A DNA stretch of 64,000 bases from a virus: positions 62,001 through 126,000 of the IMG/VR virus record IMGVR_UViG_3300027987_000212, one strand, 5' to 3'. Position 1 is the stretch's first letter, and each line of letters starts with the position of its first letter. The translations under genes were made by a program, and so were the position numbers. The notes below the pieces were generated by a model. It was not told the DNA's origin. It was given only the letters and a program-made list of their open reading frames with translations, and made no database searches. Below are positions 1 through 64,000 of this stretch, one piece after another.

Positions 1-37
1 GGTCGTGTATGCTTACGCCTTTGCCTTTGTACGTCAC
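1..37 (-). CDS. 5' end of a leftward gene, truncated by window edge
   Basis: A GTG codon at 37..35 lies one base after the TAA stop of the gene at 39-515 and opens a frame that stays open to the window edge (VTYKGKGVSIHD). A GGAAGG Shine-Dalgarno-like stretch precedes it inside the end of the upstream gene. Leftward genes here usually abut like this, so I infer a further member of the same operon. Too little is visible for any function. Confidence 0.4.
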   Translation of the reverse strand, partial: MTYKGKGVSIHD

Positions 38-38
38 G

Positions 39-515
39 TTAGGTTACCTTCCACTCAGTGCCGTTGTAGATTACCGACACAGCCGCGTAGGGCAGGTTCA
101 CCGGATGTGTTGCAGACCCATCAACCGTGTTCCCGTTCCCATTGACCGTTATCGACTTGACGTTTGCATTCCCCGCGGAGTCTTTCACCGTGACTCTGCA
201 CCCAACTTGAGGGCTAGCCGGTAGGGCGATTGCATCAGCGTCATTCCAGCTAGCGTGTGCGGTATTCACGAATACCGTGTTGTGCCCAATGCCTGGGTCG
301 TCGGATGTCACTGCCACATTTGTGCTTTGAAGGTAGGGCACCTCATCCAGCCTTTCTTGAATCACCTGGTCCACGTCCCAAGGCGGCAGCGCTACTGCAG
401 AGCCTCCGAGAATAGCCTCGGGGGCATCCACACCCGTGAAGTCATCTGTAGCACTAGTCCAGCTCACGTAAGCGCTGTTCGCTGCGTTGCGCGCCCGCAT
501 TGCGTAAGTAGCCAC
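39..515 (-). CDS. Putative virion surface or tail-fibre protein (158 aa)
   Basis: This 158-residue protein follows the 400-residue gene by 2 bases and starts at GTG (515). The C-terminal half reads like a beta-rich fibre or decoration domain, with repeated short strands and the segments VTVKDSAGNANVKSITVNG and VSVIYNGTEWKVT. The ending 'YNGTEWKV' resembles endings I know from phage tail-fibre and appendage proteins. No enzymatic motif is visible. The role as a virion appendage is inferred from composition and from its place next to other structural genes. Confidence 0.5.
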   Translation of the reverse strand: MATYAMRARNAANSAYVSWTSATDDFTGVDAPEAILGGSAVALPPWDVDQVIQERLDEVPYLQSTNVAVTSDDPGIGHNTVFVNTAHASWNDADAIALPASPQVGCRVTVKDSAGNANVKSITVNGNGNTVDGSATHPVNLPYAAVSVIYNGTEWKVT

Positions 516-517
516 CG

Positions 518-1720
518 TTACACCTGAAACCAGTCGATGATGAACTGCGCCTGCGAGCAGAATGCCCGGTTAGGGCTACCCGTAGTCTGTAGCCGAAGCT
601 GCGCCTCGTACATATTAGCCCCCGCCGGCAGAGTCAGGTTGGCACTCTTCTGCGTAGGAATGGTCTCCGTGAACACCAGGTTGGAGCCAACCACCGCAGA
701 TGCGGTAGTGATGTTGAACAACCGTATCTCCGCTGCGTCGGCCGCATCAGTCGTGTGGCAAATGGCTAAAAAGGGGACCAACCCGCCACTGTAGTTGAGT
801 AGGTCGGAAGGGTTGAATGTAGCAGCACCAATTGCCGTCCACCCGGTGAGGTCCGTGTTCTGTACACCACCCACGATAGTACGCTCGTAGATGTTGTACT
901 TGCCGCCTATGACCGACCATACATTGCTGCCACGATGCACGAGGTCCACGCTGCCGCCACCCAGCATCTTCAACGTGGACAAGGTATTGATGCTACCTCC
1001 CACGCCCGGCACAATGGTGAGAACTTGCGTATTGTCTTTCGGACCTAGCGCGCTCACTCGTTGCGTGTACCCAGCTGGAGGAGCCGTCGGCAAAGTCAAC
1101 TGCGCTACGCCAGCAATAGTAGGTAGGTCGACTATAGCGTGGGGCTTGGAAGTGACCGTCAGCGTGATGGGGGTAGTCGCGAATACCTGAAAGATGGAGT
1201 AGTCGTACTGACGGAAGAACTGCTCGAGCTGCCCCGAGACCCCATCACCGGCCCACCCACGTGGGTTGACCCCATAGTTCTGCTCGTCTGGTTTGTACGG
1301 CCGAGGGTCCTCTGTGATGATTCCTGGCAATGCCACCGGCAGTGGGTCTGGGTTCTTCTGGTAAGGCGGACGCACGAACCCGTGACGGTCGGGAATACCG
1401 AACACCCTAATGTCCCTATCCAACGTGCCGCCGGCATCACGTACTTCCAGCATGCACCGATAACTGCCGGCCACGTCGACAGCCATACTGTGCGTCGGGG
1501 AGTTGTCGGATGCTTCTGCAAGTACCTGTGGCTGTGCCCCGAGTGCGTACAACGCGCTATCTGGAGGGGCGTCCAGCAGGTAAATTTTCCAAGATGCGAC
1601 ATCAGTGTTGTTGCCGTTGGTGATGGTGACGCTACCATCCGTCAGGGTACCCAGTACGGCTATGCCTGCCGCGGCGGTATTCGGCCCCTGCGTGAACTTG
1701 ATGAGTGCGGTTGCTGCCAT
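518..1720 (-). CDS. Putative tail/appendage structural protein (400 aa)
   Basis: The N-terminal ~110 residues look like an immunoglobulin-like sandwich domain (AVLGTLTDGSVTITNGNN, then YRCMLEVRDAGG). A middle region about residues 170-290 resembles the trimeric fibre modules that present 'LTLPTAPPAGYTQRVSALG'. The C-terminal ~110 residues form another beta-rich module ending in FIIDWFQV. It starts with ATG at 1720, with AGG about 6 bases upstream. No catalytic residues are evident. I infer a receptor-facing or baseplate appendage protein; sequence similarity alone would not settle which. Confidence 0.5.
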   Translation of the reverse strand: MAATALIKFTQGPNTAAAGIAVLGTLTDGSVTITNGNNTDVASWKIYLLDAPPDSALYALGAQPQVLAEASDNSPTHSMAVDVAGSYRCMLEVRDAGGTLDRDIRVFGIPDRHGFVRPPYQKNPDPLPVALPGIITEDPRPYKPDEQNYGVNPRGWAGDGVSGQLEQFFRQYDYSIFQVFATTPITLTVTSKPHAIVDLPTIAGVAQLTLPTAPPAGYTQRVSALGPKDNTQVLTIVPGVGGSINTLSTLKMLGGGSVDLVHRGSNVWSVIGGKYNIYERTIVGGVQNTDLTGWTAIGAATFNPSDLLNYSGGLVPFLAICHTTDAADAAEIRLFNITTASAVVGSNLVFTETIPTQKSANLTLPAGANMYEAQLRLQTTGSPNRAFCSQAQFIIDWFQV

Positions 1721-1754
1721 TGACTACCTGCCTGCTGTCTCGTAAGGTCTGACG

Positions 1755-2048
1755 ATGCCTGTGTTCAAAGAGATGGACCCGGAAGTACTACGTCGACTAG
1801 TCGAAGGGTACGAAGACGTCCTGACTGGGGAAGCAGCAGGTAACGATGCCTTCTACAGAACGTTCCGCTGCCCCCGTGGGTGCGGGCCACTTCAGAAAGA
1901 GTTCGATACCCGGCACACATTCAGCGACCCCGATACGCTCACGCCACGAGCACTGCTCCGCTGCGGGCAATGCGGCTATCTCGTCGAACCACACACCAAC
2001 GCCGTCCTGGAGAGCGGCAACATCAGTAAGGCCATACCAGACCGTTGA
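1755..2048 (+). CDS. Small two-knuckle CxxC protein (97 aa)
   Basis: This plus-strand gene sits alone between leftward structural genes. It has the knuckles CPRGC (about residues 39-43) and CGQCG (about 70-74), an arrangement typical of one structural zinc ribbon; the zinc is inferred. No RBS is visible. A TAAGGT hexamer lies exactly 6 bases before the ATG (1743-1748), matching the leaderless layout seen elsewhere in the window. Function unknown; single small zinc ribbons in phages often bind nucleic acid or RNA polymerase. Confidence 0.6.
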   Translation: MPVFKEMDPEVLRRLVEGYEDVLTGEAAGNDAFYRTFRCPRGCGPLQKEFDTRHTFSDPDTLTPRALLRCGQCGYLVEPHTNAVLESGNISKAIPDR

Positions 2049-2095
2049 AGGTGGCGAGATAGTCCACGTACCGGCCCCACCCTGACACTTCGCAG

Positions 2096-5000
2096 TCATG
2101 CGATTCTCCGTATCACGTTGAGGACATCCGGCAAGAACGCCGCGAGCCTACCAGTTGTAAGTCGGTTCTGAGACCTGTGCGCCAGAATACTTCGGTCCAC
2201 TCCGTGTACGATGGCGATGAGGTCCAGGGGATTCTCGATACTAGTTGCCCCGGCATTAGTCAGGATACTTTGGATGTTGCTGCTCTCCAAGGCCTCTACC
2301 GGAGACAACCCAACGATGTGGTTCTCCAACGCGGGCACGGTAATTTCCTCGCTGGAACCACCGATATACGTGACGTCGAAGCGCACAAAGTGGGGCAGCA
2401 AGAACCGCACCAATGGACTACTACACACAGTCCTCTCCGTCTCTGCTGTGACGTAGTCGTTGACATTCGAGACCAGACTAGACCGCTCGTAGGTGACCTG
2501 AATATTCTGCCCCACCAGCTGGGTCGCATTGGTGGGGTCATCATCAACACCTGCCTCGAGAATGGACCGCGATAGCACTAAGCGCGGCCGCTCGACGGTA
2601 GAGAACGTCAAGTTCTCGTCTTCCGTAGTCAGGTAGTACCCCTCTGCCCTGTACCCTTCTGCGGTCAACTGCTGGTCAGCATCGATGTTGTACGCATCCC
2701 CCGTACCTTCACTGACCAGCTCCACGTCGAAGTAGTACAAGGAGGCCTCCGCCTCGTTGTCCACCATCGTACCTGTGCTGATGCGCTGAACACCGTTGCG
2801 CAGAACTCGGTACTGCTGCCGTACTAACGTAGACGCATACGGAGAGAACGCAGACGCAGCAAAGGCTGCCACGAGAGTGACTTGCGTCGCCGAATCTACT
2901 GACGCTATCTCGTACTCCCCCGCGACTGGGGACTGGTTTGACTGCTGTGAGGTGAACGACGCTGTGGGAGAAGTTCCCTGCACATCCCCCAGAATGAGCG
3001 GGTTAGCCGTACCAGTTCCACGAATGACGACAGATACGTCTGCCTCGAATTCCAACGTGTTTGCATTGGTTAACCTGGCTATGACGATACCGGCGGCAGC
3101 GTTGATTTGGTCAACAACTCCATCACGTGTAACCTCAGTCGCACCAATACTACCGTCATCCCGAATGAAGATGAGCTCATGGTCTGGCCCTCCGTCTACC
3201 GAGAAGACTAGAGTCTTGTTTACCAGGTTGGGGACAGGGTCCGCCAAGGCAATAGTACCCCCCAACGGTATGTAGTCCAGAACCAAGGTATCCCCAGGCA
3301 AAATGCCCGCGCGCACAAAGTCTTGGTTCAACGAAGCGAACACGGCAGACGATTCCATCGCAGACCCATCCATAGGCTTCACGTCGGAGGGCAGCGGAGG
3401 TATCTGCTGGTGCGATAGTGTCGGGTCCGGTGTGAACCGAACTAGACCATCCTCTGTGACTAGCGAGAAGTACGTCTCGTTGGTTCGCGCCTCGAACGTC
3501 GTGGGCTCCAAGAAGAACAGACGCACAGACCCAATAGAACGGGAACCTACTTGAGCGCGCACGGCTATCTCTGGATTGAGCGGCCTGTTCAACTCAACAG
3601 GGAGCAATGCTGTAGAGGGCAAACTACCGCTGAATATGTAGCCCACCTGGTAGGGTCCGGGAACTACGCCCACCTGGTTACCGTCAATGAACTGAATGAC
3701 ATCTAGGCCCGTAGCTAGGTCCAGCAGCGGGTTCAAGTTACCCCACCCCGTAAGCTCGGCAGTGGATGACCGAATGTCATTCGTCGTGTACACCTGAGTA
3801 TTGCCGAACAACGCGGGCATAGCACTGCTAGGGATAGTCGCTACATACCCAGTAATGCCGAACGGCCTAAACCCGACCCTATCGCCATCAGGGTCTGAAA
3901 TCACCACAGCGGCTGATGGCTCGGATACCTGAGCCAAGGTGGCTGCGTTGATTTCGGCAGCTACCTCTGTCGCCGTTTTGTTGCCAGCAGTGAACGTGAT
4001 GGACACAGCAGAGATGCCGAACTCGGCTGTGCCCACACTCAGGTCTAGGGTAAGCCCTCCGACGACGAATCCCCCACCAGGCTCATTTCCTGTAAGCAAC
4101 CCCAAGCGTGTATCCACGAACGTGTGCTTGATGCCTCGTGCAGGGTTCTGGAATGCTCGCGACTGGATGTCCACCGGCTTCGCGTAGGGAATCGTAGTGC
4201 CCAATGGCTGATTAGACGTATCCAACAACTCAATGGAACGCACACGAACAAGCGGAGGCAGGAGGTTGCCCGCAGCATTCGCACGGAACACCGTGTACTG
4301 CACGCCCGACTGCGTCAGTGTCAACGTCCTATCCAGCCGCAGGCTAGTAAAGCCAGGTGTCAGGGGGTCTTCTACGACTTGGTAGTCGCCTGCATCCGCA
4401 CCATCCAGGATACGTAGCGTGTCGCCCTGAGAAACCCCCAATGCGTCGAAGTCCGTACCGGCACCAGTGGTGACATCAGTACTTCCTTGGGTAGTTACTA
4501 AGTCACCAGCGGCTATCCTAGTCTCCTTGATGTCGGTCAACGCGATGTTTACGTCATCGAACACGCGCCACTGCGCGATAGGCGCCACTCCTGACGTAAA
4601 CGCGGGGGTAACCGTCAGCACTGGTGATTGTGTGAGCGCCTGTACTACAGACAAGATACGGTACACTCCCGCGTTCACCCCGTCCACAATCTGGATAGAC
4701 AATGAATCTCGCGCAGCTCGCTTCAGCAACGCGTAAGTGCTATCACCCACCAAGTAGGTGCCCTCCAATACCTCGTCAGCTAGCGTACATTGCGTAGTAT
4801 TGCCGGAGTTGAATGTAGCTGACGAACCAGAAAGTTCTGGCTCATCATCTGCCACCGCATCGATGATTAACGTCGCTTCATCTGAGGATACACCACGTAC
4901 GTGTATATCTACGGCACCCCCGATATGCACCTCGTTGTCGTTAATGGTGACTTCGCCCGTCGCTGCACTAGGAAACAAGATGCCACCAGGTATGCCGCTC

Positions 5001-6166
5001 AGCGTGAGTTGCTTCCTACGCAACGTCCAAGCCAGGCCGGTACGGCCAATCACCATAGTGGCTGTCGCCACCTCAAGAATGTCCGTGGACACGACGCGGG
5101 TAACCAGCAAGTCATCCACCACGGTACTGCCCGCAAACGCGCCAATGGGAGACAGGACCATTGACGTCGTAACGGGGCCCACCGGGCCAATGAGTTGGGT
5201 GAAGTCTATGCCCGCGTCCAGTACACGAAAACGTGCCGTACGCCCGCCGGCAGCGCTGTCCGTTAGCGTTTGTCCCAAGGTACCCGCAGCAACAGCTGCG
5301 CCTAGCCCACCTCCGCGTAGCACATCTCGACCCATCTCTGGGTCGTTGAACCCAACAGTGTTGAGTCGGGTCACCTCAGGAAAGCTGTTTGTGAGCTTGG
5401 CCGCGATACCACGAAGCGTGACTAGAGAACGTTCCGTGAGTTGCTGCTGAACGGAGTCTACAAACTCAGCAGCGGTAGCTGCGTCCAACCCACCACGAAA
5501 CCTGCGCTGATTGGTAACTCGCACAGCTGCTTCCAGGTTCGCTACGGAAGACAGCTCATCCGGGCCGATATCGTACTTACTTCCCGGCTCCGCCGCGATG
5601 AGATTTACGTCGAAGTAGAACAGTCCAAGAGCATTGTCGTAGTTCAACAACATCTCTTCGACTCGAATACTCTGTGACTCTGTAGGCGGGTACTTGTACC
5701 CACTCTTAGACGTGAAGAAATTGACAGGGGTCAAGCTTACCTGTTGAGCTTGCGCAAAGTAGATGCGCCCCACACCCTTCGAGTATTCACCCTTGGGACG
5801 TTCCGCGAAAAGGTTAGCACCTAGTGCATCTGCTTCTTCCTCCGTGAGTACGTCACGGTCGCGGAAACTTTGCCCCTGCCGCACACGTACGACCTCACGT
5901 ACTACGGGGTCCCACAAGAGCTGCGCAGGCTTCACCAGCAAGTCCGTGAGAGCGTCACCGTCATCGACGGCCATGTCTGGATAAGCTTGCTGGAGCCGTG
6001 TGGTGACGAACGTCTCGAGGTCTACAGTAAAGGGGTCCGTCCCCAGTCGCCGCTTCAAGGGTTGAATGACCTGCTTATCGAAGGGTGCCCCCGGGCTCAG
6101 GTCCAGCGTAGAGTCGAACTGAGCAGCTCGCTCTCGAATGAACGCTTCAAGGTCTCGTATGGCCAT
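2096..6166 (-). CDS. Giant baseplate J-like protein (1356 aa)
   Basis: The N-terminal ~280 residues carry the signature of baseplate J / gp6-type wedge proteins: a start resembling 'LEAFIRERAAQFDSTLDLSPG', a segment PGSKYDIGPDELSSVANLEA near residue 195-215, and 'RRFRGGLDAAT' followed by a long amphipathic helix. Such proteins form the ring that triggers contraction of a myovirus tail. The family is usually 300-500 residues; here the remainder is a chain of beta-rich modules, one near residue 580 (GDTLRILDGADAGDYQVV) recurring in the 1028-residue protein at 16144-19230. Near residue 1140 a second J-like strand pattern returns (YYFDVELVSEGTGDAYNID). The start ATG overlaps the previous stop as TGATG, so it is translationally coupled to the gp25-like gene. 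Confidence 0.72.
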   Translation of the reverse strand: MAIRDLEAFIRERAAQFDSTLDLSPGAPFDKQVIQPLKRRLGTDPFTVDLETFVTTRLQQAYPDMAVDDGDALTDLLVKPAQLLWDPVVREVVRVRQGQSFRDRDVLTEEEADALGANLFAERPKGEYSKGVGRIYFAQAQQVSLTPVNFFTSKSGYKYPPTESQSIRVEEMLLNYDNALGLFYFDVNLIAAEPGSKYDIGPDELSSVANLEAAVRVTNQRRFRGGLDAATAAEFVDSVQQQLTERSLVTLRGIAAKLTNSFPEVTRLNTVGFNDPEMGRDVLRGGGLGAAVAAGTLGQTLTDSAAGGRTARFRVLDAGIDFTQLIGPVGPVTTSMVLSPIGAFAGSTVVDDLLVTRVVSTDILEVATATMVIGRTGLAWTLRRKQLTLSGIPGGILFPSAATGEVTINDNEVHIGGAVDIHVRGVSSDEATLIIDAVADDEPELSGSSATFNSGNTTQCTLADEVLEGTYLVGDSTYALLKRAARDSLSIQIVDGVNAGVYRILSVVQALTQSPVLTVTPAFTSGVAPIAQWRVFDDVNIALTDIKETRIAAGDLVTTQGSTDVTTGAGTDFDALGVSQGDTLRILDGADAGDYQVVEDPLTPGFTSLRLDRTLTLTQSGVQYTVFRANAAGNLLPPLVRVRSIELLDTSNQPLGTTIPYAKPVDIQSRAFQNPARGIKHTFVDTRLGLLTGNEPGGGFVVGGLTLDLSVGTAEFGISAVSITFTAGNKTATEVAAEINAATLAQVSEPSAAVVISDPDGDRVGFRPFGITGYVATIPSSAMPALFGNTQVYTTNDIRSSTAELTGWGNLNPLLDLATGLDVIQFIDGNQVGVVPGPYQVGYIFSGSLPSTALLPVELNRPLNPEIAVRAQVGSRSIGSVRLFFLEPTTFEARTNETYFSLVTEDGLVRFTPDPTLSHQQIPPLPSDVKPMDGSAMESSAVFASLNQDFVRAGILPGDTLVLDYIPLGGTIALADPVPNLVNKTLVFSVDGGPDHELIFIRDDGSIGATEVTRDGVVDQINAAAGIVIARLTNANTLEFEADVSVVIRGTGTANPLILGDVQGTSPTASFTSQQSNQSPVAGEYEIASVDSATQVTLVAAFAASAFSPYASTLVRQQYRVLRNGVQRISTGTMVDNEAEASLYYFDVELVSEGTGDAYNIDADQQLTAEGYRAEGYYLTTEDENLTFSTVERPRLVLSRSILEAGVDDDPTNATQLVGQNIQVTYERSSLVSNVNDYVTAETERTVCSSPLVRFLLPHFVRFDVTYIGGSSEEITVPALENHIVGLSPVEALESSNIQSILTNAGATSIENPLDLIAIVHGVDRSILAHRSQNRLTTGRLAAFLPDVLNVIRRIA

Positions 6167-6819
6167 CAGATACCTATGTTGGTCAGAGCGGTGCGCCCAC
6201 CCTGGGAAGTAATCTCTACCGATACATCCAACCCACTTGCTTCTGGGTTGAAGCTCGAACTCAGCACCTTGGCAGACAGCAGTCGCTCATCCCTCGGAAG
6301 TCGAGGATTGCGGCTCTGACTTGCGACAAGCTGCCGTGCAGTTTGGTCTACCGCAATGACGAAGTCTTGTACTAGGTCTGCCCCCTCATCTACCCCATAC
6401 GTATGCCCGATGCCGCGCAACGCCCCGCCACCAAGATTCGGAGAGAAGATGTCCGTGCCCGGGGTAGTGAACAACACTTTGACAAACACCTGCACAAGAC
6501 GCGTGATACCGCTTACCCGCCCTGGTGTCCGCCCCACTCGAGTACGCAGCAAGCTACGCGAGGTGACTACCAGCCGCTTGGACAGCACAGACACCGAGGT
6601 AATGCGGTCGCTGCCTAGTGTGTCGGGTAGCTGCGCAAGTAGCCTAGTTTGACCCAGTACTACGACATCGGGAGATACCTGACCGTTGATGAGCACCTCG
6701 TCGACAGACCGGAAGTCATCCCCTAAGACGTCCAACGCGCGTGGGGGCCCAGGGACCAGCCGCACCTTGTTCAACAGCACCACCTCTTGGGGCACCACCA
6801 CTTGGAAGTCTACAGCCAC
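6166..6819 (-). CDS. gp25-like baseplate wedge protein with extra N-terminal domain (217 aa)
   Basis: The C-terminal ~120 residues fit the gp25/W family of contractile-tail baseplate subunits, which show lysozyme-like folds without enzymatic activity: LFTTPGTDIFSPNLGGGALRG followed by a helix and a final beta-strand pair (DVSVEITSQGGR). The first ~90 residues are an additional beta domain. The start is GTG (6819) with no Shine-Dalgarno; instead a GTGGTAGAAT element ends 6 bases upstream, so the mRNA is probably leaderless. The stop overlaps the J-like gene start, and pairing of gp25-like and J-like genes is the usual baseplate order. Confidence 0.72.
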   Translation of the reverse strand: MAVDFQVVVPQEVVLLNKVRLVPGPPRALDVLGDDFRSVDEVLINGQVSPDVVVLGQTRLLAQLPDTLGSDRITSVSVLSKRLVVTSRSLLRTRVGRTPGRVSGITRLVQVFVKVLFTTPGTDIFSPNLGGGALRGIGHTYGVDEGADLVQDFVIAVDQTARQLVASQSRNPRLPRDERLLSAKVLSSSFNPEASGLDVSVEITSQGGRTALTNIGI

Positions 6820-6825
6820 ACAGGG

Positions 6826-6835
6826 ATTCTACCAC
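6826..6835 (-). promoter_or_regulatory. Leaderless-type late promoter element
   Basis: On the minus strand the sequence GTGGTAGAAT is followed by exactly 6 bases and the GTG start of the gp25-like gene. TGnTAGAAT resembles an extended -10 box. The same box-spacing-GTG arrangement occurs at 19237-19250, 25673-25684 and 45698-45711, each in front of a tail gene. Transcription would start at or next to the start codon. Recognition by host or phage polymerase is inferred. Confidence 0.6.
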
Positions 6836-6856
6836 TACCCCCGCCCCAGACTCCTA

Positions 6857-6893
6857 GCTAAAAAGAAAGGCCCGGGGAATACACCTCGGGCCT
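6857..6893 (-). terminator. Rho-independent terminator after the lysin gene
   Basis: The minus strand has a 10-bp stem (6884-6893 paired with 6868-6877, one G-U pair) and a 6-base loop, followed by TTTCTTTT. It lies about 50 bases past the lysin stop and before the leaderless promoter of the baseplate genes, so it separates the two transcription units. Confidence 0.85.
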
Positions 6894-6944
6894 CTCGATT
6901 GCTGAAGAGCGTCGAGCTGACACTGCCCCAACGTGACGACCAAG

Positions 6945-8060
6945 TCAAGTATGGTTCGTCATGTACGCTGGCCCTAACCGAGCCGCCAGCGCACCCGCAG
7001 TTCGTCGGTCCATCTTGCCGTCTACTTCTGCACGTGGAATGGTCTTCTCCGTCTCCTCAAAGGAGCGTAGTGCTTCTGTAGTCTTAGCCCCCCACCGGCC
7101 ATCTGCACCCGCGGGGCCCAAGTCATACCCCAGGTACAGTAGGGCCTTCTGTACCTCCAACGTATCCCACAACTTGGTGGGCAGCGCGCCTGCCCGCTGT
7201 TTGAACTTCAGCTCCTCCGCAAAGTCTGGCAGCTCAACACCGTACAGCTGCTCCACTACTGGACGAATCTTGTTGTACCGATGTGGGTAGATGGTGATGC
7301 CCTTGTGGAAGGTGAGATACCGCAGAATGGTAGTGACACCCTCCGCCGACTCCGGTGATGCCCCTGTCTCTGCCCTCGCTACTTGCAATGACTGTGAAGC
7401 CCAGGTCGGGTTGTTGGCAGCAAAGCTGATGTAGGCAGCATGGGCAGCACGCGCCCAAGCATTCCCCTCGAGTAGCTCTGGAGGGAAGACGCTCTTAGCG
7501 AAGGGTGTGCGGAATCCCAACACACGCTGAGCCGTATACTGAAGCTGCACCTCCGCGGCCGCAGGACTTTCCCACACCGTAGAGACCGCTGCAGCAAATC
7601 TTCGGGCGTGCTCCCTCGATGCGGTATCCCACGTACCCTTCTTACCGTTGGAGCGCAGGAAGAGCAAACGGTTCTGCTCGTCATCCGTGTCGACGATGTC
7701 CGACCCTAGCCGAAACCGCCAGCGTCCACGCAAGTCCTGCTGGAAGTCTGCACGGAATGTACCCAAGAAGTCGAGTAGAGGGCTCAAAGCACTCCTACCC
7801 AACTTCTCGACTACCGCCCCCAACATACCACTCACGCCGAACATGCGTGCCTCACACCACTGAATCAACCCAGAACTGCACTTGCAGCGGTCGTACCCAT
7901 TGTAGGCATCAAACGCCCCACCCTCCGTCGCGGTGATGACGGCAACCAGCTTGTGGTCCTCCGAGGGGTTTGGGGGCAGCGTAAACCTGTGCCTACCCAG
8001 GTAGTACGGGCCCTCATACTCCTTGTACGAACCCCAACCAATCTCACCAACAGCAACCAT
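6945..8060 (-). CDS. Endolysin with C-terminal peptidoglycan-binding domain (371 aa)
   Basis: The C-terminal ~60 residues are a classic peptidoglycan-binding domain (VQKALLYLGYDLGPAGADG, then GAKTTEALRSFEE). The N-terminal half contains ATEGGAFDAYNGYD with Glu46 as a candidate general acid, followed by GLIQWCE. That spacing is like lysozyme-fold muramidases or transglycosylases (E, then 'GL.Q'). A role in host lysis or in local wall digestion is inferred. I chose ATG at 8060 because AGGAGG lies 5 bases upstream; an upstream ATG at 8117 would overlap the neighbour by 56 bases and has no RBS. No signal peptide is visible. Confidence 0.78.
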   Translation of the reverse strand: MVAVGEIGWGSYKEYEGPYYLGRHRFTLPPNPSEDHKLVAVITATEGGAFDAYNGYDRCKCSSGLIQWCEARMFGVSGMLGAVVEKLGRSALSPLLDFLGTFRADFQQDLRGRWRFRLGSDIVDTDDEQNRLLFLRSNGKKGTWDTASREHARRFAAAVSTVWESPAAAEVQLQYTAQRVLGFRTPFAKSVFPPELLEGNAWARAAHAAYISFAANNPTWASQSLQVARAETGASPESAEGVTTILRYLTFHKGITIYPHRYNKIRPVVEQLYGVELPDFAEELKFKQRAGALPTKLWDTLEVQKALLYLGYDLGPAGADGRWGAKTTEALRSFEETEKTIPRAEVDGKMDRRTAGALAARLGPAYMTNHT

Positions 8061-8061
8061 G

Positions 8062-8460
8062 TTAACCTCCTGTACTATATGCTTGTACCCAGCCAAGGAA
8101 CTGCAACTGAATGTCATGCATCATGACATCAGCGAAGTAAGTCAGTGGATACTGGTCCTCGTTGAGTGGGTAACCGTACGTCCCGCAGAATTGCAGTACG
8201 CACTGGTCGAGGTACTTCAGTACCTCTGCTGGTATCAGCCCCCACTCATTGCAACAACGAGCCAGCGCACCATCCAACGACCACCGACGTGCGTGGGGGC
8301 TTACAGGCTTCACCTGCACGAAGTCCTCCGTACACGCAGGCATGTCCTGTACCCACCGACTATCGTCACCCAGAAGCAGCTGAACATCCAGCAGTACTTC
8401 GTGCAAGCTCCTGCCCGCTAGCAGTAACCCGCCATCACGGTAGTACGGGTCAAAGTTCAC
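8062..8460 (-). CDS. Conserved phage-type hypothetical, DUF6197-like (132 aa)
   Basis: The segment KPVSPHARRWSLDGALARCC resembles the 'A..W.l.GA' core of the DUF6197 proteins found in phages and actinobacteria, preceded by a helix (LHEVLLDVQLLLGDD). That assignment is from memory of the pattern and is tentative. It lies 1 base upstream of the lysin start and overlaps the previous gene by one base, so it belongs to the same leftward operon. Function unknown. Confidence 0.6.
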   Translation of the reverse strand: MNFDPYYRDGGLLLAGRSLHEVLLDVQLLLGDDSRWVQDMPACTEDFVQVKPVSPHARRWSLDGALARCCNEWGLIPAEVLKYLDQCVLQFCGTYGYPLNEDQYPLTYFADVMMHDIQLQFLGWVQAYSTGG

Positions 8461-8780
8461 TAGCCCTCCTCAGTATTGACGTCTTGGTCCGCGTCAGCTT
8501 CCAAGAACTGCTCGGGAGGCGTCTCCTTGAGGACAGCTACCGCACGCTGAACACCCTGTTCAATCTGGGTAACCCGGTCCAGTTCATTGGGCCTGCGGGC
8601 AGTACCAACATCCTCTATTCGATGCAGCTGCGCTTCCACCGCTTCCTCGAATGTGTACGCCCCAAAACTCTGTGTTGTCTGCTGTCCGAGAAGCGCAGCG
8701 TACCCGTCGTCTAGCGCCGCCCGCTCAGTAAGCATACGTTGCTGGGCCGCTCGGTCTTCATTGTCTGTTTTGTTGGACAT
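8460..8780 (-). CDS. Acidic helical hypothetical protein (106 aa)
   Basis: This protein is predominantly helical and charged (MSNKTDNEDRAAQQRMLTER), with an acidic tail (ADADQDVNTEEG). I chose ATG 8780, which overlaps the upstream stop as ATGA and has GGGAG upstream; a longer frame from 8810 has no RBS. No family recognised. Confidence 0.6.
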   Translation of the reverse strand: MSNKTDNEDRAAQQRMLTERAALDDGYAALLGQQTTQSFGAYTFEEAVEAQLHRIEDVGTARRPNELDRVTQIEQGVQRAVAVLKETPPEQFLEADADQDVNTEEG

Positions 8781-8989
8781 CACTCCCACCCACGGTCGAT
8801 AGCAAACCACTCGTACACGACCAGGTTACCCTCCCCACCTGCCTGGTACACCTCACTGTCCTCGTGGATGACGCTCTTGGGCACCCAAAAGACTGCGCCA
8901 CCTGCTTTCGGCTCTAGCTTGAGGGCCTCCCCACTGTCGAAGACACAACGCACCTCCTCGTGGTACTCGCAAGGGTCCATTCTAGACAT
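8780..8989 (-). CDS. Small hypothetical protein (69 aa)
   Basis: This is a short protein of beta character (YHEEVRCVFDSGEALKLEPK, then AVFWVPKSVIHEDSEVY). Three in-frame ATGs exist at 9001, 8989 and 8980. The one at 8989 has AAGGA 11 bases upstream and overlaps the end of the MazG-like gene by 8 bases. No function can be assigned; the pattern recalls small phage proteins of the 'W(F/V)PKS' type. Confidence 0.6.
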   Translation of the reverse strand: MSRMDPCEYHEEVRCVFDSGEALKLEPKAGGAVFWVPKSVIHEDSEVYQAGGEGNLVVYEWFAIDRGWE

Positions 8990-9578
8990 GGTCTGGTGCA
9001 TCCTTTGGGTGATTCACCCAGTCACGCTGAGAGACCTTCGCCCACGTAGCTTCCACCGCCACCCTGTAGGGCCGGTACGGTGCGCACTCTCGTCCACAGA
9101 TATAAAGTACGACCCACACTAGCGTGCGTAAGCGCAACTCGTGCTCCTCACGCGACCGACGAATACCCTGCTCTGCCTTCAGGTGGTGATGGGAAAAACA
9201 CTCTATGATGCCAAGGATTGCATCCTTGAAGTACTCGCCCTTCATAAAGGCGAACCGCGTAAGCTCTACTGGTTTCCCCTCCATTACCCAGATGTCGGCA
9301 ATACGCCAACCCATGCCACTGCAGTAGTCCGCTGCGTAGATGGTGGTATCCCCAACTGCGTCTAGGATAGCATCAACATCCCCGGCATCCCGTTCCCGGA
9401 CCAACTCACCTAGCTCTTCAAAGATGCCCAGTAACGGTTGGTGAGGGACTACCGGACCGAAATTGCGGGTACGCCACGCACTTTGCTCATCCTGAAGTTT
9501 GTTCCAGAAAGCGTCGTCAGGTATGTAGTCCCCAGCTACTAAGCTCTCTGAGTTAACGGGGGTGACCATGGTTTTCAT
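8982..9578 (-). CDS. MazG-like nucleotide pyrophosphohydrolase (198 aa)
   Basis: The all-alpha NTP-PPase signature is present: FEELGEL (E-E-x-x-E, about residues 53-59), then 'AILDAVGDTTIYAADYC' giving the second acidic helix (D-x-x-x-D). The family hydrolyses (d)NTPs to (d)NMPs and pyrophosphate using Mg2+. Phages use it to shape nucleotide pools or lower alarmone levels. The N-terminal 'FWNKLQDEQSAWRTRNF' helix also fits MazG-like phage proteins. About 100 C-terminal residues, rich in His, Cys and Arg, lie beyond the core. AAGGAG precedes two adjacent ATGs; the second (9578) overlaps the previous stop as TGATG. Confidence 0.7.
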   Translation of the reverse strand: MKTMVTPVNSESLVAGDYIPDDAFWNKLQDEQSAWRTRNFGPVVPHQPLLGIFEELGELVRERDAGDVDAILDAVGDTTIYAADYCSGMGWRIADIWVMEGKPVELTRFAFMKGEYFKDAILGIIECFSHHHLKAEQGIRRSREEHELRLRTLVWVVLYICGRECAPYRPYRVAVEATWAKVSQRDWVNHPKDAPDHV

Positions 9579-10192
9579 CATCTACTCCTTCTACGTTCTT
9601 TGTCCAGCCGTAGCCGGTAGTTCATCACACGGGCAGTTACGGCCCTACGAGGCACGTCACGCCAACGACCTTTGACTTTGCGCATCCCACAAGTGACACC
9701 CCTGTCTCGCGCGTACGCCCCCTGGTAACCGGCGAGCCAACGAGCAAACAGCGCAGGTTGTCCCGTCACCCGCCGACAGTACGAACGCCACTGCGTAATA
9801 TCTGCACCCAGTTGAGCTAACGACCCACGCCAGTTCAACAACGTCCTACGCTTACGCTGACACTCTGCGGAGGTCACGTCCTCTCGACAAGCCGGCAAGT
9901 TCGACAAGCAGTACTGCGCAAAGCCTATACAGTCCCCTGATGGGTCTACTGCCTCCGGGTTGAACCGACTCTCGTTATTGATGATGGCAACTAGCGTGAA
10001 CGGGTCCACCTCATGCTGGGTAGCCTCCTCAATGATGGCGGTAGCCCACATCTTCTTGGTCTCCGTAGGTACACGTCGGCTAAGCCCAATCGCCCAAACA
10101 ACGTCATCTATCGTACGAGGGACAGACATCGCCGCCACGGCCTCACCAGAAAGCGCAAGCACAAGTACGACCCACAAAGTCCTCACCAACAT
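9578..10192 (-). CDS. Exported SLT-type lytic transglycosylase (204 aa)
   Basis: A signal peptide (VRTLWVVLVLALSGEAVAA) ends near residue 21. The SLT motif follows: IINNESRFNPEAV with catalytic Glu74, then 'SGDCIGFAQYC', the G-x-x-Q segment of the active-site cleft. Family members cleave the MurNAc-GlcNAc bond non-hydrolytically. Six cysteines in the mature part suggest disulfides and extracytoplasmic folding. It sits two genes above the lysin gene and next to small membrane-anchored genes, so these may form a lysis or envelope-modifying cassette. Confidence 0.82.
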   Translation of the reverse strand: MLVRTLWVVLVLALSGEAVAAMSVPRTIDDVVWAIGLSRRVPTETKKMWATAIIEEATQHEVDPFTLVAIINNESRFNPEAVDPSGDCIGFAQYCLSNLPACREDVTSAECQRKRRTLLNWRGSLAQLGADITQWRSYCRRVTGQPALFARWLAGYQGAYARDRGVTCGMRKVKGRWRDVPRRAVTARVMNYRLRLDKERRRSR

Positions 10193-10193
10193 A

Positions 10194-10343
10194 CTAATCC
10201 TCTCCGCAGCCAGTAGTTCGCCAGCACTTCAACCAACCACGCATCTGCTTCGACTGGTTGGGTGGAGGGGCGGTAACTGCCGCTAGTACTACCGCAAGCA
10301 GTAGGTACAACACCAACCCAACCAGTGCCCTTCTAGGTTTCAT
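10194..10343 (-). CDS. Small single-span membrane protein (49 aa)
   Basis: A basic start (MKPRRA) is followed by one hydrophobic span (LVGLVLYLLLAVVLAAV) and a short tail with two cysteines. The start ATG 10343 overlaps the upstream stop as ATGA. Its place between a signal-anchored protein and a lytic transglycosylase fits a holin- or spanin-like lysis accessory; the evidence for that is position only. Confidence 0.55.
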   Translation of the reverse strand: MKPRRALVGLVLYLLLAVVLAAVTAPPPNQSKQMRGWLKCWRTTGCGED

Positions 10344-10900
10344 CCACTGACTCGAGTAAACAGTAAGTCGAACGTACCGATACGCGCGCGCAGCACACTC
10401 TGGTCCAGGCCATTGTACAAGAAGGTTATCCTGGCGGCAGTCAACGAAGACCCAAATGCACCACCCTTGCAAAAGCCAGTACGCCATGAACTAATCGCTA
10501 CACCGTCGGGCGATGCCGTAGTGCTGTCTTGAAACCCGCACGATATCTCTGCCGCATCTCCCGGAGGCTGCAAAATCAACTGCCAAGGGTGGCGAGATAC
10601 TGCTCCCGCCCCACGCTCGCGGATAGTCAACGAGGCCCCGCAGAGCTCGTTCAACGAAGTATCCGCCCCGCACTCATCCGCCCACACACCAAGCACTGAC
10701 TCGAGCTCCTTCGCAGTAACCCAGACCTTCCTGGGTACCCTCGTGGGCGCCGCCACCGTAGGGGCGGGTAGCTCCGGGCCAATGAACACCTCACCCGCTG
10801 TAGGTCTTACCGACCCTACGGGGTGGTAGTAGGCCAGCATAAGGCCAAACAGGCCGCAGACAATGCAGAGACCCACGTAGAAAAGCACACGCTTGACCAT
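10340..10900 (-). CDS. Membrane-anchored extracytoplasmic protein (186 aa)
   Basis: The N terminus has a transmembrane anchor (VLFYVGLCIVCGLFGLMLAYY), followed by a Pro/Thr-rich linker and a ~130-residue domain with cysteines. The anchor orientation (positive N terminus) implies an outward-facing domain. GGAGG lies 6 bases before ATG 10900. It is co-transcribed with a lytic transglycosylase. No family recognised; periplasmic or cell-surface role inferred. Confidence 0.6.
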   Translation of the reverse strand: MVKRVLFYVGLCIVCGLFGLMLAYYHPVGSVRPTAGEVFIGPELPAPTVAAPTRVPRKVWVTAKELESVLGVWADECGADTSLNELCGASLTIRERGAGAVSRHPWQLILQPPGDAAEISCGFQDSTTASPDGVAISSWRTGFCKGGAFGSSLTAARITFLYNGLDQSVLRARIGTFDLLFTRVSG

Positions 10901-10913
10901 ACAACCTCCGTAG

Positions 10914-11372
10914 CTACAGCTTGCTCTTCAACCAGTCTAGAACCGCGACCGCTTCCGGTGAGCGCAGTCCTACGGCTTCTGCCCGTATCAGCGCCATCTC
11001 TACGTCTTCCACCCCTTTGGCGAACTTCTTCTTGCTCGGCTTCTTCGCCGCGCGCGGCACATCCAAAGGCTCTACTCGCGCAGTAACTGCCCAAGAGCGC
11101 TTATCGGGTTGTTGCTCCACCAACCCTTTCTTGCGCAAAGAGCTGAGCGCGCGGTTCACCTTCGGCCGCAGGTTACCCCAATGCACCAAGTTACCAGTGA
11201 TGCTCTTCACATCGGCCGGGCCGTAGTGCCACAACGCTTGGTAGCTCTGCCACTCATCGTTGGTCAACCTGCCTGCCTCATGTAGTCGCTCCAAAGCGTA
11301 GTAAGCTTCAGTGCTCTTGCCAAACTGAGCAGATGGTTGCGGGCTACTTAGTCCTAGGGACATTTGCGTCAT
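10914..11372 (-). CDS. Winged-helix-like regulator (152 aa)
   Basis: Residues ~25-100 fit a winged-helix fold: a helix (YYALERLHEAGRL), a recognition-type segment (PKVNRALSSLRKKGLVEQQP) and a wing (RSWAVTARVE). A lysine-rich linker (AAKKPSKKKFAK) follows, then a helical tail. This is the typical shape of a phage DNA-binding protein. A GGAAGGA RBS precedes ATG 11372, which overlaps the next gene upstream by 29 bases. Confidence 0.6.
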   Translation of the reverse strand: MTQMSLGLSSPQPSAQFGKSTEAYYALERLHEAGRLTNDEWQSYQALWHYGPADVKSITGNLVHWGNLRPKVNRALSSLRKKGLVEQQPDKRSWAVTARVEPLDVPRAAKKPSKKKFAKGVEDVEMALIRAEAVGLRSPEAVAVLDWLKSKL

Positions 11373-11577
11373 GTACGTTTCCTTCCTGAGTACGGGCTAC
11401 CCCGGCATCAATACACCGTTGGGCGGCTTCTAGCAGCCGAACTTCGACGACGTTTTCACTCTGCCTTTGCTCGGCACCAGTCACCTCTACTACCTGAATA
11501 CTGGCTTCCAACAAAGCCATTACTGCTTCTGCTTCCTTGGCCGACAACAAAGCGCGGCCGTCAGTCATCCAAATCAT
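11344..11577 (-). CDS. Small helical hypothetical protein (77 aa)
   Basis: This short, helix-rich protein (AKEAEAVMALLEASIQVVEV, LLEAAQRCIDAGVART) starts at ATG 11577 with CAGGAG 5 bases upstream. It leads the winged-helix gene and overlaps it. Family unknown. Confidence 0.55.
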   Translation of the reverse strand: MIWMTDGRALLSAKEAEAVMALLEASIQVVEVTGAEQRQSENVVEVRLLEAAQRCIDAGVARTQEGNVHDANVPRTK

Positions 11578-11635
11578 TGGTACTCCTGAGGGTAATAACT
11601 ACTAAGCCAAGGAACGGACTACCGCACTACTTGGC

Positions 11636-11666
11636 CCAGAAACAACTACAGGGGCACAAGCCCCTG
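11636..11666 (-). terminator. Probable leftward terminator
   Basis: The minus strand forms a 7-bp stem (CAGGGGC / GCCCCTG, 11660-11666 with 11649-11655) with a 4-base loop, followed by a mixed T-rich run (TAGTTGTTTCT). The T-run is imperfect, so termination may be partial. It lies 35-65 bases beyond the stop of the 158-residue gene at 11701. Confidence 0.55.
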
Positions 11667-11700
11667 CAGAAAATCGTAGATGGCGCCGCGGCGCCTGGCC

Positions 11701-12177
11701 TCACCCGGAGGCTACTGCGCGCAGGGCGCTCGTCGGGTACCCCGACATGCAAATCATGCCCAGAGCAGCAGCCTCCAGCCGAAGAGACTCTGGGATATCC
11801 ATATGCTCCGGAAGGAACACATCCCACAAAGCGTAGGACCAACCCAAGGCAATCAGCCGTAGCGCGTTCAGCGGCCCACCGACATACTGCCCGAGACTGA
11901 GGTACGACGGCCCCTCTCGTAAGAGCATCTGGCAGGGCAGTTGCGTCAACTCGTCGAGCAGCGCATACCGTTTGATGCTGGGGTCGTCGCATACGCCCAC
12001 GGTGATGATTCCAAAGTTCAATCGAGCTGAGCCTAGTTGCGCCCGTGGGAAGAGCTCTACGTCTGGCGGCATGTCAGGTGTCCCCAGCACCGCCGGTAGG
12101 TACCGGGATGTCGCAACTCCGTTGTGTACTAGGAAGGTGGCTTTGTGTAGTGTACTGATGAGTGAGTTCTGGTACAT
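11701..12177 (-). CDS. Hypothetical protein (158 aa)
   Basis: This is a mixed alpha/beta protein; 'LNFGIITVGVCDDP' and 'LIALGWSYALWDVFLPEH' are hydrophobic core-like stretches. GAGG lies 6 bases ahead of ATG 12177. A terminator-like hairpin follows. No known family is apparent. Confidence 0.6.
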   Translation of the reverse strand: MYQNSLISTLHKATFLVHNGVATSRYLPAVLGTPDMPPDVELFPRAQLGSARLNFGIITVGVCDDPSIKRYALLDELTQLPCQMLLREGPSYLSLGQYVGGPLNALRLIALGWSYALWDVFLPEHMDIPESLRLEAAALGMICMSGYPTSALRAVASG

Positions 12178-12370
12178 GCTGGCCTCGCGTTGGACTAGCG
12201 ATACACCCTACTACCAAGGAACTTGTCCCCGAATGGCGAAGTAATTCGCATGTCGAGTAGTCGGCGTCGCACAGGACAACCACTTTACCCCAGCGCCACC
12301 CAAGACGGCAAAGGGCACACACGTCCAGTGTTCCGACCAGACGAATGGTCATGACGATACACGGCAACAT
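12074..12370 (-). CDS. Possible out-of-phase overlapping protein (98 aa)
   Basis: An open frame fills the otherwise empty stretch 12178-12382 and overlaps the next gene by 104 bases in another frame. The N-terminal half (VMTIRLVGTLDVCALCRLGW, with a CxxC) looks protein-like; the C-terminal half looks like a shadow of the neighbour. No RBS is visible. Comparable ~100-base overlaps occur at 48601-48701 and 56486-56719, so it is kept at low confidence. Confidence 0.3.
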   Translation of the reverse strand: MLPCIVMTIRLVGTLDVCALCRLGWRWGKVVVLCDADYSTCELLRHSGTSSLVVGCIASPTRGQHVPELTHQYTTQSHLPSTQRSCDIPVPTGGAGDT

Positions 12371-12382
12371 GTGGTCAACGCA

Positions 12383-12739
12383 TTACTGCAATTTCTCGTG
12401 GATACGCGCCAATGCTCCGCGAAGCACCTCTCGCACGTGATTCCACTCCCCGCTGAGCTGCATCTCTACCACCAGCACCGACTGCTGTGCCAAATCGTCG
12501 CGCGCTTGAAGTAGCTGCTCCACCACCTCCTTCAAGTCCAACTCACCCACCAGATGCCGCTGCCACAAAGCCGCCACCCAAGCAGGGTAGTAGTACGCGG
12601 CATCGTTGTCTTGTTCGAAAGGCAGGTGCAGCCCTACTCGTACATCATCCGGCAACAGCATCTGCAGGTAACCTCTGCGAAGCAGCGGAGCAATACGTGT
12701 CCCGTGCAGTTGCTTTCGCCTCAGATACGTCGGTATCAC
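12383..12739 (-). CDS. Hypothetical protein (118 aa)
   Basis: This begins with GTG 12739. The N terminus is basic, the middle is aromatic (AAYYYPAWVAALWQRHL), and a long helix follows (LDLKEVVEQLLQARDDLAQQ). It diverges from the plus-strand gene at 12762 across a 22-base spacer that holds a GAGATAAC element. No family recognised. Confidence 0.55.
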   Translation of the reverse strand: MIPTYLRRKQLHGTRIAPLLRRGYLQMLLPDDVRVGLHLPFEQDNDAAYYYPAWVAALWQRHLVGELDLKEVVEQLLQARDDLAQQSVLVVEMQLSGEWNHVREVLRGALARIHEKLQ

Positions 12740-12749
12740 GCCCTACTCC

Positions 12750-12757
12750 GAGATAAC
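12750..12757 (+). promoter_or_regulatory. GRGATAAS element (plus strand)
   Basis: CGAGATAAC is followed 4 bases later by the ATG of the 91-residue gene. It is one of eleven copies of the motif, all near gene starts. If it acts as a -10-like box the transcript would be nearly leaderless. Confidence 0.5.
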
Positions 12758-12761
12758 AATC

Positions 12762-13037
12762 ATGATGGTACTAGCAAACAGGCCAAACCCAATCCTACTG
12801 GCACTAAGCGATGCGGGCAAGTGTCTTGCTGGTGTATCGACTCTTGCACCGCGTACGCAAGCACTGATGGCAGTCACAGCTTCCTGTAGCAAGCACCGAA
12901 CCAGTACTGCAGACAAGAAAGCTGCCCTGGACTTCGTGCAGGGGGCGGCTGAGCAAGACTCCGCAGAAGAGTACCTAACTGAAGCACTAGAGGCAGCCTG
13001 TGCGTTAATCCTCGGCGCGCGCAAAAACCCGGGATAA
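12762..13037 (+). CDS. Helical alanine-rich hypothetical protein (91 aa)
   Basis: This small protein is rich in Ala and helices (ADKKAALDFVQGAAEQDSAEEYLTEAL). Two adjacent ATGs stand 4 bases after a GAGATAAC motif, and no RBS is present. Its TAA stop lies inside the first of two tandem GGGATAAC motifs that lead the next gene. Another reading on the opposite strand is open but lacks any start signal. Confidence 0.5.
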   Translation: MMVLANRPNPILLALSDAGKCLAGVSTLAPRTQALMAVTASCSKHRTSTADKKAALDFVQGAAEQDSAEEYLTEALEAACALILGARKNPG

Positions 13038-13048
13038 CCTGGGATAAC
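13031..13048 (+). promoter_or_regulatory. Tandem GGGATAAC elements, 10-bp period
   Basis: Two identical copies, GGGATAAC, start at 13031 and 13041, exactly one helical turn apart. They precede the gene at 13096 by about 50 bases; the first copy includes the stop codon of the preceding gene. Repeats on one face of the DNA suggest cooperative binding or a duplicated promoter box. Confidence 0.55.
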
Positions 13049-13095
13049 AACTATGAAGGGAATGATACCCTCATACGTATTAGGAGCAACCAACC

Positions 13096-13314
13096 ATGGA
13101 AATCGAAACCAGCGCCCCCTCACGTTTCAACCGAGTTCTCACCCATCCCGCCACCATCGAAGTTGTACGCTTCACCGCCTACATCGTCGGAGGCAGCATT
13201 GTCCGGTGGGGCTACGGCAAAGCACTCACCGCCTACAAGCAACGGCATCAGTCGCCGGCAGTCGCCCCCTCCGCCCGTAAGGGGGAAAGCTCCTCCGACC
13301 AAGTCGTCGCTTGA
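13096..13314 (+). CDS. Small basic hypothetical protein (72 aa)
   Basis: TTAGGAGC lies 7 bases ahead of ATG 13096. The middle (VVRFTAYIVGGSIVRWGYGK) is moderately hydrophobic and could contact membrane, and the C terminus is Ser/Pro/Lys-rich. A strong terminator follows 23 bases after the stop. Function unknown. Confidence 0.55.
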   Translation: MEIETSAPSRFNRVLTHPATIEVVRFTAYIVGGSIVRWGYGKALTAYKQRHQSPAVAPSARKGESSSDQVVA

Positions 13315-13336
13315 GCCGCCGCTTGTAGGCACCCTT

Positions 13337-13370
13337 GAAACAGTCGCGCTTGCGCGACTGTTTCTTTAGC
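13337..13370 (+). terminator. Strong rightward terminator
   Basis: A perfect 12-bp stem (13337-13348 with 13353-13364) with a CTTG loop is followed by TTTAGC, and the stem itself ends in TTTC. It ends the plus-strand unit at 12762-13314. Confidence 0.85.
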
Positions 13371-13430
13371 CCCAAGTAGCTAGAAACTACCAAGAAAATA
13401 CAGGGCTCCGCGCAAGTAGTAGGGAGAACC

Positions 13431-13458
13431 CTTTACTTCTACTCGCGCAGCAGTAAAC
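13431..13458 (+). promoter_or_regulatory. Candidate sigma70-like promoter
   Basis: TTTACT and TAAACT are separated by 16 bases in the spacer before the gene at 13488, which also has a good RBS. Each hexamer matches the consensus at 4 of 6 positions, so this is only a candidate. This leader lacks the GRGATAAS motif used by its neighbours. Confidence 0.35.
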
Positions 13459-13487
13459 TACTCGCATCTTTGCCCCAGGAGGCCGCA

Positions 13488-13733
13488 ATGTTCGACCCCA
13501 CCCAACTCACCAACCTCAGCGCGGAACAGCGGCTCATCGCTCAGCGGCTATTGCGTCCGCCCACGGCTGACATCGTTGACGGGGACTTCGGGAACGAAGA
13601 CCTCGTTGCCTTCTTGCGTCGGCTGAACGACTTCCAGCCTCAAGGCACCATCTCCGCCCACCGCCTCGCACAGGCCGGCATCCTATCCACGGCCTCCGGC
13701 CCGCCCGGTACGCGTCTGCGCGCCGCAAGCTAA
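13488..13733 (+). CDS. Hypothetical protein (81 aa)
   Basis: CAGGAGG precedes ATG 13488. The protein is helical with Leu/Arg-rich stretches (LSAEQRLIAQRLLRPP, LVAFLRRLNDFQ). Its stop overlaps by 4 bases with the convergent gene at 13730. No family recognised. Confidence 0.55.
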   Translation: MFDPTQLTNLSAEQRLIAQRLLRPPTADIVDGDFGNEDLVAFLRRLNDFQPQGTISAHRLAQAGILSTASGPPGTRLRAAS

Positions 13734-14101
13734 GGCGCAGTCTTCCTCACCAACCCTACTTCCCCCTCTTCCGACGTCTGTTTCAACGCGTGCAGCGTTG
13801 TCCGGTGGAGGGGGAGCTTCAACGCTCCACGAATCTCGTTCAGCGACTCGAGGACCGTGTTGAAGCCGCCACCCACGGCCTCCTCTAGCGCCTGCACACG
13901 AGTCGACACTGCCCTACTCGTGCTCGCCGCGTCGGCGCTCAACTCGACAGCGGTGAAAATCCGGTCTGAAATAATCACCAGCATACGTACCTGGGGGTCT
14001 GGATGGTGCTTCAGGAGCTCGGTAAGTACACGGGCCTGTTCGGCCACGTCGTCTTCCATCTCTGGTGGGGGCGGGGGCTGCGTGGTGCGCTCATCTGACA
14101 T
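13730..14101 (-). CDS. Coiled-coil hypothetical protein (123 aa)
   Basis: A proline-rich start (QPPPPPE) is followed by long helices (VAEQARVLTELLKHHPD; TSRAVSTRVQALEEAVGGGF) of coiled-coil type. A TATACT box lies 9 bases ahead of the ATG, possibly giving a very short leader. Function unknown. Confidence 0.55.
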   Translation of the reverse strand: MSDERTTQPPPPPEMEDDVAEQARVLTELLKHHPDPQVRMLVIISDRIFTAVELSADAASTSRAVSTRVQALEEAVGGGFNTVLESLNEIRGALKLPLHRTTLHALKQTSEEGEVGLVRKTAP

Positions 14102-14170
14102 GGCCTGACCAGTATACCTGCCCCGGCAGTCAATCTGAAGATGCTCCTACGTCCCCGTTACGGTATCCCG

Positions 14171-14614
14171 TCACTCTTCCTTAAGCGCCGCCTCCGCTGA
14201 AGCAGAATTTTCACCCAATAGTTCAGCAACTAGCACCTGGGCGAGGTCTGGCCGCGCATCGAATACCGGACCAAAGATGCACCGCAGTTTCTGCGCAAGG
14301 TACCGAACATCGTGCTCCTCCAGCACGTCCTTCATGCCGGCGTTGTCGTTGTGCTCATTCCACGAGCGAAAGTCTAGCCCCTTCTTTGCCGCCCGTGAGC
14401 AGAGCTCGACGTACTTACCGAGCAGCCCATTGAACTCCAAGAACGCGTGGCAATTGGAGCCCACCTCAGCACGGAAGAATCTCCAGTAGGTTTCCTCCGC
14501 AAGTCGATGCATGACTGTGAGTAGCCCTTCGAGCTCTACATCTACTGGGTCTTCGTCCGTAGAACGCATGGGCGCACAGCACGGTACTTCTTCTGGTAGT
14601 TTCATGTTCGCCAT
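14171..14614 (-). CDS. Conserved phage hypothetical with HAFLEFNGLL core (147 aa)
   Basis: The core 'CHAFLEFNGLLGKYVELC', then KKGLDFRSWNEHN and RYLAQKLRCIFGPVFD, resembles a phage family that I recall with 'HAFIEF.GLM..Y...C' and 'YL.EKL.CIFGP'. Its function is not known to me. Asp/Glu/Cys conservation could suggest metal binding. A GGGATAAC element lies 8 bases before the ATG, facing the plus-strand copy that serves the gene at 14662. Confidence 0.6.
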   Translation of the reverse strand: MANMKLPEEVPCCAPMRSTDEDPVDVELEGLLTVMHRLAEETYWRFFRAEVGSNCHAFLEFNGLLGKYVELCSRAAKKGLDFRSWNEHNDNAGMKDVLEEHDVRYLAQKLRCIFGPVFDARPDLAQVLVAELLGENSASAEAALKEE

Positions 14615-14622
14615 CGAAGCAG

Positions 14623-14646
14623 TTATCCCGCAAGACTGGGGATAAT
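14623..14646. promoter_or_regulatory. Divergent GRGATAAS pair
   Basis: The 47-base spacer between two divergent genes holds one motif per strand: GGGATAAC on minus (14630..14623) and GGGGATAAT on plus (14638-14646). This is the arrangement expected of two back-to-back promoters read by the same factor. Confidence 0.6.
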
Positions 14647-14650
14647 ACTG

Positions 14651-14665
14651 ATGGAAACAACATGA
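14651..14665 (+). CDS. Possible 4-codon leader peptide (METT)
   Basis: Exactly 4 bases after the plus-strand motif is ATG GAA ACA ACA TGA. Its stop overlaps the ATG of the next gene (ATGA), which itself has no Shine-Dalgarno. A leaderless mini-ORF feeding ribosomes to the gene by termination-reinitiation would explain that. It is an inference from layout and could be chance. Confidence 0.3.
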   Translation: METT

Positions 14666-15117
14666 GCATAAGAATCAGCAACACACCTGGGCTCAACCCG
14701 AGCGTAGGGCTATGCTACCTCTGCCAGGAACCAAAAGAGGTGGTGCTGTTTGGGCAACTAACAAGTACCGCCGTTCGGCACTTTGAAGAATCCGGTATAC
14801 CAATTGTAGACGGCGAAGCCCCACACAAAGCCACCTATGACAAAGAACCTTGCAGTAAGTGCCGTGAACTCATGGAACAAGGCATCATACTCATCAGCGT
14901 GCGTGACGAAGAACCCTCCGATAACCCCTACCGCACAGGCGGCTGGGTGGTAGTACGGGAGGAAGCGCTGCGTCGCGTACTCCACGATACCCCCGATACC
15001 GCGGCCATACTGAGTGCGCGCGTTGCGTTTCTACCAGACCCAGTTTGGGAGGCACTCGGGCTACCCAGAGGAACCAATGAGACCACTACTGCTAACACTC
15101 CTCCTACTGACGGATGA
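14662..15117 (+). CDS. Conserved phage CxxC protein (151 aa)
   Basis: Two CxxC knuckles (CYLC near residue 18, CSKC near residue 67) and the stretch 'EQGIILISVRDEE...NPYRTGGWVVV' match a protein family widespread in tailed phages and of unknown function. The knuckles probably hold zinc. The gene opens a run of overlapping plus-strand genes (14662-16147) driven by the motif at 14638. Confidence 0.7.
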   Translation: MSIRISNTPGLNPSVGLCYLCQEPKEVVLFGQLTSTAVRHFEESGIPIVDGEAPHKATYDKEPCSKCRELMEQGIILISVRDEEPSDNPYRTGGWVVVREEALRRVLHDTPDTAAILSARVAFLPDPVWEALGLPRGTNETTTANTPPTDG

Positions 15118-15247
15118 CCGCTGTCGTACCGAACAGTTTCGCTGTGAGCAGCGCTGCACTGTTCAACACGACATAGGCAGCTTAGGCCACCTACGGTGCA
15201 ACGATGACTGCAGAGACGAGTACCTTTTCTGTCGAAAAGCTCCTTGA
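15077..15247 (+). CDS. Exported six-cysteine helical-hairpin miniprotein (56 aa)
   Basis: ATG 15077 follows AGAGGAACCA. A short hydrophobic leader (RPLLLTLLLLT) is followed by six cysteines spaced C-x6-C-x3-C-x13-C-x3-C-x6-C, which is mirror-symmetric. Twin Cx3C motifs on antiparallel helices are known from small disulfide-locked helical hairpins, so I infer an extracytoplasmic oxidised miniprotein. It overlaps the CxxC gene before it and the next gene after it. Function unknown. Confidence 0.55.
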   Translation: MRPLLLTLLLLTDDRCRTEQFRCEQRCTVQHDIGSLGHLRCNDDCRDEYLFCRKAP

Positions 15248-15530
15248 CGTACACTGGGATGAACGGGCACGTAGAGTCCAAGTAGACATCCACGGAGCTC
15301 GATTCAACCCGCAAGGGGACGCCGTAACCTTCACTGGGTTACTCCTAGCCACTCTAGAAAATGCCTTCCAGAGGCTACGAGACCGACAAACAGCAAGCAG
15401 TGCTGTCCTGCACGTAAAGCTCATCTTAGACGCACGCTTTCGGCTCCTTCTCCGTAGAGGCTATGTGTGGCAGGACAAAGATGACGGTTTCTGGCGTTGC
15501 CCACAGCCACAGGAGTCCCCCGATGTTTGA
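15204..15530 (+). CDS. Hypothetical protein (108 aa)
   Basis: A beta-rich start (VHWDERARRVQVDIHGARF) is followed by a helix (LLLATLENAFQRLRDRQ). The ATG 15204 is within the previous gene (44-base overlap). This is a member of the plus-strand cascade. No family recognised. Confidence 0.55.
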   Translation: MTAETSTFSVEKLLDVHWDERARRVQVDIHGARFNPQGDAVTFTGLLLATLENAFQRLRDRQTASSAVLHVKLILDARFRLLLRRGYVWQDKDDGFWRCPQPQESPDV

Positions 15531-15957
15531 ATCACCACTACGTCCTGGTAGCGAATGCTGGGTAGCCCAACGTTTCCACTTTGGTGACTTCCAGCACGGA
15601 TTCTCCCTCGTACTCTGGCACACCGGCCTCTACGACACTCGCGGCGGCGAACGCCTTGGCTACCGTCTTCGTTGCGTCCGAGCACGTACTGGCTACACGC
15701 ACAAGACACCTCCGGTGTTCCGTGGTGGCGACACCCTATTCCTCGAGGAGAACTTCACCTGCAGCCCGCTACACAACGGAGACCACCCAAACACGCTGGC
15801 GGCACTACTCGACTTCCTCTCTCGCCGTCCAAACGATTCAGAAGCATACGTCTTTGAGAGCTACACCGACCAGCAATTGCGCTTCGCAGAGCTTTATGGG
15901 GAGCAGCTCAGCTGTGAGGCGTACCTACTACGAGTAACCGATGACCCAGACAACTAG
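15523..15957 (+). CDS. Hypothetical protein (144 aa)
   Basis: ATG 15523 has CAGGAG 7 bases upstream and overlaps the preceding gene by 8 bases. The sequence is rich in aromatic and His residues (WVAQRFHFGDFQHGFSLVLW) with a beta-sheet look. Function unknown. Confidence 0.55.
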   Translation: MFESPLRPGSECWVAQRFHFGDFQHGFSLVLWHTGLYDTRGGERLGYRLRCVRARTGYTHKTPPVFRGGDTLFLEENFTCSPLHNGDHPNTLAALLDFLSRRPNDSEAYVFESYTDQQLRFAELYGEQLSCEAYLLRVTDDPDN

Positions 15958-16147
15958 CTCAGCCATCGCTACGTTTCACCTTGAACAACGTGTTCGTGTA
16001 CTGCCTTCAGGGTTACGCGGACGCGTATACCGTACTGACCACGGTACAATTGTCCGCATCGCCAAGACAAGCCAGAAAATCTGCGTCCGCCTTGACGCTA
16101 CTGGTCGCGTACACATGTTCAAGCCGGAAGACCTCCTGCCTTTCTAG
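15941..16147 (+). CDS. Small SH3-barrel/KOW-like protein (68 aa)
   Basis: The pattern VRVLPSGLRGRVYR, then ICVRLDATGRVHMFKPEDL resembles small SH3-like barrels (KOW or 'L...L' fold) that bind nucleic acid or protein. It is the last gene of the plus-strand cascade, and its stop overlaps the convergent baseplate gene by 4 bases. Fold is inferred from strand pattern only. Confidence 0.5.
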   Translation: MTQTTSSAIATFHLEQRVRVLPSGLRGRVYRTDHGTIVRIAKTSQKICVRLDATGRVHMFKPEDLLPF

Positions 16148-19100
16148 TAACTACTGCCGCTGCCCGGGTCAGTGTACTGACCCGGGATGCTCACATCGGC
16201 CAGGTCTTCCGCTTCGGAGTAGTTGAAGTCAGCATCGGGCTCCTCGTAGGAAGCAATCAGTACTGATTGCTGTGCAGCCTCTTGTCTGTCCGTACGTCGT
16301 ACGGGTAGGTCACTGCGCTGCACATCACGGATGGCCTGCAGTGCCGCACCCAGGTAGCTAGACTCTTGGGGGGCCATGCCAAAAAAGTCCTGGAAGCGCC
16401 CCTCAAGTAATACCGCGGTAGCCTTGTCCGCGCCCTTCTGGCGAAAGGCAGCCAGCAATGTATCTACCTGCGGTACCGCCGCAGCGACATACCCAGCAAG
16501 GATACTTTCCAGGCTATCCTCCGGGTCTATGCTGACTGCCTCCGCTCCCACGATGGTGAGTACCCCCGCCAGGTTCAGTAATTGCGCCCGTACTGCGCTC
16601 ACATCAGCCGCCGTAGGGTTGGTGTTTGCTAGCAGAGGGTTCAGCAATCTCGAGAGCTCTCGGAAGAACGCCGGAGCATTCTGGGGCAATGCCAACCATT
16701 CGGTCAAGCGAGTGGCAAACTGGGCGTAGTTGTCCTGTTGTGTCTTTCGTATACGTACGAACGGCACCGACTCCGCTCCAAACAACAGTGACCCCTGCTC
16801 CACAGAGATAGCAGGGGTTACTTCTATGAGTAGCTGGCTTAACTCTAGCCCCACAACTGCATGCGTACTAGTTGGTGAGGCATAGGTGGTGCTGTGCACC
16901 TCAACGATATCACCCACCTCCAAGCCCTTGGGTGCAGAAGGCAGCTGCAAGTATGGGGTAGAGCCGAATACCGCAGGCGCAGGTGACGGAAACAGGATGG
17001 ATGACGCGCCCCCAACAACAAGCTCCAGTCCGGTATCTACGTCAGTACTAGTAGAGTAGAAGTCCACCCGAAACGAGCCAAGCGTCAAGTCAAAGAACGC
17101 AGGTAGGCCACCTAACGTTTGGTACACAACCAGCGGGCGGTCTACGGTAACTAGGAGAGGGTCTGTGTTAGCTGCAGTAGCAGCGTAGTCCCCCTGATTA
17201 ACACTCCCCTCAAGCACGCGCAGCGTGTCATCCCGCACAACTGCCAGAGCAGGGCCTACCTCTACCGTGGAGTCCGTACTGAGTGTAACCCCCACCGAGA
17301 AAGTAGCGACAAACGTGCCATCCCCTACGTTAGTCACCGTTCCGACCAACCCTATATCCGAGTAAGTAGCCGCTGTCCGCAGCACCACTTTGTCTCCTAC
17401 GACCACCTCGCTCAACGCACCATTGATTGTGCTCAGCAAAGTGAACACTGCAGACGTACCAGCGGTATAGCTAGCGCGACCGTACCATGTATGGAAGCCA
17501 ATCTGCAGCGGGTTTGTCGGCTCGCTACGCCCGCGCACTGTACTAGAGGGCACGAACACCGCAAGGGCCGACAAACGTGCTACACCAGCCACTTGTGCGC
17601 CAAAGTCCGTGTTCACTCCAGCAGCCACCTCAGCTGCCGTTGTTCTTCGGCAACGTACTTCTTGTAGCGGCGAAAAACCGAGTGCGTAGTACGCAGGGTC
17701 CGTTGTCTCTGGTAGACTTAGCTTACGACTCACCGCCAAACTAGTGGCTTCGTTCCCGTCACTGATGCGTATGCGCACATACCTACTAGCCGCACCCACC
17801 TCAACATTGATGTTAACCTCATCTGTCGGTGCAGGGCCAGCCAACTGGCTACAAGACAATGTCGTAGCGCTGACAGTCACTACAGCATAGACCGCCCCGT
17901 CATTGACGCTGCTGCCATCATTCACGACTACCTTGTTTCCTACCTGGACACCCAAGGCAGTCCAATCCTGCCCAGCAAGGGGAAACACGAAGTCCATGTC
18001 ATTCGCAGACCCTGTAGCGTCCAAGTCTACCAACCCAAAGAACTTCGTAGGATTGAAGTACGGCTCAGCTACTACAGGTTGTGTAGTAATGGCTGCGTTA
18101 ATCTGCGTAACGATACTTTCCACAGACACACCACTTGCCTGCGTCAGCAACAAGTCGATGTCCGAATACCCCTCTACAGAGATGACCAAGTGGTCGTTCC
18201 GGACAGCGCCTACGGGAGGTGGGTTGCTCGGACCCCAGATATCGTATGGCTCAACCCAAGTACCCTCCAACGCAGCAACATAGGACGCACGAAGGGACAA
18301 CGTTACAGCGGTACCCCCATCAACAGTAAAGCTGAGGGCAGTGTCGCCAGGTACCAGTACGTATGGGCCTAACGTTTGGCTCGGCAGTACAGCCGCGGTA
18401 GCGGGATGCGCACCATCTGCATAGACGGACCCCGTGCCGCTCAGCGGCACAAATGTCGTAACCTCTGGAGAAGCGCCGAAACCTTCGACGGTTGCGCGCC
18501 CCGCAAGTACGTCCAACGTGACCTCTCGAAGGATGCCAGGGCGCATAGCAGGCGTCAGTGCTTCGAGTTCCTCCACTCGAGTCTGCAGCACCTCACGCGC
18601 CTTGGTGATGACTGCGGCCGCTAGTAGTTGGCCTAAGTTCAGCGAAGTGTAGTCGGCAATGGCAACTGCAAGTAGTTCTGCCCGCCGTACCACCTCAGCA
18701 TGCTGTTCGGTTACAGAGCGCAGCAGCGTGGGTATCGCCGCACGCGCCTCCTGAGGGGTCTGCACGATGTTTTGACCAACCCGGATGCTTGACCCAACCT
18801 GGGACAAGTACCGGGTCACGTTCACGTCGTATCGTTTGAATGCGGGCACCTCACCCAACGCAGTGAACCCCGAAGTACGGGCAGCCGCCGCCGTCTCTAG
18901 CGCCCCTAGAGCTACCCGCGCATTGACCAAGGAAGTTAGGCTGTCTAGCGGGGCGACCCGCCTCGACGTAGACACCGCCGCATCGACTAACTCATCGACT
19001 AGGGTACTCAGTGCGGTCAACTCTTCGCTCAAGCGTCGCGTAGCTAAAAGAACGACGTAGTAGGGGGCAGCCGGCGTCAGTAGAAAGACACCAGCTGCCG

Positions 19101-19230
19101 CATCCTGCAGGTCGTTGAACGTAGTACCTGTTTCTCGATTACCCAGAACTCCGTACGGTTTCCGGATAGCATCCCGAACCAGCTTAGTAACCGCCGCTTC
19201 AATCTCGTCGCTTGTGTAGTTCTTAGCCAC
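16144..19230 (-). CDS. Large baseplate/tail structural protein (1028 aa)
   Basis: The first ~270 residues are mostly long helices. The remaining ~750 are chained beta modules with recurring 'GxxVxVGDxVxxxxGxxxxGxYxV' strands, for example WTALGVQVGNKVVVNDGS near residue 435 and DDTLRVLEGSVNQGDY near residue 672. The second closely matches a module of the 1356-residue J-like protein, so the two share ancestry over part of their length. GTG 19230 lies 6 bases after a TAGAGT box, with no RBS. This indicates a tail or baseplate component; exact position unknown. Confidence 0.6.
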   Translation of the reverse strand: MAKNYTSDEIEAAVTKLVRDAIRKPYGVLGNRETGTTFNDLQDAAAGVFLLTPAAPYYVVLLATRRLSEELTALSTLVDELVDAAVSTSRRVAPLDSLTSLVNARVALGALETAAAARTSGFTALGEVPAFKRYDVNVTRYLSQVGSSIRVGQNIVQTPQEARAAIPTLLRSVTEQHAEVVRRAELLAVAIADYTSLNLGQLLAAAVITKAREVLQTRVEELEALTPAMRPGILREVTLDVLAGRATVEGFGASPEVTTFVPLSGTGSVYADGAHPATAAVLPSQTLGPYVLVPGDTALSFTVDGGTAVTLSLRASYVAALEGTWVEPYDIWGPSNPPPVGAVRNDHLVISVEGYSDIDLLLTQASGVSVESIVTQINAAITTQPVVAEPYFNPTKFFGLVDLDATGSANDMDFVFPLAGQDWTALGVQVGNKVVVNDGSSVNDGAVYAVVTVSATTLSCSQLAGPAPTDEVNINVEVGAASRYVRIRISDGNEATSLAVSRKLSLPETTDPAYYALGFSPLQEVRCRRTTAAEVAAGVNTDFGAQVAGVARLSALAVFVPSSTVRGRSEPTNPLQIGFHTWYGRASYTAGTSAVFTLLSTINGALSEVVVGDKVVLRTAATYSDIGLVGTVTNVGDGTFVATFSVGVTLSTDSTVEVGPALAVVRDDTLRVLEGSVNQGDYAATAANTDPLLVTVDRPLVVYQTLGGLPAFFDLTLGSFRVDFYSTSTDVDTGLELVVGGASSILFPSPAPAVFGSTPYLQLPSAPKGLEVGDIVEVHSTTYASPTSTHAVVGLELSQLLIEVTPAISVEQGSLLFGAESVPFVRIRKTQQDNYAQFATRLTEWLALPQNAPAFFRELSRLLNPLLANTNPTAADVSAVRAQLLNLAGVLTIVGAEAVSIDPEDSLESILAGYVAAAVPQVDTLLAAFRQKGADKATAVLLEGRFQDFFGMAPQESSYLGAALQAIRDVQRSDLPVRRTDRQEAAQQSVLIASYEEPDADFNYSEAEDLADVSIPGQYTDPGSGSSY
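16163..16186. repeat. 24-base palindromic hairpin at convergent gene ends
   Basis: A CCCGGGTCAG / CTGACCCGGG stem with a TGTA loop lies just inside the 3' end of the 1028-residue gene and 16 bases past the stop of the opposing gene. No T-run follows on either strand, so it is not a typical terminator. It may block convergent polymerases or protect both mRNA ends. Confidence 0.6.
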
Positions 19231-19236
19231 AAGGCC

Positions 19237-19250
19237 ACTCTACCACGAGT
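19237..19250 (-). promoter_or_regulatory. Leaderless-type late promoter element
   Basis: ACTCGTGGTAGAGT followed by 6 bases and GTG. These 14 bases are identical to those in front of the tape-measure gene (45698-45711). It lies directly after the ligase stop codon. Confidence 0.65.
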
Positions 19251-20398
19251 CACCTATCACTGGGATGGCGAATCTCGAGCCCAACTGGGTAGTGCGGGAC
19301 ACCATCATTGGTCCAGTCAAAGAACTTCACCTTCAGCCACTTACCTACTGAGTTGGGGGCCGCCGCCAAGAGTGCTGCCCGTTCGGCGTCCGTACCCTTC
19401 GGGGCGCACCAGAACTCTGCCCCAGCCTCTGTACGGCACTTGAAGAGGGGCACGTTCTCGAACTTTCCCTTACCCACATCGTGCCCGACAATCAAGAACT
19501 CGGCATCCTGCCAGTGCTTCATCTTCAACAAGCAGTCACTTCGATACCCAAACCGGTAGGGGTCCTTATCGTAGCGGATGATTGCTCCCTCAAAACCAAG
19601 AGAGACAAAGTGCGCGTGCGCCGCACGCGCTGCCGCCTCGTCTTGGATTGACACCTCTTCCACTTGGCGTACCGATACCATGTGGCGAATGTTCTGCGCG
19701 AAGAAGTTGTGGCGATGTGCTCTACGCTCTGTCCAAAGCATGTCGTGCGGCCTACCTAGCTCAGCATGAGTGGCAGCATCGTACACGTTGTAGGTTAGCA
19801 TCAGCGAGTCCTCCTGCGGACGCCTCACATAGGAATTCAGCACCTGAAGACTGACCCCGTGAATGTACAGTTCCCCATCGAGCATGAGGTTATCCGGAAG
19901 TACCCTCTCCAGCTCCTCCATCACGTGCTGCACAACGTAGGGGTCTCCGCCACGCGACTGCAGAAATACCCGACCCTCCTTACGGTATGCGAGACAGCGC
20001 AACCCGTCCAGCTTCGGCTGAGCATGAGCTGGGTAGCGAACCTTGTGCCCATGGTCGTCGAAACTCTTCGCCAGCATAGGCTTCAAGTTCAACGTAGTGA
20101 GCACCTTACTTCGCTCTGGGGAGTACTTCTTCTTCACCTGTTTCTTCCACAGGGCGATGGCTTCCAGCCGCGCCTGCTCGACTACCGTCGTCTCGTTGCT
20201 CCTACCTATGTTCTTCGCCTTCACCGCAAACCGAGACGACTGCATCGCCCCGTCCTCTTGTCCCCACGATACGCACACGTAACTGGCTGCCGCTTCATTC
20301 GTCACCCAGCAAATCCACACGTTGACTGCCCCCGTAGCTGTCTTGGAGTACAGCGTAGGTAAGCAACCCAATCCATCCCATGTATCCACATCTTGCAT
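19250..20398 (-). CDS. ATP-dependent DNA ligase with WGR-like N terminus (382 aa)
   Basis: Nucleotidyltransferase motifs are present: motif I AQPKLDGLR with adenylated Lys129, motif III-like LDGELYI, motif IV EGAIIR and motif V LLKMK. A C-terminal OB-type domain (KWLKVKFFDWTNDGVPHYP) completes the ligase. The first ~90 residues resemble a WGR domain (WICWV, 'CVSWGQEDGAMQ', 'KNIGRSNETTVVEQA'), which in other proteins contacts nicked DNA. It seals nicks using ATP. ATG 20398 is preceded by GAGGTG and overlaps the previous stop as TGATG. Confidence 0.85.
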   Translation of the reverse strand: MQDVDTWDGLGCLPTLYSKTATGAVNVWICWVTNEAAASYVCVSWGQEDGAMQSSRFAVKAKNIGRSNETTVVEQARLEAIALWKKQVKKKYSPERSKVLTTLNLKPMLAKSFDDHGHKVRYPAHAQPKLDGLRCLAYRKEGRVFLQSRGGDPYVVQHVMEELERVLPDNLMLDGELYIHGVSLQVLNSYVRRPQEDSLMLTYNVYDAATHAELGRPHDMLWTERRAHRHNFFAQNIRHMVSVRQVEEVSIQDEAAARAAHAHFVSLGFEGAIIRYDKDPYRFGYRSDCLLKMKHWQDAEFLIVGHDVGKGKFENVPLFKCRTEAGAEFWCAPKGTDAERAALLAAAPNSVGKWLKVKFFDWTNDGVPHYPVGLEIRHPSDR

Positions 20399-20712
20399 CA
20401 CTTCACCTCGAATAGCTCACTCTTGGCAGTCCCAAGACGTATGGCCACCAACGCCTGCTCGAGGGTCATACCACCGTCCATGAACACAACTACGGCACTA
20501 CGTATAGCCAACTGAAAGCCTGCAAGCAACACCCCTAAGTCAAGCTCTTGACCATGTCGGTCAAACTGCTGCACCGCTGTATCCAACAGCGTTGAGGCTA
20601 GGCTAGCCACCAACTTATCCGTAACTTCTTGCTGGCTCAGTCTAGCTCGTTCAGCCCGTTGTCGAGCTCTGTCTGCCAAGTTTACTACGGCACCATCGTC
20701 TCCATGTGACAC
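20398..20712 (-). CDS. Hypothetical helical protein (104 aa)
   Basis: The frame contains no ATG. I chose GTG 20712 with GAGG 9 bases upstream, because the residues beyond it look like shadow sequence. Helices dominate (LADRARQRAERARLSQQEV, EQALVAIRLGTAKSELFEV). It lies directly upstream of the ligase gene and is coupled to it. Family unknown. Confidence 0.5.
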   Translation of the reverse strand: MSHGDDGAVVNLADRARQRAERARLSQQEVTDKLVASLASTLLDTAVQQFDRHGQELDLGVLLAGFQLAIRSAVVVFMDGGMTLEQALVAIRLGTAKSELFEVK

Positions 20713-20875
20713 GATTGAAACCTCGACTGAAGGGGGTAAACACCTCGAGCACGGCAGCTTCGCACAGCGCTTCCTGGCGAACACTCCGGTCCTCACTACA
20801 CAATGCCGCTTCAAACCAACTGCACCAACTAGTGTGCGCGTACCGATGGAGTCGCAACGTAACGCGGGCTAGCAT
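20651..20875 (-). CDS. Possible small protein (74 aa)
   Basis: ATG 20875 overlaps the 5'-nucleotidase stop by a few bases and opens a 74-residue frame with an ordinary N terminus (LARVTLRLHRYAHTSWCSWF). The last 62 bases overlap the next gene. It fills a stretch that would otherwise be empty. The C-terminal end looks like shadow sequence, hence moderate confidence. Confidence 0.4.
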   Translation of the reverse strand: MLARVTLRLHRYAHTSWCSWFEAALCSEDRSVRQEALCEAAVLEVFTPFSRGFNRVTWRRWCRSKLGRQSSTTG

Positions 20876-21438
20876 ACACGCTTGACCTGCTCAATGACCT
20901 CCTCCCACGAGGCGACTTGTTGTCCGGGGTACCCCTCTTGATTGTAGCTAGTACTCCAACACAGCGGCAAGTTGGGTACTCCCCACATGTTCATCTGATA
21001 GGACCACTGGACGAGGTGCTCCACCTTGTCGTCAACAAGCACACGCCCGCACACTGCTTTCTTGTTGTGGGTAAACACCGTCCTTTCGGCTACCGTCCTT
21101 CCAAAGAGCTTACGTAGCCAACATGTCCTGTCGAACACCCACGTCGGTGACTCATCAAATGGCGCGGTGACGAAGACCACCTCAGCCAAGGCTTCTAGCT
21201 TCGGCACCGCTTCCAGAGCACCTGGTAAAGGCTCCAAGCATTGGGCCATCCCGGGCATGCCGAGCACTTCCCACAGTTCTGCGGTTTCCTCCTTGGTTAG
21301 GGCCATAGAGGCAGCTACATCCCAAACTCCATGCTCGCTCGGCTCCGGAAGGTCACGACTGAACAACTCCTTAGCCACGCTCCACGCACGTCCACGAAAA
21401 TCACACACTACATCATCGACATCCAGCAATACACGCAT
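20869..21438 (-). CDS. HAD-type 5'(3')-deoxyribonucleotidase (189 aa)
   Basis: The HAD motif I is LLDVDDVVCDF with nucleophile Asp and Asp+2. Motif II-like 'VVFVTAPFDESPTWVFDRTCWL' and the late motif GRVLVDDKVEHL follow, as in the NT5C family that dephosphorylates (deoxy)pyrimidine monophosphates. Together with ThyX, MazG-like and dNMP kinase it would control the dNMP pool. ATG 21438 has GGAGG 5 bases upstream; a TTG at 21459 is also in frame, 4 bases after the motif GGGAGATAAG. Confidence 0.75.
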   Translation of the reverse strand: MRVLLDVDDVVCDFRGRAWSVAKELFSRDLPEPSEHGVWDVAASMALTKEETAELWEVLGMPGMAQCLEPLPGALEAVPKLEALAEVVFVTAPFDESPTWVFDRTCWLRKLFGRTVAERTVFTHNKKAVCGRVLVDDKVEHLVQWSYQMNMWGVPNLPLCWSTSYNQEGYPGQQVASWEEVIEQVKRVC

Positions 21439-21460
21439 AGGCACCTCCAAGTTGCTCAAG

Positions 21461-21473
21461 GTTCTTATCTCCC
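21461..21473 (-). promoter_or_regulatory. GRGATAAS element (minus strand)
   Basis: GGGAGATAAGAAC lies 23 bases before the ATG of the nucleotidase. It contains the TAA stop codon of the small membrane protein gene upstream. The fixed 4-base distance to an NTG triplet (TTG here) recurs at most copies. Confidence 0.55.
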
Positions 21474-21626
21474 ACCACCGCGCGGACTACCAAGGCCCTT
21501 AACGGTCACCGCTAGTGATGCAGCCGCCAGTAGCACAAATGCCCCAAATACTTTGTGCGGGTACGTTACGGCAGCCAGCCCAACCCACAGTAAGATACCC
21601 AAACCTTCACCTACGTAACGCAGCAT
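21465..21626 (-). CDS. Small two-span membrane protein (53 aa)
   Basis: Two hydrophobic stretches (EGLGILLWVGLAAVTY; VFGAFVLLAAASLAVTV) fit two short transmembrane helices. I chose ATG 21626 because GAGG lies 7 bases upstream; a longer frame to 21695 would run into the divergent promoter. Unknown function; a holin-like role cannot be excluded. Confidence 0.55.
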   Translation of the reverse strand: MLRYVGEGLGILLWVGLAAVTYPHKVFGAFVLLAAASLAVTVKGLGSPRGGGR

Positions 21627-21641
21627 ATTTGCCTCAAAATC

Positions 21642-21650
21642 GGAGATAAC
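21642..21650 (+). promoter_or_regulatory. GRGATAAS element (plus strand)
   Basis: GGAGATAAC lies 22 bases before the ATG of the collagen-like lipoprotein gene, and CTG stands 4 bases after it. It is the probable promoter of the two-gene lipoprotein unit. Confidence 0.55.
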
Positions 21651-21671
21651 AGTACTGAGGAGAAACCAACA

Positions 21672-22592
21672 ATGAAGACCAAATACTACAGTCAAGCAGC
21701 TCTAGTCATCATTCTTATCGCCTGCGGCGGAGCTAAAGTAGAGTGGGCACCAGACGCAGCTGCGCAAAACGAGCCAGACATGGAACAACCGGAAGGCGCA
21801 ACCACCTCTACGGAGGCCTGCATGTGTGAGCAAGGCCCGCAAGGTGAACGAGGCCCTCAAGGTGCCCTCGGCCCTACTGGCCCACGAGGCCCTCGGGGCT
21901 CAGTTGGAGCCCCTGGAAGTGCCGGCCCTACTGGCCCACGAGGCCCCCAGGGGGTCCAAGGCCCCGTCGGTGAGCGGGGCGAGAAGGGCGATGTAGGCGC
22001 CAGAGGTGAGCAGGGCATACGAGGCGCAACTGGCCCCATTGGCCCTGCTGGTACGTCTGCGGTATGCTCCCCCAACACGGACGAATGCCCCCCGGGTGTC
22101 CCAGGAGCTAACGGGGTGGATGGTGTCGACGGTGTGGATGGTGTCGACGGGTCCAGCTGCTCTGTCACCGGAGGGGGCACCAGCGCAACCGTAACTTGTA
22201 CGGACGGTACTACGGCAACCCTGACTGCCCCTCAAGGAGCTCAGGGCGTCGAAGGCCCTGCTGGTCCTGCCGGGGTGGTTGGTCCTACCGGGTCGACTGG
22301 CCCCAAGGGCGACAAAGGTGACCCGGGCGCCGACGCCACCTTCAACCCTAGTAGCATCTACGAAGTGTTTGTCGATGGCACTGCCGGACGCGCAGCAAGC
22401 AGCGTCTACGCTTCATGCGACCCCGGCGACATGGTACTCACTGGACGGTGCAAGAGCTTCGGCCTTGCCCTTCGAGAAACCGGGGCCGGGATGGACACCG
22501 ACGGCACCGGAGTCTGGAACTGCGACAACGGGGACAAGAACACTCGACTCACTGTGTTCGCCTATTGCATTGACACCAACGGAGACCACTGA
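21672..22592 (+). CDS. Collagen-like lipoprotein (306 aa)
   Basis: A lipobox ends the signal sequence (ALVIILIACGG, lipidated Cys near residue 18). A collagen-type Gly-x-y run follows from about residue 56 to 125, interrupted by a Cys-containing insert, and resumes with a GVD tandem repeat and GPKGDKGDPGAD near residue 215. A non-collagen C-terminal domain (~80 residues, several Cys) ends the chain. Lipoproteins with such triple-helix stalks project from the cell surface. I infer a phage-encoded, host-surface protein (moron), perhaps for superinfection exclusion or adhesion; a virion location is the alternative. GAGGAG lies 7 bases before the ATG. Confidence 0.72.
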   Translation: MKTKYYSQAALVIILIACGGAKVEWAPDAAAQNEPDMEQPEGATTSTEACMCEQGPQGERGPQGALGPTGPRGPRGSVGAPGSAGPTGPRGPQGVQGPVGERGEKGDVGARGEQGIRGATGPIGPAGTSAVCSPNTDECPPGVPGANGVDGVDGVDGVDGSSCSVTGGGTSATVTCTDGTTATLTAPQGAQGVEGPAGPAGVVGPTGSTGPKGDKGDPGADATFNPSSIYEVFVDGTAGRAASSVYASCDPGDMVLTGRCKSFGLALRETGAGMDTDGTGVWNCDNGDKNTRLTVFAYCIDTNGDH

Positions 22593-22849
22593 TGACCAAG
22601 CTACTAATACTCTGCAGCCTACTCGCCAGCGCATGCACAGTGAACATTTATGAGCGCAAGACGAGCTACCCTGATTCCACGCAGTACGAGAAGGAAGAGT
22701 CACCACGGTACTACCGTACTGTGTACATGCCTCAACCCGTGTATACGCCACAAGTCGTCGTAGTGCAGCAAAGAACATGGCACCGTAAAGTAGGACCGGT
22801 TCGACTACGTGCTCAAACCACCGTAGTTCAAACTCGAGATTGCCTGTAA
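22592..22849 (+). CDS. Small lipoprotein (85 aa)
   Basis: The signal sequence ends in a lipobox (LLILCSLLASAC, Cys near residue 16). The mature part is Tyr/Val/Gln-rich (YYRTVYMPQPVYTPQVVVVQ). It overlaps the collagen-like gene by one base (TGATG) and is followed by a terminator, so the two lipoproteins form one unit and may act together at the cell envelope. Confidence 0.65.
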   Translation: MTKLLILCSLLASACTVNIYERKTSYPDSTQYEKEESPRYYRTVYMPQPVYTPQVVVVQQRTWHRKVGPVRLRAQTTVVQTRDCL

Positions 22850-22854
22850 GCGGG

Positions 22855-22882
22855 AGGGGAACAGGGTAACCTGTTTCTCTTT
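22855..22882 (+). terminator. Rightward terminator of the lipoprotein unit
   Basis: A stem AACAGG/CCTGTT (22860-22865 with 22870-22875) with a GTAA tetraloop is extended by G-U pairs and followed by TCTCTTTAG. It lies between convergent genes. Confidence 0.75.
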
Positions 22883-22884
22883 AG

Positions 22885-23694
22885 CTACGCCATGTACTCT
22901 GGGATGTACGAGGTATACCCAGCGTACACTCGTGCATCGTCACTCGTAGCCTCATCTAGAGTATTGAGGTCAATGTCCACCATGACCCCATGCTCCTCGA
23001 TGCTTACCCCCTCGTCGCGCGTGCGCCGTCTTCGTCGTTCCGCAGGACGACCAGCAAACATGATGGACTGCACCGTCATCTGACGTGCACGCTCCCGCAC
23101 AACGTCTGGGTCCAGCCCCACGACATCGCAGATTGACAAGAACGAGGTCAAAGAGCGCCCACCCCGCACGAGGTACTCTTCTCCTTCGATGAGAAACAGC
23201 GCGCGGTGCCGCTCTTCCCAGTCCGGATGCCCAGGACACTCCTCGAACAGCCACACGTAAGCATTGTGCGCCAGTACCTTCAGCGCTGGCTTCTCGTGTT
23301 GTCGGTACAGTACCCAGTCATGTACTGCACGACGTACAACTTCCAAGAGCAACGCGCGGCAGTTACCCGCTTCTACCAAAGGGTCATCCGCCAAGAGCTC
23401 CAGGGACTCGTCTGCGACCTTTAGCGGTTCTGGTATCTTCAAGCGTGTCTCAGAGGTCGCACCCTTTTTTCTGCTCTTGTTGGGAGTGCGTGGTTTACGT
23501 GGGCGTCTCTCAGGTAGGTACTCGACAGGTAACGCGGGCATTGGTGTGCCCATTACTGCGTAAGCAGCACGCAACGTTGCTACCCCCTGCTTCAGAGCTC
23601 GAGAGCACTTCACCAAGTGTTTGAACTGCGCCAAAGTATCGAGCGCAGCACGCGTTGTGTCCACCACAGCGAGTGCTACCTCCACGCGGCTCAT
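22885..23694 (-). CDS. Putative HTH-containing phage protein (269 aa)
   Basis: A central segment (LLLEVVRRAVHDWVLYRQHE, then AHNAYVWLFEEC and TSFLSICDVVGLDPDVVRERA) resembles a phage/prophage pattern in which 'W.LY' and 'FL.IC..L.LDP..VR' surround a helix-turn-helix. The N-terminal part carries a basic linker (RRPRKPRTPNKSRKK), and the C terminus is Arg-rich then acidic. A DNA-binding role is inferred. It overlaps the structural gene upstream by 4 bases. Confidence 0.55.
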   Translation of the reverse strand: MSRVEVALAVVDTTRAALDTLAQFKHLVKCSRALKQGVATLRAAYAVMGTPMPALPVEYLPERRPRKPRTPNKSRKKGATSETRLKIPEPLKVADESLELLADDPLVEAGNCRALLLEVVRRAVHDWVLYRQHEKPALKVLAHNAYVWLFEECPGHPDWEERHRALFLIEGEEYLVRGGRSLTSFLSICDVVGLDPDVVRERARQMTVQSIMFAGRPAERRRRRTRDEGVSIEEHGVMVDIDLNTLDEATSDDARVYAGYTSYIPEYMA

Positions 23695-24575
23695 GCAACC
23701 ACCAGCGCAAACGTGGGCAAACCGGGCTCAGGTATACGAATGATAGTGGTATCCTTGCGCGTAGCCACCAAGTACGTACTACCTGCTACAAGACCAGAGA
23801 TAGTAAGCTGCTCCGCCCCAATAGCTACTGAGGCAATACTCGTATCGGCAACCGTCCAGTTGACGTCGTCACTTGCGGTACCCATCAAGGGTACTCCCGA
23901 AGAAGCCAGAACGGTGGGCGTCACTACCAGCTGCCCCCCGACCGGCACACTGAGTGGGGCGCCAACGTCCAACTGTACGTCGCTCACCACAGGAAACAGC
24001 AAGTCCGGCAAGTTCGCACTGGCTAGGTCTGGAACACGGACGCAACGCGTAGGCGTGGCCTCCATCGATTCAACATTCGCGTTGTAGATGCCTCCACGAA
24101 TCAGGTCGAGTTCCACCCACCCGTTCTCATCCGTGCGCACACGAATACCGCCAGAGACTACGCCAGCCCCCTCTAAGAGAATGGGGTCGAACTCCGCAGA
24201 GAAGCTGAGGTCCAGGTACTTCTTCGGGCCGCCGTTCAACTCGCGGAAGTACCCCGAGCAGCGGCATAGCCGCGCGTCAGTTGCCGCAGGCTGCCCCATT
24301 ACCTCGCCCACAAAGTCAAACGTATATGGCGGAGAGTTGAGTGCCTGTGCTGCAATCGTCATCAACTGCGGCTGCACGAACCGCGTGCCGAATCGGTAGA
24401 ACCGTACCGTGAATGACCCGACAGGCAACAACAGCGCAGCACGCCCCGTTGTGTCCGTGGTACCCTCTGTGTACTGCACCGTACCTGCGGCGTCGTAAAC
24501 ACGAACTAGGACCCCGCTCAATGGGAGGTCCAGCGGGTTTGAGCGCACGTAAACGTCGACTGCCTCCCAGGCCAT
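23691..24575 (-). CDS. Beta-rich structural protein with Ig-like (BIG2) domain (294 aa)
   Basis: The N-terminal ~80 residues look like a transthyretin/CNA-B type sandwich (VDVYVRSNPLDLPLSGVLVR, GRAALLLPVGSFTVRFYRFG). The C-terminal ~90 match the BIG2 Ig-like fold (PTVLASSGVPL, VNWTVADTSIASVAIG, LVAGSTYLVAT). Such domains occur in tail and appendage proteins and often bind carbohydrate or stabilise the virion surface. It is coupled to the 344-residue gene and probably shares its late promoter. Confidence 0.6.
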   Translation of the reverse strand: MAWEAVDVYVRSNPLDLPLSGVLVRVYDAAGTVQYTEGTTDTTGRAALLLPVGSFTVRFYRFGTRFVQPQLMTIAAQALNSPPYTFDFVGEVMGQPAATDARLCRCSGYFRELNGGPKKYLDLSFSAEFDPILLEGAGVVSGGIRVRTDENGWVELDLIRGGIYNANVESMEATPTRCVRVPDLASANLPDLLFPVVSDVQLDVGAPLSVPVGGQLVVTPTVLASSGVPLMGTASDDVNWTVADTSIASVAIGAEQLTISGLVAGSTYLVATRKDTTIIRIPEPGLPTFALVVA

Positions 24576-24631
24576 GCTGCCAGAAGGGTGCTAGAACCAG
24601 CGCCCGTTGTCTAGCTCATTGTGGGCGTGCA

Positions 24632-25666
24632 TCAGAGGCTACGGCGTTCTGCCACCACCAAGTCTGGCACCACCGCTTTGAACACGTCAGGTGTAGTACC
24701 TTGCGCGGCACTCAGAATATCGAAGCTCGTCACAGCCGCATCCGTCGGCGTGGTGAACTCCCGGTACAGCGCAGTGCCCGGTATGGAAAGAGAAAAACGC
24801 TGCCCACGCAGAAGGGTGAACGTGGCGAGGCCCGCCGCATCGGTAGCTCGAACGACGGCACCGCCGGAGACCGCGTAGCCATCGACCACCACGCCCGTGA
24901 ACGCCGCATGCACCTGCACCTTTCGTCCCACAACGGGTCGACCCTCCGGGGTCACCAGGCGCACTGTTCCATACACCAAGTTCTCCGCCGCGACGGCCGA
25001 AGCCTGGCTGCCGGGAACCACGGCGGAGTAGCCGCTGTAGAGCCCGCTGGCTGCGTTGAGGAAGCGTGTCCTGTAGAAGTAGCCCAGCGACCCGCGCGGG
25101 TCGCGAAACACATACACGCCCTGTCCTGGAACCAGTTGCGGGCGTGCCTCCTCCCCGTAGTCCCGACTATTCGGCGCCTGAACGGGTAGCGCAAGGACTG
25201 GGGCCGCGTCGCCGCCAAGCACCTCGAGCGACGCGGCCAACCCGACGGCCGATGTCTCTACGACAAAAAGGCCTGCGGCGTCCACGTACGCAAGAATCTT
25301 GCCCAATCCCTGCGCCGTCACCTGCGCCGCCGCCTCCGCAAACGTCAGGGGGTCTGCACCAGTGAACGTGACCGTCAGCTCGTCCGTCCCCACAGCAAAC
25401 TCCAGGCTCTTACTCGAAAGGGCTGCGCTAGCCCCCGTGACCGGCGCACTCGGTTGGTCACCTCCGTACTTGGGTAGCCTCGCAGGGCGCGCGGTAACCG
25501 CGGTAAGTTCTTCGTAAGGACCCACCGCTTCGAGCTCAGCTCGAAACACCTGCAAGCGGTCGTACTTGCCTGCCCACTCTTGGTCATCCACCAGGATTTG
25601 CAGAGAGAGGTCTCGTTCATCTGAAACGTCGGGGGCTTCCTGCGTAGAAACTAGGATGGTAGTCAC
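24632..25666 (-). CDS. Beta-rich tail/appendage protein (344 aa)
   Basis: The chain alternates sandwich-like modules; the segment LVYGTVRLVTPEGRPVVGRK followed by DAAGLATFTLLRGQRFSLSI is a carboxypeptidase-regulatory-like fold. GTG 25666 has no RBS but lies exactly 6 bases after TAGAAT, like three other tail genes. A 56-base spacer (24576-24631) to the next gene holds no recognisable site. I infer a virion component. Confidence 0.58.
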   Translation of the reverse strand: MTTILVSTQEAPDVSDERDLSLQILVDDQEWAGKYDRLQVFRAELEAVGPYEELTAVTARPARLPKYGGDQPSAPVTGASAALSSKSLEFAVGTDELTVTFTGADPLTFAEAAAQVTAQGLGKILAYVDAAGLFVVETSAVGLAASLEVLGGDAAPVLALPVQAPNSRDYGEEARPQLVPGQGVYVFRDPRGSLGYFYRTRFLNAASGLYSGYSAVVPGSQASAVAAENLVYGTVRLVTPEGRPVVGRKVQVHAAFTGVVVDGYAVSGGAVVRATDAAGLATFTLLRGQRFSLSIPGTALYREFTTPTDAAVTSFDILSAAQGTTPDVFKAVVPDLVVAERRSL

Positions 25667-25672
25667 CCACCC

Positions 25673-25684
25673 ATTCTACCTCGT
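25673..25684 (-). promoter_or_regulatory. Leaderless-type late promoter element
   Basis: AACGAGGTAGAAT is followed by 6 bases and the GTG start. It is a slightly diverged copy of the element before the gp25-like, 1028-residue and tape-measure genes. Confidence 0.55.
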
Positions 25685-25692
25685 TCGTGGCG

Positions 25693-26067
25693 TCAGCCAG
25701 TAGCCGCTGGCGAAGTTGCCGTAGCTATTGGCAAGATGACGCCATCCTCTTCGCGCACCTGCTCCTTGGTGAAGTCGATACCATATCGAGCCGCCAAGTC
25801 ATCACGCAATGCAAGTAACTCCTTTGTAGCTGCCTGCACCGCACCTTCTTGCTCTTGTACCTGCTGCAGCAGCTCCTGCACCCTATGTTGCGCTGCTTGC
25901 AGCTCCAACAATTTATTGATGTGCTTGTAGTGCGCGTTCATCACGCGCAGTAAGTCCACTTCAGAAATTCTTCGTGGAGTAGAGGCTATGGGTACCGCGT
26001 CGGCATGCGCTGCCTCGTAAGACGGCTCTACGGGCCCCACCTCAAGTGCATCGGTTGAAGACATCAT
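25693..26067 (-). CDS. Coiled-coil protein (124 aa)
   Basis: A long helix from about residue 35 to 95 (HINKLLELQAAQHRVQELLQ) is a probable coiled coil. It starts at one of two adjacent ATGs after AGGTGA and overlaps the upstream gene by 4 bases. Function unknown. Confidence 0.55.
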   Translation of the reverse strand: MMSSTDALEVGPVEPSYEAAHADAVPIASTPRRISEVDLLRVMNAHYKHINKLLELQAAQHRVQELLQQVQEQEGAVQAATKELLALRDDLAARYGIDFTKEQVREEDGVILPIATATSPAATG

Positions 26068-26282
26068 TCACCTACCAAAAATTCGTTAATCTTGTCCACT
26101 GTCAGCGCCGAAGCCGACTCCACGGATTCCTGCGCCAATCTTTCTGACCCAGTGCGCCCACGCAGGAGCCTTCTACCAAAGGCTACCTGAGTATTCAACG
26201 CCTTACGCCTAGCTGTGGCCCAATCCCCCACTGCTTGGGCCAACGCATCTAGCCGAGCGTCACGTGCTTCTTTCGAGGCCAT
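26064..26282 (-). CDS. Small helical protein (72 aa)
   Basis: An Ala/Arg-rich helical protein (EARDARLDALAQAVGDWATA). ATG 26282 has no RBS, but TACACT lies exactly 6 bases upstream (26289-26294), so a leaderless start is likely. First gene of a two-gene unit. Confidence 0.5.
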   Translation of the reverse strand: MASKEARDARLDALAQAVGDWATARRKALNTQVAFGRRLLRGRTGSERLAQESVESASALTVDKINEFLVGE

Positions 26283-26288
26283 CGCCTA

Positions 26289-26294
26289 AGTGTA
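26289..26294 (-). promoter_or_regulatory. Possible leaderless -10 box (TACACT)
   Basis: TACACT-N6-ATG on the minus strand, of the TANNNT type. It lacks the GTGG extension of the tail-gene promoters. Confidence 0.4.
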
Positions 26295-26312
26295 CGCGTA
26301 CTCGAGGAGCTG

Positions 26313-26924
26313 TCACCGACTTTGCAGAAACTTCTGCACTTTCTTGTAGCTACGCCGATGCTCCGGACACTGTCCGTACTGCTTCATTGCCGCCTTGTGC
26401 TCCTTGGTCACGTACCCCTTGTGCTGGTCAAACCCATACTGAGGGTACGTCCTCGCCAGCTGTATCATGACGCGGTCTCTCCGCACTTTCGCTAGAACGC
26501 TGGCAGCACTCACAGCCGGTACCAGCGCATCTGCGTCAGTCTGAAATGTGCACTCACGAAAGAGATGCTCCCATCCGGGCGGAGGCAGCCCGTCGATTAC
26601 TACTTGTGTGCCCGGTACCGCGGCTAAACCAAGCTGCTTGACCGCGAACATCAGCTCGTACAGTGCTCGGTGTAACCCTAGCTCATCTACCTCTTCCGCC
26701 GTCTTCTGCGCTGTCACGAGGTACACCGCTGCGGGGCCTATGAATTCTGCGAGTACGTCTTGTCGCTTTTGGTGAGCCTTTGTCTTCTTCGTATCGTGGT
26801 AGCTCTTCGAGTCTTTCACCTTCTCATGGGACCAGCCTGCAGGCATGACCGCTCCCCCGACGACGAGGGGCCCGGCACATGCGCCGAACCCAACCTCGTC
26901 GATACCCATTACAAAAGAAGCCAT
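26313..26924 (-). CDS. rnhB: Ribonuclease HII (203 aa)
   Basis: The RNase HII signature opens the protein: GIDEVGFGACAGPLVV with catalytic Asp9-Glu10. The third acidic motif is VVIDG, followed by the conserved VSAASVLAKVRRDR and the substrate-contact region YGFDQHKGYVTKEH. The enzyme removes ribonucleotides and RNA primers from DNA using Mg2+. Length is normal. ATG 26924 overlaps the preceding stop as TGATG. A phage copy probably helps process lagging-strand primers together with the ligase. Confidence 0.88.
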   Translation of the reverse strand: MASFVMGIDEVGFGACAGPLVVGGAVMPAGWSHEKVKDSKSYHDTKKTKAHQKRQDVLAEFIGPAAVYLVTAQKTAEEVDELGLHRALYELMFAVKQLGLAAVPGTQVVIDGLPPPGWEHLFRECTFQTDADALVPAVSAASVLAKVRRDRVMIQLARTYPQYGFDQHKGYVTKEHKAAMKQYGQCPEHRRSYKKVQKFLQSR

Positions 26925-27601
26925 CACGGTGATGCCTGAGTAGCCACAGTCTCAGGTGTTGGCACACTCCTACGGGTGAATGTACTTTGAATGACCTCTG
27001 CACCCTCTGCCGTCGTAAGCAACACTTGGGCAGAAGTAGCGCTTGGCGCCATCCTGACTTGCAGCACCAAGTCTCTCTGCACCAACATCTGCTTGCTGTC
27101 CACGTCGTCTGCTGGGTGGTGGCGACAAAAAGCTGTTCCGGTGGCGTAAAAATCGCAGCCACCTACCCGTACACCGTCGCCCGTCTTCACACGAAACTTC
27201 AAGTCGTACGGCGCCGGTGCCTTACCAGTACGACTCGTCCCAGATTCCTCTGCGAACAGCACAAATTCGGGTCCCCACTTAGTAGCCTCGCCTACCCACT
27301 CCGTACCGATGAAAGGTCCCCAGTCGTTTGCACAGGTAAATCCTGCACAAACCGACAGAGGAGGAGGAGGAGGAGGAGGGGGAGCTGCAGTCGTCGCTGC
27401 AGCCACCGGGGCAGCAACTACTGGGTAGATTTCCGTAGCTTCTACGGAAGCTTCTGTGAGTACCGCTCCCGTAGCATCCGCGGCCACGTTCGATACCGTG
27501 CTGCGTACTGCGGGTGGTTGGGCCAGTAAGTACCCTACAAGTAGCGCAGCCAAGACTGCAGCTGCCCATGCACCGTGCGTCAATCGTTGTTCTTTGGTCA
27601 T
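26924..27601 (-). CDS. Membrane-anchored protein with polyproline linker (225 aa)
   Basis: One transmembrane segment (WAAAVLAALLVGYLLAQPP) is followed by an Ala/Val/Thr linker, eight consecutive prolines and a ~130-residue domain with four cysteines (CAGFTC, GGCDFYATGTAFC) that may form disulfides. This suggests a periplasmic or surface domain held off the membrane. GGAGG lies 5 bases before ATG 27601. The proline run comes from a GGA-type microsatellite at 27360-27381. Confidence 0.6.
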   Translation of the reverse strand: MTKEQRLTHGAWAAAVLAALLVGYLLAQPPAVRSTVSNVAADATGAVLTEASVEATEIYPVVAAPVAAATTAAPPPPPPPPLSVCAGFTCANDWGPFIGTEWVGEATKWGPEFVLFAEESGTSRTGKAPAPYDLKFRVKTGDGVRVGGCDFYATGTAFCRHHPADDVDSKQMLVQRDLVLQVRMAPSATSAQVLLTTAEGAEVIQSTFTRRSVPTPETVATQASP

Positions 27602-27612
27602 GTTCACCTCCG

Positions 27613-28425
27613 TTAAGCTGCAGCCTGCCCCGCTATGAATAATTCATGTGTACGGGGGAATCGATGTTGAATGATGGTACTGACAGCATTGGCGTACTGC
27701 CGAATCTCCCACTGTGCATTGGGCGCCATGCGTAGCGTAAGGAAGTGCAGCCAGTTGCGAAGATTCGCAGAAGCGCGCATGCGCGAGTAGCGCCCAACCG
27801 TTAGAGCGAGCCTAGCCAACTCCTTAGGCACCCCAAGAGCCAGCCCACGTTGGTACAGCTGCTCCCCTTGCTGGTAATACGTGCTCAACTCGTCGAGCCA
27901 CCGCAAGGCGTCGTCCAAAGGCAACGTCTGACCAGGTCCGAGAAGATTCTGAGCCTGCTTGTTGGTACCCGCATTGAGCATCAGCCGGTCGACAGTTGGC
28001 AGGTAGTTCTCGTTCGGGAGTGGGACGTACCTAGCACTCATCTCGTTGTACGACTGAGTCCGATGTCTGTGCCACTCCCGAAATACCATGATGGGGGCAC
28101 TCACCTCGATTACCAGCCCGGCCATCTCGAAGGGGGTAGAGTGCCGATTGTCGTAGAGGTACTTGAGGAGTCGCTCGTCTCCCGGCTTGTCTGCGTCATG
28201 CTGACAAGCGCGTTGTTCTGATGTCGGGTAGTTCGCGGGGTCGAACCCCCCAGCTTCCCTCTCCACCATGCGCAAGCTGCACTTCGAGCAAGAGGGACCC
28301 CAACCAAGAAAGCCCTTGTTGGTACTCATTCGGGCAGCTTCGATGATGCGCTCATCGGAGCCCCAAGACTCGACAAACTGCAGGTACCCGTGGTCTAGCA
28401 GCTCAATTTTAGCTGGCTTCAACAT
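27613..28425 (-). CDS. thyX: Flavin-dependent thymidylate synthase ThyX (270 aa)
   Basis: The ThyX motif RHRTxSxNExSxRY is present at residues 120-133 (RHRTQSYNEMSARYVPLP). ThyX makes dTMP from dUMP with methylene-tetrahydrofolate, NADPH and FAD. The family's first helix (IIEAARMS) is followed here by a ~50-residue insertion with C46SKC49, C74 and H76 before DERLLKYL; the insertion could hold a metal and is unusual for the enzyme. GGAGG precedes ATG 28425. Confidence 0.9.
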   Translation of the reverse strand: MLKPAKIELLDHGYLQFVESWGSDERIIEAARMSTNKGFLGWGPSCSKCSLRMVEREAGGFDPANYPTSEQRACQHDADKPGDERLLKYLYDNRHSTPFEMAGLVIEVSAPIMVFREWHRHRTQSYNEMSARYVPLPNENYLPTVDRLMLNAGTNKQAQNLLGPGQTLPLDDALRWLDELSTYYQQGEQLYQRGLALGVPKELARLALTVGRYSRMRASANLRNWLHFLTLRMAPNAQWEIRQYANAVSTIIQHRFPRTHELFIAGQAAA

Positions 28426-28435
28426 ACTACCTCCT

Positions 28436-29620
28436 TCACTGCGCCTTCTTAGGCTTCTTCTTCCCTGGAGTCAACAAGTCACCCGCCAAGGTCTGAATCT
28501 CCTTCTTGCGGTCTTGTTCTGGTACTAGCTCCGCCACCTTACCCAGCGCATTGGCTGCCCACCAAGCAGTTGCGGTGGCCCCGCGCTTGTCGTCTTGAAT
28601 CACTGGTGGTAGGTCGATGATGTCGCTCTCGCCGTCCAGCATGGTACGCATCAGCTCTACCTCTTTTTTGGTAAGCGTCTGCAGTAGCCGCTTGGAGAGT
28701 AAGTGCCACGGTAGCTCCAACTCGACTGCTGCCTGGATGCTAGCAATGAGTGAGGCAATGACCTGCGGTGACGCAGCTGCGCGAACCGCGTCGCATACAG
28801 CAGACTGGTATGCAGCTAACTCCTTGTCGTACGTTTCTTCGCTGAGCTCGAGGTCCGACTCCTCAATGAGTGCCCCCAAGTGCACTTGCGCCAAGGTGTC
28901 CTCAAGAATGCCAACGGTGTTCGACCCGATACGCATGAAGATGTTGGACACACGCTGCTTACCTGCCCCGAAGTCACTATTTGCATACGCGACCCCAAAG
29001 GCTACGAACTCCCCATCAACTGGCTCGAACACGTAAGGCAGCATGCACTTGACTACCGTCATCACATCGCTGACGCCAGTCTCGATAATCTGCATGCCGC
29101 ACTCCGTACTTGTCTCCAGGAACGGTCGGAGAAGATTGGCCACACTCAACTTTCTGTTGAACGTACGCGAAAGAAAGCCGCGTAGCTCTCCATACACCGT
29201 ACGGTGGAGCATCTTCGCCTTGTTTCGCTTGCGGTCTAAGTACGTACCGCGATGCAACAGCTCATTGAAGTTGTACGCAACTAAGTCATGCCTCCAACGC
29301 TCCTCAGTCGCTACCTGCTTAGTCACGAACGGCATAGGCAACCCTATCACTGCTGCTATCTGACGAAGCGCATGCGGGTGCACCCCAGTTACTGGGAGCG
29401 CTCCACCCGCATACTCCACCTTCAGTCGAGCGTAGTTCTTCCCCTCTACTACGATTATTGTCATAGCATCGGGAGCTACCAACCTATCTACGATGGGCGT
29501 ACTCAGCACCCGTTCGACTACTAGACGCTTTGCCTCCTCCGTAGCGCTCAAGCGCGTTTGGAGCATTGTAGCGTACTGCCTACTAGCCTTGGAACTCGTC
29601 GTTAACTCGTCGTACATCAT
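28436..29620 (-). CDS. DUF932-like phage protein (394 aa)
   Basis: The region 'LRGFLSRTFNRKLSVANLL' followed by FVAFGVAYANSDFGAGKQRV resembles the core of DUF932 phage/plasmid proteins ('S..Y', 'NS..G'), whose function is unknown but linked to recombination in some reports. The assignment is from memory of the pattern. Start ATG 29620 has TTGGAG 6 bases upstream; the same T-rich stretch forms the tail of the preceding terminator. A Lys-rich C terminus ends the protein. Confidence 0.55.
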   Translation of the reverse strand: MMYDELTTSSKASRQYATMLQTRLSATEEAKRLVVERVLSTPIVDRLVAPDAMTIIVVEGKNYARLKVEYAGGALPVTGVHPHALRQIAAVIGLPMPFVTKQVATEERWRHDLVAYNFNELLHRGTYLDRKRNKAKMLHRTVYGELRGFLSRTFNRKLSVANLLRPFLETSTECGMQIIETGVSDVMTVVKCMLPYVFEPVDGEFVAFGVAYANSDFGAGKQRVSNIFMRIGSNTVGILEDTLAQVHLGALIEESDLELSEETYDKELAAYQSAVCDAVRAAASPQVIASLIASIQAAVELELPWHLLSKRLLQTLTKKEVELMRTMLDGESDIIDLPPVIQDDKRGATATAWWAANALGKVAELVPEQDRKKEIQTLAGDLLTPGKKKPKKAQ

Positions 29621-29628
29621 GCTTCTCC

Positions 29629-29661
29629 AAAAAAGAACGGCCCGCCTTGTGAGCGGGCCGT
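29629..29661 (-). terminator. Terminator after the sigma-like gene
   Basis: A perfect 9-bp stem (ACGGCCCGC / GCGGGCCGT) with a 7-base loop is followed by TCTTTTTT. The RBS of the next gene begins immediately after the T-run, so readthrough or a nearby start would be needed for its expression. Confidence 0.88.
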
Positions 29662-29693
29662 CCAACACCTGAGTACCGACGCCGAGTCTACAC

Positions 29694-30476
29694 TCAGATG
29701 TACCTTTTGTACTTGGCTTCTACACGCTTCTTCAGTCGAGAAACCTGGGAAGGGGACTTCCCCATACGTCGCGCAATCTCGCCTGTGGAGGAAACCACGG
29801 GCTTACCGTTACGTCCGAACATGTAGTCAAACACAGTTCGTTCGTCATCACTGTTCAATTCTGCAGGCAGCAGCGCCACTGTCTCCGCGTGCCGCACACT
29901 CTGCAGCGCAGTAGGGTCAGACTCGAAAGCAGAGGACAGTACGTCTGCTCGCTGCAATCCTTGGACTTCTTGAATGAGCTTGGGCGGCTTACCCAAGTGT
30001 GCTCCCAACTCTGCATGGGTCGGCTCACGACCAAACTGCTGCCGGAGCGTATCTGCCGCAACGTTAATCTGCCCGATTAAGTCCGACTTCCCCTCTGGGA
30101 TGTAGGCCATGTTTTGGTAACGCTTATTGGTTCGCGTCGCCCTGTTGATGTGGGTATTTACCCAAGTACGTAGCGTCGCCGGTTTGCCCCCGGGAGCTAC
30201 GTACGACGGGTCAAATCGCTGGAAAGCCTCGATAGCGTTAGACATCATGTTACCGCGCAGCGCTGCCTCTGACACGTTGGGCGCCTTTAGTCGCCCGATA
30301 GTTTTGTTGAAGTCCGAGTCGAACCGGCCCAACAATGCTCCCAGGTTCTGCTTAGACGGGTCCGCTTTCCACTCCTGCCACGCAGTAAAGTCCTGCCTAT
30401 TGCGCTCTGCCGCAGTCTTCTCCGTCTCGTCTAAGTAATCTTGTAGAGGGTCGTGATTGGTAGTCTCGTTGCTCAT
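29694..30476 (-). CDS. Sigma-factor-like protein (260 aa)
   Basis: Residues ~80-115 resemble sigma region 2 ('AIEAFQRFDPS', 'TLRTWVNTHINRATR'), ~145-172 region 3 (GREPTHAELGAHLGKPPKLI) and 205-258 region 4, with a helix-turn-helix TGEIARRMGKSPSQVSRLKKR. The order and spacing match the sigma70 family. It would direct RNA polymerase to phage promoters. Its own gene is preceded by the GGGGATAAG element and followed by a strong terminator, which allows autoregulation. GGAGG lies 8 bases before ATG 30476. Alternative: a sigma-derived repressor; region 1 is absent. Confidence 0.72.
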   Translation of the reverse strand: MSNETTNHDPLQDYLDETEKTAAERNRQDFTAWQEWKADPSKQNLGALLGRFDSDFNKTIGRLKAPNVSEAALRGNMMSNAIEAFQRFDPSYVAPGGKPATLRTWVNTHINRATRTNKRYQNMAYIPEGKSDLIGQINVAADTLRQQFGREPTHAELGAHLGKPPKLIQEVQGLQRADVLSSAFESDPTALQSVRHAETVALLPAELNSDDERTVFDYMFGRNGKPVVSSTGEIARRMGKSPSQVSRLKKRVEAKYKRYI

Positions 30477-30496
30477 CGCTTCGTACCTCCAAGGGA

Positions 30497-30505
30497 CTTA
30501 TCCCC
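30497..30505 (-). promoter_or_regulatory. GRGATAAS element of the sigma-like gene
   Basis: GGGGATAAG lies 21 bases before the ATG and before a GGAGG RBS; TTG stands 4 bases after it. Confidence 0.6.
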
Positions 30506-30519
30506 GACTAGAGGCAAGA

Positions 30520-30903
30520 CTACTCACGACCCAGCAGTTCACGCACTCGCGTTTGTAGGGTTGGAACCTGGGCAACCTTGGTTGCCCCCGTTAGGTGCAC
30601 AGAGTGCGCCGAGAAGTCTCCGGAGGCAACATGGTCGAATGCTTCCCGCATGAGCGCGTTATCCGCCGCATCAGTTTTGCCGATGTTGGGGAACGCATCC
30701 TCTAGCAATTTTCTGCGCCCATCCTCCACTGCACTGCGCACAGCGTCACCAGACAACCCGACGTCGTCGGCTGAAGTCATGTCACGGACAGGCGCCTCAT
30801 CCTGCCGTAGCGTGTTCACTCCAGCAATACTGGCGTCCTCGTTGGTCTCTACTACGTCAGCACTCTTCAACAACTCATACAGGGCGTCTTCTGCATTTGC
30901 CAT
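30520..30903 (-). CDS. Acidic hypothetical protein (127 aa)
   Basis: The upstream extension to 31140 has no signals. I chose ATG 30903 because TGCTATGCT, an extended -10-like box, ends exactly 6 bases upstream. The protein is acidic and Ala-rich (ALYELLKSADVVETNEDAS). Function unknown. Confidence 0.5.
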   Translation of the reverse strand: MANAEDALYELLKSADVVETNEDASIAGVNTLRQDEAPVRDMTSADDVGLSGDAVRSAVEDGRRKLLEDAFPNIGKTDAADNALMREAFDHVASGDFSAHSVHLTGATKVAQVPTLQTRVRELLGRE

Positions 30904-30909
30904 GCCAGA

Positions 30910-30918
30910 AGCATAGCA
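30910..30918 (-). promoter_or_regulatory. Extended -10-like box (TGCTATGCT), leaderless layout
   Basis: TGCTATGCT-N6-ATG on the minus strand. It lies in the 16-base gap between genes and explains expression without an RBS. Confidence 0.45.
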
Positions 30919-30919
30919 C

Positions 30920-31522
30920 CTAGACCCACCAATCTGGAATGGCACGCGGTTCTTCCCAGCGAGCCTCCCGTACTTCTGCCAAGTAGTACGAGCGAAATGC
31001 CTGCACAGCGTCACTAGCCCGGTACTGCACGGGTAGCGTTCCCTGGCACAACTCCGCGGTGTCGCAGATGAGAGACGTACCGAACGGCTGTGGGTCGTGC
31101 CTAGGAACGTACCCTGAGTGCCCGGCCCGCACGATGGCATCGCCAGCCGGATGGGGCGTCTTGGCGTACGCGAGGTGCTCTACGCCCAACATCCTACCGA
31201 ACTGCACCAACCATGCCCAAGTAGTGGCTGACTGCAGCCCCCACAACACCCAAGGATGCTGCTCCGAGACTAGGGTACACGTCGAAGGTAGCCAGCTTTG
31301 GTTGTGCGGTAAACCCCCAGTTACCCGCGCCACAGTACGCCGTGGTTTGCGAGACCAGCCACCCAAGGCGTTTTCCATATTCGAGACTAGCGTTCTTTGC
31401 CGTATAGATAGCTCAATCCTGCAGACCACTGAAGCAGTCTCGAGTAGCACTGGCTCCAAGTGCTGGTCACAAAGCATTGTAGCAGCCACAACCGCATTGG
31501 AGTGCAATGCGTAGATACTCAC
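30920..31522 (-). CDS. Conserved phage-type hypothetical (200 aa)
   Basis: The layout 'HPWVLWGLQSATTWAWLV' in the middle and 'DAVQAFRSYYLAEVREARW...PDWW' at the end recalls a phage protein family ending in 'A..YR.YY..EK...W.....P.WW', of unknown function. It overlaps the next gene by 4 bases. Confidence 0.5.
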   Translation of the reverse strand: MSIYALHSNAVVAATMLCDQHLEPVLLETASVVCRIELSIRQRTLVSNMENALGGWSRKPRRTVARVTGGLPHNQSWLPSTCTLVSEQHPWVLWGLQSATTWAWLVQFGRMLGVEHLAYAKTPHPAGDAIVRAGHSGYVPRHDPQPFGTSLICDTAELCQGTLPVQYRASDAVQAFRSYYLAEVREARWEEPRAIPDWWV

Positions 31523-31899
31523 GGGTTACGCCCTGTTGCGTACTGGTACCACTGCAAAGCAGACTGCTCTGCAGCCATGAGGCGTGCGTGCAGATTCCGT
31601 ATTTCCTCTTGATGGCGCACGGTTAACTCTACCGTAGTTTGCGTGTGCTGCTGCGCTTGTACTTCCAGTTGACTTCGTAGCTCACCGACCTGCGCCTCCG
31701 TCATGCGCAGAGCTTCCTGCAGCAATCCCGGTCCTGTGTACATAACGTGTCCAGAGGAAAACCTGGTAACAACTGCCCGCCACGCTTCTTTCGAGGGGAC
31801 GGACGCACGAAGAGTCAGAGTCCCACCCGGGTTGCCATTTGTCTCGTAGTATTGTGCATTGGTTAGGTAGAAACGCACCTGCTCGCTTACGTCGTCCAT
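31519..31899 (-). CDS. Hypothetical protein with C-terminal coiled coil (126 aa)
   Basis: The first ~55 residues form a small beta/alpha domain (TLTLRASVPSKEAWRAVVTR). Residues ~60-120 are a heptad-like helix (EAQVGELRSQLEVQAQQHTQ). It overlaps its upstream neighbour by 13 bases. Unknown function. Confidence 0.55.
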   Translation of the reverse strand: MDDVSEQVRFYLTNAQYYETNGNPGGTLTLRASVPSKEAWRAVVTRFSSGHVMYTGPGLLQEALRMTEAQVGELRSQLEVQAQQHTQTTVELTVRHQEEIRNLHARLMAAEQSALQWYQYATGRNP

Positions 31900-32543
31900 G
31901 GCACCAACGGAGCTCCTTCCGTAATCGTCCCTAGTACTCGTCCTACGTTTACTTGCTGAGACACGTGCACCCCCAATAACTGCATCGCATTCTGAGCATC
32001 CACACCCACAACTCCCAGACTCATAGCGCCATTCGGCTCAACCAAGTTGGCCCTAATTGCTGACGCAATGTTAACGAGGTAATCTACGGCCTGCCCCACA
32101 AGTACCAGGTTAGGCCCACCTGCTGCCAACTTCTTGTGCACAACAGTTTTGCCGTCCACCAATACAATGCCCCCCAATCTAGCTTCTAGCGCATCCACAT
32201 CAAAGTATTGGCGTTGCCTTCGCATGACGTCCAGTACACGCGTCAGGCCGGTGTAGCTCCGCTCCGGTACCCCCTGCTGCAAACTGAGGAGTGGCTCCCA
32301 ATTGTACTCCGAGAAGCGCGCACTGGCCGCCCACAACGCAGCTAAGGTTACCTCGAGTAGGTAGAAAGAGCGCAGCAGTTGCACGCTGTGACTTCTTCCC
32401 AACACACCCACCGTAGCCAGCATACTGTTGAGTGCGTCCAGTTCCGGCTCGTACAGTTGCGCCGACGGACCCTCTCGTACGGCATCCCTCAGCTTGTGAA
32501 GGAAGCGCCACGTCACTGGGCAACGAAGTTCGGTATCAGCCAT
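31887..32543 (-). CDS. Hypothetical protein (218 aa)
   Basis: This is a helical protein (DAVREGPSAQLYEPELDALN; LLRSFYLLEVTLAALWAAS) with a more beta-like second half. GGAGATAAG lies 10 bases before its ATG, so it probably starts a three-gene unit (32543 to 30920). Confidence 0.55.
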   Translation of the reverse strand: MADTELRCPVTWRFLHKLRDAVREGPSAQLYEPELDALNSMLATVGVLGRSHSVQLLRSFYLLEVTLAALWAASARFSEYNWEPLLSLQQGVPERSYTGLTRVLDVMRRQRQYFDVDALEARLGGIVLVDGKTVVHKKLAAGGPNLVLVGQAVDYLVNIASAIRANLVEPNGAMSLGVVGVDAQNAMQLLGVHVSQQVNVGRVLGTITEGAPLVPWTT

Positions 32544-32552
32544 AGCAGGAGG

Positions 32553-32561
32553 CTTATCTCC
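32553..32561 (-). promoter_or_regulatory. GRGATAAS element (minus strand)
   Basis: GGAGATAAG lies just upstream of the ATG at 32543. CTG stands 4 bases after it. No other RBS fits well, so the mRNA leader would be very short. Confidence 0.55.
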
Positions 32562-32585
32562 TACTACAGCTGAATTTCAAAGAGG

Positions 32586-34220
32586 CTACATCCTCGTGGA
32601 CGTAGCGGGCGTCTTCGTTGCTCCCGGTAGCGGTTTGCCGAATCCCACAGGCTTGGCAATCTGCGCAATGGACGGCCCTGGCGGCGGGCCCATCTTCAAC
32701 GTACCAACTGACTTGGCTTTGGAGAGCTGGCTTGCTGGCGAGAAGAGGCCGGCCTTCTTCTGCTTCTCGCTGGGAGGGCCCGCAGTCTTGAGCGGCGGTG
32801 CAGTAAATGGCGGCAGACTGCTGTGGTACTTCATGCTGGGAGGGTTCATGTCTCCGGAGAACTCTGACCGCGTGAAGCCCTCCTTCACCTTGGGTTGGGT
32901 TTCGCGCTGCTTGTCTCGTGCAACTCTACGTAGGGTGCCCGCACCCAGCGCTACTCCCCCAAGCATAGCCGCGCGTGCAGCGTACGAACCTAGTCCAGCC
33001 CCCATCGCGCGTCTAGCAGCTTTGAGCTCAGCTGGGCCTGCGCTAAGTCCTCGCAACGTCTTCAACCCAGTGTGTGAGGCACCCACTTCCGGTGCAAGTA
33101 ACGCCGCAGTACCAGCTGCCCCCAACCCCGCGCCGGCCAGTTGCGCTCTACGGTCGTCAGAACCAAGCAAGTAACCAGCTGTACCCGCTGCCCCAATCGA
33201 CGGTACCAGTGCTCGCGACAGCACATTTGCCGGCGTACTCTGTAGCAGCCTACCAACACGAGTCTTGTCTATAGCAGCATGTCCTAGTTCATGCGCCAAG
33301 GTAGCTGGAGAAGCCTTACCTACCACCGCTTTCGGACCGCCGGTACGCGTGTAGTAACCTCCTGCACCCAAGCTTCGGTCTAACTCTACTGGAACGGCAG
33401 CGCGGTCTACGAGTCTTCCAAACAAAGACTTTGTACCAGGCAGGGCACCCTCGTGTCGTACTGCACTCTCGAGTGCATCGTTAGCAGCATCAACACCCAT
33501 GTTGCCGCCTAGTACCAGACCGGCCGCGGCCAACTGCTTACCTCGGTGCGGCTCATTCGAACGCGTAGCATTAGCCAACTTCATCTCCGCTACCACCTGA
33601 CGTACTGCTGCAACTTTTGCCTGTAGCGGCTTCAACCCTTTGTCTGCGTTGAACGCCCCAACTCCCATCGTCTTCTTCAGACGCTGCACGGGGGTCTTGA
33701 ACCCTTGAGGCGTAAACCCCGACTGCGCACGCCAAGCATTGGGGTCAAACCAGCCCGCTGACTTCTCAAATCTCGAAGGCACCGCCTGCGAAGTCACCTT
33801 GAAGACGCGACAAGCGCCATCACCATCCCAGCTGCCGAGGTGTACCTTCTTGCCGCCGGGCGGGTCATCCTCGATAATCCCAAAGCTGTGCCCAACGTCA
33901 CCCACCTCACTGATTCGTGCTAAGAGCTTCTCTATAGCCTCCGCACCATCAGGGCTCGCCTCTATGGTTACGATAACGCGCGCCTGCGCAGCAAGCTTCT
34001 TCGTATCCAGCCTTCCTGGGTTGGGTGCCTTCACGTAGTCCTTCTTCGGACCGCTGTACTTCGCTTTCGCCGCCGCACGTCCCTCAGTTGTGCCGTACCC
34101 CTTTGGTGTCTTGCCCAGCTTGTGCGCTTGCTGAGTAGCGACGGCGAACGCCGTTGACTTCGACATGTCGGGGTTCTTGGCGAGCAAGTGCTTCGCCCTT
34201 TCATGAATCCATGCGGGCAT
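32586..34220 (-). CDS. Polyvalent protein with zincin metallopeptidase motif (544 aa)
   Basis: Residues 1-65 form a module typical of phage structural and ejected proteins (PAWIHERAKHLLAKNPDMSK, then TQQAHKLGKTPKGYGT). A middle region ~80-150 looks like an alpha/beta domain. The zinc-peptidase motif HELGH sits at residues 310-314 (LAHELGHAAIDK). Gly/Ala-rich hydrophobic stretches follow (~330-430), and the tail is Pro/Lys-rich. Polyvalent phage proteins combine such domains and are injected with DNA to act in the host; that role is inferred. It is the last gene of the tail operon. GAGGAGG precedes the ATG. Confidence 0.6.
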   Translation of the reverse strand: MPAWIHERAKHLLAKNPDMSKSTAFAVATQQAHKLGKTPKGYGTTEGRAAAKAKYSGPKKDYVKAPNPGRLDTKKLAAQARVIVTIEASPDGAEAIEKLLARISEVGDVGHSFGIIEDDPPGGKKVHLGSWDGDGACRVFKVTSQAVPSRFEKSAGWFDPNAWRAQSGFTPQGFKTPVQRLKKTMGVGAFNADKGLKPLQAKVAAVRQVVAEMKLANATRSNEPHRGKQLAAAGLVLGGNMGVDAANDALESAVRHEGALPGTKSLFGRLVDRAAVPVELDRSLGAGGYYTRTGGPKAVVGKASPATLAHELGHAAIDKTRVGRLLQSTPANVLSRALVPSIGAAGTAGYLLGSDDRRAQLAGAGLGAAGTAALLAPEVGASHTGLKTLRGLSAGPAELKAARRAMGAGLGSYAARAAMLGGVALGAGTLRRVARDKQRETQPKVKEGFTRSEFSGDMNPPSMKYHSSLPPFTAPPLKTAGPPSEKQKKAGLFSPASQLSKAKSVGTLKMGPPPGPSIAQIAKPVGFGKPLPGATKTPATSTRM

Positions 34221-34229
34221 AGCGCCTCC

Positions 34230-34628
34230 TCAAATACCAAGGGTTCTTCGGACGCGCCCGCGGCGATTGGCGGGCACATGTCCCACCAGCTCCTGCAAGC
34301 GCTGCTTCTCGGCGTTGTACTCGAGCCGGTGGCGCGCCGCCGGCATGAGGCCGCCAAAGATGACGCCCGTCGCGGCACCCCCCGCAACTTCACGAAGGTT
34401 GGGGACCAACCCGCGGGACAACTTCCCGGAGATGGCCCGATTCAGAAACCCCGCTGCTGGCCCAGCAACCGACCCCACGGCAGCCCCACGAAGTACTTGC
34501 TCTCGCGTCGGCGCCGAGTGCTCGAGGTCCCGCAGACGCTCCGCACTCTGCAGGATGTCCTGGGGAATCGCCATAGCCGCGCGCTTCTCCAGGGCAGCCA
34601 AGCACGCCCCGAATAGCCCCAGACTCAC
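34230..34628 (-). CDS. Small Gly/Ala-rich probable ejection protein (132 aa)
   Basis: The middle has membrane-like Gly/Ala stretches (VLRGAAVGSVAGPAAGFLNR, VAGGAATGVIFGGLMPAARH) flanked by charged helices. It is coupled by a GTGA overlap to the InPase gene and precedes the zincin gene, so the three are made together. Membrane-active, ejected role inferred from composition and position. Confidence 0.5.
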   Translation of the reverse strand: MSLGLFGACLAALEKRAAMAIPQDILQSAERLRDLEHSAPTREQVLRGAAVGSVAGPAAGFLNRAISGKLSRGLVPNLREVAGGAATGVIFGGLMPAARHRLEYNAEKQRLQELVGHVPANRRGRVRRTLGI

Positions 34629-36580
34629 ACCGACCCCACTGCCGGCGCAGCACGCCCCAGAAGACCCGCAGCCCGCCCAGCAAACTGACCCAGTCTCGGC
34701 ATCACTCGCTGAGCAGCCGTGCCGACCGCGTCCTGCCCGATGTGCCCCGCCGTCTCGCCCAGGGCAGAGAGGGCCGGCGCGAGCTTGCCGCCCAAAACCC
34801 CCGCCGCGCTCAGCGGGATGTGCGCCGCCGCCCCCAAAGCACCGACCGAGCCAATCTCGCCAACCAAGCCAGCCTTACCCGCATGTTGTACCATACCTGA
34901 CCCTATACGCCTGGCCACATTGGAGCCGGTACCCTGCAGCTCTTTTCCGACACCCCGAGTGAATCCCTCGATGGCGCCCCCAAGTGGTACCCCCAACGGG
35001 TTCAACGCCTTCTTCAAACCACTGGAGTGCTGAAGGTGGTGGCCAGCTGCATGCGCTGTCTCCCCCGCGACGCGGTGGGCGACTGACGTCGGACGAATCT
35101 GCCGAGCTACTGCGCTCTCACCCGCGCTCAGCCCCTTGGTGACGGGACCCCGGAGCATCGCGCCACCCTCCGCCAGCCCCTTCCCCAAACCGCCGTGCCC
35201 CCAAGCCCCTCGCAACTCTGCCGGGCGAGCAAACCGCGAAGCCAGTGACCGAAGGGCCTCGCGGAATGCCTCCTTGTCTTGTTCAGCAAGCTTGTCTAGC
35301 TCACCAAAGAAGCCCAAGTACCTGTCACCCGCGTGCGCTCGGTAGTCCGTAGTCACGAAGGCCATCTTACCTTCAGTACTGGGGGGAAGGGCACTGATGT
35401 CACTGAGTACTACGTGCGGCCCCTCTATGCGCACACGCTCAGCAGGGTTTGGGGAAAGGTTCTTGGTCGGCACGTCTCCCTGCTTAGCGTACTTGGATAC
35501 CTGTTGCGGCCCCGCTGATAAGAACGGGTCTGCTGGTACCGTAGCCGCGCTAGTCTGCCGTTCCTCCACGAAAGGCGCCGTACGCACGATGTCTCGGTCG
35601 GGTACATCGCCCCGACGCTTCGGCGGTGGACGCCTACCCTCTACCCTGCTCGGTTCTTCGCCCGCACCCCACTCCAGCAAGGCCTGCCCCGGCATCGCGG
35701 AGATTTTGACCAGCTTCTTCCCAGACGCTACCTGTTGCTTGAGAGAGTCCATGGACACACGCACCACCTTCCCAATGAGAGACGGGTCATCGTAGTGCTT
35801 CAGTATCGCCTTGCGGGCATCGTCCCGCCCGGCAAATCCAAGCATGACCGTGTCTTCGTCGTACTTCCCCGACGGCGTCTTCTGCCGAACCACGAAAGCA
35901 TCCGGCGCCGACCGGTCAGGCCCAACGTACGCATCGACCTCATCCCCATCTGCACCCTTCGTTCCGCGGATGTACCCGTAGGGTAGCTTGAACTTCGTCC
36001 GCCACTTGGAGCCGTCATCGTTGGTACCCTCACGCACGGAGCCTTTGCGGTTCTCGATGTCGACAGTGAGGCCCTGGAACTTCGTACGCCCTTGAAGCTT
36101 GAACCCATCCTTGTTAGTTCCCAAAGAGGACGCGTACTTCAAACTCCCATCAGAATTCTCGCCGCGCCGCTCCAGCAATCGACGCCAACGCGTTTGGAGA
36201 CTAGCAGCAACAGCTTCTTTACCTCTCTCCATCTTCTTCAGCTTGGTGTAGTACCCGGGGTCTTCCGTTAGGTGGTCCATCGTTATCTCTCGCGCCAAAG
36301 CTGGTCGACTAGTATGTTCACTCTCGACACGCATACCTTGACGCAATGATGCTGCGCTAAAGTCACCCGGCTTCTTCTTGTCCGCCAAACCTCCAGGAAG
36401 TAGGTCAGCACCTAGCTTCGGACTCACCTCCGACGCATCCGCAGTTACTTGACCCACCGAACGTTTGAACAAGGTACCCTCCTTATCCTTGCGGAGGAGA
36501 GTCGACACACGCATTGGTCTTCGTCCGCGCCGACTTTGGGCCAAGGTGTACTGTGTTTTCGACGCGGCGTCTTTGAACAT
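34625..36580 (-). CDS. Polyvalent protein with InPase-like domain (651 aa)
   Basis: Residues ~165-295 match the inorganic-pyrophosphatase-like (InPase) domain known from phage and conjugative polyvalent proteins: FQGLTVDIENRKGSVREGT, then LPYGYIRGTKGADGDEVDAY, with the metal-binding acidic cluster D-G-D-E-V-D, and KYDEDTVMLGF. The N terminus is basic. The C-terminal ~300 residues are Gly/Ala-rich helices typical of ejected proteins. Known family context suggests counter-defence or nucleotide/pyrophosphate handling in the new host. Start ATG 36580 follows AGAGG; it abuts the 82-residue gene. Confidence 0.65.
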   Translation of the reverse strand: MFKDAASKTQYTLAQSRRGRRPMRVSTLLRKDKEGTLFKRSVGQVTADASEVSPKLGADLLPGGLADKKKPGDFSAASLRQGMRVESEHTSRPALAREITMDHLTEDPGYYTKLKKMERGKEAVAASLQTRWRRLLERRGENSDGSLKYASSLGTNKDGFKLQGRTKFQGLTVDIENRKGSVREGTNDDGSKWRTKFKLPYGYIRGTKGADGDEVDAYVGPDRSAPDAFVVRQKTPSGKYDEDTVMLGFAGRDDARKAILKHYDDPSLIGKVVRVSMDSLKQQVASGKKLVKISAMPGQALLEWGAGEEPSRVEGRRPPPKRRGDVPDRDIVRTAPFVEERQTSAATVPADPFLSAGPQQVSKYAKQGDVPTKNLSPNPAERVRIEGPHVVLSDISALPPSTEGKMAFVTTDYRAHAGDRYLGFFGELDKLAEQDKEAFREALRSLASRFARPAELRGAWGHGGLGKGLAEGGAMLRGPVTKGLSAGESAVARQIRPTSVAHRVAGETAHAAGHHLQHSSGLKKALNPLGVPLGGAIEGFTRGVGKELQGTGSNVARRIGSGMVQHAGKAGLVGEIGSVGALGAAAHIPLSAAGVLGGKLAPALSALGETAGHIGQDAVGTAAQRVMPRLGQFAGRAAGLLGRAAPAVGSV

Positions 36581-36828
36581 CACATCCTCTTCAGGTAATC
36601 CTGCACACCTACCGCTATCTCTGCCGCACGACGTGGGTCACGCGTGGCTACATTGGTTATCTGCGTCAAGGCAGGTAAGTCTTGCGGCTGAAGACCTCGA
36701 GCAAGCGCTTGTCGTGTCAGAGCGCTCACAACACTGCTTGCCGAGAAGTGGTCAACATCGAGGGCTGCGGGAGGGATAGAGCTCATGCACATAGTTGTAC
36801 CACCCCAACTTAGTGCTGCGGAAGTCAC
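36580..36828 (-). CDS. Small hypothetical protein (82 aa)
   Basis: It may begin at GTG 36828, overlapping the hub stop (GTGA), or at ATG 36792, with GGGGTGG upstream. The C-terminal helix (PALTQITNVATRDPRRAAEI) is regular. It sits between the hub gene and the InPase gene. Function unknown. Confidence 0.5.
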   Translation of the reverse strand: MTSAALSWGGTTMCMSSIPPAALDVDHFSASSVVSALTRQALARGLQPQDLPALTQITNVATRDPRRAAEIAVGVQDYLKRM

Positions 36829-39800
36829 CCCAACAATCCACGAGAGAACAGCAAGGCAGACAAGTACGCCTGCACCTGTCGTTGCTTACGCCCACGCGTA
36901 TCACCACGCTGGGCAACTGTACTACCTCGCTTGATACCCAGCACGTTTTCAATATCTGGACCTACAAGCCCAAACAAGTCATCGTACGGACCGAATGCCC
37001 TAGAGTGGAAACCCTCGATGCCCGAAAGTACGGCTGAGCCGTCAGAGTTGAACACCAGGTCACTGGTACCGAGCATATCGACCATCGTCGCGATGGGCCG
37101 CCACGTGTATGCACGAATGAACTCGTCGACATCCAGCCGTTGCTGCCTCACGTAGGAGTAGGTCATGACCAAAAACTCGGCGGCTTGTTCGATGGAGGAG
37201 CCCTCCTCTAGCTGCAGCAGTACCGGAGCGTCCCGTCTTGGGTCATCCCCAGCAGCCGCAGCAGCCGCCTCGTCTTGGGCTTTCTGCGCCGCTTCTGAAA
37301 AGCCGCTCAAACTAGCGCCAGTCGGGTCGGAGATAGTGTGCGGGTCTGTGATAGCCCCAATCCCGAACAGCGTGTTGTACGCCTCACCGATTTTTGCGGA
37401 GGACCAAACATCTCCGTACCACCCTGGCCGCAAGTACTCCTCCATCGGTAGGTCGACTTGCTCTTGGCGGTACCGCGGCACCTCCTCTTCCACCCGATAG
37501 GCGTTGAAGACCACATCACGGTCACGGTCCCCAACAATTGCCTCCACATCTGTAGAGCCCAGGGCGCTAGCAGACGTAGGAACACCAACGGGCACCAGCG
37601 GCACCTTGAACTGCGTCGTGTCTGCCACAGTCTTTCGCCGCCTACCAAACAAGGGTAAGCGTGCGGTACCTTCACGATTTGCCGCTGCAGAACCTGAGTT
37701 AGCCTCTCGTATGTACTGTAGCGTAACATCTGTAACGGTAGTGATGATACCGCCTTTCGGCCCCAACGAACCAACTGCGGGGGCAGATAGCGCAGCGATG
37801 TCCGTAGCACGTAATGCTGCCTGGTCTTGTTTCTTGTACGCAGAAGTAGACGCCTCGAACGTACCCAAGAACTCGACAGTTTCGTCTAACTGCCTCGGGT
37901 AACTGATGTTAATCTCCGTCCTGCCACGTTCCTCAGCCTGACTCACGGCATGCGAAACCTGCGTGAAGTTACCGAGAAAGTGCGTCCCCAGCAACTGGAG
38001 ACGCTCGGTTGTCGGGAAGCCCCGCTTCTCCGCTAGTTCATTGTGTGCAGCAATGACCTCTGCATCGACATACTTGTCGATAATCAAACCTGGACACCCA
38101 CAAGCAATGTACGGGTTGAACTTCCCGGCCACGCGCATCTGCCGCGCATTGAATCGATGCTTGAAGTAGAGGAAGTTGGTACTACGCTGAGCAAACCCAA
38201 CCTTCGTCGGATTCTGCTGAGTACCGGAGCGTGCTGCAAATACGTTGAACTCCCCCATCTTCTCGAACACGGGCAGAATGCCCGTGAATAGCTCATGGTC
38301 GAGCAAGTCGTTGCGAAGAACATCACGTAGGTTTGTCTGGTCCTGCTTCAACGACCGCCCTTGCGGCGCAAAGTAGAACTTGTCGAAGAGGAAGTCCTCC
38401 CCAAAGAACTCGTCGTTCGTCTTCAACAAAAATCGAGTAGGCTCCTGCAACCACATTCTCTGGTAGACAATCTGGTCGTAGTCCTCGGGGAATAGCACGT
38501 TGCACCGTGGCGGAGCCCCAAACCAGATGTCGGGCCTGAACACTTGCTGCATCAACCTAGCCGGCTCTTGCTGCCCCGCGACCGTAGTAGGTACCGTGTA
38601 CTGGGCAAGCCGCAACAAGTGCCCCTGAGCTGTGCTCAATGAATCGACTAGTCTGCTCTGCTCAGCACTGGGGGTCGCCAAGCTCCACCGGTTAAGCTGC
38701 GTCAGCGCCTTACCCAGTGCCGTAGCTGCTTGACTGAGAAGGCTCTTCGCCCCCGCGGGTGCGCGTCGACTCGCTGTAGTTGCCTGCGCACGGTTAATCG
38801 CTGTCCTGACGCTACCTACCCTGCCGCGCAGAGTAATACGTAGGGACTCTGACCCGATAGCTACCACCTCTGGTGCGGTCAGGTCTGACTGCAGTGTGCC
38901 GATGATGTCGCCTAAGGACTTTGCCGCGTTCTCCCCCAGTACCGCCAGCGGAGCTAATGTAGGGTCATCGGAAAGCTTCTTGCGTGCAGAACCACTAACT
39001 GCGTTGTCTTTCCCCGGTACGTACCGTGGGCAAGGTTGAGCATACATCTCATGGAAGATGATACCGGAGAGTGCGTTCACTGCTTGCCGGAAAGAAGTCT
39101 GCCCGCCTAGGCCACCCAGCAGTCGGCTAAACAATCCCGAATAGCCCTGTCGCGCAAGTATCCTACTCGAGGTGGGGTCTTCCTCGATAGCGCCAATCAT
39201 CTGCGTCAAATGCAGGCGCAGCTCAGCCAACGAAAAGAAGATGTTCTGCCCAGCAATCTTCTTCACGCTACCACCATTGCCACGGACCTGGTACACGCCT
39301 CCGATAGCTTCCAGTAGCCTGATGATGCCAGCGGACAGCCCCTTCATCTTCGGGTACGTGTTACACCCTCCTGCAGAGGCGAGCCGCGTTAGCACCTCCC
39401 CTTTGTTGGACAAGAAGTCGGTAAAGAGGTTGGTCGCCCCTCCCGAGAATACCGCCTTGATGCCTGGCCCGAAGATGCCCGTATTGCTCCACTGATACGC
39501 GTAGTCCCAGTAGTTACTAAGGTCGGCGCACTGCAGTACTAAAGAACGTTGCGACTGCGCCTTAGTCCACTGAAACCCGATGACTTCTCCTACGAACAAG
39601 CACTTATACCGGTCGTTGTTCAAGTCAGACTCAGCATTGACTAGCGCCTGCTGTACATCCGACGGCACCTCGTTCCTGTACGCCAAAGGGTCAAAGCCCT
39701 GTAGGGTCTTCTCATGCCGGGAGGGGCTCTGCTCCGACCGCCCTCCCATCCCTTTGCGTACCAAAGGACTCTTCTGCTCGTACATGTCCAAGAAGAACAC

Positions 39801-39968
39801 ATGGACTAACGTACGTGGGAGAAACCTAGTACCCTCAGCCAAGGGAGGTATTTGTATGGAACAGACGATAGGACTGTTTGGCGCCGTCTGCACGTTGGCC
39901 GCCACAATAGGCACTTCAATGCCTTCAAGAAACAGCCTAAGCCTAAGTCGTTGTCCGTAAGCAGTCAT
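36825..39968 (-). CDS. Probable baseplate hub / tail tip protein (1047 aa)
   Basis: The N-terminal ~170 residues are strand-rich with 'LFVGEVIGFQWTKAQSQRSL' and 'LQCADLSNYWDY', a pattern of gp27-like hubs. Around residues 480-640 the sequence 'RCNVLFPEDYDQIVYQRMWL', EFNVFAARSG and FNPYIACGCPGLIID again fits hub proteins that cap the tube. Helical inserts lie between. It follows the tape measure and a 625-residue tail protein in the operon, the usual hub position. It is large for the family because of a C-terminal ~300-residue extension. Confidence 0.62.
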   Translation of the reverse strand: MTAYGQRLRLRLFLEGIEVPIVAANVQTAPNSPIVCSIQIPPLAEGTRFLPRTLVHVFFLDMYEQKSPLVRKGMGGRSEQSPSRHEKTLQGFDPLAYRNEVPSDVQQALVNAESDLNNDRYKCLFVGEVIGFQWTKAQSQRSLVLQCADLSNYWDYAYQWSNTGIFGPGIKAVFSGGATNLFTDFLSNKGEVLTRLASAGGCNTYPKMKGLSAGIIRLLEAIGGVYQVRGNGGSVKKIAGQNIFFSLAELRLHLTQMIGAIEEDPTSSRILARQGYSGLFSRLLGGLGGQTSFRQAVNALSGIIFHEMYAQPCPRYVPGKDNAVSGSARKKLSDDPTLAPLAVLGENAAKSLGDIIGTLQSDLTAPEVVAIGSESLRITLRGRVGSVRTAINRAQATTASRRAPAGAKSLLSQAATALGKALTQLNRWSLATPSAEQSRLVDSLSTAQGHLLRLAQYTVPTTVAGQQEPARLMQQVFRPDIWFGAPPRCNVLFPEDYDQIVYQRMWLQEPTRFLLKTNDEFFGEDFLFDKFYFAPQGRSLKQDQTNLRDVLRNDLLDHELFTGILPVFEKMGEFNVFAARSGTQQNPTKVGFAQRSTNFLYFKHRFNARQMRVAGKFNPYIACGCPGLIIDKYVDAEVIAAHNELAEKRGFPTTERLQLLGTHFLGNFTQVSHAVSQAEERGRTEINISYPRQLDETVEFLGTFEASTSAYKKQDQAALRATDIAALSAPAVGSLGPKGGIITTVTDVTLQYIREANSGSAAANREGTARLPLFGRRRKTVADTTQFKVPLVPVGVPTSASALGSTDVEAIVGDRDRDVVFNAYRVEEEVPRYRQEQVDLPMEEYLRPGWYGDVWSSAKIGEAYNTLFGIGAITDPHTISDPTGASLSGFSEAAQKAQDEAAAAAAGDDPRRDAPVLLQLEEGSSIEQAAEFLVMTYSYVRQQRLDVDEFIRAYTWRPIATMVDMLGTSDLVFNSDGSAVLSGIEGFHSRAFGPYDDLFGLVGPDIENVLGIKRGSTVAQRGDTRGRKQRQVQAYLSALLFSRGLLG

Positions 39969-41845
39969 TAGGGTATCGATAGTTTGAAGCCAGCACTCAC
40001 ACCGACGCTACTACCAATACCGAAACCACCTCCTACAGACAAAGTCAACTCACCAAACGACCCCGCAGGTGCGGGACAAGGCGTACCGCCCAAGTTGCTT
40101 TGGCCGAAGCCAAGTAGCCGCTCAGCCGTCAAGTCGGACCGCGCCTGAGCAGAAGACCGCGCGCTGCCTGTGACATCCAGAATCCCATCCAGCGACACGA
40201 CGGCAAATGCGGAGGGCTTACCCCCGATAGCAAACGACGCACCACCAGCCAGCCCTGTTGTACTGGCACCGATGCCAATACCAGAACCAAACACTGTGGA
40301 GTCTTGCCGTGGCTTCAAGAAACGTTCGAATGCACTACGGTTGTCTTGTACACCCGCCAACGTGAACTTACTCGGGTCTTTGAACCCTGGGTCCCCTGCA
40401 GCCCCCAAACCACCGCCGTAGCCGCTCCCACCAAATGACCCAAAGCCGGCTTGCCCAAACCCTGGCCCAGATACAAAGTCACTGCGATAGCCGTAATCGG
40501 CATCCCCTGCCCCCTGCACAAAGCGGTTGTCTTTCTGCCGTTCATCTACGACAGACCTACCGTACACAGCACCCAACGGGTCTTGTGAAAGACTACTACT
40601 GTAACTCGTGGTAGGTTCAGCCAACGCAGACAATCCGTAGCCAAACCCAGCACCGCTCTGCGGCTGGAAGGTGGCCCCTAGCTTTGCGTCTACCCGCGCA
40701 GATAACCCGATACCGCTCAGTGCACTGGGGGTATCGAGGTTTGCCCCATAGCAAGACAGGAATGAGATAGCCGCGAAGAACAAGTCCTCAGCCTCGAGCT
40801 GGCTGCGTATCGTCGGGGTCAGTGAGTTAGGGATACTCCCGTCGCCAAATCCGAAGTACGTGTTCCCGTCCTGCCCCACGTACTCATCGATGTTGTTTGC
40901 GATGAGACTACGCAAAGGTCTTCCAGACCGAAACACTAGGTCTGTCAGGTTGATGCCCTCGACTTGGTCTGCTACTCGATTGATGGCTGCCTGCACATCC
41001 GGAGCAACTGCATACGTAGGGGGCATCTCGCGTAAGAACGCGCTGAGCTTTTTACGCTGACCAATGCCTCCCTCATTGATGATGTCACGAATATCGTTAC
41101 CCTTGACGCCCACACTCTCACTGTTGATGGTATCGAGCGCAGCCCCCTGATAGTGCACCGTCAGGTCTTCCGCAGCCCGGCCGCCTGTGAGCTCTATGCC
41201 CGGTGGTATGTACGCGCTAGCTCGTATCGGGAAGTTGGGGTCCCCGATGAACGAGACATTTCGGTAGCTAGTGATGAACATCTGGAAGTTCATCTGCACC
41301 AAGAATTGCTCCGTACTCAGCTTTACGGCAGCGCAATTGAGCATGTACCCCTCTACGATGTTGTCGTCGTAGAACAGGTACATGCGAGCTCCCAGCTCAA
41401 CCAGCCGCGTACCTCGGAAGTACTGCTCGTAGTTCTCCCACCACTCTGCCTCCCAGTTGAAGTCGTGCGAATTGATGAGAACGGCTTGCACGTTCAAGAA
41501 ACGCGGATTCTCTCCAAAGAAATGGATGTAGGACGCACCAAACGTCTCGACAACTTGGTGCTTCTCCATTCGTTGCTCCTGTACTTGCTGCAGGATGAAG
41601 TTAGCGTAACCGCTGGAGGTCTTGCCATCAGGACTGCTCGAGTCGGTAAGTGGTATCTCCGTACCGTCTGCTTGAATTACCTTCACTGCCCCGTAAGTGT
41701 CCTCCTTGAGCTCGAGTCCCCGCGTCGGTCGACGCGCTACCCGGCGACCAGCCCGACGACTCCTCGAACCACGCGACCTCTTTGCCTGCTGATTACTCAG
41801 CACTTGTTCGAACGCATCAGTAGTAAGCTCAACGAAGACGGCCAT
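39968..41845 (-). CDS. Tail/baseplate protein with Gly-rich C terminus (625 aa)
   Basis: A basic N terminus (RGSRSRRAGRRVARRPTRG) is followed by a conserved-looking core near residues 85-190 (FGASYIHFFGENPRFLNVQA, 'WEAEWWENYEQYFRG', ARMYLFYDDNIVEGYMLNCA) that reads like a tail-tube-end or baseplate connector protein. The last ~230 residues are Gly/Ser-rich and flexible. It lies between the 88-residue gene and the hub gene, overlapping both by one base. Specific family not recognised; tail role inferred from position. Confidence 0.58.
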   Translation of the reverse strand: MAVFVELTTDAFEQVLSNQQAKRSRGSRSRRAGRRVARRPTRGLELKEDTYGAVKVIQADGTEIPLTDSSSPDGKTSSGYANFILQQVQEQRMEKHQVVETFGASYIHFFGENPRFLNVQAVLINSHDFNWEAEWWENYEQYFRGTRLVELGARMYLFYDDNIVEGYMLNCAAVKLSTEQFLVQMNFQMFITSYRNVSFIGDPNFPIRASAYIPPGIELTGGRAAEDLTVHYQGAALDTINSESVGVKGNDIRDIINEGGIGQRKKLSAFLREMPPTYAVAPDVQAAINRVADQVEGINLTDLVFRSGRPLRSLIANNIDEYVGQDGNTYFGFGDGSIPNSLTPTIRSQLEAEDLFFAAISFLSCYGANLDTPSALSGIGLSARVDAKLGATFQPQSGAGFGYGLSALAEPTTSYSSSLSQDPLGAVYGRSVVDERQKDNRFVQGAGDADYGYRSDFVSGPGFGQAGFGSFGGSGYGGGLGAAGDPGFKDPSKFTLAGVQDNRSAFERFLKPRQDSTVFGSGIGIGASTTGLAGGASFAIGGKPSAFAVVSLDGILDVTGSARSSAQARSDLTAERLLGFGQSNLGGTPCPAPAGSFGELTLSVGGGFGIGSSVGVSAGFKLSIP

Positions 41846-42111
41846 CAGATAATCACCGAAGACTTGATGAGGAAATCACGCACACTACGGTCTGGCGGCG
41901 TACCGTTGTACGCCTCTCCTGTTTGGATGGCAAAAGCAGCGGCCTTGACAAGGACCAGGTACGGGTCCTCCGGCAACACCTTGTCGCGCAGTACGAATTG
42001 GTAGATGCGCCCACCCCGGCGAATGTTGATGGGCACCTCAACCCTACCTGCGCCGCAACCCACGGGTTCAATGAAGGGGGTGGCCCCCGTCTGGTGTAGG
42101 AGTGAACGCAT
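41845..42111 (-). CDS. Small tail-operon protein (88 aa)
   Basis: A compact beta/alpha protein (GRVEVPINIRRGGRIYQFVL, YLVLVKAAAFAIQTG) encoded directly after the tape measure. Genes here are often LysM-like or tail-connector proteins; I do not see a clear LysM motif. Overlaps the 625-residue gene by one base. Confidence 0.58.
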   Translation of the reverse strand: MRSLLHQTGATPFIEPVGCGAGRVEVPINIRRGGRIYQFVLRDKVLPEDPYLVLVKAAAFAIQTGEAYNGTPPDRSVRDFLIKSSVII

Positions 42112-42112
42112 A

Positions 42113-45100
42113 CTACCCTAGTAATCCGCCAAGGAAGCCCCCGCCAGCGTTTGCCTCGGCATTCGACGTCTTCTGCCAAGTGTCCATCACAGCACTAGCC
42201 ACAGACTTACCGGACTTCTCGATTGCAGTCTTCAACTCGTCGAGCTTCTTGTTCCGTTCTCGGTCGAGTGGGTTCTCCTCTTCCTGCCGAGCCAACTTTT
42301 GCTTTGTTTGTGCTTCCTGGAACTTACCCGCAACAGCTGTGATTCTGCTTGCAGCCGTACCAGACTCGCCCTTCATCGTACTCTCGATGGCCTTCGTCAG
42401 GTCTTCGCCCACCCCACCCTGCATAGACACGCCTGAGCTTTCAGCCAACGCAGTAGCAATGTCAGACGCGCTCCGCCCTTGCTTGACCATACTTTGGATG
42501 TCTTTGGTGTCCAGTCCCGTACCCAGCGCACTGGCGATGGCTGCGATACCCCCGCCCTTGCCGCGCTTTGACCCCCGCTCGATGCGTGCCTGCAACGAAG
42601 CCTGCCCCAACAACGTAGACCGAATATCGCCGGTACCGGCCGTACCCTGTAGGGCGGCTGCCATGCGGCGCTTCTCGTCAACACTCATCCCCGACAACTC
42701 ATCCTGCTCGAGCCCAACCATCTTCTGAATCTGCCCAAAGATGGCGCTCCGCTCTGAGTCAGTTTGCCCCGCTGTACCGAGTTTGGCCTCCAAGCCCTTA
42801 CGTACTGTCGTACTCTCGAGGAACTGCTGCGCAGCAGTCTGACGGTCGTTCCCGCGGAAGCCAATAGACGCCATTCGGTCGGAGACATCCGTGGACAACT
42901 GCAGCTTGCCCGTCTCTGCGTTGCGTTGCAGCACCCCGCCACGACGCATGGTGTCGACTTGCTCCCGCGCTGCCGCGCCGTAACGCTCGGCTGCCTCCGC
43001 CCGCGCACTCTCTTGCCCTGCGGCCGCGACCCCGCCAATGCCTCTAGCGCGCCGACTTACCTCATCTGCGGTGAGCCCCGACTCCTTGGCCAAACGCTGG
43101 GCCACCGCGCGCTGCTCTTGCGGGCTCCCGGCGCCGCCAAGTTCTTGGGCGAAAATCATGCTCTGTAGAGCACCCTTGCGCCCCTCTTCCTGGTCGGTCA
43201 GCTCCCCCTTTCGCTGCAGCCGAGTGAGCTCCTTCTCGATGGACGCACGCGCCTCCCGGCGCACGCCCTCATTCTGGTCGAGCGCGCGAAGCGCGTAGTC
43301 CCGCCCCTCGTCGCTTGCCAAGTACTCCCCCGCGCCGCGCACGGCTTTCTCCGACAAGCCCCGGTCGGCATACTTCCCACCGCCCATCGCCGACGCAAGC
43401 CCCCGTAACCCCAGAGTTTGGGTCATGAAGCGCATGGTACGGCCCTGCCCCGACGTACCGAACAGGGCAGAGCCCACCGCCGAGTCCCGCTCGCCCACCG
43501 TCGAGAAGTTACTCGAGCCGTAGATGCCCTGCATCTCCGGCGAGGCAAACATGCTGGACTCCCCCTCAATGCCTGCCGACTCCGTCAGCGTAGCCATGAT
43601 TTGCGCGCGTTCCTCCGCACCTGCCTTGCGGTACCGCTCTTCGAGCTTGGAGAACTGCCCGCCTTTGTCTTGAGCGAGGCGCCCGAGGGCGCCCCCAAAA
43701 CTAGACAAGCGCTGCATCCCCTTACCCTCTACCGCGCCGAGCGCAAACTGCCTCCGAAGGTCGTCACCAGCCTCTGCCCCCAGCTTGGCTACGTCTGCGC
43801 GTCCGCGTAGCTCCGAGCCACCAGTCTGAAAAGCAGTCGAAACACCCCGAACCATGTCCAGCCCACGCTGCAACTCAGCATTCGTTCGAGAGGTACCCAA
43901 GTTGTACCCCGCTGCCTGATACCGGTCGGCGTCGACCTCTCGAAAAGACTCGAGGTCTGTCCGCGCCTTCCCGCCCAAACCAAAGTCAGCACCGCGTCCA
44001 CCTCCACCGAAGAGGCTACCGCCAACCCCAAGTGTGCGCCGCATTGCCTCGGCACCAGTCGCTCCGCCCTTCATGCCCGTCTCGTACGCGCGAGATACAT
44101 CCCTGCGCAGCTCCTTGACGTAGTTACCCGTGAGCTTGTTGATGGTACCTTCTACTAAGCCAGACATGTCCGTGTAGAAGTCCGCACCAACTTGCTGCAG
44201 CGTAGCCTGCACATCAGCTCGAGCTTTCTCGAACTTGTGCTTCAACCCTTCGATACCTGTGTGTGACTGACGCTGCTTCAACTTCTGTGCAAAGTCTTCG
44301 TCAGTTGCTGACTGCTTGCGCTGCTCCAGCATTGCTGGGAGTGCTTGAATCTGCTTCATCATCACATCGGCCTCATCGCGTCCAAGGCCTAGTCGACGCT
44401 GCATGAAAATCATGGAGCGGTCGTTACCCTCGTCCAAGTTCATCCCACGCTCATCCAGCCAGTTCTTCATCACCATGGCTGGCAGCAGACCACCAAAGCG
44501 CTCCATCGCAGCGCCGCGCAATCGACCTTCATTGCGAATGAAGTCTGCACGACCTACCTTCGACATGTTCTTCTGCCACATTTGGCGAGTCCGTTCCGTG
44601 CCGACGCCTCCGGACATGTACTCTTCGACATCGCCTTCATTGAGGCGCCCGCCTTTGCCTGCAACGGAAGCCAAGAAACGTCGCCCAAGCCCGCCCTTCA
44701 AGAATTGCGCAGTAGAACTCAACTGCTGCGTAGCCAACGCACGACGTCCTTCCGCCCCAGCCAACCCAGTAGCGTTGTAGATGTCCTCCTCACTCAAAGC
44801 ACCAGCCTGCTGAGCAACTCCGATGTTTGTCATCGTCTCGAGCCCAGCCTGTGCCCCCGCACTACCCAGACCGCCTATAGAGCGCGAAATCTGTGAACCA
44901 ATGTTCATCATGCCCGTCAACTCTGACGTTGCAAGACCACCAGCCCTAGCGCCGCTGCGAATCTTACGCGCAAACGACGTAGCCTGCTGATTGCCGAATA
45001 CGCCGCTTGAGCGCATCTCGCTCATCATCTTCTGCGCCTCTTCGAGGCTAGTACCCATCTCCGAAGCAATTTCCTTCAGAGACTTCACCATGGTGCGGAA

Positions 45101-45691
45101 CTTCTCGGTGAACTGCTTGGCATCACGCACACCTTGGTCCATGCCCATACGACCCATGTTGGTCGCAAGTCGTCCTAGTTCCTCGAAGCCCACCATTTCC
45201 CCCGCCTGCCCAGACTCCGTACTCATCTGGCGGAGAGACCCGCCAATGTCGCTCAGCTGCCCACGCGTGAACCCGTAACCGCCCTGCGGATTCGAGAACT
45301 GGTAGGTAGAGCGCATCAAGCCGTTGAACTGTTGCTGGCCTCGAGCACCTTCAAGCATCTGCCCGCCCGTATACGTCAGACCTGCCAAGGCGCCACTGGC
45401 TAAACCAAAAGCACCTAGCCCTGCTGCCCCCGCACCAAGTGCACCAAATCGGGAGCCGCCCATACCAGCCTTCAAGGCTAAAGACATGGGGTCCAGCCCA
45501 GCCATACCAAGACCCAAGGCCATGCCGGGGCCGGCAACGGCCGAGCCCACGTTGAGGGCGCGACCAACAACCCCCTCCGCCTCCGAGGCGCCACTCTGCG
45601 GCACGTTCAGCATTGAAGCGTGCTGCATTTGCATCATGTACTGTTGTTGGAAAGCCCCGCCCATCTGGGCAATCTCAGCCGAGGAAATCAC
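42113..45691 (-). CDS. Tail tape-measure protein (1192 aa)
   Basis: The long, helix-rich chain is full of Gly/Ala/Met and charged residues. Hydrophobic stretches lie near the N terminus (~45-115: VAGPGMALGLGMAGLD, LGAFGLASGALAGL), followed by ~1000 residues of predicted helix without cysteine. It is the first gene of the tail operon and precedes hub genes. This is the composition and place of a tape measure, whose length sets tail length (about 0.15 nm per residue would give roughly 180 nm, by the usual rule). The GTG start is 6 bases after TAGAGT and has no RBS. Confidence 0.72.
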   Translation of the reverse strand: MISSAEIAQMGGAFQQQYMMQMQHASMLNVPQSGASEAEGVVGRALNVGSAVAGPGMALGLGMAGLDPMSLALKAGMGGSRFGALGAGAAGLGAFGLASGALAGLTYTGGQMLEGARGQQQFNGLMRSTYQFSNPQGGYGFTRGQLSDIGGSLRQMSTESGQAGEMVGFEELGRLATNMGRMGMDQGVRDAKQFTEKFRTMVKSLKEIASEMGTSLEEAQKMMSEMRSSGVFGNQQATSFARKIRSGARAGGLATSELTGMMNIGSQISRSIGGLGSAGAQAGLETMTNIGVAQQAGALSEEDIYNATGLAGAEGRRALATQQLSSTAQFLKGGLGRRFLASVAGKGGRLNEGDVEEYMSGGVGTERTRQMWQKNMSKVGRADFIRNEGRLRGAAMERFGGLLPAMVMKNWLDERGMNLDEGNDRSMIFMQRRLGLGRDEADVMMKQIQALPAMLEQRKQSATDEDFAQKLKQRQSHTGIEGLKHKFEKARADVQATLQQVGADFYTDMSGLVEGTINKLTGNYVKELRRDVSRAYETGMKGGATGAEAMRRTLGVGGSLFGGGGRGADFGLGGKARTDLESFREVDADRYQAAGYNLGTSRTNAELQRGLDMVRGVSTAFQTGGSELRGRADVAKLGAEAGDDLRRQFALGAVEGKGMQRLSSFGGALGRLAQDKGGQFSKLEERYRKAGAEERAQIMATLTESAGIEGESSMFASPEMQGIYGSSNFSTVGERDSAVGSALFGTSGQGRTMRFMTQTLGLRGLASAMGGGKYADRGLSEKAVRGAGEYLASDEGRDYALRALDQNEGVRREARASIEKELTRLQRKGELTDQEEGRKGALQSMIFAQELGGAGSPQEQRAVAQRLAKESGLTADEVSRRARGIGGVAAAGQESARAEAAERYGAAAREQVDTMRRGGVLQRNAETGKLQLSTDVSDRMASIGFRGNDRQTAAQQFLESTTVRKGLEAKLGTAGQTDSERSAIFGQIQKMVGLEQDELSGMSVDEKRRMAAALQGTAGTGDIRSTLLGQASLQARIERGSKRGKGGGIAAIASALGTGLDTKDIQSMVKQGRSASDIATALAESSGVSMQGGVGEDLTKAIESTMKGESGTAASRITAVAGKFQEAQTKQKLARQEEENPLDRERNKKLDELKTAIEKSGKSVASAVMDTWQKTSNAEANAGGGFLGGLLG

Positions 45692-45697
45692 GACCGT

Positions 45698-45711
45698 ACT
45701 CTACCACGAGT
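45698..45711 (-). promoter_or_regulatory. Late promoter element of the tail operon
   Basis: ACTCGTGGTAGAGT-N6-GTG, identical over 14 bases to the element before the 1028-residue gene. This would drive the 13-kb tail operon down to 32586. Confidence 0.65.
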
Positions 45712-45736
45712 ACCCGCGGCAAAAAGACCGAACAGC

Positions 45737-45745
45737 GGGGATAAG
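45737..45745 (+). promoter_or_regulatory. GRGATAAS element (plus strand)
   Basis: GGGGATAAG is followed after 4 bases by a GTG that opens a 26-codon frame (45750-45830). It diverges from the tail-operon promoter 26 bases away. Confidence 0.5.
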
Positions 45746-45749
45746 AACA

Positions 45750-45830
45750 GTGGACGGTATGCCTACCCCAGTGGCTGGGGCAGGAGGCTTCTCTCGGTTG
45801 CTCCTAGGGAGTCCAGACCTTGTCCACTGA
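45750..45830 (+). CDS. Possible leader peptide (26 aa)
   Basis: GTG 45750 stands 4 bases after the motif and opens VDGMPTPVAGAGGFSRLLLG, ending at TGA 45828-45830. No RBS. The stretch 45692-45927 holds no other convincing gene; this frame may be a regulatory leader or nothing. Confidence 0.25.
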   Translation: MDGMPTPVAGAGGFSRLLLGSPDLVH

Positions 45831-45894
45831 AGTGCTGCTCAGCTCAGGGCTACTGGGTAGCACTTCTTTAGCCACGCAATTGCCGAGCTACTTC

Positions 45895-45903
45895 CGGGAT
45901 AAG
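45895..45903 (+). promoter_or_regulatory. GRGATAAS element before 45928 gene
   Basis: CGGGATAAG lies 24 bases before the ATG; AAAGGAG follows it. It gives a short normal leader for the three-gene plus-strand unit 45928-47179. Confidence 0.55.
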
Positions 45904-45927
45904 AACTACGAAAGGAGCAACCACAAC

Positions 45928-46164
45928 ATGTTACTACAAGTTGGCGCACTGTACGCGGGCATACGTGCAGCAACCTACGTTATCGAGCGGGTACTACTAC
46001 CTCTGAAAGGAATCAAGAGAGACGGGAGCACGACATTCGTAGAACGAACCATACTGGTGACGGCAGAGGAAGACCAGCGACTCAACGACGGTCCCTGGGG
46101 GGCTGTCCTCCGCGCAGGAGCGCAGCGCGCAGCAGACTATGCTGCCGTTAAGGGGGACGCGTGA
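45928..46164 (+). CDS. Small hypothetical protein (78 aa)
   Basis: ATG 45928 has AAAGGAG upstream. The N terminus (LLQVGALYAGIRAATYVIERVLLPL) is amphipathic and may associate with membrane. The stop overlaps the next gene start (GTGA). Function unknown. Confidence 0.55.
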   Translation: MLLQVGALYAGIRAATYVIERVLLPLKGIKRDGSTTFVERTILVTAEEDQRLNDGPWGAVLRAGAQRAADYAAVKGDA

Positions 46165-46556
46165 ACGAGAACAGTACAGCCACTACTGACGACTCAGGCG
46201 AAGGACGGGCACGCCCCCCGAGAAAGTCTGCGGAACCGCTCACTCACAGCCCCTTCGCAAACATCCACGATGTACTGCGCAAAAACGGACTTCGCCCACC
46301 GCGCATCATCAGTACACCCCCACCAAGTCAACCCGTCCGGAGAACACTCAACATGATGGACCACACCATTCACACAGTCCACGCCCCAACAAACACAGAC
46401 CAAGAATCCTTGCCCGAAGTTCCCGAACCTGCCGGGCGCGTGCGCATCTTCAACAACGCAACGACACGCAAAGTGCTCATCACAACACTCTCAGTAGGAT
46501 GTCTCGCAGTTATCGCTTTCGGTGTGCGTCAGTTACTTCGTAGAGGTGGTGGATGA
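46161..46556 (+). CDS. Tail-anchored membrane protein (131 aa)
   Basis: A long polar, Pro-rich N-terminal part is followed by one C-terminal hydrophobic span (VLITTLSVGCLAVIAFGV) and basic residues (RQLLRRGGG). That is the layout of a tail-anchored protein with a cytoplasmic head. Starts at GTG 46161. Function unknown. Confidence 0.55.
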   Translation: MNENSTATTDDSGEGRARPPRKSAEPLTHSPFANIHDVLRKNGLRPPRIISTPPPSQPVRRTLNMMDHTIHTVHAPTNTDQESLPEVPEPAGRVRIFNNATTRKVLITTLSVGCLAVIAFGVRQLLRRGGG

Positions 46557-47179
46557 ACTGCTACACCATCTACGAAGCAGCGGCTGAGGGCATCCGCGTC
46601 ACCCACGCTGAGGAAGGGTCCTATGTCGCGGTAGGCTCCGTCCGAGTGCCAGTGAGTGCGGATATACATGAGGCTGTCTCAGAGGTCATGCAAACAGCAC
46701 GACAGCAGCTAGCAGAGCACGCTGAGGAAATGGGGGTTGACCAGGTAGAAGCGTGTCACGCTCTTCTGCGCGCAAACTGGGTGCTGCTGCCTCATGCGCG
46801 CGTCAACAACGGAGTCATCTGCCGAAGGGGCTCCGACCGAGCTAATCGACGTAGCGCACTCGTACAAGTTGACGTAGGTGTCGGTGCCGGCGCCAATGGC
46901 CGGGTCTACTACAACGCGCGTACCTACCGCGAGCAGCTGCGTGGAGAAGGCCCGAGCGCCCACGTCGATATCCAGTACGACCAATTCCCCCCTCCGGGAA
47001 TCGAGGTACTGGCAGAAGATGGGCACTCGAAGCTCATCATCATGCGTCCACAGAGCGGGTTCAGGATTGTCCGGGCAGGTTTGCTCGAGGACGCGCCGCC
47101 GCGCCTTCTGACGACTTGGACGGGCTCAAACCTGTGGGTGCGGGGCGAGTACCCGCAGCGTCGCCGAGACGCGGCGTAG
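46553..47179 (+). CDS. Hypothetical protein (208 aa)
   Basis: ATG 46553 overlaps the previous stop. The sequence contains amphipathic helices (ADIHEAVSEVMQTARQQLAE) and a beta-rich second half (LVQVDVGVGAGANGRVYYN). Its last 119 bases overlap the convergent Zn-ribbon gene. No family recognised. Confidence 0.55.
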   Translation: MNCYTIYEAAAEGIRVTHAEEGSYVAVGSVRVPVSADIHEAVSEVMQTARQQLAEHAEEMGVDQVEACHALLRANWVLLPHARVNNGVICRRGSDRANRRSALVQVDVGVGAGANGRVYYNARTYREQLRGEGPSAHVDIQYDQFPPPGIEVLAEDGHSKLIIMRPQSGFRIVRAGLLEDAPPRLLTTWTGSNLWVRGEYPQRRRDAA

Positions 47180-47492
47180 TGGTTGGGGAGGGGGGTGAGC
47201 TACCCTCCTCCTCTTTAGCCGCCTGTTCCGGGCCTGTGCTCCCACCCTTCTTTCGCGGCTTGCGGGTAGTTGCATCTTTTACGCAACGGATAGCCTTGAT
47301 GTAGTTCTTGATGGCCTTCTCGCACTTCTCGCAGACGACACCAAACGAGATTGTCGTCGTTACCCGTTTACCATCTACCCCAAGCTCCGAGCTCGTAAAC
47401 TCGGCGTCCAGCATGGCGGTTTCTTCATCCTTGTCTTGGAACCACTTTCGGCGGCATCGGTCACACTGGTACTCAACTACTGGGCGTTTCAT
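47061..47492 (-). CDS. Zn-ribbon protein with disordered tail (143 aa)
   Basis: ATG 47492 has GGAGG 6 bases upstream. Cysteine pairs CDRC (residues 10-13) and CEKC form a likely zinc ribbon in the first ~65 residues (VVEYQCDRCRRKWFQDKDEE, VVCEKCEKAIKNYI). The remaining ~75 are Ser/Pro/Lys/Thr-rich and probably disordered. Its 3' end overlaps a plus-strand gene by 119 bases. DNA- or polymerase-binding role possible. Confidence 0.58.
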   Translation of the reverse strand: MKRPVVEYQCDRCRRKWFQDKDEETAMLDAEFTSSELGVDGKRVTTTISFGVVCEKCEKAIKNYIKAIRCVKDATTRKPRKKGGSTGPEQAAKEEEGSSPPSPTTTPRLGDAAGTRPAPTGLSPSKSSEGAAARPRANLPGQS

Positions 47493-47721
47493 GGCGGTCC
47501 TCCATCGTACTTGCGGCGGTCGAGTGAGTCTTCCACCAAATGTAGGTCTTGAGCATGGCCACCTCAGGCCCAATGAGGGGACTGTCCCCAACCTTGCTTT
47601 GGAAGAAGTCATTGAACGCTGCTAGGTCTTGGTTTACCCAAACCTCCAGCTCAGGACCGGGTATACTCGCTACAGGTACCTCAGTACCATCATCCTCAAA
47701 AACCTTCACTACTAGTCGCAT
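47473..47721 (-). CDS. Small hypothetical protein (82 aa)
   Basis: A beta start (RLVVKVFEDDGTEVPVAS) then helix. ATG 47721 is preceded by CAGG and by TACTAG 6 bases upstream. It overlaps the Zn-ribbon gene by 20 bases. Function unknown. Confidence 0.5.
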   Translation of the reverse strand: MRLVVKVFEDDGTEVPVASIPGPELEVWVNQDLAAFNDFFQSKVGDSPLIGPEVAMLKTYIWWKTHSTAASTMEDRHETPSS

Positions 47722-47742
47722 CCTGTACTAGTACCCCGTAGC

Positions 47743-48186
47743 ATGCAACACGGCAAGACCATGCGGGCACTAACGACCCAAGACGCCACTGAACTCGCTC
47801 AATTGGAGATACGGCTGTTTCCAGACAACTGCCTCAACGAGACAACCCTAAGAAATGAGATATCCCGTGGGGTTGGTTGGGCCATACTCGACAACCAAGG
47901 ACAACTAGCTGGATATGCGCTAGGCGTGTTCAGCGAAGCAAGCCAACTGTTTGACCTACTTCGACTAGGGGTCGTACCTGGGCACCGCCGACAAGGGCAC
48001 GGTCGCGCGCTGCTGCGCGCAGCCACTACAAGCTTCCCGAGGTGCATGCTTACCGTAGCTGCAGAGAACCAGGCGGCGCGCACACTTTACCACAACGAAG
48101 GGTTCAAACTACTGGGCGTACTACCAAGCGGGGCACTCCTGTTGTGGGTCACTTCATCGACACCAGCCGGTACTGCTTCCCGCTAG
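47743..48186 (+). CDS. GNAT-family N-acetyltransferase (147 aa)
   Basis: Motif A of GNAT enzymes is clear: LRLGVVPGHRRQGHGRALLR (V..x.RRxGxGxxL) for acetyl-CoA pyrophosphate binding. It is followed by motif B 'LTVAAENQAARTLYHNEGFK', as in RimI-like protein acetyltransferases. Target unknown; phage GNATs may modify host proteins or aminoacyl groups. Two possible ATGs (47743, 47761). It stands alone on the plus strand between leftward genes. Confidence 0.75.
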   Translation: MQHGKTMRALTTQDATELAQLEIRLFPDNCLNETTLRNEISRGVGWAILDNQGQLAGYALGVFSEASQLFDLLRLGVVPGHRRQGHGRALLRAATTSFPRCMLTVAAENQAARTLYHNEGFKLLGVLPSGALLLWVTSSTPAGTASR

Positions 48187-48337
48187 TGGTGCGATGCACA
48201 GTCGTGCCGTTTGGGAGGGTAACTACCTGGGTCGCCTGACCGTTACCTGGTAGCAACAGCTTTCCCACGTTGTTCCCCCCACGCAGCACCGCGGTACCAT
48301 CTTGTAGCTTACGCACTGGCTTCCTTCGAGTCTCCAT
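48149..48337 (-). CDS. Small basic protein (62 aa)
   Basis: ATG 48337 has GGAGGAG 4 bases upstream; it overlaps the preceding gene by 29 bases. Basic start (ETRRKPVRKLQDG) and beta-rich body (ATQVVTLPNGTTVHRT). The 3' end overlaps the convergent GNAT gene by 38 bases. Unknown function. Confidence 0.5.
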   Translation of the reverse strand: METRRKPVRKLQDGTAVLRGGNNVGKLLLPGNGQATQVVTLPNGTTVHRTTSGKQYRLVSMK

Positions 48338-48701
48338 AGTCTCCTCCAAACGTTCTAACGGTGTCATCTTCTACTGTACCAGACAGCGCAAGAGTGGCTA
48401 GGCGCTCCTCCGTGGGGTGACCCGCAAGCCACGCTTTGCGCGCCGCATCGTTGTCGAGTAGCTCGTCGCACTCCTTGTAGTATTGGAGAATCAACTCGTC
48501 GGTAACACCTGGGAGGCCGCAGACGACCTTACGCAGCACAAGCAGGTGTCTGTCGTTTATCTGCAGTGCACTCTGCAGTACTCGAGCAAGGTGCCTATTC
48601 TCAGCCTCCAGTGCGTCGAGGCGTGCCCTTACGCCGGGGGCGGGGTCCCCTACTGGTTTGGTTGGTTTGCGGCGGGACTTCTTGGATGGGTGCTGGGTCA
48701 T
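48309..48701 (-). CDS. Hypothetical coiled-coil protein (130 aa)
   Basis: GAGGAAAG precedes ATG 48701. A basic start (SKKSRRKPTKP) is followed by a helix (RARLDALEAENRHLARVLQS) typical of coiled coils. Overlaps the upstream gene by 101 bases in another frame. Unknown function. Confidence 0.55.
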   Translation of the reverse strand: MTQHPSKKSRRKPTKPVGDPAPGVRARLDALEAENRHLARVLQSALQINDRHLLVLRKVVCGLPGVTDELILQYYKECDELLDNDAARKAWLAGHPTEERLATLALSGTVEDDTVRTFGGDYGDSKEASA

Positions 48702-48954
48702 CTTTCCTCATGAACGCAAAGTTCCTCATCTCGTGCTCTAGCTCTATACGCTGCTTGGCCAGCACCTCTAGGTACTGTTCGAAAGCAACCTCTGGCACGG
48801 AAGAGTCGACTTGTAGAACTTCCTGGCAAACTAGTCGCTGCGGCGCCATGCCGGAAGCATCCGGCAAGAATCGATGATGTAGCAAAGTCATCACCTCCTC
48901 GATGATGGCTTTTCGGTAAGCGAGCGCGGCGTACTCGGGGTCTGTGTGCATCAT
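48601..48954 (-). CDS. Hypothetical protein (117 aa)
   Basis: Helical N-terminal part (AALAYRKAIIEEVMTLLHHR), then basic, Pro-rich C terminus (RGPRPRRKGTPRRTGG) that lies inside the following gene's frame. The 101-base overlap is real on both sides as far as codon pattern shows, or the end may be longer than needed. Starts with ATG 48954 at TGATG. Confidence 0.5.
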   Translation of the reverse strand: MMHTDPEYAALAYRKAIIEEVMTLLHHRFLPDASGMAPQRLVCQEVLQVDSSVPEVAFEQYLEVLAKQRIELEHEMRNFAFMRKDDPAPIQEVPPQTNQTSRGPRPRRKGTPRRTGG

Positions 48955-49607
48955 GCCCTCAGAAACGCCAGGATGCGACCGTACAAGTCAGCCCCGGCAG
49001 AAGTGTCCTTGATGATGTTGGCCAGCGGGTAGATAGACGTAATCCGCTTGCCCCGTACACCGTTCATCAACTCCCCGCCCTTGAAATGCTCCCGCTCCTT
49101 AGTGGTAGCCCTGACAAGCGATTGAGGGTGGTACTTCAGTACTAGGTCTGCGTTGCAGCCTAGCTGATGGTAGTACTTGAGTAAGACCGTTGCCCAGTTC
49201 TGTGTAGTCAGCACAAAGAGCAGCTGACCAATCCCCTGCTCTCCAGGCCATACTTGGCCACAGGCAGAGCATACTAGGTTGCCGAGCACATGACCCTCAC
49301 TACCGATAAACGCGGAGCAGTCATTCTTGTTCAAGTGCTTACCCGGGCAGAGGTGCATCATGGCGTCCCCGCCCCCATGCAGCTTCGACCCGCTCTCCCA
49401 AAAGGTTAGGCACCCTGGAGAAGGTCCGTACGCCGCACGTCGGTGACCAAGAAGAAGCTCCACCTTGTACCGAGCTTTGCCTGCTTCCTGGAATATCTTA
49501 TCCAGGGCCTTCTTACGCCCCTCTATGGCAGCCTGCTCGTCCTCAGACAACACCCCTTGAAGATAGGGGTTCCCCAAGTCCTCGAATGCAGTAGCCTTGA
49601 CCTTCAT
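48951..49607 (-). CDS. Probable Zn-binding hypothetical (218 aa)
   Basis: A helix-rich start (EQAAIEGRKKALDKIFQEAG) is followed by CPGKHLNKNDC and CSACGQVW; the latter is a zinc-knuckle. Late segments (TSIYPLANIIKD) are ordinary. Function unknown. ATG 49607 overlaps the upstream stop. Confidence 0.5.
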   Translation of the reverse strand: MKVKATAFEDLGNPYLQGVLSEDEQAAIEGRKKALDKIFQEAGKARYKVELLLGHRRAAYGPSPGCLTFWESGSKLHGGGDAMMHLCPGKHLNKNDCSAFIGSEGHVLGNLVCSACGQVWPGEQGIGQLLFVLTTQNWATVLLKYYHQLGCNADLVLKYHPQSLVRATTKEREHFKGGELMNGVRGKRITSIYPLANIIKDTSAGADLYGRILAFLRA

Positions 49608-50071
49608 CGCGCACTCCGCGGACGAAACTGCGCACCGACCACTGCCTCCTCTATCGGTACCGCCCCTTTTCCGTTAGCTCCTTGGTTGCGTAACGCAGAC
49701 CCATACAAGGGGGCTTCTGTTACTTGCACTGACTCCGGGTTGTGGCTGAGGTACGTCTGCATCCAAGCTTGGTAGATATCGAAAGCCCCCTCCTTGGTCA
49801 GCTCCTTGCTCTGCAGTATCACGCGCCAAGTGAAGTACAACCCGCCTCGACGAAAGTACTGCTTGGAGATGTCTACGGACCAGTCAGCCCCCTCCGCTGC
49901 CTCGAGAGCAGCGTCTACCAAGCTCAACCATACCGTCGTCGTAGGCGCTCCCAAAGGCACCCTTCCAGTGAACCGGACACGTCCAGAGCTGATACTTTCC
50001 GAAGTTACCTCGAACTGACACCTGTTGCGCAGAAAGGTGTACAAGGGTGCAAACAACGTCTCTTGGCTCAT
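49604..50071 (-). CDS. Hypothetical protein (155 aa)
   Basis: GAGGACGGA precedes ATG 50071. A regular alpha/beta mix (APLYTFLRNRCQFEVTSESI; WLSLVDAALEAAEGADWSVD). Overlaps the next gene upstream by 4 bases. No family recognised. Confidence 0.55.
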   Translation of the reverse strand: MSQETLFAPLYTFLRNRCQFEVTSESISSGRVRFTGRVPLGAPTTTVWLSLVDAALEAAEGADWSVDISKQYFRRGGLYFTWRVILQSKELTKEGAFDIYQAWMQTYLSHNPESVQVTEAPLYGSALRNQGANGKGAVPIEEAVVGAQFRPRSAR

Positions 50072-50532
50072 TCCGTCCTCGCAACAGTGCAAACGATGAA
50101 CGCCTTGTTGGCACCAAACCACAAGTCGCGTACATCTGAGAAGTACACGCGGTCTTGTCCCGTGGGAATCAGGTAGGTAGCGGGGTCCAATAACAGGTCC
50201 CGGATGGGCTCATCACGCCAAGGTAGCACGTATTCCCCGAGGGGCGTGCGGCAGAAGTAGACCTCGACGTACTGGCGGGCATCCCCCACATGCCAGTACA
50301 GTCGACCTTTCTCTTGGTGCCGTAGGTAATGCTGGACGATGTCCAAGTCCGTATCGCGCATCTCCACGACATCCCCACCTTCTACGGCTTCGCGCAATCG
50401 AGCGACGATAACCTCCGGGTCGGAGAGCGTTTCACTTGGGTTAGTGGCCGGCACTAAGCGCCACTTGCGCATTTGCTCGACCAAAGCCTCCGGAAGTAAC
50501 TGGGCGGCAAGCACTACGTCTGTTCTGGACAT
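50068..50532 (-). CDS. Hypothetical protein (154 aa)
   Basis: Helical N terminus (AAQLLPEALVEQMRKWRLVP) and beta-rich second half (YVEVYFCRTPLGEYVLPWRD). Starts at ATG 50532 overlapping the upstream stop by one base, with GGAGG 7 bases ahead. Unknown function. Confidence 0.55.
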   Translation of the reverse strand: MSRTDVVLAAQLLPEALVEQMRKWRLVPATNPSETLSDPEVIVARLREAVEGGDVVEMRDTDLDIVQHYLRHQEKGRLYWHVGDARQYVEVYFCRTPLGEYVLPWRDEPIRDLLLDPATYLIPTGQDRVYFSDVRDLWFGANKAFIVCTVARTE

Positions 50533-51104
50533 TACACACCTCCTTGCGTCTGCCTGAACTTAGGCAAGCACGCTTCCGTAGAAATCTTGAAGAACTGCGT
50601 GCATTCGACTAGCTCACCCCCACGCTTGGGTGCCGTACCCAATAGCAGCATCCCTGGAGAAATATCCGCGTCGAACAACAGAGGGTACCCCAGCAAACTT
50701 GTAGCCGAAGTACGTTCCGTGAACCAAGGCAGATTCAGCCAAGTTTCCAGCTCCTTCAAGTCGTGCAGCACCCATACGGCTGGATGGGAGCCTTCCCGAG
50801 TTACCTCTCCCAGCAGCCAAAGCAGCAACTCCGCGGGAGACAACGACTCGACATCCCGCACCTCCGTAATTGGGCTGTTCCGAATCAGGTCGTACGGAGC
50901 CAATCCCTGAAAGTTAACAACCACATCCTCGGGCTCCTCAGCTCCCTCTAGTACTAGACGCGTGTACTGAACAGCGCCTCTAGCATCGATAGTTACCTTC
51001 TGCAGACGCGGTAAGCGCAGCAATGTCTCTATCGTCCGCAGAAACCCCGCTACCCCTGTCTTAGGAGGTACCTGTACCGTCGATTCAACTAGGCGCTCCA
51101 TCAT
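50532..51104 (-). CDS. Hypothetical protein (190 aa)
   Basis: Beta-alpha segments such as VTIDARGAVQYTRLVL and PAVWVLHDLKELETWLNLP suggest a globular alpha/beta protein. It starts at one of two adjacent ATGs overlapping the stop of the ribbon-helix-helix gene. Unknown function. Confidence 0.5.
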   Translation of the reverse strand: MMERLVESTVQVPPKTGVAGFLRTIETLLRLPRLQKVTIDARGAVQYTRLVLEGAEEPEDVVVNFQGLAPYDLIRNSPITEVRDVESLSPAELLLWLLGEVTREGSHPAVWVLHDLKELETWLNLPWFTERTSATSLLGYPLLFDADISPGMLLLGTAPKRGGELVECTQFFKISTEACLPKFRQTQGGV

Positions 51105-51271
51105 GCTTGCTCCGCCTCAACCCGGGCTGCTTCCAGCTCGCGTTGCTTCAGCGATACCAAGTACGCCGTGACCAATGTAGTCACGTCTGTCTTCCTCTCA
51201 GCAGCGTACTCCTTCGCCCACTGCTTCAGGTCGGCATCAATGCGCAACGCGAGCCTCTCTACTTTAGCCAT
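51101..51271 (-). CDS. Ribbon-helix-helix (CopG-like) regulator (56 aa)
   Basis: This gene reads ATG 51271 to TGA 51101 and gives 56 residues, starting MAKVERLALRIDADLKQWAK. The strand 'VERLALRID' then helix 'ADLKQWAKEYAAER' and 'TDVTTLVTAYLVSLKQRELE' is the classic RHH fold (short strand, two helices), a dimeric DNA-binding regulator or antitoxin fold. The stop overlaps the next gene (ATGA), and it follows the 82-residue gene directly. Confidence 0.6.
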   Translation of the reverse strand: MAKVERLALRIDADLKQWAKEYAAERKTDVTTLVTAYLVSLKQRELEAARVEAEQA

Positions 51272-51509
51272 CGACGTACTTCACCCCATCCAAGTAGTCC
51301 CGCAAACCAGCGAGCGGGAAACGAGTAGCCAAGTACTCGATGACCTCCTCATGCATGGCATCCAGCTCTTCGGAGGTACGCCCAACAAACCGCTCGCTCA
51401 GAGTCTTCTCCATGTCGCGCTTGAGTGTTGCGTTCAACCCTATCCAGGTGGGCAGCCACATGTAGTTCAAGGCGAGCACACCGTTGTCATCGAAGTGAAC
51501 AAAGCGCAT
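51264..51509 (-). CDS. Small hypothetical protein (81 aa)
   Basis: Starts ATG 51509 at a TGATG junction with the GroES-like gene. It has a mainly helical body (LNATLKRDMEKTLSERFVGR). The overlap with the RHH gene is 8 bases. Function unknown. Confidence 0.5.
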   Translation of the reverse strand: MRFVHFDDNGVLALNYMWLPTWIGLNATLKRDMEKTLSERFVGRTSEELDAMHEEVIEYLATRFPLAGLRDYLDGVKYVDG

Positions 51510-51874
51510 CACGAAAACCTGGTAGTACAGTCATCAGAAAGTTCTAGCAACACGTCGGTCTCTCGAATGAGCACCTCACCGTCCCGTAGGTGATGAAGCA
51601 GCAGCGCACCGTTCTTGGTCTGCACAGCTGCTGCTGGAAACAGCACACGTACACCGGGCGTCGCCTGTGTCGGGATGAAGCGCTTCTCGCGCGAGTACCA
51701 GCGACCCGGCCCAACTTGAGTAACGCGCCCCACGTAGAACCGCACTGATGCGTAGGTGTCTGGGATGACTATGCCACCCGCAGTTTTTTCGGGCACCTCC
51801 TCAAGCTCTACGAGGAGCCAATCATTCAGCAGTTTCTTCAGCTGAGGCACTGGTTTCTCCTGGCTCGAAGACAT
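51509..51874 (-). CDS. GroES-like co-chaperonin (121 aa)
   Basis: The Cpn10 pattern is clear: NDWLLVELEEVPEKTAGGIV, 'PDTYASVRFYVGRVTQVGPG', a mobile region, then 'GVRVLFPAAAVQTKNGALLL' and GEVLIRETDVLLEL. Length fits a GroES with a small insertion near the middle. Phage GroES homologues such as T4 gp31 replace the host partner on GroEL for folding of capsid protein. No GroEL is seen in this window. It starts at ATG 51874, within the end of the previous gene. Confidence 0.75.
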   Translation of the reverse strand: MSSSQEKPVPQLKKLLNDWLLVELEEVPEKTAGGIVIPDTYASVRFYVGRVTQVGPGRWYSREKRFIPTQATPGVRVLFPAAAVQTKNGALLLHHLRDGEVLIRETDVLLELSDDCTTRFS

Positions 51875-52229
51875 CTACCGCATCCCTGGGCGGGGCCACC
51901 GGCACTCCGTCCAGCTGCCGCTGCTTGCCCTGCTGTGCCTCGAGTACGCTCGTGAACTCCTTCTGGAACCACTCCCGCGCTCCCGTGAGCTGCTTAGACC
52001 ACTCCTCATGGCTGGGCGGAAAGTACACCTTCCCTCCGATGACAAGCACCACTGTGTTGTGTAGCACGCCGCTATCATCCGTATGTTGCACCGCGTAGTA
52101 CTTCAGCGGGGCTACTTGTAGTACACGACGCGGCTGCCCCGTAGGCGCATTGTCGTCGAATCCCTCTCCTACTGGATTGTTGAGGCGTACTCCACCTGCG
52201 CGAGCTGAATTACTTGCAAAGTTCTGCAT
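51822..52229 (-). CDS. Hypothetical protein (135 aa)
   Basis: Beta-rich centre (RRVLQVAPLKYYAVQHTDDS; VVLVIGGKVYFPPSHEEWSK) and an acidic C terminus. Its last 53 bases overlap the GroES-like start. ATG 52229 with AGGAGAAAG upstream. Function unknown. Confidence 0.55.
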   Translation of the reverse strand: MQNFASNSARAGGVRLNNPVGEGFDDNAPTGQPRRVLQVAPLKYYAVQHTDDSGVLHNTVVLVIGGKVYFPPSHEEWSKQLTGAREWFQKEFTSVLEAQQGKQRQLDGVPVAPPRDAVDVFEPGETSASAEETAE

Positions 52230-52860
52230 TGTCTTTCTCCTGTTCGTACTGTTCGTACCTAGCTAACAACGTGTCCAGGGTTACCCAGCCCCCTAAGCCA
52301 TGCAGGTAAAACCTCGAGCTACCCGACTGCAGCAGTTGCTGCGTAGGAATCTTGCCCCAAGCTAGCCCAACCAAAGACTCCTCAACCAGCATTGGCACCT
52401 GCGCGGCGTCCAACCATCGCCCGGTATAGGGGTCTTCCACTAGCCCTGCCCGTACACGGACTAGTACATGCTCCCCCACCGCGCACGCAACCGTATCCAA
52501 TCCTGTACGGAGCTGCAGTGCAACCGTAGACGTAGCTTGAACGCGACTGTTAACCATGACCACGCGTGGCGCTGGAGACATCGCCCGAATGAACTCCGCT
52601 ACGTCCTTGCGTAGTAGCTGAAACAGCTCCTGCCCTAAAGGTCGGCGAAAATCTCCTTGGACGTACTGCATCAGACCGGATTGTCTGCTTACTGTGAAGG
52701 CTCGTTCAGCATCTGTCTCAATGACCCGCTGAGAGAAGTGGCGCATCATGGTCTCATACGGGACCCCAAACACCGGCTTACCTGCCTCCCCGTCGACTTC
52801 TATCGCGTAAGACCACAGTTCATGCGGAGCACTCGCGTAGTACAGCGTAACCTCAGCCAC
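52210..52860 (-). CDS. Hypothetical protein (216 aa)
   Basis: An alpha/beta protein (VTLYYASAPHELWSYAIEVD; FSQRVIETDAERAFTVSRQS). It starts GTG or ATG at 52860, overlapping the upstream gene by 8 bases. Unknown function. Confidence 0.55.
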   Translation of the reverse strand: MAEVTLYYASAPHELWSYAIEVDGEAGKPVFGVPYETMMRHFSQRVIETDAERAFTVSRQSGLMQYVQGDFRRPLGQELFQLLRKDVAEFIRAMSPAPRVVMVNSRVQATSTVALQLRTGLDTVACAVGEHVLVRVRAGLVEDPYTGRWLDAAQVPMLVEESLVGLAWGKIPTQQLLQSGSSRFYLHGLGGWVTLDTLLARYEQYEQEKDNAELCK

Positions 52861-53314
52861 GAGCCGTCACCTCCGCGTAGTACTCCCTAGGCATGGCCAA
52901 GCGGTAGACCACAGCACCCTCTGGGCAGCTGCCCAACCAAAGACGTCGTCCGTCATCGAACAACAAAGAGTGCAAGACGCACCTGTTGGCGCCAGGCACT
53001 TGTGTAGCGTCTACCTTGACCACACGTTGCTTCTCGAACAGCTGCATAACAGCAGTAACCCCGCAGTCACGCTCTTGCGGTAATCCCAGACCCATGAAGG
53101 CGCTGAAGGCTTCATTGGCGGACAAGTTCACCACGGTCATGGGCGCCGCCTTGTCCAGCACAGCTGCGTACACCATCTTTTCCCCGCAGTTCTCCGCAGG
53201 ACAAGGGTACCTATCCGGATAGAAGTCAGACGCGGTACCAACGAGGCACTGTGACTCCAGCTCTTCTCCAATGACTTGCAGGCACAGCCCGCAGGTGCAC
53301 ACGAAGTAAATCAT
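52853..53314 (-). CDS. Cys-rich hypothetical protein (153 aa)
   Basis: The N-terminal ~60 residues contain C-x-C and C-x(n)-C clusters (FVCTCGLCLQ, YPCPAENCGEK) suggesting a zinc-binding module; the rest is beta-rich. Overlaps neighbours by a few bases. Function unknown. Confidence 0.55.
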   Translation of the reverse strand: MIYFVCTCGLCLQVIGEELESQCLVGTASDFYPDRYPCPAENCGEKMVYAAVLDKAAPMTVVNLSANEAFSAFMGLGLPQERDCGVTAVMQLFEKQRVVKVDATQVPGANRCVLHSLLFDDGRRLWLGSCPEGAVVYRLAMPREYYAEVTARG

Positions 53315-53880
53315 GCTTGCCCCACACCATCCTCATCTACCCCTGAGGCAGCCGCAGAGACCAACCGAGGCATGGTTGGCGGAGCCGGAGGGACCCGAGC
53401 TGGCCGCACCTCCACCGGCTCCATGTAGCGTGCTTCGCGGGGCGGGGGCGCCAGTTCTTGCTGCCATACAAACTCCTCGAGGGAGACATCTCCCCCAAAG
53501 GTGCGTTCCGAGGGTGCTTCTTGTTGCTGCAGCCGCGCCAACAACATGTCCCACTCCTCCGGAGAAAGTGCGGGCGCCACCCCTAATCCATGCAGGACAT
53601 CCTTCAACTCTTGTGGCACATCGGGGTCTTGTGCCCATTGGACCAACTCCACATCCCTTTGCGCAGCTAAAGGAGCGAAGATAGGCATGTCTTCACTGCC
53701 CCGAGGTACCAACTCCTCCGTAGGTAACGCGCTCTCGTGTACCACTTGCTGCACAACATCGTCCGAGGCAGACACCACTACTGTCTTACCTGATGGTAGG
53801 CGCAAGACTAGGGAGTTGTTCACGGTCCCGGCGCTCTCTAGCTGAAGCGTTTGAATCACACTGATGAGCTCTACATTCAT
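53311..53880 (-). CDS. Hypothetical protein with acidic/proline-rich tail (189 aa)
   Basis: An N-terminal beta segment (ELISVIQTLQLESAGTVNNS) is followed by helix and a disordered Pro-rich region (EVRPARVPPAPPTMPRL). Likely a scaffold or adaptor; no family recognised. Starts ATG 53880. Confidence 0.55.
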   Translation of the reverse strand: MNVELISVIQTLQLESAGTVNNSLVLRLPSGKTVVVSASDDVVQQVVHESALPTEELVPRGSEDMPIFAPLAAQRDVELVQWAQDPDVPQELKDVLHGLGVAPALSPEEWDMLLARLQQQEAPSERTFGGDVSLEEFVWQQELAPPPREARYMEPVEVRPARVPPAPPTMPRLVSAAASGVDEDGVGQA

Positions 53881-54089
53881 CTGACACCTACAGAGGGTAT
53901 GGGTGGTACCGAAGGCTTTACCTTGGTTTGGTCCGCTAATACGCGTGCGCTATCCGCGAGTCTCTTCAAGTTAACTAGTAGCATACACGCCGCATCGTCA
54001 CCTGCAGAACTCGCCGTCGGCAGGAATGCGACGCAGTCCTCCGTGCAAGGCCTATCCATGTGCAGGAAGCAGCGCTTAGTTCCGGGCAC
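53877..54089 (-). CDS. Small Cys-rich protein (70 aa)
   Basis: GTG start 54089. Cysteines at CFLHMDRPCTEDC near the N terminus suggest a metal site or disulfides, followed by a helix (AACMLLVNLKRLADSARVLA). Overlaps the Zn-ribbon gene by 14 bases. Unknown function. Confidence 0.48.
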   Translation of the reverse strand: MPGTKRCFLHMDRPCTEDCVAFLPTASSAGDDAACMLLVNLKRLADSARVLADQTKVKPSVPPIPSVGVR

Positions 54090-54474
54090 GCACCTGCTCC
54101 TCTTCTAGCGCTCGACGCTCTTCCACCAATGCCCGAAATACCCCACGCTCCATCGCAGCGAAGTACCTGGCCAACACTTTGGGATTCGGGGGTAGTTGCA
54201 TGAATCCCCACTTCACCAAGAATGCCGCCATTGGTGTAGCAGCCGTTCGCGCCAAAATGCCGCGCAGCTCACGCACTGCAGAGAACAGCACCGACTCGTT
54301 GTCGAAAAACTCGTGCGCAAACGGCGTAGCCATCAACTGTCTACGCTGCCCTCGCCACGAACACGAAGTGCACGCACAAATTGCCGTGTCCAGCGACATC
54401 GTCAACTCGTTCTCCCACGACAACGAGGGACTGCCACACTGCGGACAGAAGTAAGCTACAGCGTCCGTCGTCAT
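54076..54474 (-). CDS. Zn-ribbon protein (132 aa)
   Basis: A four-cysteine zinc ribbon is at the N terminus: CPQCG and CTSCSWRG (residues 10-40). The remaining ~90 residues are helical. It is encoded directly after the tail-assembly chaperone pair. Structural zinc and nucleic-acid or protein binding inferred. Confidence 0.58.
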   Translation of the reverse strand: MTTDAVAYFCPQCGSPSLSWENELTMSLDTAICACTSCSWRGQRRQLMATPFAHEFFDNESVLFSAVRELRGILARTAATPMAAFLVKWGFMQLPPNPKVLARYFAAMERGVFRALVEERRALEEEQVRARN

Positions 54475-54845
54475 TGGCGCTGTCCTCGCGCGTTGTACCG
54501 AGTCGCCTGAACACGACTGGTCAACCTCGATGGCAGCAATGCGCGGACACCGACAGGACCCCTGCGTACCTCCTCCTCGAGCATCCTGTACGCACTGGCA
54601 AACTCAGCCTTTCGCGAACTCTCCAGGTAGGGGAAAGCCAACTTCATGTAGTCCTCAAAGGCCTTCATGCCACCCTCCTCGTCTAACTGCAGCTGCGCTG
54701 CGGCGCGAAAACGAGCGTGTTCGATAATCTCCTCCTGCATGAGCGCAAGTAGCAGCACTGACTCCCGAAGAGACCCTTCTGGGGGTGGCGCTCGAAGGGT
54801 GCGCAGCATCAGCTTGGCGCGCGCCCAACCAACGGGAGTCTTCAA
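54471..54845 (-). CDS. Tail-assembly chaperone extension (GT-like T part, 124 aa)
   Basis: The frame opens with TTG 54845 but is entered more plausibly by a -1 ribosomal frameshift at GGGAAAT (54854..54848), two codons before the stop of the 406-residue gene. Slipping fuses that protein to this one through W-L-K-T-P. It is helix-rich (ARAKLMLRTLRAPPPEGSLR; FEDYMKLAFPYLESSRKAEF), as in lambda gpT-type extensions. The TTG start as an independent protein is the alternative. Together with the 406-residue protein it would chaperone the tape measure. Confidence 0.65.
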   Translation of the reverse strand: MKTPVGWARAKLMLRTLRAPPPEGSLRESVLLLALMQEEIIEHARFRAAAQLQLDEEGGMKAFEDYMKLAFPYLESSRKAEFASAYRMLEEEVRRGPVGVRALLPSRLTSRVQATRYNARGQRQ

Positions 54846-56062
54846 CCATTTCCCAGGTCATCGGCCTTGAACAGCTCCCGTACCCGAAGCTCGAACCAGT
54901 GACAATTGAGTCCGATACTTGCCAGCATGTGGACCGGTAGCCGGCCAATCTGCGCCGCTTTTGCGAGGAACAGGCTGTCATTGAAAGCGCCATCCTTATC
55001 GAGGAAACCTGGGTAACGCTTATCGTTCACCTGATGCAGGCAAGTTACTAGGGTGTAGAATGCCAGTCGGTCTAGTACGTACCTCTCCGTTGCGTTCAAC
55101 GAAAAAGCTTCCTCCATCGCTAGCCGTTTGATGGATTGCTCAGACACCCCATCATAGGAACGCAAAACAAGCGTAAACCCTTTACGAATAGGCACCACCT
55201 GTTCGATGTACCCACGCTCTAGCATGGCATCGATGGTAAGCGGCTTCAGTCGTCCCTCGATGAGCTTTCGTTGCTCTGGCGTATTCAGGATGTCCGCCTC
55301 CGACGCTCTTCGCCATCGGTCCAGCTGGAAGCCATCTATGTGCATCAGGTTGTCGACCATGTTTTGGTCGACACCTTCGCTCCCGGTCCCCCCTTCTGCG
55401 GGTCTCCCACTCGGGGTTTCCGGTTCTTCAGCATCCGCAGCCCGTACCTTCTGAGAGGCAGACATAGCCGCAAGCCCTTGCAGAGTATCCGGACGTAGCT
55501 GCGTAGTCCGGACTGACTGCAGCTGCTGTGGCGGAACTACCCGCCCGTCGCGTAACACTCCGTACTTCGCGGCCAAGTGGGGCTGTGCCGCCGCAAACTG
55601 CGCCCCACTGCCGCGCTGCGCCGTCGGGTCCCTCAGCGCTTCGGGGGGCAGCAAATCGGTCGGGCGCAGGTCGAGCTGTGGTGGACCCCCCGCCGAAACT
55701 GCCTGGCCTAGTGCTACCGAGCTGGGCTCAACAATGCTGCCCGCACCCTGCCCTCCTACCGGGACCACAACGCCTGGGGGCGGCTGTCGTTGCGCAGCAG
55801 CATGCTGCTCCAAGGTCATCGGCGGTGCTTGGTCATCGAACGCGCTGTCCAACCTAGGAATGCTCGGGCCAGGTCCCCCTGCCACGGGTAGGGTTGCTTT
55901 CCGCGGGCTGGCCGCCTCTCGTCTAGCACGTTGACCATCCAAGTAGGTTTGCGCGGCCGCACGCGCCGCTGGCGGTACTGCTGATGTAACGTGTGGGGCA
56001 ACCGTGGGCGGGTCCGTGTAGTGCACGGGGCGCTCATTCGGCGTAGGGGGTCTTTGTGCCAT
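54842..56062 (-). CDS. Tail-assembly chaperone (G-like, 406 aa)
   Basis: The last ~140 residues (IRKGFTLVLRSYDGVSEQSI; 'RYVLDRLAFYTLVTCLHQVN'; 'NCHWFELRVRELFKADDLG') resemble tail-assembly chaperones. The first ~260 are Pro/Ala/Gln-rich and probably disordered. The stop is two codons after a lambda-type slippery heptamer. G/GT proteins bind the tape measure during tail assembly. It starts ATG 56062 with AGAGGAG upstream, downstream of a terminator. Here the gene lies ~10 kb from the tape measure, but in the same direction. Confidence 0.6.
   Translation of the reverse strand: MAQRPPTPNERPVHYTDPPTVAPHVTSAVPPAARAAAQTYLDGQRARREAASPRKATLPVAGGPGPSIPRLDSAFDDQAPPMTLEQHAAAQRQPPPGVVVPVGGQGAGSIVEPSSVALGQAVSAGGPPQLDLRPTDLLPPEALRDPTAQRGSGAQFAAAQPHLAAKYGVLRDGRVVPPQQLQSVRTTQLRPDTLQGLAAMSASQKVRAADAEEPETPSGRPAEGGTGSEGVDQNMVDNLMHIDGFQLDRWRRASEADILNTPEQRKLIEGRLKPLTIDAMLERGYIEQVVPIRKGFTLVLRSYDGVSEQSIKRLAMEEAFSLNATERYVLDRLAFYTLVTCLHQVNDKRYPGFLDKDGAFNDSLFLAKAAQIGRLPVHMLASIGLNCHWFELRVRELFKADDLGNG
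54848..54854 (-). promoter_or_regulatory. -1 programmed frameshift site (GGGAAAT)
   Basis: The in-frame arrangement CTG|GGA|AAT gives a perfect X-XXY-YYZ slippery heptamer G-GGA-AAT, two codons before the stop. The -1 frame leads directly to the 124-residue frame. A GC-rich self-complementary stretch (GGGCGCGCGCC) lies about 20 bases downstream and could be a stimulatory structure. Lambda uses G-GGA-AAG for the same purpose. Confidence 0.75.
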
Positions 56063-56098
56063 CTAGCTCCTCTGGGTGTACGTTGTGCGTACAAATAG

Positions 56099-56130
56099 CT
56101 AAAAGGCCGGCAGCGGTCAAGCTACCGGCC
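56099..56130 (-). terminator. Leftward terminator before the chaperone operon
   Basis: A 10-bp stem (56121-56130 with 56105-56114, one G-U pair) and a 6-base loop are followed by TTTTAGC. It ends the dNMP-kinase operon and separates it from the next. Confidence 0.8.
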
Positions 56131-56153
56131 CGTCTGGGCAGAAGAGAGGGCGC

Positions 56154-56576
56154 TCAGCCGACGGCAGCCGACGCCCGGTGCAGCACCAGGAAGAGCTCCG
56201 AGAGGGGCAAGTCATCGACATTTTCGTGCACAATCCCCAGCACGACCTCGTCGTAGCCAGGCTGCGGATGGTACACAGGTCGTTCCTTGCCATACACGAA
56301 GACAAGGGCTCCCAGCAAGGATTGAGGGGATGCCCCCTCCAGACGCAAACGCGCGCCCAGATGCGTCCAATTCAGGCAACGATATCGCCGCTCTGTCCAG
56401 GTGACCCCGCCATCCTGCAAGTCACGCGACCCCGTGAGCCCGCGCAGCCACGCAGTGTTCCCCCCGGGTACATGCACTTCTACGACTACGCCTTCGGTAT
56501 CAGCCAAAAGCCTTTCGGAGGTGCCGGAAGCGGCGCTCCTGGCACCTTGGTTGCCTGCAGTGTCTTTGTCTTGCAT
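56154..56576 (-). CDS. Hypothetical protein (140 aa)
   Basis: ATG 56576. A polar start is followed by beta-rich sequence (VVVEVHVPGGNTAWLRGLTG; ALVFVYGKERPVYHPQPGYD). Overlaps the next gene by 91 bases in another frame. Last gene before the terminator. Unknown function. Confidence 0.55.
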   Translation of the reverse strand: MQDKDTAGNQGARSAASGTSERLLADTEGVVVEVHVPGGNTAWLRGLTGSRDLQDGGVTWTERRYRCLNWTHLGARLRLEGASPQSLLGALVFVYGKERPVYHPQPGYDEVVLGIVHENVDDLPLSELFLVLHRASAAVG

Positions 56577-56719
56577 CGGCCGCACTTGTTGTACTCCGGG
56601 TTGTCCGACTCAAAAAGTAGGTCGCCTACTCGGATTCCGCAGCTGGTGACGAGCTTGAGCTTTCGCACCCAACCGCAGGTACTGCAGGTAAACTCGTAGT
56701 TGAGGAGCGGCGTGTCCAT
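56486..56719 (-). CDS. Zn-ribbon protein (77 aa)
   Basis: Cysteines CSTCGW (residues 12-17) and CGRC (~46-49) form a typical zinc ribbon; 'YEFTCSTCGWVRKLKLVTS' is characteristic. Overlaps both neighbours by about 90 bases each in other frames. Unknown target. Confidence 0.55.
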   Translation of the reverse strand: MDTPLLNYEFTCSTCGWVRKLKLVTSCGIRVGDLLFESDNPEYNKCGRCKTKTLQATKVPGAPLPAPPKGFWLIPKA

Positions 56720-57003
56720 TGTGGACTAGTCTGCGCGAGGCGCACTACTTCCGTCAAGACGTCGTCTACGGCAGGCTCTGCTGGCTGCTCAGTTCGAAAT
56801 TGTAGTTGTCCCGTAAGAAGCCCATGCCGAATCACGTCGGTGAGCACCACACGAAGGTTATCCAAGTCGGCAATTGCTCGCTGCATGAACCGCTCAGCAA
56901 CCGCATAGCAAGTCTCGCAGCAAAAGACCTGCGCAAACAACTTAACCTTGTCCGGTGGTACCGGTGTGCGGCAACACATGCAGTTCAACCCAGTCTCTGC
57001 CAC
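56626..57003 (-). CDS. Zinc-knuckle protein with disordered tail (125 aa)
   Basis: GTG 57003 with GGAGG 5 bases upstream is the likely start. Cys pattern CMCCRTPV then CCETC suggests zinc binding in the first ~40 residues, followed by a helix. The last ~30 residues are low complexity (Ser-rich) and overlap the next frame. Function unknown. Confidence 0.52.
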   Translation of the reverse strand: MAETGLNCMCCRTPVPPDKVKLFAQVFCCETCYAVAERFMQRAIADLDNLRVVLTDVIRHGLLTGQLQFRTEQPAEPAVDDVLTEVVRLAQTSPQWTRRSSTTSLPAVPAVGCESSSSSPAAESE

Positions 57004-57218
57004 AGTACCTCCTCCGTGTCCTTCACCCACACACGTTCGATGATGTTAAAGAGCACACTGACGAACGAGAAGCTAACGTTAACCAGCGACAAGTTCGGTT
57101 GATGTAGTGGGATTTGCCCACTTGGCGGTATCGTAGACAGCGCTTCCGCCCCCACGCTGGGAAACTCGTAGTAGTCTCCCAACGTGGTGCGGATGCATAC
57201 AGTCTTCAGCTCAGACAC
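56985..57218 (-). CDS. Small hypothetical protein (77 aa)
   Basis: ATG 57218. Beta-rich (TVCIRTTLGDYYEFPSVGAE; LVNVSFSFVSVLFNIIERVW), of the size and look of small phage proteins that carry a 'GDYYEFP' segment. Overlaps upstream by 8 bases. Unknown function. Confidence 0.55.
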   Translation of the reverse strand: MSELKTVCIRTTLGDYYEFPSVGAEALSTIPPSGQIPLHQPNLSLVNVSFSFVSVLFNIIERVWVKDTEEVLWQRLG

Positions 57219-57789
57219 CGGTACTCACTGCCCGCAACCGCGAGCTAAGCGGCGAACGTACTGAGGCTACCTGAGTAGCCGTCACCGGCACGTCCTCTGC
57301 CGGCGCCAGCTGACTACGGATACGCTCTATGAGCCCGCCGCTCTGCATCTGAGCCACGGAGGTAGCGATTCTCCCATTCAGTTCTGCTTGCTCCCCGCGC
57401 ACCTCTACAGCCAGGAACGTGTCGAGTACCGCATCCCCCAAACGTGCGCAAGAAGCGCATGCTTCGAGGGTACCCAGACTAGTAGCCGTCGGCACACTCC
57501 GTCGATAAAGCGGGGGCAGCGAGAGTAATGCCTGAACTCCGCGAATGCGGCCAGTACGCTCCAACGACAGTGTCGGTAGCGGCTCTACCGCTGGCCGTAG
57601 CTCGCATACTACGCAAGTTCGTGGCTCATCACCAGCCTTGCTCTGCGCAGCCTCCGCAAGCTTCTCCTCCACTTCCGAGGTCTTCGTAGGCCCACCGAAT
57701 ACCGCCCGTACAATCGTAAGGAGTACGATTGAGCAGACTAGAGCCAGTACGGCATACACCACGGCGTCGGTCATCTGAATGTTGTCCAT
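57211..57789 (-). CDS. Membrane-anchored CxxC protein (192 aa)
   Basis: A transmembrane helix (VVYAVLALVCSIVLLTIVRA) lies near the N terminus. CVVC and CASC knuckles (about residues 59-62 and 111-114) point to a zinc-binding domain in the soluble part. Orientation suggests the domain is cytoplasmic. No family recognised. AGGAGA precedes ATG 57789. Confidence 0.55.
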   Translation of the reverse strand: MDNIQMTDAVVYAVLALVCSIVLLTIVRAVFGGPTKTSEVEEKLAEAAQSKAGDEPRTCVVCELRPAVEPLPTLSLERTGRIRGVQALLSLPPLYRRSVPTATSLGTLEACASCARLGDAVLDTFLAVEVRGEQAELNGRIATSVAQMQSGGLIERIRSQLAPAEDVPVTATQVASVRSPLSSRLRAVSTGV

Positions 57790-57797
57790 AGTCTCTC

Positions 57798-58178
57798 CTA
57801 GGTAACGAAGAACTGGTCAATCGGAGTCCAGCCTAGTACGCCCGCAGGGTCTCTAGTGCAAAGTACCTCCGTGGGTGACGTAGCGTATGCCGCAAGAACC
57901 TTGTCGACATCAGCGCGCGCAACTGGGCGAGTAACCAGCTCAATAGACCTCCGCAATTCTGGAGGCCACTTTGTTGGGAAGAACGTTCCTGCAGGCAATG
58001 GTTGACTCAACTCTTGCCACTGCACGAGTACGAACGACCTCGTAACGTTGTTCTGCTTTTCGATGAGACGTAGCCACTCCTCGAGGGCCCGTACCCGCTC
58101 TTCTCCTTTCTGCGTGGCACCTTCGCGAGCAAAGACTACCAGCGCTTCGTACTGTTCTTGCGTGAGTGTGAATTGCAT
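57798..58178 (-). CDS. Hypothetical protein (126 aa)
   Basis: Starts ATG 58178 with GAGG 8 bases upstream. Helical start (EQYEALVVFAREGATQKGEE; VRALEEWLRLIEKQ), then mixed. Lies directly downstream of the dNMP kinase gene. Unknown function. Confidence 0.55.
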   Translation of the reverse strand: MQFTLTQEQYEALVVFAREGATQKGEERVRALEEWLRLIEKQNNVTRSFVLVQWQELSQPLPAGTFFPTKWPPELRRSIELVTRPVARADVDKVLAAYATSPTEVLCTRDPAGVLGWTPIDQFFVT

Positions 58179-58181
58179 TGG

Positions 58182-58922
58182 CTACCTCTGAGGAAACAGG
58201 GCCTCCATCATACTACCCGTTCGCTGCTCTAGTGTCGCCAAGTCGGAATCATTCACCAACACGTGGGACAGCATACTGTCGGGTACTTCCAACTGCTCGG
58301 TTTCACTGACGTGCGTAGTCGTGGGTGGGTCGACCCGCGGGTTGCGTACTCGAATGACCTTGCCGCCAACGCGGTAGATGGCTTCCACCTCATTGATGAA
58401 GCGACAGTCGGGTATCACCACTAGAGAATGCTCAGTCCAGTCGTGGGGTTCGTCCAACTTTACTAGACCTGCAGCTTGAACGTAGCCCAGCCACCTTCCC
58501 GCGCTCAATTGCTGAATGACGTCCAGTACCTCGTCCACCCAAATGTCTGGGTAGTGCATCCGACCCCACTCCGTACCCAGCGTACGCAGGGCGTCGCGCG
58601 GCGTAACGAAAGCCTCGGTAAGCAGCGGCTCATACTGCTTGACGAGGACATTGTCCCGAATGGCTGCCTCTAGCGTTAGGCCATACTTTGCCCCAAACAT
58701 CGCGGTAAGCTGGCTGCGCAACTCAGCGTTTCGGCAGTAGCGAAGGTCAGGCCGGTTTCTTTCCGGACTGGGACCCCACAGCTGGTCAAGGCTGAAGCCA
58801 AAAACATCCAGGCAGATGCGTTTTATCTTGTCGGCCAAAGCGACGGTCACTGCCGGCTTGGCGAACACAGCTGTCGTGTCTTTGCCGACACCCGCATTGC
58901 CCATTATTCCTAAAATGTTCAT
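58182..58922 (-). CDS. Deoxynucleoside monophosphate kinase (246 aa)
   Basis: A P-loop GNAGVGKDT is at residues 8-16. The body has the layout of T4 gp1-type kinases: 'ALADKIKRICLDVFGFSLDQ', RDALRTLGTEWGR, a lid-like region 'SLVVIPDCRFINEVEAI' and a final HVSETEQ segment. It phosphorylates dNMPs to dNDPs. With ThyX, the 5'-nucleotidase and MazG-like enzyme it sets the dNTP supply for replication. Confidence 0.82.
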   Translation of the reverse strand: MNILGIMGNAGVGKDTTAVFAKPAVTVALADKIKRICLDVFGFSLDQLWGPSPERNRPDLRYCRNAELRSQLTAMFGAKYGLTLEAAIRDNVLVKQYEPLLTEAFVTPRDALRTLGTEWGRMHYPDIWVDEVLDVIQQLSAGRWLGYVQAAGLVKLDEPHDWTEHSLVVIPDCRFINEVEAIYRVGGKVIRVRNPRVDPPTTTHVSETEQLEVPDSMLSHVLVNDSDLATLEQRTGSMMEALFPQR

Positions 58923-59209
58923 CAGATACCTCTAGCTTCTAGAATACTTGCCGTAAGTTTACGGCGAAACTGGCAGGGGGGTACCCGCACACGCGTAGCC
59001 TGGGTACCGGTGTAGACAAAGAGGTCGCGAAAAGAGTACGCGTGCGTAAAGGCGCCAACTTCAGGCCTGCTCCATGCAGCCGTGGCTACTATCTGCGCCC
59101 CCTCTACGCGCAAGGTCAATGAGTCCAGACCAGCTTGGCGCACGACAGTTGGAACATGGCGCTGCACCGCTTGAAGATACGCTTGCAAATGCCTGTCTAC
59201 GAGTCCCAT
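58922..59209 (-). CDS. Hypothetical protein (95 aa)
   Basis: GGAGG lies 4 bases before ATG 59209. Helical start (DRHLQAYLQAVQRHVPTVVR), beta second half (RVEGAQIVATAAWSRPEVGA). Overlaps the kinase start by one base. First gene of the leftward operon 59209-56154. Unknown function. Confidence 0.55.
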   Translation of the reverse strand: MGLVDRHLQAYLQAVQRHVPTVVRQAGLDSLTLRVEGAQIVATAAWSRPEVGAFTHAYSFRDLFVYTGTQATRVRVPPCQFRRKLTASILEARGI

Positions 59210-59218
59210 ACTACCTCC

Positions 59219-59671
59219 GTGGACCTCACCTACTTCACCTCAGAACGCTTCATCCATGATGACCTAGTTCGGCAAGTACGGCAGGCCATACCCACGTTGT
59301 ACAGTACTTGGAGACAGCAACGCAGAATCCAACCATTCGCTCTTCTGTGGCCCGGAGAATCCGTACAGACACAAGAAGGCGACTACATCGATGGGACCTG
59401 CCGACTAGAGCTCGACGACGAGAAGCCCGCTACGCATCGGGCACTCATCGAGGAAGGCGCCGAACTGACCAAAGCGTACGCCGTGTTGTACTGCGTACAG
59501 GTACCAGAAGAAGTAGCCCTCCAACTCAGCACCCCTCACGGTGTGCACCGGTGGTCAATTCCAGTGCAGCACCGGGAGGGTCGCTTGATTCTAGGCACCA
59601 CACAAGACTTGGGCGAGCAGGCAGCTCAGCCCTCCGCTGACTCCCCGGCAGCTACTACTGGGGCCGGTTGA
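59219..59671 (+). CDS. Hypothetical protein (150 aa)
   Basis: The likely start is GTG 59219, six bases after CATACT and with no RBS; an ATG at 59189 would overlap the divergent gene. The protein is globular (VDLTYFTSERFIHDDLVRQV; PFALLWPGESVQTQEGDYID). Its 3' end overlaps the convergent gene by 46 bases. No family recognised. Confidence 0.5.
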   Translation: MDLTYFTSERFIHDDLVRQVRQAIPTLYSTWRQQRRIQPFALLWPGESVQTQEGDYIDGTCRLELDDEKPATHRALIEEGAELTKAYAVLYCVQVPEEVALQLSTPHGVHRWSIPVQHREGRLILGTTQDLGEQAAQPSADSPAATTGAG

Positions 59672-60420
59672 GCGGGCAATGGCGGTGGCGGAGCGTGCCC
59701 TCCGACACCGTTGGCGGGAGCCATACTGGCAAATGCCCCTACTGTGGCCGGAGTGGAGTGTACCGTTGTACTGTGCGTAAGCAACGCACCTTCCTGTGGC
59801 TGGTCCCCCGAGGACGACAGCCTGGACGTCAAGTCACTGAGGTTGTGGAGCGCCCCCGTGATGGCCTTGCAGCCCAGCTGCACCCCGAGGGCAATGGCTT
59901 TTGGGTCAGAGCCTAGTACCTCTCGACCCATGTCCAATGCTTTGATGGCGTTGGACGCGTCAGTGACTACCGTACGTAGTAGGTTAATCCTCGAGAGCAT
60001 GTCATTGCTCTCTTGCCCCAGTTCGATGGGCGTACTCGCTGCATCTTCCCCCTCCGAAGATGCCGGCTTCCCCGTAGAGCGCCCTTTGGCGATAGCCGCC
60101 CCACCAGACGAGGCAACCCTGGGACGCTTCTTCCTCCCTTGCTTCTCTATGGGTAGTGGCGCCGCGTCGGCCTTCTTCGAGGCCTTCTTCGAGGCCTTCT
60201 TGCCTACCTTCTTCGAAGCCTTCTTGGCCGCCTTCTTGGGGGCAGAGGGGACCCCCGTATCGAGATTGTTGTCCACGTACTTTCGACAACGGTCCTTGTC
60301 TGCGTCAGACATCTGAGACCGCCCGATGGCACGTTTTGCGTTCGTCGAATTGTCGTACTCGCCCGCTTTGACTCGTTGAATGAATTGGTCTGCAGTAGCC
60401 TTGCTGTGGTCGGACATCAT
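59626..60420 (-). CDS. Histone H1-like lysine-rich protein (264 aa)
   Basis: A short N-terminal globular part (about 55 residues) is followed by an AKKASKK-type tandem repeat near residues 60-87 (APKKAAKKASKKVGKKASKK). A helical middle (INLLRTVVTDASNAIKAL) and a Pro/Ala-rich tail follow. H1-type lysine repeats bind DNA by charge, so DNA packing, capping or ejection is inferred. GAGGTAA precedes two adjacent ATGs. Confidence 0.58.
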   Translation of the reverse strand: MMSDHSKATADQFIQRVKAGEYDNSTNAKRAIGRSQMSDADKDRCRKYVDNNLDTGVPSAPKKAAKKASKKVGKKASKKASKKADAAPLPIEKQGRKKRPRVASSGGAAIAKGRSTGKPASSEGEDAASTPIELGQESNDMLSRINLLRTVVTDASNAIKALDMGREVLGSDPKAIALGVQLGCKAITGALHNLSDLTSRLSSSGDQPQEGALLTHSTTVHSTPATVGAFASMAPANGVGGHAPPPPLPAQPAPVVAAGESAEG

Positions 60421-60462
60421 TTACCTCGTGGGAAACAAGCGCCGAACTTACGGCGTACTGGG

Positions 60463-60479
60463 AACTAGTTCAACTAGTT
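60463..60479. repeat. Tandem AACTAGTT palindromes, candidate operator
   Basis: Two copies of the 8-base palindrome AACTAGTT are separated by one C in the divergent intergenic region 60421-60561. This is a 9-base periodic arrangement of symmetric sites, consistent with binding by dimeric repressor. The binder is unknown. Confidence 0.45.
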
Positions 60480-60561
60480 TCAGCTCACATCGATTGTCTC
60501 CGACTAGAAGCTGACTTTGACCCCACTACCGGAAAAGCGCATAGTACGCACTGGAGGAAGT

Positions 60562-61245
60562 ATGCCCGAGAAGCCAAGTACGCCAGAACCCAGTAGAAAC
60601 GACATCATCAATGCTGCCGGAGACCTCGCTCCCTACGGCGAAACAGGCCGACGATTATTTGCCATGATGCTGATGGAGAAGTACGTGCCCAGTGCCGTGA
60701 AAGACTCCAAGTTCCGTACCATCACCCAGGGCCGCGCCGGTGTTGCCTTCGACCGCCAACGCTTCTTCAGTACCTGTGGTGAGCTGGCCATGTTCTTGCT
60801 TCATGCACTCGGGTACCGCGGGCCTTGCCTAAATCGCACTCTACTGGCCAGCCAGGACGGCGTCTCCCGTACCTACGTCTTCGGAGCCAACATGACCTAC
60901 CTAGTTGGGCGGGCCCAAGAGCAGGGGCACTTCGTACCTGCCACAAGTTCCGGCCGACCACGTCCCGGAGACATCTGCTTCATTCACGATGCAGGTGCCG
61001 CTGCCCGCTCTGAACACGTCTTCGTGTTTCAGCAGGAAGACACCAGCGCCGACAACAAGACGACCTTCTGGCGCTCCTACGATGCCGGACAAATCCAGAA
61101 TCATCCATGGGAACAATGTGCCAAGAGACGTGCACGCGTCTACGACAACGGCTATGTCGACAGCCGCAAGGTAGCTGGTTGGCTAGACATCTCCACGCTA
61201 CCCCTGAGCCAGCCTGCCACCATGTTCATCAATGAGGTTCCGTGA
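60562..61245 (+). CDS. NlpC/P60- or CHAP-like cysteine peptidase (227 aa)
   Basis: GGAGGAAGT precedes ATG 60562. Cys72 in 'FFSTCGELAMFLLHALGY' heads a helix, and His152 is in 'ARSEHVFVFQQED' with a preceding 'RPRPGDICFIHDAG'. This is the ordered Cys-His arrangement of papain-like NlpC/P60 or CHAP amidases that cut peptidoglycan peptides. No signal peptide. It may be a lysin, a virion-borne wall hydrolase or a de-amidating enzyme. The unit runs rightward for three genes. Confidence 0.6.
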   Translation: MPEKPSTPEPSRNDIINAAGDLAPYGETGRRLFAMMLMEKYVPSAVKDSKFRTITQGRAGVAFDRQRFFSTCGELAMFLLHALGYRGPCLNRTLLASQDGVSRTYVFGANMTYLVGRAQEQGHFVPATSSGRPRPGDICFIHDAGAAARSEHVFVFQQEDTSADNKTTFWRSYDAGQIQNHPWEQCAKRRARVYDNGYVDSRKVAGWLDISTLPLSQPATMFINEVP

Positions 61246-61739
61246 ATACCATCACCAAAACCATGCAGCTACGGTTACCTCCTACACTGTGGAAGTTACT
61301 GGGGCAGCAGCTAGTAACCATAAACTACTACCGACTACTACGCGGCGAGCGTATGATGAGCCTGAACTCGCTGCTAGCCACCATCCTAGCGGGGCACACC
61401 ATCCATCATGCCGAGACCATCAGTAAAGAGTTTACTTCTGTCATCGCTGCAGTCACCGAGCAAGAGCTCCCCTCCTTCTACAGCTTGGAGCAACTTGATG
61501 GGATTGCAGCCGCTACTGCCGAGCAAATTCCCGACGCTGTCAGAATTGGCTACCGAACAGACTCAGGACACGCCCGCGTCAAAGCCAAAAAGGCTCTTCG
61601 ACGTATACTTCGGGGTAAACCCAGCGCCCCTCATGCAAAATCTCCTAGCATGCCCTCAGAAGTACGAAAGAGGTGTGGCGGAGCTACTCCAGAGACTTAC
61701 CAGTGGGTCCGCGAGCAACTCGACGCTATCGGAGACTGA
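61242..61739 (+). CDS. Hypothetical protein (165 aa)
   Basis: GTG 61242 overlaps the stop of the peptidase gene (GTGA). Helix-rich with basic stretches (KKALRRILRGKPSAPHAK). Its last 107 bases overlap the next gene. No family recognised. Confidence 0.5.
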   Translation: MNTITKTMQLRLPPTLWKLLGQQLVTINYYRLLRGERMMSLNSLLATILAGHTIHHAETISKEFTSVIAAVTEQELPSFYSLEQLDGIAAATAEQIPDAVRIGYRTDSGHARVKAKKALRRILRGKPSAPHAKSPSMPSEVRKRCGGATPETYQWVREQLDAIGD

Positions 61740-61926
61740 GCTGCAGCTCCTAGACCGCGCAGTCATGGACTACAACCGACCCAACGTACCCCTGAAAGAG
61801 TCCGGGCCCCGAAAGGGGCCCGAACAAGTACGGAGGGTGACTACGGCTGACGATGACGACTCCCCCGAAGAAGACTCCGAAGAGTTCGTCGAGGAAGCTC
61901 CACCAGTTTTCTGGTGGCAGAAGTAG
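61633..61926 (+). CDS. Acidic-tailed hypothetical (97 aa)
   Basis: The first convincing start is ATG 61633, inside the previous gene. Helical, with an acidic tail (TADDDDSPEEDSEEFVEEAP) ending in VFWWQK. A GGGCCCC-GAAA-GGGGCCC hairpin lies in the coding region at 61803-61822. Unknown function. Confidence 0.48.
   Translation: MQNLLACPQKYERGVAELLQRLTSGSASNSTLSETELQLLDRAVMDYNRPNVPLKESGPRKGPEQVRRVTTADDDDSPEEDSEEFVEEAPPVFWWQK
61803..61822 (+). other. Strong in-gene RNA hairpin with GAAA tetraloop
   Basis: An 8-bp almost all G-C stem and a GNRA-class tetraloop sit in frame in a small gene; it encodes SGPRKGP. No T-run follows. It may regulate elongation or mRNA decay, or simply encode the peptide. 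Confidence 0.5.
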
Positions 61927-61937
61927 CCTAGCACGCA

Positions 61938-62585
61938 TCAGTACTGCGGGTAGCCGTACTGATTGACCCCGTGAGCCAGCGGAGGGCGTCCGTGCCCGTA
62001 CACGGGTGTACTGGAGGGTACCATCATGTAGTCCCGCGCTGTCCGCGTCCCCTTGGCGGCGAGATACCCGGTCCCCAGCAGCGCTGCGCCACCGAGCAGC
62101 TTGGCCTTTGTCCCAAGTCCCACCAACGGCTTCTTGCCCGGCATGGACGCACGGACCCCCGCCTGCTGCATGGACTTGCCCGCGCTCCGCAACGCGCCGC
62201 CTAGCCCAGCCCCCGCCACATCCGGTGCCACGCCCGCCTGCTCTGCCGCTCGCAGCAGCCGCCCCGTGTTCCCGAGGCGTCCGACAGACCCCACTGCTTT
62301 GCCAGCACCCCGCAGCGCCGCGCCCAGACCACTTCCAACGATTCCAGCTTCCTTGGAATGCTCCGCAGCACCGCGCGCCAGCGCCTCACCAGTAACGTGC
62401 GCCGCCTCGAGAGACGCGACTTTGAGCGCATCGATGGTCTGCGCCATGCGCTGTGCTTGGTAGGCACGTTCGGCCTCAGCTCGCATCGCTGCGTCCTCCT
62501 GCACATCCTGGACGTGCGCAGCATCCTGCTGAAGATACGCCATCCCGCTCAAAGCAGCGAGGGCACGTAGTAGCTCAGGAGACAT
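61938..62585 (-). CDS. Gly/Ala-rich helical protein, ejection-like (215 aa)
   Basis: N-terminal helices (AERAYQAQRMAQTIDALKVA) are followed by a Gly/Ala/hydrophobic core (GSGLGAALRGAGKAVGSVG; LLGGAALLGTGYLAAKGTRT), with a Tyr/Pro-rich end. The composition resembles the likely ejected proteins at 34230-36580. Lies downstream of the TM protein genes. Role inferred. Confidence 0.5.
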   Translation of the reverse strand: MSPELLRALAALSGMAYLQQDAAHVQDVQEDAAMRAEAERAYQAQRMAQTIDALKVASLEAAHVTGEALARGAAEHSKEAGIVGSGLGAALRGAGKAVGSVGRLGNTGRLLRAAEQAGVAPDVAGAGLGGALRSAGKSMQQAGVRASMPGKKPLVGLGTKAKLLGGAALLGTGYLAAKGTRTARDYMMVPSSTPVYGHGRPPLAHGVNQYGYPQY

Positions 62586-62591
62586 CCGCAG

Positions 62592-63170
62592 CTAGTATTG
62601 CACCGCGCCACCCCCAAGGGAAATCTTAGCCTTCTTGGGCGCGCTGTTGCTCTTGTGCGTCTTGGCTACCTTCTCTGCGGCAGCGTCGGACAAGGAGACC
62701 TCCACCTTCAGCTTACCGCGCTCGTCAGTCACCACTCGCGGGATGTCCTCGGCAACTTTGTCCACGGTTACAGCAGCCTTGTCCATGGCAGCTGCCAACC
62801 GTTCCATAGTCACAGTCGTGGTACTTAGCTGCTGCTTGAGCTCCTCAGCGTGACCTCGAGCAAGCTCCAACTCACCATGCATGCGCCCGGTAACCGAAAG
62901 CATCTGCTCCTGCCGAATCACCTGGTAGCCAATAACGAGGATGAGCATCGAGAATATGAGGAGGTTCACGCGGTACATACGCGCAAGCGACGTCCGTACG
63001 ACCTCTACCAAGCGGTGGCCTTCTGCCAAGCGCTCGTTGTGCGACTTCATGTGGCCAAGGATGTCAGTAAGTACCGGCACCAACGCCTGAAGCTGTGAGG
63101 CAGCTACGTTCAACTGCTCCTTCGTTTCTGTGATAGTTCGCGTGCGGATGCTGGGATTGCGCTCATTCAT
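62592..63170 (-). CDS. Membrane protein with coiled coil (192 aa)
   Basis: A TM span (LLIFSMLILVIGYQVI) near residue 70 is flanked by helices; residues ~85-150 have a coiled-coil pattern (GELELARGHAEELKQQLSTT). Basic C terminus (KTHKSNSAPKKAKISLG). Likely anchored structural or envelope protein. Function unknown. Confidence 0.55.
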   Translation of the reverse strand: MNERNPSIRTRTITETKEQLNVAASQLQALVPVLTDILGHMKSHNERLAEGHRLVEVVRTSLARMYRVNLLIFSMLILVIGYQVIRQEQMLSVTGRMHGELELARGHAEELKQQLSTTTVTMERLAAAMDKAAVTVDKVAEDIPRVVTDERGKLKVEVSLSDAAAEKVAKTHKSNSAPKKAKISLGGGAVQY

Positions 63171-63414
63171 CTGATGTCTCCACTCCGTCTTCTCGCACCG
63201 CCGCCAACGTGTCGAAACTCTCCGAGGTAGTGCGCAGTTCGTCTAGCAGCCGCTGTGGGGGTGCCTTCGGCATCAACGTTAGCAGACGCAGCCGAGCATC
63301 CTCCAGTTGCTGATTGACCTCGTCCGCTCTGGCCGCAACGCTGCTGTAGGACGCATTCGCCCTTTCAGCCCGTTCACTGCGGCCTACCAACCTTTGGAAG
63401 AAACGGATGAGCAT
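63163..63414 (-). CDS. Small coiled-coil protein (83 aa)
   Basis: Helical throughout (AERANASYSSVAARADEVNQ; QLEDARLRLLTLMPKA) with a short hydrophobic N terminus (LIRFFQRLV). Overlaps the TM protein gene by 8 bases. Unknown function. Confidence 0.5.
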   Translation of the reverse strand: MLIRFFQRLVGRSERAERANASYSSVAARADEVNQQLEDARLRLLTLMPKAPPQRLLDELRTTSESFDTLAAVREDGVETSDE

Positions 63415-63415
63415 G

Positions 63416-63817
63416 CTACCTCCCCTCAGTCGGTGGTGTGCTTACCGATACCTTCTGTATTCCCCTGGGTGGGCTGTGGCGTTGCTGGGCGAGTGTGGCT
63501 AGTAGTAGGTGGTCCAGCGTCGTCTTAACGCTTTGCAGCGCCGCCGTACCAGCGTTGTCCGACCTCTCCAGATTCGTCAGGGCAGCGGTGACATCGGCTA
63601 CGGTCTTCGACAAGTTCGTAGTAATGCGCTCGAGGCGCTGACCATCTGCCTCCTTGTCCGACACACGCTGGTCCTGCACCTGCATCAACTTACGTACGCA
63701 GATGATGTTCACCCCCAACGATAGGAGGAGTACGATACCTACGATACCGTACTCCACAAGAGAAAGGCCGGCTTGTTTGCCGACCTCTTCTATCGCCTTA
63801 GCCTGGAAAGCGAGCAC
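63416..63817 (-). CDS. Membrane-anchored helical protein (133 aa)
   Basis: A TM helix (VEYGIVGIVLLLSLGVNIIC) near residue 25 precedes a long coiled-coil-like helix. Starts at GTG 63817, 2 bases after the stop of the truncated gene. It could anchor to the host membrane with the 192-residue protein. Unknown function. Confidence 0.52.
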   Translation of the reverse strand: MLAFQAKAIEEVGKQAGLSLVEYGIVGIVLLLSLGVNIICVRKLMQVQDQRVSDKEADGQRLERITTNLSKTVADVTAALTNLERSDNAGTAALQSVKTTLDHLLLATLAQQRHSPPRGIQKVSVSTPPTEGR

Positions 63818-63819
63818 GG

Positions 63820-64000
63820 TTACCCTAGCACGTCCACACGTACCCTCGCGGCACCTGTACAGATGATGGACAGGGCGGTGATACCCGTTGCGGGGTTGGG
63901 GCTGGAGTACAGCAGAAAGCCGTTGGGAGCTAGCTCCACATCATCCGTTCCCCCGTTGAACCGTAGGTTGATGGGGGCGTCCGACGCAGTCTCCTGCTCG
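63820..64000 (-). CDS. 3' end of a structural-looking gene, truncated by window edge
   Basis: The last 59 codons of a leftward gene are visible, reading for example INLRFNGGTDDVELAPNGFL and ending in DVLG before TAA at 63822..63820. The strand-rich 'GFLLYSSPNPATGITALSII' text suits a virion surface or head-decoration protein. The rest of the gene lies outside the window. Confidence 0.5.
   Translation of the reverse strand, partial: EQETASDAPINLRFNGGTDDVELAPNGFLLYSSPNPATGITALSIICTGAARVRVDVLG

Follow-up and report, generated by a model that had tools for sequence, protein, structure and literature searches.

The 64,000-nucleotide stretch of viral DNA analyzed here (the window; positions 62,001 to 126,000 of IMG/VR record IMGVR_UViG_3300027987_000212) probably harbors a variable, swappable cargo island of a contractile-tailed phage of ~185 kb, located between the hub and sigma-factor genes. 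In the explanation that we favor as probable rather than certain, the island proteins would be made late, steered by a short N-terminal leader into the assembling head, processed there at L-x-K-x-A sites by the protease that matures the head, kept in the virion, and ejected together with the DNA. The leader would correspond to [AGS]-F-x-D-E-L-x-K-I-A in relatives and would have decayed to related forms in the window phage.

The island ORFs lie on the minus strand directly 3' of the hub gene and encode proteins of 82, 652, 132 and 544 aa. The tail hub gene (36825..39968, minus strand; 1047 aa) is a conserved anchor upstream of the island, with 45-55% identity in 24 IMG/VR relatives and distant similarity to gp8 of Salmonella phage Arash (E=0.003). 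It is followed by the genes for the 82-aa protein (36580..36828, minus strand), a member of a small family that is F.DEL.KIA-tagged in relatives G003, G016 and G022, and for the 652-aa protein (34625..36583, minus strand). Next are the genes for a 132-aa Gly/Ala-rich protein (34230..34628, minus strand), which has the degenerate N-terminal tag FGACLAALEKRAA where relatives have ACLDELQKLGA, and for the 544-aa protein (32586..34220, minus strand). The first junctions of the hub and island ORFs overlap by 4 bases each, indicating that the island ORFs are translationally coupled. A sigma-like factor (29694..30476, minus strand; PF04539, E=8e-11) flanks the island, and its Arash homolog, gp10 (blastp E=5e-19), was found in virions (PMC10585845). 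The mapped gene order is terL-protease-MCP-sheath-tube-TMP-hub-[island]-sigma, which bears out the tail operon location proposed in a prior sequence-only reading of this DNA, and in the relatives inspected the island comes right after the hub gene. The late promoter assumed in that reading was not recovered, since a scan gave 4 sigma70-like matches versus 5.4 expected in shuffles; this chance-level result is not conclusive because the phage encodes an RNA polymerase and a sigma factor of its own. Gly/Ala-rich proteins do occur downstream of the hub as described (42-52% G+A in 40-aa windows), but the membrane-like character ascribed to them is weak, with peak Kyte-Doolittle means of only 1.3-1.5 in 19-residue windows, which is mildly hydrophobic. 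Most island proteins have no matches in PHROGs and NCBIfam.

The 652-aa protein is a predicted cargo protein with a reduced N-terminal leader (MMFKDAASK), a DUF5661 domain (residues 80-120; 36224..36346, minus strand; PF18905, E=8.3e-11), an InPase domain (residues 161-285; 35729..36103, minus strand; PF18823, E=5.7e-38), and a C-terminal half that is Gly/Ala-rich by composition (34628..35284, minus strand). The InPase-like domain recognized in the sequence-only reading scores 130.3 bits, against a curated cut-off of 26.8, and the best PDB matches of its AF2 model (pLDDT 84) are all family I PPases, with VIA Z up to 7.3. Both the InPase identity and the predicted family I pyrophosphatase (OB) fold are firmly supported. 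In an alignment of 10 homologs (A3), D63, D68, D93 and E94 are invariant, and the window protein contains the metal-binding signature DGDEVDA; the acidic residues were placed on E. coli PPase by eye. After entry, the domain would hydrolyze pyrophosphate or a nucleotide-like phosphoester. A tag-like and cleavage-like site, GFFGELDKLA (residues 424-433; 35285..35314, minus strand), marks the junction of the InPase and Gly/Ala parts, and in L105 the counterparts of these two parts are separate tagged genes. In the window phage, the InPase cargo may have been joined to another cargo rich in Gly/Ala, and the internal site would be what is left of the leader of the latter.

It is conceivable that the InPase protein has only an accessory part in structure or assembly and does not act as an enzyme in the host. 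Such a role may apply to the portal gp19 of the Pbunavirus Pa193 (PDB 9b41), a virion protein with a C-terminal InPase domain (residues 630-756, E=3.6e-23), and the InPase-bearing region of that portal lacks density in the virion map. Unlike in Pa193, where the domain is fused to the portal, here it is fused to an island protein. The accessory role is rather unlikely, given that DGDEVDA and the invariant Asp/Glu positions are kept in the 10 aligned homologs and that PF18823 domains elsewhere occur alone or adjoining SNF2 helicases.

The 544-aa protein would be a second cargo protein and comprises a leader, MPxWIHxRAxHxLAKNPxM (residues 1-75; 33996..34220, minus strand), with up to 72% identity in relatives while the remainder of the protein is divergent, and a zincin-like domain (residues 249-483; 32772..33476, minus strand) with HELGH at residues 310-314 and a conserved Glu at 378. 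A candidate maturation site, RFEKSAG (FEKSA, residues 151-155; 33756..33770, minus strand), is located between the two. HELGH recurs in 8 aligned homologs of 19-34% identity, in which H, E, G, H and a downstream E are invariant, indicating that it is not a chance HExxH. All 8 family members contain HE[LI]GH and ExxA[ST], consistent with a gluzincin-type HExxH and downstream Glu ligand. Profile matches within the family are weak (Zn_peptidase_2, PF04298, in 4/8, best E=0.0012; M48 in 2/8, E=0.002), and the window protein matches neither profile, with DUF4344 alone at E=0.43. The HELGH zincin put forward from the sequence therefore stands as a motif and a family; its fold was not supported, since the model has a pLDDT of 64 and no convincing PDB match, which does not imply a different fold. 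Sequence conservation thus supports the 544-aa protein as metallopeptidase-like, and after entry the zincin would cleave proteins of the host or the phage. A single-sequence search with this protein retrieved nothing from viral contigs or phage records, and its homologs were reached only via the hub-defined relatives.

Evidence for a common leader comes from the relatives. The N-terminal peptide [AGS]-F-x-D-E-L-x-K-I-A is common to unrelated proteins of ~40 uncultured phages, many of ~190 kb, and the tagged proteins come from both this island and the head-gene region. A scan of IMG/VR gave 73 instances of F.DEL.KIA, mostly a few residues past the start codon, versus roughly 2 expected by an arithmetic estimate. 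The pattern has ~110 matches versus 1 for the reversed pattern, 37 were observed where scrambled motifs average 0.02, and position -1, which lies outside the search pattern, is A, S or G in 105/110. The 103 tagged protein bodies form 67 sequence clusters, including 55 singletons, and comprise DarB-like SNF2 helicases, zincins and an amidase-like protein, among others. In mapped genomes, 38/38 tags are on the late strand, with MCP, sheath and hub genes as neighbors. InPase genes are also associated with tags: 11/24 are within 2.5 kb of one versus 1.6 expected, and outside the hub locus 6/19 are close to tags versus 1.4 expected (p=0.0015). The strict tag is absent from the genome of the window phage, which has degenerate forms only, picked out by comparison and by eye. 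A short tblastn of the tag against cultured phages gave no match but is too insensitive to mean absence, and a text search of the open-access literature found no mention of the tag. A scan of GTDB with the hub yielded one 3-kb contig, from a Deltaproteobacteria MAG, that carries the hub and FLDELEKIA, which is a weak hint of the host. A T4-like (L/I)xE cleavage site within the tag was considered and dropped, since the residue after F is not limited to L or I.

The tag core is the same motif that is enriched in late proteins. L-x-K-x-A type sites number 533 in late proteins versus 297 expected (1.8-fold) and 107 in early proteins versus 127 expected, so the enrichment is late-only; permuted or K-substituted control motifs give ratios of 0.8-1.1 in late proteins. 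Per-genome Poisson p values range from 1e-3 to 1e-12 in 7/8 genomes, G045 being not significant. The sites are densest in head proteins of the distant cultured relatives Salmonella phage Arash and Vibrio phage D69. All of the Arash head proteins rich in such sites were detected by MS, in a proteome list of 116 proteins that may contain carry-over according to its authors (PMC10585845). The protein p545 has a homolog in Arash, gp222, with a match to a family of head maturation proteases. The Arash proteome also lists sequence coverage, which was rejected as evidence of cleavage, since 100% coverage is reported at only 2 unique peptides. By analogy with the capsid-targeting sequences of T4 and P1, the tag is probably a leader that directs proteins to the capsid and includes a site for the maturation protease. 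The common N-terminal leader, the types of cargo, and the L-x-K-x-A sites that distant cultured relatives have in their head proteins all speak for probable loading into the virion.

Tagged genes adjoin tail genes in addition to head genes, and their products might therefore end up in the tail lumen, as a counterpoint to head delivery. Contractile injection particles are known to have N-terminal loading peptides. Hub or tape-measure proteins might likewise recognize the N-terminal peptide and load the cargo into the tail tube or hub instead of the head, as in extracellular contractile injection systems, and in the examined relatives the island does lie right behind the hub gene. However, tagged genes also flank the MCP gene and the MCP-sheath interval (G022, G028, G045, G057 and G070), and the tag core corresponds to a motif whose occurrences cluster in head and scaffold-type proteins, making tail loading unlikely. 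Less plausible still, the tag, which could form an amphipathic helix, might bind a phage RNA polymerase, a membrane or another intracellular partner, with the proteins acting late in the cell unpackaged, but SNF2 helicases, zincins, amidases and InPases are types predicted or known for virion-delivered proteins, and MS-detected head proteins of Arash contain the L-x-K-x-A core as well.

Head-directed delivery of the island proteins can be compared with known systems. Like the polyvalent proteins described by Iyer et al. 2017 (PMC5512222), for which injection is predicted, the island has InPase and zincin-like metallopeptidase domains beside virion genes. However, the two domains are on separate polypeptides here, and the unrelated cargo of the relatives has one common short N-terminal leader, a feature absent from the description of polyvalent proteins in the part of that study consulted. 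The 652-aa protein combines DUF5661, InPase and Gly/Ala parts and the 544-aa protein a leader and zincin-like part, and among the island enzymes only the former is clearly multidomain. The observation made in the sequence-only reading is confirmed, and its interpretation as a polyvalent domain mixture is partly supported; the analysis turned up nothing for or against the anti-defense role suggested there. Capsid targeting sequences are already known from T4 (PMC5694885) and P1 (PMC9024508). The T4 sequence is likewise a short peptide at the N terminus of various internal proteins and is a propeptide removed by the prohead protease (PMC5694885). The peptide described here differs in its sequence, F-x-D-E-L-x-K-I-A, in that its cleavage is presumptive, and in its occurrence on dozens of proteins that are unrelated to each other, within a clade lacking a close cultured member. 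In P1, capsid targeting requires no more of DarB than its N-terminal 30 residues (PMC9024508), and an N-terminal signal on SNF2-type helicases is common to both systems. Unlike the Dar proteins, which have no common consensus by BLAST (PMC9024508), the unrelated proteins here have a clear one. Arash (OQ632216) has homologs of the portal, MCP, protease, RNAP, sigma factor and hub, and L-x-K-x-A-rich head proteins, but it is distant from the window phage and its hub-sigma interval is one 96-aa gene, such that the cargo island is nearly absent. The strict tag was not seen in the portion of Arash covered.

The evidence tips slightly toward the conclusion that this large clade of ~190-kb myoviruses, essentially without cultured members, relies on F-x-D-E-L-x-K-I-A as a single transplantable address-and-cleavage peptide at the N terminus to load dozens of unrelated proteins into its particles, such that every injected effector of a phage could be read from its genome. 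Such a role for the tag would put InPase, zincin and DarB-like helicases on one delivery route. If correct, the consensus tag would be a testable signal for protein loading into phage heads, and its clade-wide conservation on unrelated cargo would make virion-delivered proteins, including candidate anti-defense factors, predictable from sequence alone.

The record that contains the window (G000:C1:62001-126000) belongs to a virus and spans 185,327 bases. Directly 3' of the hub gene, on the minus strand, are ORFs of 82, 652 (34625-36583) and 132 aa (34230-34628) coupled by 4-base overlaps, plus an ORF of 544 aa (32586-34220). The InPase-like domain and HELGH motif that a sequence-only reading had placed here are both present. 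PF18823 matches residues 161-285 of the 652-aa protein (E=5.7e-38), PF18905 (DUF5661) matches residues 80-120, and HELGH occupies residues 310-314 of the 544-aa protein. The Gly/Ala richness described earlier is real, but the case for membrane-like stretches is weak, their hydrophobicity being only mild; a late promoter proposed ahead of the tail operon found no support, as a scan for sigma70-like promoters gave no excess. After the sigma-factor gene are RNase HII-like (26313-26927) and ThyX-like (27613-28425) genes, named from sequence appearance only.

With the predicted InPase structure (pLDDT 84), only family I inorganic pyrophosphatases headed a PDB search. By sequence, the nearest solved chain comes from the Pa193 portal (9b41); the match is to its C-terminal region, which lacks density in the published map (PMC11042391). 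The 544-aa protein aligns with seven homologous domains (19-34% identity to it) that keep HE[LI]GH, a downstream ExxA[ST] and a Tyr. Profile searches weakly matched Zn_peptidase_2 to four of eight family members and M48 to two, the 544-aa protein matching neither; its poor AF2 model (pLDDT 64) had no match in the PDB.

A search of 50,697 phage records with the hub gave no match, but IMG/VR yielded 24 relatives (45-55% identity), among which the gene set 3' of the hub varies. Of 25 records, 21 encode InPase, and just seven of these have it within the hub locus; outside that locus it stands alone or belongs to a long ORF. DUF5661 belongs to the InPase protein of some phages and, in another, to the protein with the MPxWIH leader, the N-terminal part of the 544-aa protein. 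One 1332-aa frame in phage G002 runs from InPase through an internal FVDELQKL to an SNF2-like start. These arrangements amount to a shuffling of domains inside a single cargo island. A second, solo InPase of 206 aa and a different subfamily (YGFIPKTLGGDGDGLDVF) lies outside the window (G000:C1:49772-50131, L002). A further recurrent leader, MPF[KR]SxxQRRFxWAxxPxIAxRW, replaces MPxWIH on cargo proteins (L238 963-3381, followed by a zincin; L090 14971-15717; L187 5627).

One short peptide, [AGS]-F-x-D-E-L-x-K-I-A, stands at the N-terminus of many unrelated island proteins. Its loose form occurs in the hub loci of the 24 relatives 44 times on the gene strand, always 3' of the hub, versus once on the opposite strand. 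The pattern gave about 110 matches in 46 records versus one when reversed, and 37 tags were observed versus a mean of 0.02 for scrambled motifs. The residue preceding F, outside the search pattern, is A, S or G in 105 of 110 tags. A DNA-pattern scan of IMG/VR for F.DEL.KIA found 73 instances in 58 stretches, most of them lying a few residues past a start codon, with unrelated sequence after them. Stripped of their tags, 103 proteins fall into 67 clusters by BLAST, and 55 of these are singletons; carriers include SNF2 helicases, a C92/NlpC-like amidase and zincins of the 544-aa protein's family. Of the 21 tagged contigs searched, each 90 kb or longer, 18 have a hub homologue; the tag therefore marks one broad clade. 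In phage G041 (L189, L197, L211) seven or more proteins are tagged; many open with MN[HS]FE[FY]GFFDELxKIA and bear no resemblance to one another after it, and no other set looked as clearly like signal peptides. Within a Deltaproteobacteria MAG, one contig of 3 kb (L231) combines the hub end with a FLDELEKIA-tagged gene, a weak hint of the host group.

Piecewise mapping of eleven records gave a conserved order of terL, p545, MCP, sheath, tube, tape measure, hub, island, sigma and baseplate, with DNA polymerase on the opposite strand. All 38 tags in these records are on the late strand, several directly upstream of MCP or in the MCP-sheath interval. InPase genes are close to tags in 11 of 24 cases versus 1.6 expected, the hub-locus cases being related phages and not independent; outside the hub locus the count is 6 of 19 versus 1.4 expected (p=0.0015).

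MCP and portal searches identified Salmonella phage Arash and Vibrio phages D69, D148 and D181 as distant cultured relatives. Phage-encoded multisubunit RNA polymerase is found in G000 (L083:16406-19972) and phage G003 (L119, G003:100655-107308); beta-like and beta'-like parts share one 2217-aa frame in G003 and are two genes in Arash, with products found in virions. In the Arash head-gene stretch from gp218 to MCP, the products gp218 and gp220-gp225 were each found in particles by MS (PMC10585845), and they are rich in [ILMVF]-x-K-x-A sites, gp220 having nine, gp223 eight and gp225 six. Across eight genomes, two of them incompletely read, late proteins contain this motif 533 times where composition predicts 297, and early proteins 107 times where 127 are predicted. 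Taken singly, seven of the eight genomes show a significant excess in late proteins and none in early ones. The excess changes little with tags omitted, and has no comparable counterpart in these genomes for permuted orders or R/E in place of K. The preferred context in Arash and D69, [DE]-x-[LM]-E-K-x-A-[SA], is close to D-E-L-E-K-I-A-A of the tag. The G045 orthologue of gp221 has EEFLKTAG almost at its start, aligned near NMEKSAG of gp221. p545 is a homologue of Arash gp222 (E=4e-31), itself a match (E=2e-6) to a family of head maturation proteases. Most simply read, L-x-K-x-A would be the maturation cleavage site and the tag a cleavable head-targeting leader, for which T4 internal proteins (PMC5694885) and P1 DarB (PMC9024508) are precedents.

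No strict tag occurs in G000. Degenerate forms are MMFKDAASK at the start of the 652-aa protein, where relatives have F-x-D-E-L-x-K-I-A-A-S-K; GFFGELDKLAEQ within it, at the junction of parts that L105 encodes as two distinct genes, each tagged; ACLAALEKRAA in the 132-aa protein; and FEKSAG between the leader and zincin part of the 544-aa protein. These are consistent with the proposed cleavable leader, but weigh less than the counts in relatives because they were recognised by comparison.

Direct observation covers the domains, the variable island, the tag with its counts, its restriction to the late strand and the motif excess in late proteins. Tagged cargo would be packaged in the head, cleaved and then ejected, and once delivered may act on pyrophosphate, nucleotides or proteins; a putative anti-defence role is possible. 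Virion cargo with a capsid-targeting leader was already known; what is new is one consensus common to unrelated cargo across a clade.

Follow-up and report, generated by a model that had tools for sequence, protein, structure and literature searches.

The window studied here, a stretch of 64,000 nucleotides, corresponds to bases 62001-126000 of a 185,327-base IMG/VR virus record and carries on its minus strand two overlapping ORFs. ORF1 (56062-54842, minus strand) encodes as its zero-frame product a G-like protein of 406 aa, composed of a low-complexity, proline-rich N-terminus (residues ~1-230) followed by a folded C-terminal domain; its zero-frame stop lies at 54844-54842. The -1 frame of the same strand is open from 54857 to 54471 and reads PGKWLKTPVGWARAKLM... 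It contains the T-like domain of ORF2 (54471..54848, minus strand), of 125 aa when counted from the first W codon (WLKTPVGWA...). The start codon of this frame closest to the junction is a TTG at 54845, which overlaps the ORF1 stop as TTGA.

Read on the minus strand, the ORF1/ORF2 junction is GAT GAC CTG GGA AAT GGT TGA AG. The first-pass annotation had proposed that a G-GGA-AAT heptamer precedes the ORF1 stop and that a -1 frame continues beyond it, and both are present: the slippery heptamer G_GGA_AAT occupies 54854-54848 (minus strand) and is separated from the stop TGA by one codon (GGT). It had also announced products of 406 and ~530 aa with DDLGNWLK at the junction, as the ORF coordinates indeed predict, since a slip after AAT would join ADDLGN to WLKTPVGWAR in a fusion of 405 + 125 = 530 aa. 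Judged from these frames, ORF2 would be translated as a fusion to ORF1. The chance of finding a slippery heptamer here, given the three residues encoded and the codon use of ORF1, is ~0.09, and the window heptamer by itself is weak evidence for a frameshift. It becomes significant because it is conserved, as GGGAAAT or AAAAAAT, in nine of ten homologous contigs.

Slip site and start codons among relatives

With ORF2 as query, one distant relative was recovered. Relatives were sought with DNA patterns of the shared W-x-KTP-x-GW motif, in which the heptamer was not required, and then by an alignment search. Nine further IMG/VR contigs were found (L002, L007, L008, L012, L013, L014, L030, L093 and L192; L010 is the same stretch as L007). 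In all ten members, window included, an ORF1 homolog ends just past the slip site and the T-like frame lies in -1. Among the aligned members, identity to the window is ~22-37% over the C-terminal domain of G and 27-42% over T (alignment A6). The records are all contigs from metagenomes, and in statistical terms the relatives do not count as independent. ORF1 gave no match by tblastn against phage records or in a search of viral contigs, and scans of genome contigs gave no relatives. The AAATGG pattern matches L193, L194 and L196-L200 were rejected as homologs, with weak T-profile scores and no upstream G-like frame.

The heptamer is GGGAAAT in five of the ten contigs (window, L007, L012, L014 and L030) and AAAAAAT in four (L008, L013, L093 and L192), and both types are followed by GGN and then a stop. 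All three X bases switch jointly between G and A among members. Every heptamer-bearing member has T as its Z base, which would follow if this base also opens the TGG codon that is invariant in T. In L013 the heptamer takes its first base from a TTA, a codon present once among 48 Leu codons; in L093 it does so from an ATA, present once among 15 Ile codons. When 113 pattern matches were checked, a slippery heptamer was present at this place only in the two clearly recognised by the T profile. Loss of the heptamer in close relatives had been named beforehand, along with the lack of a spanning peptide, as what would speak against frameshifting; the slip site is kept in nine of the ten members, only L002 being without a true heptamer, and the proposal was not refuted.

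L002 reads CTA AAA ACT at 5990-6004, where the A_AAA tetramer is kept, the true heptamer is missing and the run counts five A's; one extra A would join the two ORFs in frame. This contig may use slippage of a single tRNA, or may have lost an A. Such A-runs, with six A's in four members and five in L002, are also what an explanation by RNA polymerase slippage would call for, and the effect of one extra A in L002 would equally suit one long ORF split by an assembly error. We hold both to be extremely improbable, since the GGGAAAT of five members offers no sufficiently long run to the polymerase and an assembly error would not strike ten contigs at one and the same position.

The start codons of the second frame are also informative. 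The codon following the W of T is TTG in the window and L007 and ATG in L002 and L014, so that a start overlaps the ORF1 stop in these four members. It is CTG in L012, L013, L093 and L192, TTA in L030 and CTA in L008. The first ATG, GTG or TTG is encountered only past the WLKTPxGWA motif in L008, L013, L030, L093 and L192, and falls within it in L012. Six of the ten members thus have no start overlapping the ORF1 stop, and a complete T domain is only possible there as a fusion. Translational coupling, by which ribosomes terminating at TGA would begin again on the TTG that overlaps it (TTGA) and make a free T protein, could make use of the TTG or ATG of the four former members. However, as far as their codons tell, reinitiation at a standard start cannot yield a complete T domain in the six others, and coupling accounts neither for a heptamer that alternates between G and A and is built with rare codons, nor for the stem described below. 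We consider coupling very unlikely.

RNA stem downstream of the slip site

A stem follows the heptamer after a spacer of 7 nt (54841..54847, minus strand), which holds GGT and the zero-frame stop TGA. The 5′ arm (54829..54840, minus strand) reads GACTCCCGTTGG, of which the first 8 nt are paired, and the 3′ arm (54760..54771, minus strand) reads TCTTCGGGAGTC, of which the last 8 nt are paired. This stem was absent from the first-pass annotation and was found in the present follow-up. The spacer is 7 nt in the window, L008, L012, L013, L030 and L093, and the best helix begins after 5-6 nt in L002, L007 and L014. In five members the stem closes a loop of 55-65 nt; its uninterrupted helix measures 8 bp in the window, 12 bp in L008, L013 and L093, and 13 bp in L030. 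In L002, L007, L012 and L014 this 5′ arm pairs instead with a closer partner, giving 5-8 bp and weaker support (p 0.05-0.19 each).

Helix scores compared with random synonymous recoding gave a combined Fisher p of ~9e-8 over nine members, a value that overstates the significance because these members are related and not independent. In a gapless alignment of five members, 96.7% of the cells are paired and covariation reaches 0.417, versus 0.158 in shuffled alignments. L192, discovered after the stem had been defined, carries both heptamer and stem; with it, 95.8% of the cells of six members are paired and covariation is 0.378, versus 0.140 when shuffled (none of 500 shuffles as high) and no more than 0.117 with slid partners. 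The covariation set is small (five to six sequences), and in the constant half of the stem the protein imposes a constraint of its own through the T-P and E-S codons. Two pairing registers occur, for which reason RNAalifold failed to detect the stem across nine members; member-by-member inspection resolved this. A stem with compensatory changes, beginning 7 nt 3′ of the heptamer, is thus present in six members; this distance falls within the 5-9 nt at which a structured stimulator is looked for. These comparisons support a role of the downstream stem as 3′ stimulator of the -1 frameshift. To our knowledge, covariation has rarely been used to demonstrate stimulators in this class of phage frameshifts.

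Predicted folds and gene order

Searches of Pfam and PHROGs returned no family for ORF1, ORF2 or the alignment members. AlphaFold2 modelled the G C-terminal domain with a pLDDT of 83 and the T domain, all-helical, with a pLDDT of 80. In a Foldseek search of viral predictions, the closest fold match to the G C-terminal domain is A0A6J5LLT0, an uncharacterised protein of an uncultured Caudovirales phage (E=6e-14, 29% identity), which on these models is likely a member of this G family. It is followed by the tail-assembly chaperone of Rhodococcus phage Finch (E=4.7e-4, probability 1.00), a second uncharacterised protein (9.7e-4), and gp181 and gp182 of Bacillus phage G (E=1.8e-3 and 4.1e-3, probability 1.00). 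For the named chaperones the structural match is incomplete (TMq 0.39-0.51). Weaker matches include further frameshifted tail-assembly chaperones and a pre-tape-measure chaperone. The fold search of PDB with the G domain and the fold search with the T domain gave no match, and hhalign against the Finch and phage G chaperones returned low, non-significant probabilities. In the annotations of both Finch and phage G, the tape measure is immediately preceded by a short chaperone and its longer, joined form, and slippery sites lie near the chaperone stops, GGGAAAA in Finch and AAAAAAC in phage G.

The order of transcription on the minus strand is terminase large subunit, major head protein, sheath, tube-like protein, G/T and putative tape measure. 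The tail sheath matches phrog_279 (3e-8). The tube-like protein (253 aa), without a family match, is putatively assigned from its position beside the sheath and from its conservation; both proteins are present in the nine records searched (9/9). The sheath frame here (L136 1635-4736, record 127534-130635) is 1033 aa long and only its C-terminal part matches the sheath family; open frames of the sheath in relatives extend up to ~1500 aa. The tube-like matches G001:C1:130770-131486 and G008:C1:165406-166113 each contain one in-frame TGA.

The putative tape measure (42113..45691, minus strand), a protein of 1192 aa with no Cys, 0.8% Pro and a composition rich in Gly, Ala and Gln, gave no library match and is designated as such from position, conservation and composition. 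Its homologs in G001, G002, G006 and G008 measure ~1100-1300 aa and lie downstream of G/T on the same strand. In lambda, the G/GT genes are encoded between the tail tube and the tape measure. Similarly, G/T of the window follows the tube-like gene and precedes the putative tape measure, all on one strand, without being adjacent to the latter. Adjacency of chaperone and tape measure is usual, not defining, for lambda-type pairs.

The first-pass annotation had remarked on a distance of ~10 kb to the tape measure, with opposite-strand genes between. The gap is real, 8.8 kb in the window and ~6, 12, 15 and 18 kb in G002, G001, G006 and G008, respectively. The intervening opposite-strand genes hold for the window, where four plus-strand ORFs separate the frameshift pair from the putative tape measure, and none were seen in G002: the ORFs at 45820-47179 and 47743-48186, the latter a clear GNAT acetyltransferase (plus strand), have no counterpart seen in this relative of most similar spacing. 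The separation from the tape measure belongs to the lineage, and the genes in between form a partly conserved block. Directly after ORF2, and overlapping its end, is a small zinc-ribbon-like ORF (54076..54474, minus strand) with homologs directly 3′ of T in several relatives. The tail-gene block also includes a Cpn10/GroES-like protein (51509..51874, minus strand; Pfam PF00166, E=1e-9), whose family f3 is found in the window, L017, L177, L178, L180 and L182, with homologs in most relatives.

Partial fold matches without a sequence match, together with distances of 6-18 kb to the tape-measure candidate and of 8-51 kb to the tube-like gene (in records with simple order), could also be reconciled with a true frameshift pair serving another function, e.g. 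another baseplate or tail assembly factor. We think this unlikely, though less so than coupling, for the named proteins matched in fold at E <0.005 are all frameshifted tail-assembly chaperones, and the tape-measure candidate, where found, is downstream of G/T on the same strand.

Proposed mechanism and comparison with known pairs

In lambda, gpG and gpGT arise from a -1 frameshift of low frequency; binding to the tape measure is the task of G, and T brings in the tail tube protein (PMC5009743). This G/GT arrangement occurs widely among long-tailed phages, even though their sequences show little similarity (PMC5009743). We propose that ORF1 and ORF2 are very probably a tail-assembly chaperone pair of the lambda G/GT type, expressed via programmed -1 ribosomal frameshifting. 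The frameshift itself is supported by heptamer conservation across ten divergent contigs, by second frames without a start and by the covarying downstream stem; the assignment as tail chaperones draws on partial fold matches to two annotated frameshifted chaperones and on the position between the tube-like gene and the putative tape measure. The pair is classed with lambda G/GT because its features that can be tested on sequence behave the same. The mechanism is known, and the protein family is new.

According to the proposed model, in which frameshifting, its frequency and the binding partners of both proteins are predicted, most ribosomes would stop at TGA and release the 406-aa G-like protein. 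A minority would pause at the stem beginning 7 nt past the heptamer; the tRNAs paired to GGA (P site) and AAT (A site) would shift onto GGG and AAA, and translation would then resume at TGG into the T domain and give the 530-aa GT-like protein. The analogy with lambda suggests that the G domain would coat the tape measure and the T domain would bring tail-tube subunits to it.

The window pair and lambda G/GT have in common overlapping ORFs, the second in -1, an X_XXY_YYZ heptamer shortly before the first ORF ends, a G+T fusion (here predicted) and a location between the tail tube (here tube-like) and the tape measure (here putative). They differ in the A-site codon, AAG in lambda and AAT here, and by the much longer ORF1 with its low-complexity N-terminus, the covarying stem and the lack of detectable sequence similarity; moreover, the present pair stands apart from the tape measure, in a sheath-bearing phage record of 185 kb. 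Finch gp46/gp47 partially matches the predicted G-domain fold and shares the -1 layout (GGGAAAA near the gp46 stop) and an upstream sheath, whereas the Finch pair is directly before the tape measure, displays no significant sequence identity and has a T part without evident similarity. Phage G gp181/gp182 likewise partially matches the G-domain fold and shares a heptamer near the stop (AAAAAAC) and the -1 fusion, predicted here, but is directly before the tape measure and combines a short G domain (115 aa) with a long T part without evident similarity to T here.

As to whether these pairs constitute a separate chaperone family of large contractile-tailed phages, defined by a frameshift driven by a long-range RNA stem that spans ~80 nt, a constant 7-nt spacing and a block with a GroES-like gene before the tape measure, we judge the chances to be about even. 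If so, chaperone and ruler would not be kept adjacent because a conserved block including the GroES-like gene lies between them. The analysis provides a likely function for two protein families without library match and, in the covarying stem, a testable stimulator. A slippery heptamer combined with WLKTPxGWA can also serve to mark tail modules where large environmental phages are poorly annotated.

Elsewhere in the window, a 652-aa protein (34625-36583, minus strand) contains an inorganic-pyrophosphatase-like domain (PF18823, 6e-38), which also occurs inside phage head, endolysin and antirestriction-type proteins (PHROGs).
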